NCBI GenBank assembly: GCA_030630935.1
Contig: DAOVMD010000043.1
Span: forward strand, 1-12,364
DNA from: Candidatus Mcinerneyibacteriota bacterium
GTDB lineage: Bacteria > AUK180 > JAQVHJ01
Length of the DNA: 12,364 bases
Reading direction: 5' to 3'
Below are positions 1 to 12,364 of the stretch, one piece after another. The first letter of the stretch is position 1, and every line of letters begins with the position of its first letter. Both the position numbers and the translations under genes were made by a program. The notes under the pieces were generated by a model, which worked only from the letters and a program-made list of their open reading frames with translations, had not been told where the DNA came from and made no database searches.

Positions 1-44
1 ACAGGCCCGCCTGCGCCATCAATTCCAATTAGTAAAGTTTTCAT
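1..44 (-). CDS. 5' end of an unidentified gene (partial)
   Basis: Only the first 14 codons are in the window, reading MKTLLIGIDGAGGP, and the gene continues beyond base 1. The ATG (bases 42-44) directly abuts the TAG stop of the upstream glycosyltransferase gene. A strong purine-rich ribosome binding site, AAAAGGGGG, sits five bases upstream inside the end of that gene, so the start is convincing and the gene belongs to the same operon. The pattern of hydrophobic strand, IGID and G resembles the first strand and metal-binding Asp of alkaline-phosphatase-superfamily phosphodiesterases, and matches the LILIGLDAAT of the gene at 1121-2632. Fourteen residues are too few to be sure. ATP-grasp or sugar-kinase-like proteins can also start with a short strand and a glycine-rich turn. 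Confidence 0.6.
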   Translation of the reverse strand, partial: MKTLLIGIDGAGGP

Positions 45-1016
45 CTAACCCCCTTTTATTATTTTGTTCTCAATATACCGGAACATTTTCGATTTATCCG
101 ATTTCTTTTCGCGCTCCCATTTTGCTCCGAGATATGTGCCAATATCCTGAGCGATAGAAATAAGAATGTTTTTAAAGATGTAATATAATTTAAAAATTGA
201 GTTTAGGTTAGATTTCAAAACAGTTTTGGTTTTATTCTTTATATCTCCTAAAATCCCTTTGATTAGAGAGGTTTTATTTGGGAATAACTGCAGGCCATAA
301 ATATTGTAATTAACTTTATGATCAATAAAGCGTCTTTTGAATTCATAAAGAGGACTCCGGTCGTGTGAGTGAATCACAGGAGCTGATGGCTGGAATGCAA
401 TCTTATAATCATTCAATAAAATTGTTTTCCCCCACTGGTGATCTGATGCAAATTGTGAATCAGGTAAAGGAAACTTCTCCCAAAGATCTCTTCTGATAGC
501 TGATGCCACATTATCAAAATTAACTTTCAATCTTTTCTCAATAGGGGATAACTTGTTAAATTTTTCAACTGATTCAATGGAAATAATTTGAAACTCATCC
601 TTACCTGCTACCCAGTTTCTTATCCCTTCAACACTAACAGGATTTTCAAAAGCTCTTGGTATCTGCCTGCAATATACTCCTGCAATCTTATTATCCAGCT
701 CATAAGTACTAATTAAATTATTCAGCCAATATTTATCATAAGGGATTGCATCCTGTGTAAGGAAGACGAGAAACTTTCCTTTTGAAATCCCCACCCCGTA
801 ATTCCGGGTTTTACCATGACCAAATTCACGGGGTCGGATCTTTATTAACTGAGCCGGATACTTTTTAATTATTTTTAATGTTTTATCTTTTGACCCGGAA
901 TCAATGATTATTACTTCAAAATCAAAGGCGGTCTCTTGAGAAAAGAGCATGTTTAAAACTCGATCTAAATATTTCTCACCATTCTTTGTTGGAATAATAA
1001 TTGAAACACTAATCAT
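45..1016 (-). CDS. Family 2 glycosyltransferase, rhamnosyltransferase-like
   Basis: This 323-residue protein is an inverting GT-A enzyme expected to transfer a sugar from a nucleotide donor to a growing lipid-linked glycan on the cytoplasmic side of the inner membrane. The N-terminal Rossmann-like half starts with VSIIIPTKNG and has the IDSGSKDKT nucleotide-binding turn (38-46). FGHGKTRNYG (65-74) and the DXD-like TQDA (87-90) follow. DNVASAIRR (168-176) and FASDHQWGK (189-197), with its acidic-His pair, form the acceptor and catalytic region. HSHDRS (216-221) and a basic, partly hydrophobic tail (about 250-295) complete it. This motif set is typical of O-antigen rhamnosyltransferases, so L-rhamnose is the likely donor sugar, though donor specificity cannot be proven from motifs. 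The gene lies 104 bases downstream of the phosphodiesterase gene and its stop abuts the next start. A weak AGGA site precedes the ATG. Confidence 0.9.
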   Translation of the reverse strand: MISVSIIIPTKNGEKYLDRVLNMLFSQETAFDFEVIIIDSGSKDKTLKIIKKYPAQLIKIRPREFGHGKTRNYGVGISKGKFLVFLTQDAIPYDKYWLNNLISTYELDNKIAGVYCRQIPRAFENPVSVEGIRNWVAGKDEFQIISIESVEKFNKLSPIEKRLKVNFDNVASAIRRDLWEKFPLPDSQFASDHQWGKTILLNDYKIAFQPSAPVIHSHDRSPLYEFKRRFIDHKVNYNIYGLQLFPNKTSLIKGILGDIKNKTKTVLKSNLNSIFKLYYIFKNILISIAQDIGTYLGAKWEREKKSDKSKMFRYIENKIIKGG

Positions 1017-1075
1017 TATGTTTATCCTGCACTTCTAAGTCATTAATTAAATCCATGAATAACAGATGTATCCTT

Positions 1076-1106
1076 ATTAAAAAACTTACGATTAAATTCA
1101 TGTCAA
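1076..1106 (-). promoter_or_regulatory. Possible internal promoter
   Basis: On the minus strand a perfect TTGACA (1101-1106) is followed after 19 bases by TTTAAT (1076-1081), ahead of the glycosyltransferase starting at 1016. The spacer is longer than the optimal 17 and the surrounding DNA is very AT-rich, so chance is a real possibility. It lies in the only sizeable gap of the operon (1017-1120), where a secondary promoter would make sense. Confidence 0.3.
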
Positions 1107-1120
1107 TCTTAATTTAAAAG

Positions 1121-2632
1121 TTAACCTATATATCCTAAATCTTTAAGCTGCTTCTTAATCTTATCCATATCTCTCTCATCAATATTCTTTTCAGATTGGA
1201 TAATGGTTTCATAAGGCTGTTTAGATTTTGCTGTATTTATAAAATTTTCATTTAGTAGTTCAACCGGGATTCGTCCATCCATATCAATGCCAATAGGGAC
1301 ATTTAGAATCGATAAAATTAAAGGAACAATATCTAGGATTGATAGAGTTGCTCTGTTTTGCTGAGGTTTAAATGCAGGTCCATAACCTGCATAGAATCCA
1401 TTTAGATGATGCATTCCAAATCGTTGATTAGAAATCAAGAGGTCATTCAGGAGGATTTTAGAGTCATAAACCTGAAAATGCATATTATGCATTTCTTTCG
1501 ACCTCATAATATTCGGATTATGCTGAATCTCTAATCGATTGTCAAATTTCCTCAATACTGTAAATAGCTCAAGGTTATTTTCGATTAGTCTTATAGATTT
1601 AATTTTATTAAATGTAGCATCAATCAATTCTCCTGGCAGCTCAATTGTAATAAATCCGTGAGCATAAGTCGGTTTTGCAATTCCATCAAGCTTTAAAGCT
1701 TTTATCATTCCAATCTCTGAAATCCTGAATGTCTTTTGTAATTCTGGAGGGCATGGTTGTGAACCGTGATCAGAGACTATGATATAATTTGTATTTTCAG
1801 AGTTGGCTTCCATGATCCTGGCTAATTGCTTATCAAATTCAATGTAATATTCTGGAATTAAATTCTTCAATTTATTCCGGACTTTAAAATCTAAATTTGT
1901 GAACCATTCCGGTTTATAATGATGCATGAAAATATGCTGAAAAGCGTCAGCTCCATAGTATGCAATTACTCCAAAATCAGTATGAAGTTTTCTTAGTAGA
2001 TGAATAAAAACATCTGTTTTTAGGTAAAGATTACCAAAATGAATTTCAGGTGATGTTGCCTTCCGCCCTATATGAGGAAATTTTCGTTTTACTTTTTTAA
2101 GGTATGATATCGTATTATTTGTCAATCCAAATTTCTTCAGCTTTTTAAACTCTCTCGGTTTATAATGAAACCAATGTTGAGCAAAGTTAAATTCAGGAGG
2201 ATCAGTAAGGTCATTAACTTTTACCCAGATATTTGGGATCATGAAATTGTAAATGGTTTCAGGCGGTGCAGTGAAAAATGCACCGATTGTCCCAATTGAT
2301 AAACCCAGGTGATGTAAAACCTCCCAGACCCTACGAGCTTTCAGTTCGGATTTATTACTGTAAAAACCAAATATATTATGTTTATCTCTTTTCTTTCCTG
2401 TATAAATAGTTGTCCAGACAATCGGTGAAATTGCCGGATTTTCAGATTTCAGGATTCCACAACAACCATCCTGACAAAACTTTTTTAAAGTAAGCAGTTT
2501 CCCTTCATCAAGTAAGGGTTGAATAAATGTTAAAGTTGCTGCATCGAGTCCGATTAAAATTAATTTTGTTTTTGCTTTTTTATATTGAACAATAGGTTTT
2601 TCTTTACGAAATAGTTTTTTAAAAAAGTTCAT
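1121..2632 (-). CDS. Alkaline-phosphatase-superfamily phosphodiesterase, cytoplasmic
   Basis: This 503-residue protein resembles type I phosphodiesterase/nucleotide pyrophosphatase proteins, two-zinc hydrolases of phosphodiester or pyrophosphate bonds. The landmarks are in family order. LILIGLDAAT carries metal ligand Asp30. The nucleophile region NPAISPIVWTTIYTG (65-79) has Ser69 where family members have Ser or Thr. HNIFGF follows. GADAFQH gives Asp229 and His233, VSDHGS gives Asp288 and His289, and a late His408/His409 lies in GMHHLNG. The protein ends in LKDLGYIG, a C-terminal signature frequent in this superfamily. The metal-site residues all appear present, so it should be active. There is no signal peptide: the N-terminus is basic (FKKLFRKEK), so it is predicted to be cytoplasmic. 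Its first 14 bases overlap the end of the upstream glycosyltransferase gene, with a GAGGAA site inside that gene, which implies translational coupling. The substrate is unknown. A polysaccharide precursor, nucleotide sugar or chain terminus is possible by context. Confidence 0.85.
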   Translation of the reverse strand: MNFFKKLFRKEKPIVQYKKAKTKLILIGLDAATLTFIQPLLDEGKLLTLKKFCQDGCCGILKSENPAISPIVWTTIYTGKKRDKHNIFGFYSNKSELKARRVWEVLHHLGLSIGTIGAFFTAPPETIYNFMIPNIWVKVNDLTDPPEFNFAQHWFHYKPREFKKLKKFGLTNNTISYLKKVKRKFPHIGRKATSPEIHFGNLYLKTDVFIHLLRKLHTDFGVIAYYGADAFQHIFMHHYKPEWFTNLDFKVRNKLKNLIPEYYIEFDKQLARIMEANSENTNYIIVSDHGSQPCPPELQKTFRISEIGMIKALKLDGIAKPTYAHGFITIELPGELIDATFNKIKSIRLIENNLELFTVLRKFDNRLEIQHNPNIMRSKEMHNMHFQVYDSKILLNDLLISNQRFGMHHLNGFYAGYGPAFKPQQNRATLSILDIVPLILSILNVPIGIDMDGRIPVELLNENFINTAKSKQPYETIIQSEKNIDERDMDKIKKQLKDLGYIG

Positions 2633-3857
2633 TATACAATTCCTCTAATCTGATTACATGATTGTTTATATTAATTTCATTTTTAAATTCAGGCTTAAAA
2701 TCAAAAGCTTCAGTTTGTATAATTATTGATTTTATATTTTCAGCCAAATTACTGGAATCACCTACTTGAAATACCGCACCAGCTCCGGTTACTTCAACTA
2801 ATTCCTTCATCCCACCCAGGTCCGAGACTAAAAATGGTAATTCGGAAAGATAACTTTCATATATAATTATGGGTGAGTTCTCATACCATTTTGAAGGGAC
2901 AACAAGCAGGTTCATCTGCTTTAATATTTTTGGAACATCTGTATTGTCAATCGCACCATGAAAGAAAATATTCTCTTCAGGAATTGTTCTTGCCCAGGTA
3001 TTAAAATATTTATCATCGCCGCCATTATAACCGTAGATATGTAGTTCGGGGTTTCTTTTTATTTTCAGTTTTTGAAAAACTTTTACTAAAATATCCAAAC
3101 CCTTATGAGGAAGGATTGAACCAATATAAATAATTTTAAATTTATCAGTATTCTTTTTAATATCCGGTAAGATAAATCTTCTAATATCTAATCCGTACCT
3201 TAGCACTTTGAAATTCTTATTATTGATTCCATTCTTTTTATGAACATCCATCAAGAAAAAAGAAGGTGATATTACCGCATTAGCATTATTTAAAATATTA
3301 ACCAGGTATTTATTTCTTTCCCGAACAAGCTTAACTCCAAATGGTATAAGTAAATTTGCAGTAAGAGCAAGGTGATACTTTTGCCTGATACATTCCATAC
3401 AGTTACCTGGATTACTATTATCACAAAGTATACCTGACGGTTTCAGCATTTGAATCAAGGGGCATATAAACCAGAAATCATTAAGTGTTACAATATAAGG
3501 AATATTAATCTTTTCAAGAAATCCCGATGATAATTTTATCAAGTGCTGAATATGTAAAAGGTCCGGTTTAAATTCATTAATTACTTTTAAAATAACTGTA
3601 TCAAGTTTTTTATTGAAATATGTACTTTTAAATCGTTTAATTGGATTCAATCGGGAAGCTTTATTACCAATTGTATAGATTGAAATATTATCTTCTCTTT
3701 TGAATTCGATAGATTTATCTTTTACCTTTTCTGAAAATGCAATGATTCCCACTTCAAGATTTCGCCCAGCTAAATGTTTTGCTAATGTATAAGTGTATAT
3801 TTCAGTCCCACCTTTCTTTTCGGGTGGGATTCCATTTGAAACAAGTAATATCTTCAT
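2619..3857 (-). CDS. Family 4 glycosyltransferase (first of a related pair)
   Basis: This is a 412-residue retaining GT-B enzyme. The N-terminal domain opens with ILLVSNGIPPEKKGGTEIY, where the GGTE loop (16-19) contacts donor or acceptor. The C-terminal domain carries YIGSILPHKGLDIL (244-257) and the classic E-x7-E nucleotide-sugar motif, with Glu326 and Glu334 in ENSPIIIYE. SDLGGMKELVE follows. An insertion in the N-domain holds four cysteines, C132, C145, C153 and C156 (spacings 12, 7 and 2), preceded by DFWFI. The neighbouring protein has the same arrangement. The protein is of normal family length with no membrane segment, so it probably acts at the inner face of the membrane on a lipid-linked acceptor. 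It starts four bases after the upstream gene stops, behind an AAGG site, and its end overlaps the phosphodiesterase gene. Donor and linkage cannot be read from the sequence. Confidence 0.92.
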   Translation of the reverse strand: MKILLVSNGIPPEKKGGTEIYTYTLAKHLAGRNLEVGIIAFSEKVKDKSIEFKREDNISIYTIGNKASRLNPIKRFKSTYFNKKLDTVILKVINEFKPDLLHIQHLIKLSSGFLEKINIPYIVTLNDFWFICPLIQMLKPSGILCDNSNPGNCMECIRQKYHLALTANLLIPFGVKLVRERNKYLVNILNNANAVISPSFFLMDVHKKNGINNKNFKVLRYGLDIRRFILPDIKKNTDKFKIIYIGSILPHKGLDILVKVFQKLKIKRNPELHIYGYNGGDDKYFNTWARTIPEENIFFHGAIDNTDVPKILKQMNLLVVPSKWYENSPIIIYESYLSELPFLVSDLGGMKELVEVTGAGAVFQVGDSSNLAENIKSIIIQTEAFDFKPEFKNEININNHVIRLEELYNELF

Positions 3858-3861
3858 AAAA

Positions 3862-5136
3862 CTATGCCTTGTTTAGTAGCTTGAAATAATAATTTTGAAT
3901 CTCAACTGCATTATCCCGGATAGCTTTAACTTTAGGTAGTTTTTTACTTAGTTCAGCTAAGTCATATTTCTTATTAAGAATACTTAGTATAATTTCTTTT
4001 AATGAATCCGGATCATTTGCTTTGAATTGTAATCCGCTTACATTATGCGGAACTAACTCTGCCATTCCTCCGATATCCGATGTTATTAAGGGAACCCCGC
4101 ACATATATGATTCATGAATTGTTAGAGGTGAGTTCTCATACCAGATACTGGGGATAATCAATGCGTCAAATCTCTTAAGTACATTACCAATATCTTTATT
4201 TTCATATCGGCCCATAAGTTTAATTTTATCATTTCTTAGCATTTGTTTTATATCATGTGAATATATTTTCTTCGTTTTCAGATCACCCCAAATCTCAAGC
4301 TTCACAGGTTTATCTTTTAATTCGTTAAAGGCTTTAATTAAAATCCCGAGTCCTTTATGCGGGAGAATTGAACCAATGAACCCAAATGTATATTCTTCTA
4401 TGTTCTTCGGGATTACCTTTTTCCCCGGGTATAAAGCATGCTCCATTCCATAATCAGAATGAATAATCCGCTCGGGGTCAACTCCCCAGGCCACATAAAC
4501 CTCTCTCAGAAAATCAGATGGTGCAATGATTAAATCAGCAGAATTTAGATTCTTCTTATGTAATGACTCCTTCTTTAATAAGTGATAATAAAAATAAGGC
4601 AACAGGGAAAGAGATATAGGATTTTTACGTATACAACCAAGACAATTTCGCAGCTTCCTTAAAGGTGTACATCGGGAAAGATCCTTCTTTAATAATAGGT
4701 TATTCCAGCAGATATACCAATAATCAGCAATTGTCATTACTACCGGGATATTCCGCCTTTTTACAAGCTCAATAAAATTAATTGAAAGATTTACCAGGTG
4801 CTGAAAATGAACAATATCCGGTTTCAGTTCATTTAATATCCTGATAAAAACTGATTCCAAATAGGGTTCGTAGTACAGGTTCATATACTTTTTTAATTGC
4901 TTTTTCTTTAAACTACGTTCCTGTTTATATAATTTGATCAGGGGGATATCTTCATATTGAGTCTTCTCCATGACCGACTCTACATAAGGGTAACCATCTT
5001 CAAAGGTAAGGATGGTTACATTATGACCAAGTTCCTTCAACTCCTTTGATAAATAATATGTATATAGTTCGGTTCCTGCTTGATGATCAGGTAAGAAAAA
5101 ATGTACAACCTGGAGAATATTTAACTTCTTATCCAT
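3862..5136 (-). CDS. Family 4 glycosyltransferase (second of a related pair)
   Basis: This 424-residue GT-B enzyme is clearly related to the downstream gene product. It has a GTELYTYYLSKEL N-terminal loop (about 21-33), FIGSILPHKGLGIL (253-266) and an E-x7-E motif with Glu334 and Glu342 in ENSPLTIHE, then SDIGGMAELV. The cysteine set is repeated: C143, C156, C165 and C168, preceded by DYWYI. The spacings are 12, 8 and 2, nearly identical to those of its neighbour. The two genes probably arose by duplication or joint recruitment and may add successive sugars of a repeat unit. The stop of this gene's upstream neighbour overlaps its start by one base (TAATG), a common translational coupling arrangement, with a weak GGGAA upstream. 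It is predicted to be cytoplasmic and membrane-associated through its substrate. The sugar specificity is unknown. Confidence 0.92.
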   Translation of the reverse strand: MDKKLNILQVVHFFLPDHQAGTELYTYYLSKELKELGHNVTILTFEDGYPYVESVMEKTQYEDIPLIKLYKQERSLKKKQLKKYMNLYYEPYLESVFIRILNELKPDIVHFQHLVNLSINFIELVKRRNIPVVMTIADYWYICWNNLLLKKDLSRCTPLRKLRNCLGCIRKNPISLSLLPYFYYHLLKKESLHKKNLNSADLIIAPSDFLREVYVAWGVDPERIIHSDYGMEHALYPGKKVIPKNIEEYTFGFIGSILPHKGLGILIKAFNELKDKPVKLEIWGDLKTKKIYSHDIKQMLRNDKIKLMGRYENKDIGNVLKRFDALIIPSIWYENSPLTIHESYMCGVPLITSDIGGMAELVPHNVSGLQFKANDPDSLKEIILSILNKKYDLAELSKKLPKVKAIRDNAVEIQNYYFKLLNKA

Positions 5137-6326
5137 TACTCAAATTCCCATTCGGTTTGTAATGTAATATCACTTGCTTTATCAGACGGTTTAAATAATG
5201 ATATTTCAAATCTCTTAATATCCTTCTTTAAAATATGATATACAGGCTTTTTCATCTCCTCTAAAATTCCAATTGAAAAAGAAAATTCTCCGTGCTTACT
5301 AATAGGTGATTTGAATTTTATCTTAACAGTCTTTTTACCGGTATTATTTTTAATTGAAACTTTTTTTATCTCCCTATAAATCTTTACCTTTTTATCAAAT
5401 CTATCATGAATCTTATAGATAATTAGGTCTAATAGGAGTTTTTCAATATCTTTGGGTGTCTTAACATCAAATTGAATTGAGAAATTTTCAGTAGGATTAA
5501 ATTCAGCAGTCTCTTCACCATTCTCATTAAACACTTTAAAATTATAGATATCATATCCTTCAGAATTAAAAATTATAGTTTTTAACCGTCTCTTTCCGAG
5601 GTTTTCCCTGAAAAGATATTCTCCAATTACATAGTTCGGTTCGTCTTCAATTATTTTTTTACCCTTATCAAGCAAGATTAATTTATTACAAATATCATTC
5701 AGTAAAGCAAGACCATGCGAGACAACAATTACGGTTTTATTTGCTTTCTGAAAAGACTCGAATCGCTTATAGCATTTCTCCTTAAAACTTTCATCTCCTA
5801 CGGCAAGAACTTCATCAATGATCAGGATATCCGGATTAAATGCAGTTGCAACTGAGAAACCCAATCTAACCTTCATTCCTGAGGAGTAAAACTTAAGCAT
5901 CGAATCAATAAAAGAGCCCAACTCAGAATATTCAATAATCTGTTGTTCCCTCTCCTTAATCTCTTTAAAGGAATAACCAAGAAGGGATGCATTTATATAA
6001 ATATTTTCACGTCCTGATAACTCCGGTTTAAAACCTGCTCCCAATTGTAATAAAGTTGAGATTTTTCCCTTAGTTAAAACATTTCCTTCATCAGGCTCCA
6101 TTATCCCGGAGATAACTTTTAAAAGTGTACTTTTCCCTGCACCATTTGCACCGATTATACCGAGAGTTTCACCTTCCCTAACTTTAAAATTAATATTTCG
6201 TAAAGCCCAGAATTTCTCAGTTGTCTGTCTTTTAAATAGATGACTCATTTTTTCTTTCAATGTGAAATATTTAAATCGAACCTTTGTAAACTTCACTCCA
6301 ACATCTGTAATTATAACTTTATCCAT
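5136..6326 (-). CDS. wzt: Polysaccharide ABC exporter, ATP-binding subunit with C-terminal domain (Wzt-like)
   Basis: This 396-residue protein powers export of a finished lipid-linked polysaccharide across the inner membrane. The ATPase domain (about 1-240) is complete: Walker A GANGAGKST (59-67), a Q-loop region near LLQLGAGF (92-99), signature YSSGMKVRLGF (147-157), Walker B ILIIDE (167-172), the D-loop after VLAVGD and the H-loop His204 in VVSHG. A C-terminal extension of about 150 residues follows (from about 250 to 396). It is rich in beta-strand-like segments, as in Wzt proteins of O-antigen exporters, where that domain binds the polysaccharide or its modified non-reducing end. Teichoic acid and capsule exporters without it are shorter. 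The start lies two bases after the stop of the permease gene, so the two subunits are made together. No typical end-capping kinase/methyltransferase gene is visible in this window. Confidence 0.93.
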   Translation of the reverse strand: MDKVIITDVGVKFTKVRFKYFTLKEKMSHLFKRQTTEKFWALRNINFKVREGETLGIIGANGAGKSTLLKVISGIMEPDEGNVLTKGKISTLLQLGAGFKPELSGRENIYINASLLGYSFKEIKEREQQIIEYSELGSFIDSMLKFYSSGMKVRLGFSVATAFNPDILIIDEVLAVGDESFKEKCYKRFESFQKANKTVIVVSHGLALLNDICNKLILLDKGKKIIEDEPNYVIGEYLFRENLGKRRLKTIIFNSEGYDIYNFKVFNENGEETAEFNPTENFSIQFDVKTPKDIEKLLLDLIIYKIHDRFDKKVKIYREIKKVSIKNNTGKKTVKIKFKSPISKHGEFSFSIGILEEMKKPVYHILKKDIKRFEISLFKPSDKASDITLQTEWEFE

Positions 6327-6328
6327 AA

Positions 6329-7126
6329 CTATATCAACTTAATGAATTTATTTCTTAGTTTACTAAATAATATATATCCTATAATTATCAGGATAATTCC
6401 TAAGCCCAGGGAATACATTAAATGACCCCACATAGGGGGTAATATCCCAAAATTTGGGTCTACTCCCATTACAAATTTCATACTTACCACGATTGGCGTC
6501 ATTGGATTTAATAAATATAATTTCTGAAGTAAAGGACCGGATCTATCCGTAACAAGACTGTATGAATAAATAACCGGGGTAAGGAAAAACCATGCCTTAA
6601 AAATCACATCGAGAATTATTGTAATATCCCTGATAAAGATTGTTATTGAACAAAGAATTAAAGATAACCCGATTATCAACGTGAGCTCAATTAAAAGCAA
6701 TATTGGGAAATAAAGCATATATGCTTGAAATGGTACTTTATAAATTGCATATAATGTCAATAGGACAACTAAGGAAATTGCAAAATTAATTACATTTGAA
6801 AAAATTTTTGATAGTGGTAAAATTTCATAGGGGAATCTAATCTGATTCATTATATTAAAACTCTTAAGTATAGAGTTTGCCGATGCAGTGTTGGATGAAA
6901 TAAACATCATCCAGGGTAAAAGTCCTGTAAGAATAGCATAAGGCGGAGTTGATCTTCCAAGTATCTTATCAAATACAAAATAATATACCATCATTAAAAA
7001 TAAGGGCTTCATTACTGACCAAACAAATCCCAAAATTGATCCGTGATATTTTAATTTCATCTCCTTCCTTACTAATAACCAAAGAAGATTGCGGTATGCG
7101 TAAATTTCTTTTAATCTCTTAAACAT
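6329..7126 (-). CDS. wzm: Polysaccharide ABC exporter, permease subunit (Wzm-like)
   Basis: This 265-residue integral inner-membrane protein of the ABC-2 export family is the expected partner of the ATPase encoded directly downstream. An amphipathic N-terminus with LLVRKEMKLKYHGSILGFVW (17-36) is the hallmark interfacial region of Wzm/KpsM/TagG-type permeases. Hydrophobic segments lie at about 35-55, 62-80, 106-128, 138-163, 172-190 and 236-256, giving the usual six-helix layout. FLTPVIYS (181-188) and LNPMTPIV (206-213) are family signatures close to the last third. Length is normal. The ATG overlaps the last eight bases of the upstream glycosyltransferase gene (ATGTTTAA), and no strong ribosome binding site is seen, so translation probably depends on the upstream gene. 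Together with Wzt it would move an undecaprenyl-linked glycan to the periplasm. Confidence 0.93.
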   Translation of the reverse strand: MFKRLKEIYAYRNLLWLLVRKEMKLKYHGSILGFVWSVMKPLFLMMVYYFVFDKILGRSTPPYAILTGLLPWMMFISSNTASANSILKSFNIMNQIRFPYEILPLSKIFSNVINFAISLVVLLTLYAIYKVPFQAYMLYFPILLLIELTLIIGLSLILCSITIFIRDITIILDVIFKAWFFLTPVIYSYSLVTDRSGPLLQKLYLLNPMTPIVVSMKFVMGVDPNFGILPPMWGHLMYSLGLGIILIIIGYILFSKLRNKFIKLI

Positions 7127-7931
7127 TTATTGCACCATTAAAAACTAAATATATTTTTAAAAGAAAATTTTGAAAAGCATTATTATATTTTTTATAATAG
7201 TAAACCTGACTATTTCTATATTCCTTACTGCTGAGCTTTGGGTTGGTTGCTGCAGATTTCCCATGATAATGCTTGAATTTAATATCAGGATTATAAATTA
7301 CTTCATAACCTGCCGATTTTACTCTTCTACAAAGATCTATATCTTCATAATAAATAAAAAAATCCTTGTTAAAACCTTCAACACTATTATAAACATCTTT
7401 TGAGATTAAAAGAAATGAACCCGATGCCCAATCAACAGGAGTTGGGGAGGAAATATATTTTTCAACCTTACTTAAAAACTTTCGGTAATTTATTGAACGA
7501 AGTTTCCAAAGGTTCTTCCATTGAAATTCACGAAGGAAATTCGGGAACCGACCAAAGGATAATTGGATCTTTCCATCTTCTGAAATCTGCTGGCAGCCTA
7601 AAATCCCAACATTATTCAACTTATAAAATTCAAGCGATTTTTCTAATGAATCTTCCTCGAGTACAATATCAGGATTTAAAAATAAAAGAAAACCGCCCTT
7701 TGTATATCCCGCGCCTTTATTGGCAGCAGCTGGAAATCCCAGGTTTTTATGCTCCGGAAATATCCGTATATTGGAATTTGAGAACTCAGCTTTTATCTTA
7801 TTATATTCAATCTCAATATATTCATTATCAATTACAATAACTTCATAATCAATTTTGTTCTTCTTTATTGATTCAAGACATTCTGTAAGCTCTTTGTATG
7901 TATGAAAATTAACAATAACAATGGAAATCAT
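7119..7931 (-). CDS. Family 2 glycosyltransferase, WbbL-like
   Basis: This is a 270-residue GT-A glycosyltransferase. MISIVIVNFHTYKEL opens the nucleotide-binding fold. NLGFPAAANKG (63-73) is the characteristic loop of rhamnosyltransferase-like members. FLNPDIVL (84-91) supplies the DXD-equivalent metal site (NPD). VDWASGSFLLISK (166-178) and FFIYYEDIDLCRRVKSAGY (191-209) form the acceptor/catalytic block with the ED pair. HYHGKSAA (221-228) completes the pattern. Proteins of this type include dTDP-rhamnosyl and related transferases acting early in O-antigen or capsule assembly, so it may prime or extend the linker region. The start codon overlaps the stop of the DUF3108 gene by four bases (ATGA) and is preceded by a strong AAGGAGG site within that gene. 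The protein ends at the usual length for the short members of the family. Confidence 0.91.
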   Translation of the reverse strand: MISIVIVNFHTYKELTECLESIKKNKIDYEVIVIDNEYIEIEYNKIKAEFSNSNIRIFPEHKNLGFPAAANKGAGYTKGGFLLFLNPDIVLEEDSLEKSLEFYKLNNVGILGCQQISEDGKIQLSFGRFPNFLREFQWKNLWKLRSINYRKFLSKVEKYISSPTPVDWASGSFLLISKDVYNSVEGFNKDFFIYYEDIDLCRRVKSAGYEVIYNPDIKFKHYHGKSAATNPKLSSKEYRNSQVYYYKKYNNAFQNFLLKIYLVFNGAINV

Positions 7932-9391
7932 CTACCCTCCTTAAAAAAGTTCTCAAAATTTCCATTGCTCTTTGGCTCACCTTTATTTGAATACCGAATT
8001 AATTCTCCGGTTATGTTCCCAATTTTAATGTTTGTTTTTATCTGAACAGGAATATGCCTAACATCATCAGTTACCCAAATATGAAGTTTACCGGTTGCTT
8101 TAAATATTCCGCTCTCATATTTTAAGTTGGGTTGAATTATTAAAGTGTTGATATTCCCTAAAACCGTATCTAAGCGTTCTTCTCCAACTACTGTGACAGT
8201 TAATTTATAATTTTTTGTTTTTGAATTGGATAGGAGCGTTATTTCATCTCCAACCTTGAAACTCTGAGCTCTTACATAATAAAAAGAGGCAAGAACATCT
8301 TTTACATTTCTCGGGATGGGATATTCTTTATTCTTATATACTAAACTCGAATTCTCCTGATAATAAATAATCTCACGGTCTGCTTTATGCTTACTTTCCC
8401 TTTGATGTTCAATGAATTTTAATGATGCAAAGGAAGTCACATCCATATAGGATTCATAAACATTCCTGATCTTATAGAAGAAATCGAAAAATGATGCCGA
8501 CCTTGCCCGGGATCTAATATGATAGCACTCTTTTCCATTGAATTGGGTTTTCTCAACAACTTCAAGAGTACCAAAGCCAGCCTTCATACCCATATAATGT
8601 AAAGAAAATACCAGGTATTCTCCTTCTTTAAACGCAGAATTATGTACGACATCCGGCTCTTTATATCCCATTTTATCAAGCATTGTATTGTCAATTGAAC
8701 CAAACTCCGATTCAGATAGGAATATTAAATCTTCAAAATTCTCTTTGATATCAGAAATCCGCCACTTCCCACCAGTTCTTTTTAGTGTGAAAACATTGTA
8801 TTTCGAATCCGTTCTCTTTCCCTTAAACATAATTTTAACTTCTGCAAGCTTCTTCCTTTTATCTGTGTGGATTCCTTTGAAATCATAGTCCCGCTTACCA
8901 TAGTCAAACATATATTTCTTTAAATTAATTACTTTCTGCATCCAGGCTCCCCAATCTTGCCCCATCGCATAGGTTTTAAAATAATGATTATCTAATGTGA
9001 GTTTAACAAACTGGGGATAGTTTTTCTCAACTCCTTTTATAAAAGCGAATACTGTTAACCTGGGGTGTGAACAGAGGGCTGGCCCTAATGTCCTCTTAAA
9101 TATACTATTCCAGTATTTATTATTCTTCTTTTCCCAAATACTGAGAACCATATCTAAACCCTTTAAATATTTCTTGGTGTCCTTTTGCCCCATTAAGGAT
9201 ATTGAATAATATAATTTCTTATCAAAATCCCGAGGGTGACGCTTATATTCCTTCGCAAGAATGGATTCCGCTTCCTTATATTTCTTCTCTGCAATCAATC
9301 TTTTACCCTGTGCAAAATCCCCGTAAACCTGGGGAACTAAGAAGATAAAAACCAATGATAAAATTATAAAAATACAAGTTTTTCGCTTCAT
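7928..9391 (-). CDS. Secreted DUF3108 protein with TPR-like N-terminus
   Basis: This 487-residue protein heads the operon. MKRKTCIFIILSLVFIFLVP is a clear Sec signal sequence with a likely cleavage after VYG (24), and no lipobox cysteine is seen, so the mature protein should be periplasmic. Residues about 25-100 look TPR-like (GKRLIAEKKYKEAESILAKE). Residues about 104-220 may be an NTF2-like fold, ending with GGKWRISDIKENF, but this is tentative. The C-terminal part (about 254-467) matches DUF3108 in outline: FKEGEYLVFSLHYMGMKAGF, a SFFDFFYKIRNVYESYMD segment, the VKDVLASFYYVRA block, and a closing HIPVQIKTNIKIGNITGELI. DUF3108 has no firmly established biochemical role. Its place as first gene, in front of an exporter, suggests a periplasmic function linked to the exported glycan. 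A strong AGGAG site (9397-9401) and a promoter precede it. Confidence 0.85.
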   Translation of the reverse strand: MKRKTCIFIILSLVFIFLVPQVYGDFAQGKRLIAEKKYKEAESILAKEYKRHPRDFDKKLYYSISLMGQKDTKKYLKGLDMVLSIWEKKNNKYWNSIFKRTLGPALCSHPRLTVFAFIKGVEKNYPQFVKLTLDNHYFKTYAMGQDWGAWMQKVINLKKYMFDYGKRDYDFKGIHTDKRKKLAEVKIMFKGKRTDSKYNVFTLKRTGGKWRISDIKENFEDLIFLSESEFGSIDNTMLDKMGYKEPDVVHNSAFKEGEYLVFSLHYMGMKAGFGTLEVVEKTQFNGKECYHIRSRARSASFFDFFYKIRNVYESYMDVTSFASLKFIEHQRESKHKADREIIYYQENSSLVYKNKEYPIPRNVKDVLASFYYVRAQSFKVGDEITLLSNSKTKNYKLTVTVVGEERLDTVLGNINTLIIQPNLKYESGIFKATGKLHIWVTDDVRHIPVQIKTNIKIGNITGELIRYSNKGEPKSNGNFENFFKEGR

Positions 9392-9396
9392 TTGCT

Positions 9397-9401
9397 TCTC
9401 C
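9397..9401 (-). promoter_or_regulatory. Ribosome binding site of the DUF3108 gene
   Basis: AAGGAGAAG lies upstream of the ATG at 9389-9391, with the AGGAG core five bases from it. It is the best Shine-Dalgarno match in the operon and fixes the start, which also gives a well-formed signal peptide. Confidence 0.75.
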
Positions 9402-9416
9402 TTTTTTTATTTTATA

Positions 9417-9445
9417 AGTATAACATACTTTCTTTTTTAAGTCAA
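9417..9445 (-). promoter_or_regulatory. Sigma70-type promoter of the polysaccharide operon
   Basis: On the minus strand the -35 box TTGACT (9440-9445) and the -10 box TATACT (9417-9422) are separated by exactly 17 bases. Each box matches five of six consensus positions. The expected transcription start near 9410 would leave a leader of only about 18 bases before the DUF3108 start codon, with no room for a long riboswitch or attenuator. Nine downstream genes, including the one cut at the left edge, follow on the same strand with no clear terminator, so this is probably the main operon promoter. No obvious operator palindrome overlaps the boxes. Confidence 0.75.
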
Positions 9446-9462
9446 ATTATTTAATGTAAAAA

Positions 9463-9503
9463 ATATGGAGTGCATCAGATTCTCAAGCAACTCTGTTGCT
9501 TGA
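9463..9503. repeat. Hairpin 1: direct-repeat tag plus 9-bp stem with TCT loop
   Basis: ATATGGAGTGCATCA (9463-9477) is followed by a perfect inverted repeat with arms TCAAGCAAC (9483-9491) and GTTGCTTGA (9495-9503) around the triloop TCT. A purine-rich tail with repeated CAGA/GCAGA follows to about 9540. No T-run follows on either strand, so it is not a standard terminator. It lies just upstream of the -35 box of the operon promoter. Confidence 0.65.
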
Positions 9504-9599
9504 ACAGAGAGCAGATATCAGAGATCTAAGAACAGAAAAGGGTTATTTTAATGGTTCGAGTTCAGGTTTAAGAAAAGTATTATAAGCATTTAGTACAGT

Positions 9600-9645
9600 A
9601 TATGGAGTGCATCAACAAAATCTCTGATTTTGCTGATGCTTTTTT
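9600..9645 (+). terminator. Hairpin 2: direct-repeat tag, TCT-loop stem and T-run
   Basis: The second ATATGGAGTGCATCA copy (9600-9614) leads into a stem of six plus seven base pairs with one mismatch: GCATCA (9609-9614) with TGATGC (9634-9639), and CAAAATC (9616-9622) with GATTTTG (9626-9632), around a TCT loop. Six T bases follow at once (9640-9645), giving a rho-independent terminator shape for plus-strand transcription. No plus-strand gene ends here, so it may be a repeat-family member that happens to look like a terminator. Confidence 0.4.
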
Positions 9646-9664
9646 AATTGTTTTCAAACATTTC

Positions 9665-9793
9665 ATACGGGAGGATCAAATTCATTTGGTTAGGGCATGT
9701 TTGGTTAGCTATGTTAACCAAACCAGAGCAGAGAACTGACCCAGAACCACGCACTTCGTTAGGGTATCTGGCCGCGGAAACAGTTGTTTTATA
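9665..9793. repeat. Hairpin-bearing repeat, copy 1 (with 34-base insertion)
   Basis: This copy starts ATACGGGAGGAT and aligns base by base with 11271-11356, in the same orientation. It contains the dyad GTTTGGTTAGC (9699-9709) and GTTAACCAAAC (9713-9723) around TAT. One position is G opposite T, which would still pair as G-U in plus-strand RNA. A purine-rich tail ending AGAACCAC (9743-9750) follows. Bases 9751-9784 are absent from copy 2, and identity resumes at TGTTTTATA (9785-9793). Confidence 0.75.
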
Positions 9794-10068
9794 GAAAGCA
9801 GATAGCAGAAAAGAAAAGAGTTTATCTTATTTATCAGTAAGAGTACGAGTAAGAGACGTTTGAGATAAAAAACTTCTCGATTAGGGGAGCTCCCATGAAC
9901 CACTAAAAAAACAGGTTCAGGACTAAAGAACTCTTACTTCTTACACAAACTGAAGTTTGGACGCTTCGCTAGATCTTGCTTCGCTGCGATGCGAGGGAAA
10001 CTTTTGGTGAAGCAAATATGGAAAAAGTATTCTTACGATTACTGACATAAAAACTCCAGGAGCAATTC

Positions 10069-10120
10069 TTGTTAGAGCTTCTTTTAAAAATAAAGCGCAC
10101 GAATTAAAAGAATCTAACAA
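10069..10120. repeat. Long inverted repeat downstream of the TPR gene
   Basis: Arms 10069-10087 and 10104-10120 pair over 17 base pairs (eight plus nine), with a two-base GC bulge at 10077-10078 in the left arm and a 16-base loop. It lies about 40 bases beyond the stop of the TPR gene, where an mRNA 3' end would be expected. No T-run follows on the minus strand, so it is a possible 3' stabilising structure or rho-dependent end rather than a classic terminator. Confidence 0.55.
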
Positions 10121-10161
10121 ATAATACTGGGGATATCTGCTTCAGTTTGCTTAATTATTTC

Positions 10162-10908
10162 TTATTTCCCCTTTGTTAATGAATGATACATTGCCATATC
10201 ATTTTTTGATCCTTCCAAATCCCCGATTTTCTCTTTGATAATTGCTCGGTTGTAAAAAGCAGAAGAATAATACCAATCAATTTCAATTGCTTTACTAAAA
10301 TCGGCTATTGCACTTACATAATCGTTTAAATATTTTTTGACTTCTCCACGCTTATTGTAAAGGATAGCATTATTCGGATCAATTTCAATTGCTTTAGTAA
10401 AATCTTCAATGGCTTCTTCGAAATATCCTTCTTTTCTTTTTATCAGCGCTCGGTTGAAATAAGCATCTTTATATTTAGGGTCAATTTCAATTGCTTTAGT
10501 AAAATCTTTAATTGCTCCTTCATAGTTATAGTATTGAAATTCTTTCAAAACTATCCCGCGTCTGAAATAAGCTTCTGCATAATTCGGATTAATTTCAATT
10601 GCTTTTGTTAAATCTGCTACAGCATCTTTGTATTTTTCTGTTTGATATTTTGCAACTCCAAGGAAAGTGTATGCTAAATAATAATTTGAATCTATTTCAA
10701 TGATTTGGTTAAATAGAATAATTGCCTTTTCGTATTCCAAATATGATGCCCAATATCTGAATTTTTTCTTTTTAAGGTATTGAGAATCATGTTCAATTAA
10801 GAAACAATAATTTTCATTGTTTCGTTCTATATCCGTACTATTGATTAAATAAAAGGCTTCATTAAAAAGCTCTTCAATTTTCTCAGATATCGGTTTATCT
10901 TTCATCAT
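10162..10908 (-). CDS. TPR-repeat protein
   Basis: This 248-residue protein is built mainly of tetratricopeptide repeats, helix-turn-helix units used for protein-protein contact. After an N-terminal region of about 45 residues with no repeat signature, about five to six units follow, ending in the recurring DFTKAIEIDPN phrase (near 99-109, 135-145, 169-179 and 203-212). One unit carries a two-residue insertion (LKEFQYYNYEGA). There is no signal peptide or membrane segment, so it is predicted to be cytoplasmic. There is no enzyme domain, so no catalytic role is suggested and the partner is unknown. Two Met codons are adjacent (10906-10908 and 10903-10905); the first is nine bases from an AAGAAG site and is used here. 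It follows the 69-residue gene after 35 bases and probably shares its promoter. It is separated from the polysaccharide operon by about 0.7 kb of repeats. Confidence 0.85.
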   Translation of the reverse strand: MMKDKPISEKIEELFNEAFYLINSTDIERNNENYCFLIEHDSQYLKKKKFRYWASYLEYEKAIILFNQIIEIDSNYYLAYTFLGVAKYQTEKYKDAVADLTKAIEINPNYAEAYFRRGIVLKEFQYYNYEGAIKDFTKAIEIDPKYKDAYFNRALIKRKEGYFEEAIEDFTKAIEIDPNNAILYNKRGEVKKYLNDYVSAIADFSKAIEIDWYYSSAFYNRAIIKEKIGDLEGSKNDMAMYHSLTKGK

Positions 10909-10943
10909 AATTATTTCTTCTTGATTGTATATAACAAAGTTCC

Positions 10944-11153
10944 TTATGTGACTGTGCCTTCACCTTGATTTTTTTTATATACATCAGCTTTAGTTTTATC
11001 GAGAAATTCTTTTTCATAGAGATTGTTATGTATTATTTCAATATCATTAATCGGGATGTCACATCTTTCGAACAAATTCTCAGCGGAAATCCACGGTTCA
11101 TCAAATACTTTAATTGTATCATGTAATTTTTTTTCTTGTTTAGATATGTTCAT
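10944..11153 (-). CDS. Small unknown protein, 69 residues
   Basis: I do not recognise this gene. The product is acidic to neutral, has no signal peptide or membrane span, and reads as mostly helical: a lysine-rich start (ISKQEKKLHDTIKVF), then ISAENLFERCDIPINDIEII, then a short helix NNLYEKEFLDK. A segment-turn-helix followed by another helix could be a winged-helix or other small binding fold, but no motif proves it. Support for being real comes from an AGG site five bases before the ATG, a good promoter about 30 bases upstream, and a position directly in front of the TPR gene in the same direction. It could act with the TPR protein. Confidence 0.6.
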   Translation of the reverse strand: MNISKQEKKLHDTIKVFDEPWISAENLFERCDIPINDIEIIHNNLYEKEFLDKTKADVYKKNQGEGTVT

Positions 11154-11181
11154 TTAAACCTAGTTTTTTATTTTTCAATTT

Positions 11182-11211
11182 ATTCTAACATATAAATTGA
11201 TTATAAGTCAA
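11182..11211 (-). promoter_or_regulatory. Sigma70-type promoter of the small gene and TPR gene
   Basis: On the minus strand TTGACT (11206-11211) and TAGAAT (11182-11187) are separated by 18 bases, upstream of the ATG at 11153. The leader would be about 20 bases. The spacer end and -10 read TATGTTAGAAT, close to the TATGTTATACT of the polysaccharide operon promoter, and the -35 with the next two bases (TTGACTTA) is identical. Confidence 0.6.
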
Positions 11212-11270
11212 GTGAAATTTAGTTATGAGGGATGTAAGGTTACATTTTATTGCAGCATTATGTTTAATTT

Positions 11271-11356
11271 ATACGGGAGGATTAAATTATTTTGGTCAGG
11301 GCATGTTTGGTTAACTCTGTTAACCAAACCGAGAACAGAGAACGGAGAACCACTGT
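11271..11356. repeat. Hairpin-bearing repeat, copy 2
   Basis: This is a direct-orientation copy of 9665-9793. It begins ATACGGGAGGAT and contains a perfect 11-bp stem: GTTTGGTTAAC (11305-11315) and GTTAACCAAAC (11319-11329) around the triloop TCT. It continues with a GAGAACAGAGAAC purine-rich tail and ends AGAACCAC-TGTTTTATA. It lacks the 34-base segment found in copy 1 and so looks like the uninterrupted form. Confidence 0.75.
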
Positions 11357-11547
11357 TTTATAAATGAAAGTTTAAATGAAAAAACATAAGAAATGAATTT
11401 ATCTTCATTTGGTAATTAAGGATAATTAAAAAGTTTTATATTAAGAAATATTGCTTTAAACCAAAGCATTGTAATATATAAAGCAAAATCATTCTTAATT
11501 CTTCATTTTTCACTCTTCATTCTTACTTGTGAAGCGACGCGAAGCTG

Positions 11548-12364
11548 TCACCAATTATTATCCTTCTCATATCCCAGTCTAATCAGGAGGTCTCCTGAGA
11601 TTTCCTTGAAGAGTTTTTTATGTTCAGGTTTGAAAAAATCGCGATATGTGCCGATTTGGCCTTTATGAAAAGTCATACTCTTTTTCCAAAACACATTTTG
11701 ACTGATATATTCAACAAGGTCATTTTTTGGCTCTATCTCAAGATAATTTAAGATTTGTTTAATAGTTTTAATTTGAGCTTTTAAATCACCACCCCCGACT
11801 TCACCAATAAGATCTTCAAACTTGACAGTTAAAACATTATCATTGTTTAACCAGCGGTTAAATCTTTTAAAGTTAGAAGGAATAGAAGATAAATTTAAAT
11901 TTTTGTATTGTGCGTAATTTAATCCTAATGCCTTTTTAAGTTTTTGTATCTTAATAAAAAAATATAATTTTTTATTCTCTTCTACGTTTCTAATACCACC
12001 AATTGTATATTTTAACTTTTCATCAATATCTTTTATTTTTTTGAAGAAACTATATAACCTATATGATTCGAATTTCCTATAATGATTTGCTAAGGAGACT
12101 GCAATATCCCGGGGATCCCTGATAATAAGAATATGTTTGTAGTTTAAGTTTAAAAGAATTTTTTCCAAACTTTTATGATAACGAAGATGTGCAAATCTAA
12201 ATTCACCAGGTTTACATGTTGAAAAAAACTTTTCAAGAAATGATAATGGTAAAGATCGGATTGTATAAGAATTTTTGTCATAATTAATTTTGTCCTGGTT
12301 TTTCTTTACAAAATTTTCAAGATTTTTTTCTAATTGAGTATATTCCCCTGTTAAGGAAACACAT
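11548..12364 (-). CDS. Sulfotransferase-family protein, 5' end missing
   Basis: The frame is open from the right edge to the TGA at 11548-11550, giving 271 residues; the start lies outside the window. The fold is that of PAPS-dependent sulfotransferases, which move a sulfuryl group from 3'-phosphoadenosine 5'-phosphosulfate to a hydroxyl or amine. The 3'-phosphate-binding block is clear: HILIIRDPRDIAVSL (about residues 77-91 of the visible part), followed by LTVKFEDLIG and the C-terminal HKGQIGTYRDFF, equivalent to the RKG-GDW motif, then LLIRLGY. The N-terminal PAPS loop (PKSGTT type) is not in view and must lie upstream. The substrate is unknown, and a glycan is plausible next to a polysaccharide locus. 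A TTG at 12166-12168 could be mistaken for a start, but the upstream codons are in frame and family-like (GEFRFAHLRYHKS), so it is internal. Confidence 0.85.
   Translation of the reverse strand, partial: CVSLTGEYTQLEKNLENFVKKNQDKINYDKNSYTIRSLPLSFLEKFFSTCKPGEFRFAHLRYHKSLEKILLNLNYKHILIIRDPRDIAVSLANHYRKFESYRLYSFFKKIKDIDEKLKYTIGGIRNVEENKKLYFFIKIQKLKKALGLNYAQYKNLNLSSIPSNFKRFNRWLNNDNVLTVKFEDLIGEVGGGDLKAQIKTIKQILNYLEIEPKNDLVEYISQNVFWKKSMTFHKGQIGTYRDFFKPEHKKLFKEISGDLLIRLGYEKDNNW

Follow-up and report, generated by a model that had tools for sequence, protein, structure and literature searches.

Dispersed palindromes are common in bacteria. The BOX repeats of Streptococcus pneumoniae (boxA-boxB-boxC) are mosaics of hairpin modules with a repeated block of variable copy number, and filamentous cyanobacteria carry short tandem heptamer repeats, 7-nt arrays in intergenic DNA. 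The GTAG/CGTC REP elements (Di Nocera et al. 2013, PMC3733652) are short, high-copy extragenic palindromes that have short loops and compensated stem variants. It is seldom possible to tell from the sequence of a bacterial palindrome whether the folded DNA or its RNA does the work. Extrusion of the promoter hairpins of phage N4 needs a C-G closing pair together with the 5’ G and the 3’ A of a 3-nt loop, the ends of which form a sheared G:A pair (PMC4496689), and a title cited in PMC11101458 credits GNA loops with giving extraordinarily stable DNA minihairpins. Template switching between the arms of short inverted repeats homogenises the arms and inverts the spacers, and the published flips within hairpins include ttc-to-gaa (PMC8604942).

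Here we analyse hairpins in a 12,364-nucleotide stretch of DNA (the window), which lies on contig 176 of a 3.16 Mb MAG that is 80% complete. The host, an uncultured bacterium, belongs to a phylum represented by only 7 genomes in the search set, and among named sequences its RecA comes nearest, at 71% identity, to one labelled candidate division KSB1. The hairpins are true, strongly over-represented and lineage-specific palindromic repeats. They are of a known kind, most likely non-autonomous dispersed palindromic repeats of REP/BOX-like character that are built as mosaics, and the rule at their apex is unusual and testable.

Repeats in the window

Positions 45-9391 of the window, all on the minus strand, hold an operon-like run of glycosyltransferase-like genes together with an ABC exporter (Wzm/Wzt-like), a phosphodiesterase-type protein and a DUF3108 protein (Pfam; gene at 7928-9391), probably a polysaccharide export locus. 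The repeats and the two best promoter-like sites of the window are as follows.

9417-9445, minus strand: promoter-like TTGACT-17-TATACT ahead of the DUF3108 gene; the repeats start just upstream of its -35
9463-9477, plus strand: tag ATATGGAGTGCATCA of module X, 5’ half only, joined to a family-A hairpin; 15-mer identical to 9600-9614
9483-9503, plus strand: dyad TCAAGCAAC-TCT-GTTGCTTGA, family-A hairpin of stem type CAAGCAAC, loop C(TCT)G; about 40 more strong matches in its own genome
9504-9535, plus strand: purine-rich 7-mer tail, degenerate and lacking the GTTTTATAGA end; period-7 tandem repeat at 9505-9526
9600-9645, plus strand: complete module X (tag, hairpin 9609-9639 and T-run); its homologues have compensated stems
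9609-9639, plus strand: dyad GCATCA-a-CAAAATC-TCT-GATTTTG-c-TGATGC, family X, loop C(TCT)G
9662-9698, plus strand: module H (TTCATACGGGAGGATCAAATTCATTTGGTTAGGGCAT); 54 own-genome matches, with two classes of 3’ partner
9699-9723, plus strand: dyad GTTTGGTTAGC-TAT-GTTAACCAAAC, family-A hairpin of stem type GTTTGGTTAAC, loop C(TAT)G; a single G-T mismatch adjoins the closing pair
9724-9795, plus strand: 7-mer tail that ends in the conserved AACAGTTGTTTTATAGA (9779-9795, 0 mismatches) and contains an inserted hairpin module (GACCCAGAACC...GGTATCTGG) at about 9738-9777; this composite tail is common to many copies
11182-11211, minus strand: promoter-like TTGACT-18-TAGAAT, with repeats R, H and A immediately upstream of it
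11231-11268, minus strand: repeat R (14 copies), which also flanks a RAYT-like gene on contig C338
11268-11304, plus strand: second copy of module H, part of a 63-nt repeat that is 89% identical to 9662-9724
11305-11329, plus strand: dyad GTTTGGTTAAC-TCT-GTTAACCAAAC, family-A hairpin of stem type GTTTGGTTAAC, loop C(TCT)G
11330-11350, plus strand: 7-mer tail, 3.4 copies of AACAGAG; tandem array 11327-11350

The sequence confirms all four dyads that the original prediction had placed here, as well as the identical 15-base tag in front of two of them, and the purine-rich tails that it described are real and consist of arrays of 7-mers. It had also called the stems unrelated; this fails for 9699-9723 and 11305-11329, which are contained in the 63-nt repeats 9662-9724 and 11268-11330, but it is true that the stems vary within the families. 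Repeats begin immediately upstream of both promoter-like sites, as expected if insertions occupy the space that promoters leave free. The window holds further 7-base tandem arrays, TCATTCT x5 (11489-11524) and AGAAAGC x2.7 (9793-9811), and a 7-base period is also present in other intergenic repeats of the genome.

Repeat families and mosaic structure

The window dyads are members of genome-wide repeat families, three of them in family A and the dyad at 9609-9639 in family X. A family-A element consists of a hairpin, then units close to CAGAGAA, CAGATAG or CTGAGAA, and then CAGTCGTTTTATAGA. Its tail end CAGTYGTTTTATAGA occurs 179 times in the 3.16 Mb MAG and 0 times when the pattern is reversed as a control, and its stems covary (see below), which bears out the predicted repeat family with a variable stem. 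The distance from hairpin to tail end changes in steps of seven (16, 23, 30, 44; 21, 28). Searches of the genome with three query repeats gave at least 54, at least 48 and at least 43 matches, and in two of the three the candidates far outnumbered the matches scored. Nearly all copies (110 of 115) are found outside ORFs of 100 aa or longer, and their orientation relative to genes is not strongly biased. Family A was not found in six relatives from the same small phylum, nor in the GTDB genome collection, viral contigs, plasmids or phages.

Family X, defined by the tag ATATGGAGTGCATCA, has about 16 clear copies with AT-rich stems, followed in most copies by a T-run; its inner stems are partly compensated, with the variants CTTAAATC/GATTTAAA, GGTAAATC/GATTTACC and ACAAAATC/GATTTTGC. 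The order of the mosaic is 5’ module, DNA hairpin, 7-mer purine tail, 3’ module, and the parts are found in several combinations. Two kinds of partner follow head module H (CATACGGGAGGATTAAATTC..GGTCAGGG): the GTTTGGTTAAC hairpin at some loci, and at others a GC-rich palindrome of type GGGCGCCCGGCCGGTCGCCCCTAC. At 9463-9477 and at other loci an A hairpin is attached to the 5’ half of X, the 3’ half of X being absent from the following stretch, and some family-A tails contain an extra hairpin module, ACCCAGAACC..GGGTATCTGG. The junctions of H, X and the tail module thus show that module joins fall at hairpins. A retro-element with a conserved 3’ end and a variable 5’ end was rejected, there being no RVT_1 in the 80% complete genome.

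Some loci depart from the common form. On contigs C259 and C377 (loci L199 and L218) the family-A triloop is enlarged by an inserted sub-hairpin (TCTCATATACCACG..GGGTATACGAC..). Perfect stems as long as 18 and 20 bp were each seen once (L029 on C242 and L133 on C70), with TCT and TCA loops and a standard tail, and are possibly fresh fold-back events. Another abundant mosaic repeat (L076, L086, L093, L105 and others) has GTTCAA-rich arrays around GCATGC-(TTC/TTT)-GCATGC.

Constraint on the apex loop

To avoid choosing copies by their likeness to TCT, we collected 127 copies of family A by tail end only. Of these, 75 have a C-closed triloop: T occupies position 1 in 67, while C, T, A and G occur 44, 19, 10 and 2 times at position 2, and a pyrimidine stands at position 3 in 69; 28 of the 75 are TCT. 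Counted as T/C, position 1 is 67/0 and position 3 is 46/23 (Fisher 3e-8, although the copies are not independent). Because T-to-C change is absent from position 1 (0/67) and common at position 3 (23/69), the rule is C(TNY)G, which on the other strand is C(RNA)G. The constant TCT loop of the original prediction is therefore replaced by a broader constraint, TNY being the rule, that recurs in several repeat families. In a handful of copies the loop (AGA, GAA, GGA, AAA, ATA) is inverted with respect to the tail.

Triloop hairpins with stems of at least 6 bp were then counted in 80 contigs chosen by number and not by content (73 usable, 526 kb without N), with expectations taken from dinucleotide shuffles. 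C(TNY)G hairpins number 68 against 7.3 in shuffled sequence, compared with 24 against 18 for other C-closed, 34 against 27 for G-closed and 232 against 203 for A/T-closed triloops. In a count with stems of at least 7 bp, C-TCT-G is found 13 times against 0.4, so that the apex bias proposed originally passes its own test, and C-TTT-G 9 against 0.8, C-TAC-G 6 against 0 and C-TCC-G 5 against 0.4. The shuffles rule out a chance origin of the dyads. In relatives of the same phylum (327 kb pooled) C(TNY)G hairpins number 10 against 5.3 and the bias is absent; one relative, G005, has 5 against 0.7, a number too small to judge. The same count of C(RNA)G against other C-closed triloops can serve as a test for other genomes.

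Raw counts overstate independence, since copies are related by descent, and loop constancy might be inheritance and no rule at all if two or three C(TCT)G founder hairpins had been amplified. Most of the 68 sample hairpins do belong to a few amplified families, with tails common to the copies. Simple descent is nevertheless hard to reconcile with a family-A loop whose middle base is free, whose position 3 has gone from T to C in a third of copies and whose position 1 is never C. Outside families A and X there remain 39 copies against 7.2, and 17 distinct stems against 5.9, though for distinct stems the bias relative to other C-closed loops reaches only p = 0.01. Unrelated families, namely X, GCATGC-TTC/TTT-GCATGC, AGTCCC-TAC-GGGACT, TATCCC-TAC-GGGATA and TACAGC-TTC-GCTGTA, carry the same class of apex, family X also accepting the loops GGT, ACT and AAT. 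We consider descent alone an unlikely explanation.

Stem covariation and the folded form

Stems of the repeats change in step. Cells changed on both sides number 127 against 46 in shuffles, part of the 127 stemming from one split between two main stem types, and the covariation score is 0.546 against 0.217, slid controls being all far lower. Paired cells make up 91.7%, compared with 73.8% in shuffles and 19-43% when slid; 9 of 11 pairs have changed on both sides, and among the listed stems are about a dozen variants that were compensated separately. Intermediates are few, G-T pairs making up only about 6 of 539 cells.

The loops resemble those of DNA minihairpins. C(GNA)G, which combines the C-G closing pair with a GNA triloop, is found 28 times against 1-3 in shuffles. 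C(ANA)G, outside the strict GNA rule, accounts for the other 40 of the 68 loops against 5-6. A...A loop ends probably act like G...A ends. With a G-C closing pair these loops occur at near-chance levels (G(GNA)C 4 against 4-6, ANA 7 against 2-8). A DNA folding program calculates nearly the same energy for both strands; it seems to include no extra stability term for C(RNA)G loops. Stems that change together, with a loop rule that fits DNA minihairpin chemistry, argue for folded DNA, and the pattern in the sequence suggests that a folded single DNA strand may be the form that is copied or recognised.

Transcribed hairpins acting as terminators or mRNA stabilisers would also be extragenic, as family A is, and the T-run after most copies of family X would suit them. 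Family A, however, has no T-run, and a scan of 9300-11600 detected no intrinsic terminator (GC-rich stem plus T-run), the T-run of family X following an AT-rich stem. The hairpin side shows little preference between gene starts (44) and gene ends (54), the RNA tetraloops are not enriched (C(TTCG)G absent, GNRA 23 against 17-23 in shuffles), G-U intermediates are as rare as the G-T cells above, and the window has no Rfam match, which also removes known RNA families as candidates. We regard RNA-level elements as improbable.

Hairpins bound by a protein as DNA, like N4 promoters or a supercoil-sensing site, and selected beside promoters, would account for GNA loops on the purine strand, since this is the N4 promoter apex. 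Outward promoter-like sites are also more frequent on the hairpin side (21 of 115) than in the other three placements (6-10). Yet most copies have no promoter-like site nearby, the promoter spacing is not fixed and no stem bases are conserved except AAC/GTT, which makes such a binding site extremely improbable.

Y1 transposases and repeat R

Three Y1_Tnp genes are present in the MAG, two of them RAYT-like, with NF047646 matches that fall short of its cut-off, and one IS200-type. The RAYT-like gene on C338 encodes a 290-aa protein with a C-terminal helix-turn-helix and is bracketed by repeat R (GAAGTAAACATAATACTGCAACAAAATGCAACCCCCGTCCC, variant GGGACAAAATGGGAGCACCGTCCC) in inverted orientation (L145:8892-9810); R is without a C(TNY)G triloop. 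The flank result for RAYT is that of C338, as the 5’ flank of the other gene, on C343, lies beyond the contig end. Repeat R and this gene are likely to form an autonomous element that has solo copies elsewhere, among them the one at 11231-11268. No RAYT protein was found in viral contigs. The truncated IS200-type gene on contig C247 (L144:540-1200) lies within an array of AGCTCC-GTA-GGAGC-type hairpins with C(GTA)G loops, and its 3’ end is formed by related repeats; it was the only gene found that bears on an IS200/IS605-derived MITE, which would have subterminal hairpins and cleavage tetranucleotides matching a resident transposase.

The original prediction had the repeats mobilised or bound by a protein that reads the apex, possibly a REP-type Y1 transposase. 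Such genes do exist here, and the IS200-type one sits among C(GTA)G hairpins, as might be expected of REP elements proper that are moved by a RAYT or IS200-type Y1 transposase. The RAYT-like gene on C338, though, goes with repeat R and not with this triloop, no family-A copy adjoins a Y1 gene in the loci read, and the GTAG or CGTC foot is absent from the flanks of family-A hairpins. We found no protein linked to family A that would read its apex or mobilise it, and we judge the REP interpretation rather improbable for this family.

Proposed mechanism

The explanation that we favour by a modest measure is that the repeats are REP/BOX-like mosaics in which the hairpin acts as single-stranded DNA and its arms are homogenised by template switching. 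We infer that the hairpin works in single-stranded form, and the steps could be as follows. The purine-loop strand, C(RNA)G, would close a very tight tip, a sheared R.A pair on the C-G pair, so that, whether on supercoiled DNA or on a lagging-strand template, the palindrome would extrude or fold with ease. A polymerase may then switch template at the hairpin and copy one arm onto the other, which would keep stems perfect while their sequence drifts; the switch might sometimes invert the loop, and it could join modules at hairpins. Template switching would thereby explain the perfect but drifting stems, the flipped loops and the joins at hairpins. Loops that fold best would persist and be copied most, so many stems would converge on one apex rule, and such a rule is to be expected if folding is the limiting step.

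A single-stranded DNA process in this lineage, whether an enzyme or the replication machinery, might moreover pick hairpins by their C(RNA)G tip whatever the stem, driving unrelated families to one apex. We put this forward tentatively, as possible rather than probable; if true, the repeats would document, across a whole genome, hyperstable DNA minihairpins at work in a chromosome. No empty sites or transposition events were seen, and of the agents that might spread the elements to new sites, a Y1/HUH transposase working on this single-stranded fold is the likeliest candidate. With their paired stems, loops and flipped loops, the repeats offer natural material for work on template switching and cruciform extrusion.

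Comparison with known systems

BOX-type repeats, as generally described, share with the present repeats the mosaic of hairpin modules and the variable repeated block, whereas in this MAG modules are exchanged between several repeat families. The heptamer arrays of cyanobacteria have the same intergenic 7-nt period; family-A units differ in being degenerate, in ending in CAGTYGTTTTATAGA when complete and in usually being capped by a hairpin. Integron attC sites also have AAC/GTT, but at their outer ends, while family A has it at the loop.

Family A resembles the GTAG/CGTC REP elements in being a high-copy extragenic palindrome of 20-40 bp, judged by the tail-motif and placement counts given above. 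It differs from them in having a 7-mer tail and no GTAG/CGTC foot, in that the RAYT of its own genome is flanked by another repeat, and in its apex, C(TNY)G compared with TY or CMA loops (PMC3733652). The hairpins of the N4 virion RNA polymerase promoters (PMC4496689) have the same 3-nt loop, C-G closing pair, purine...A ends and partly free stem, whereas the MAG repeats occur by the hundred in a bacterial chromosome and have ANA loops as well. Quasipalindrome template-switch mutation (PMC8604942, PMC8794818) likewise homogenises arms and inverts loops; it has been described at single sites, whereas here whole repeat families are involved, and these carry a bias in loop sequence.
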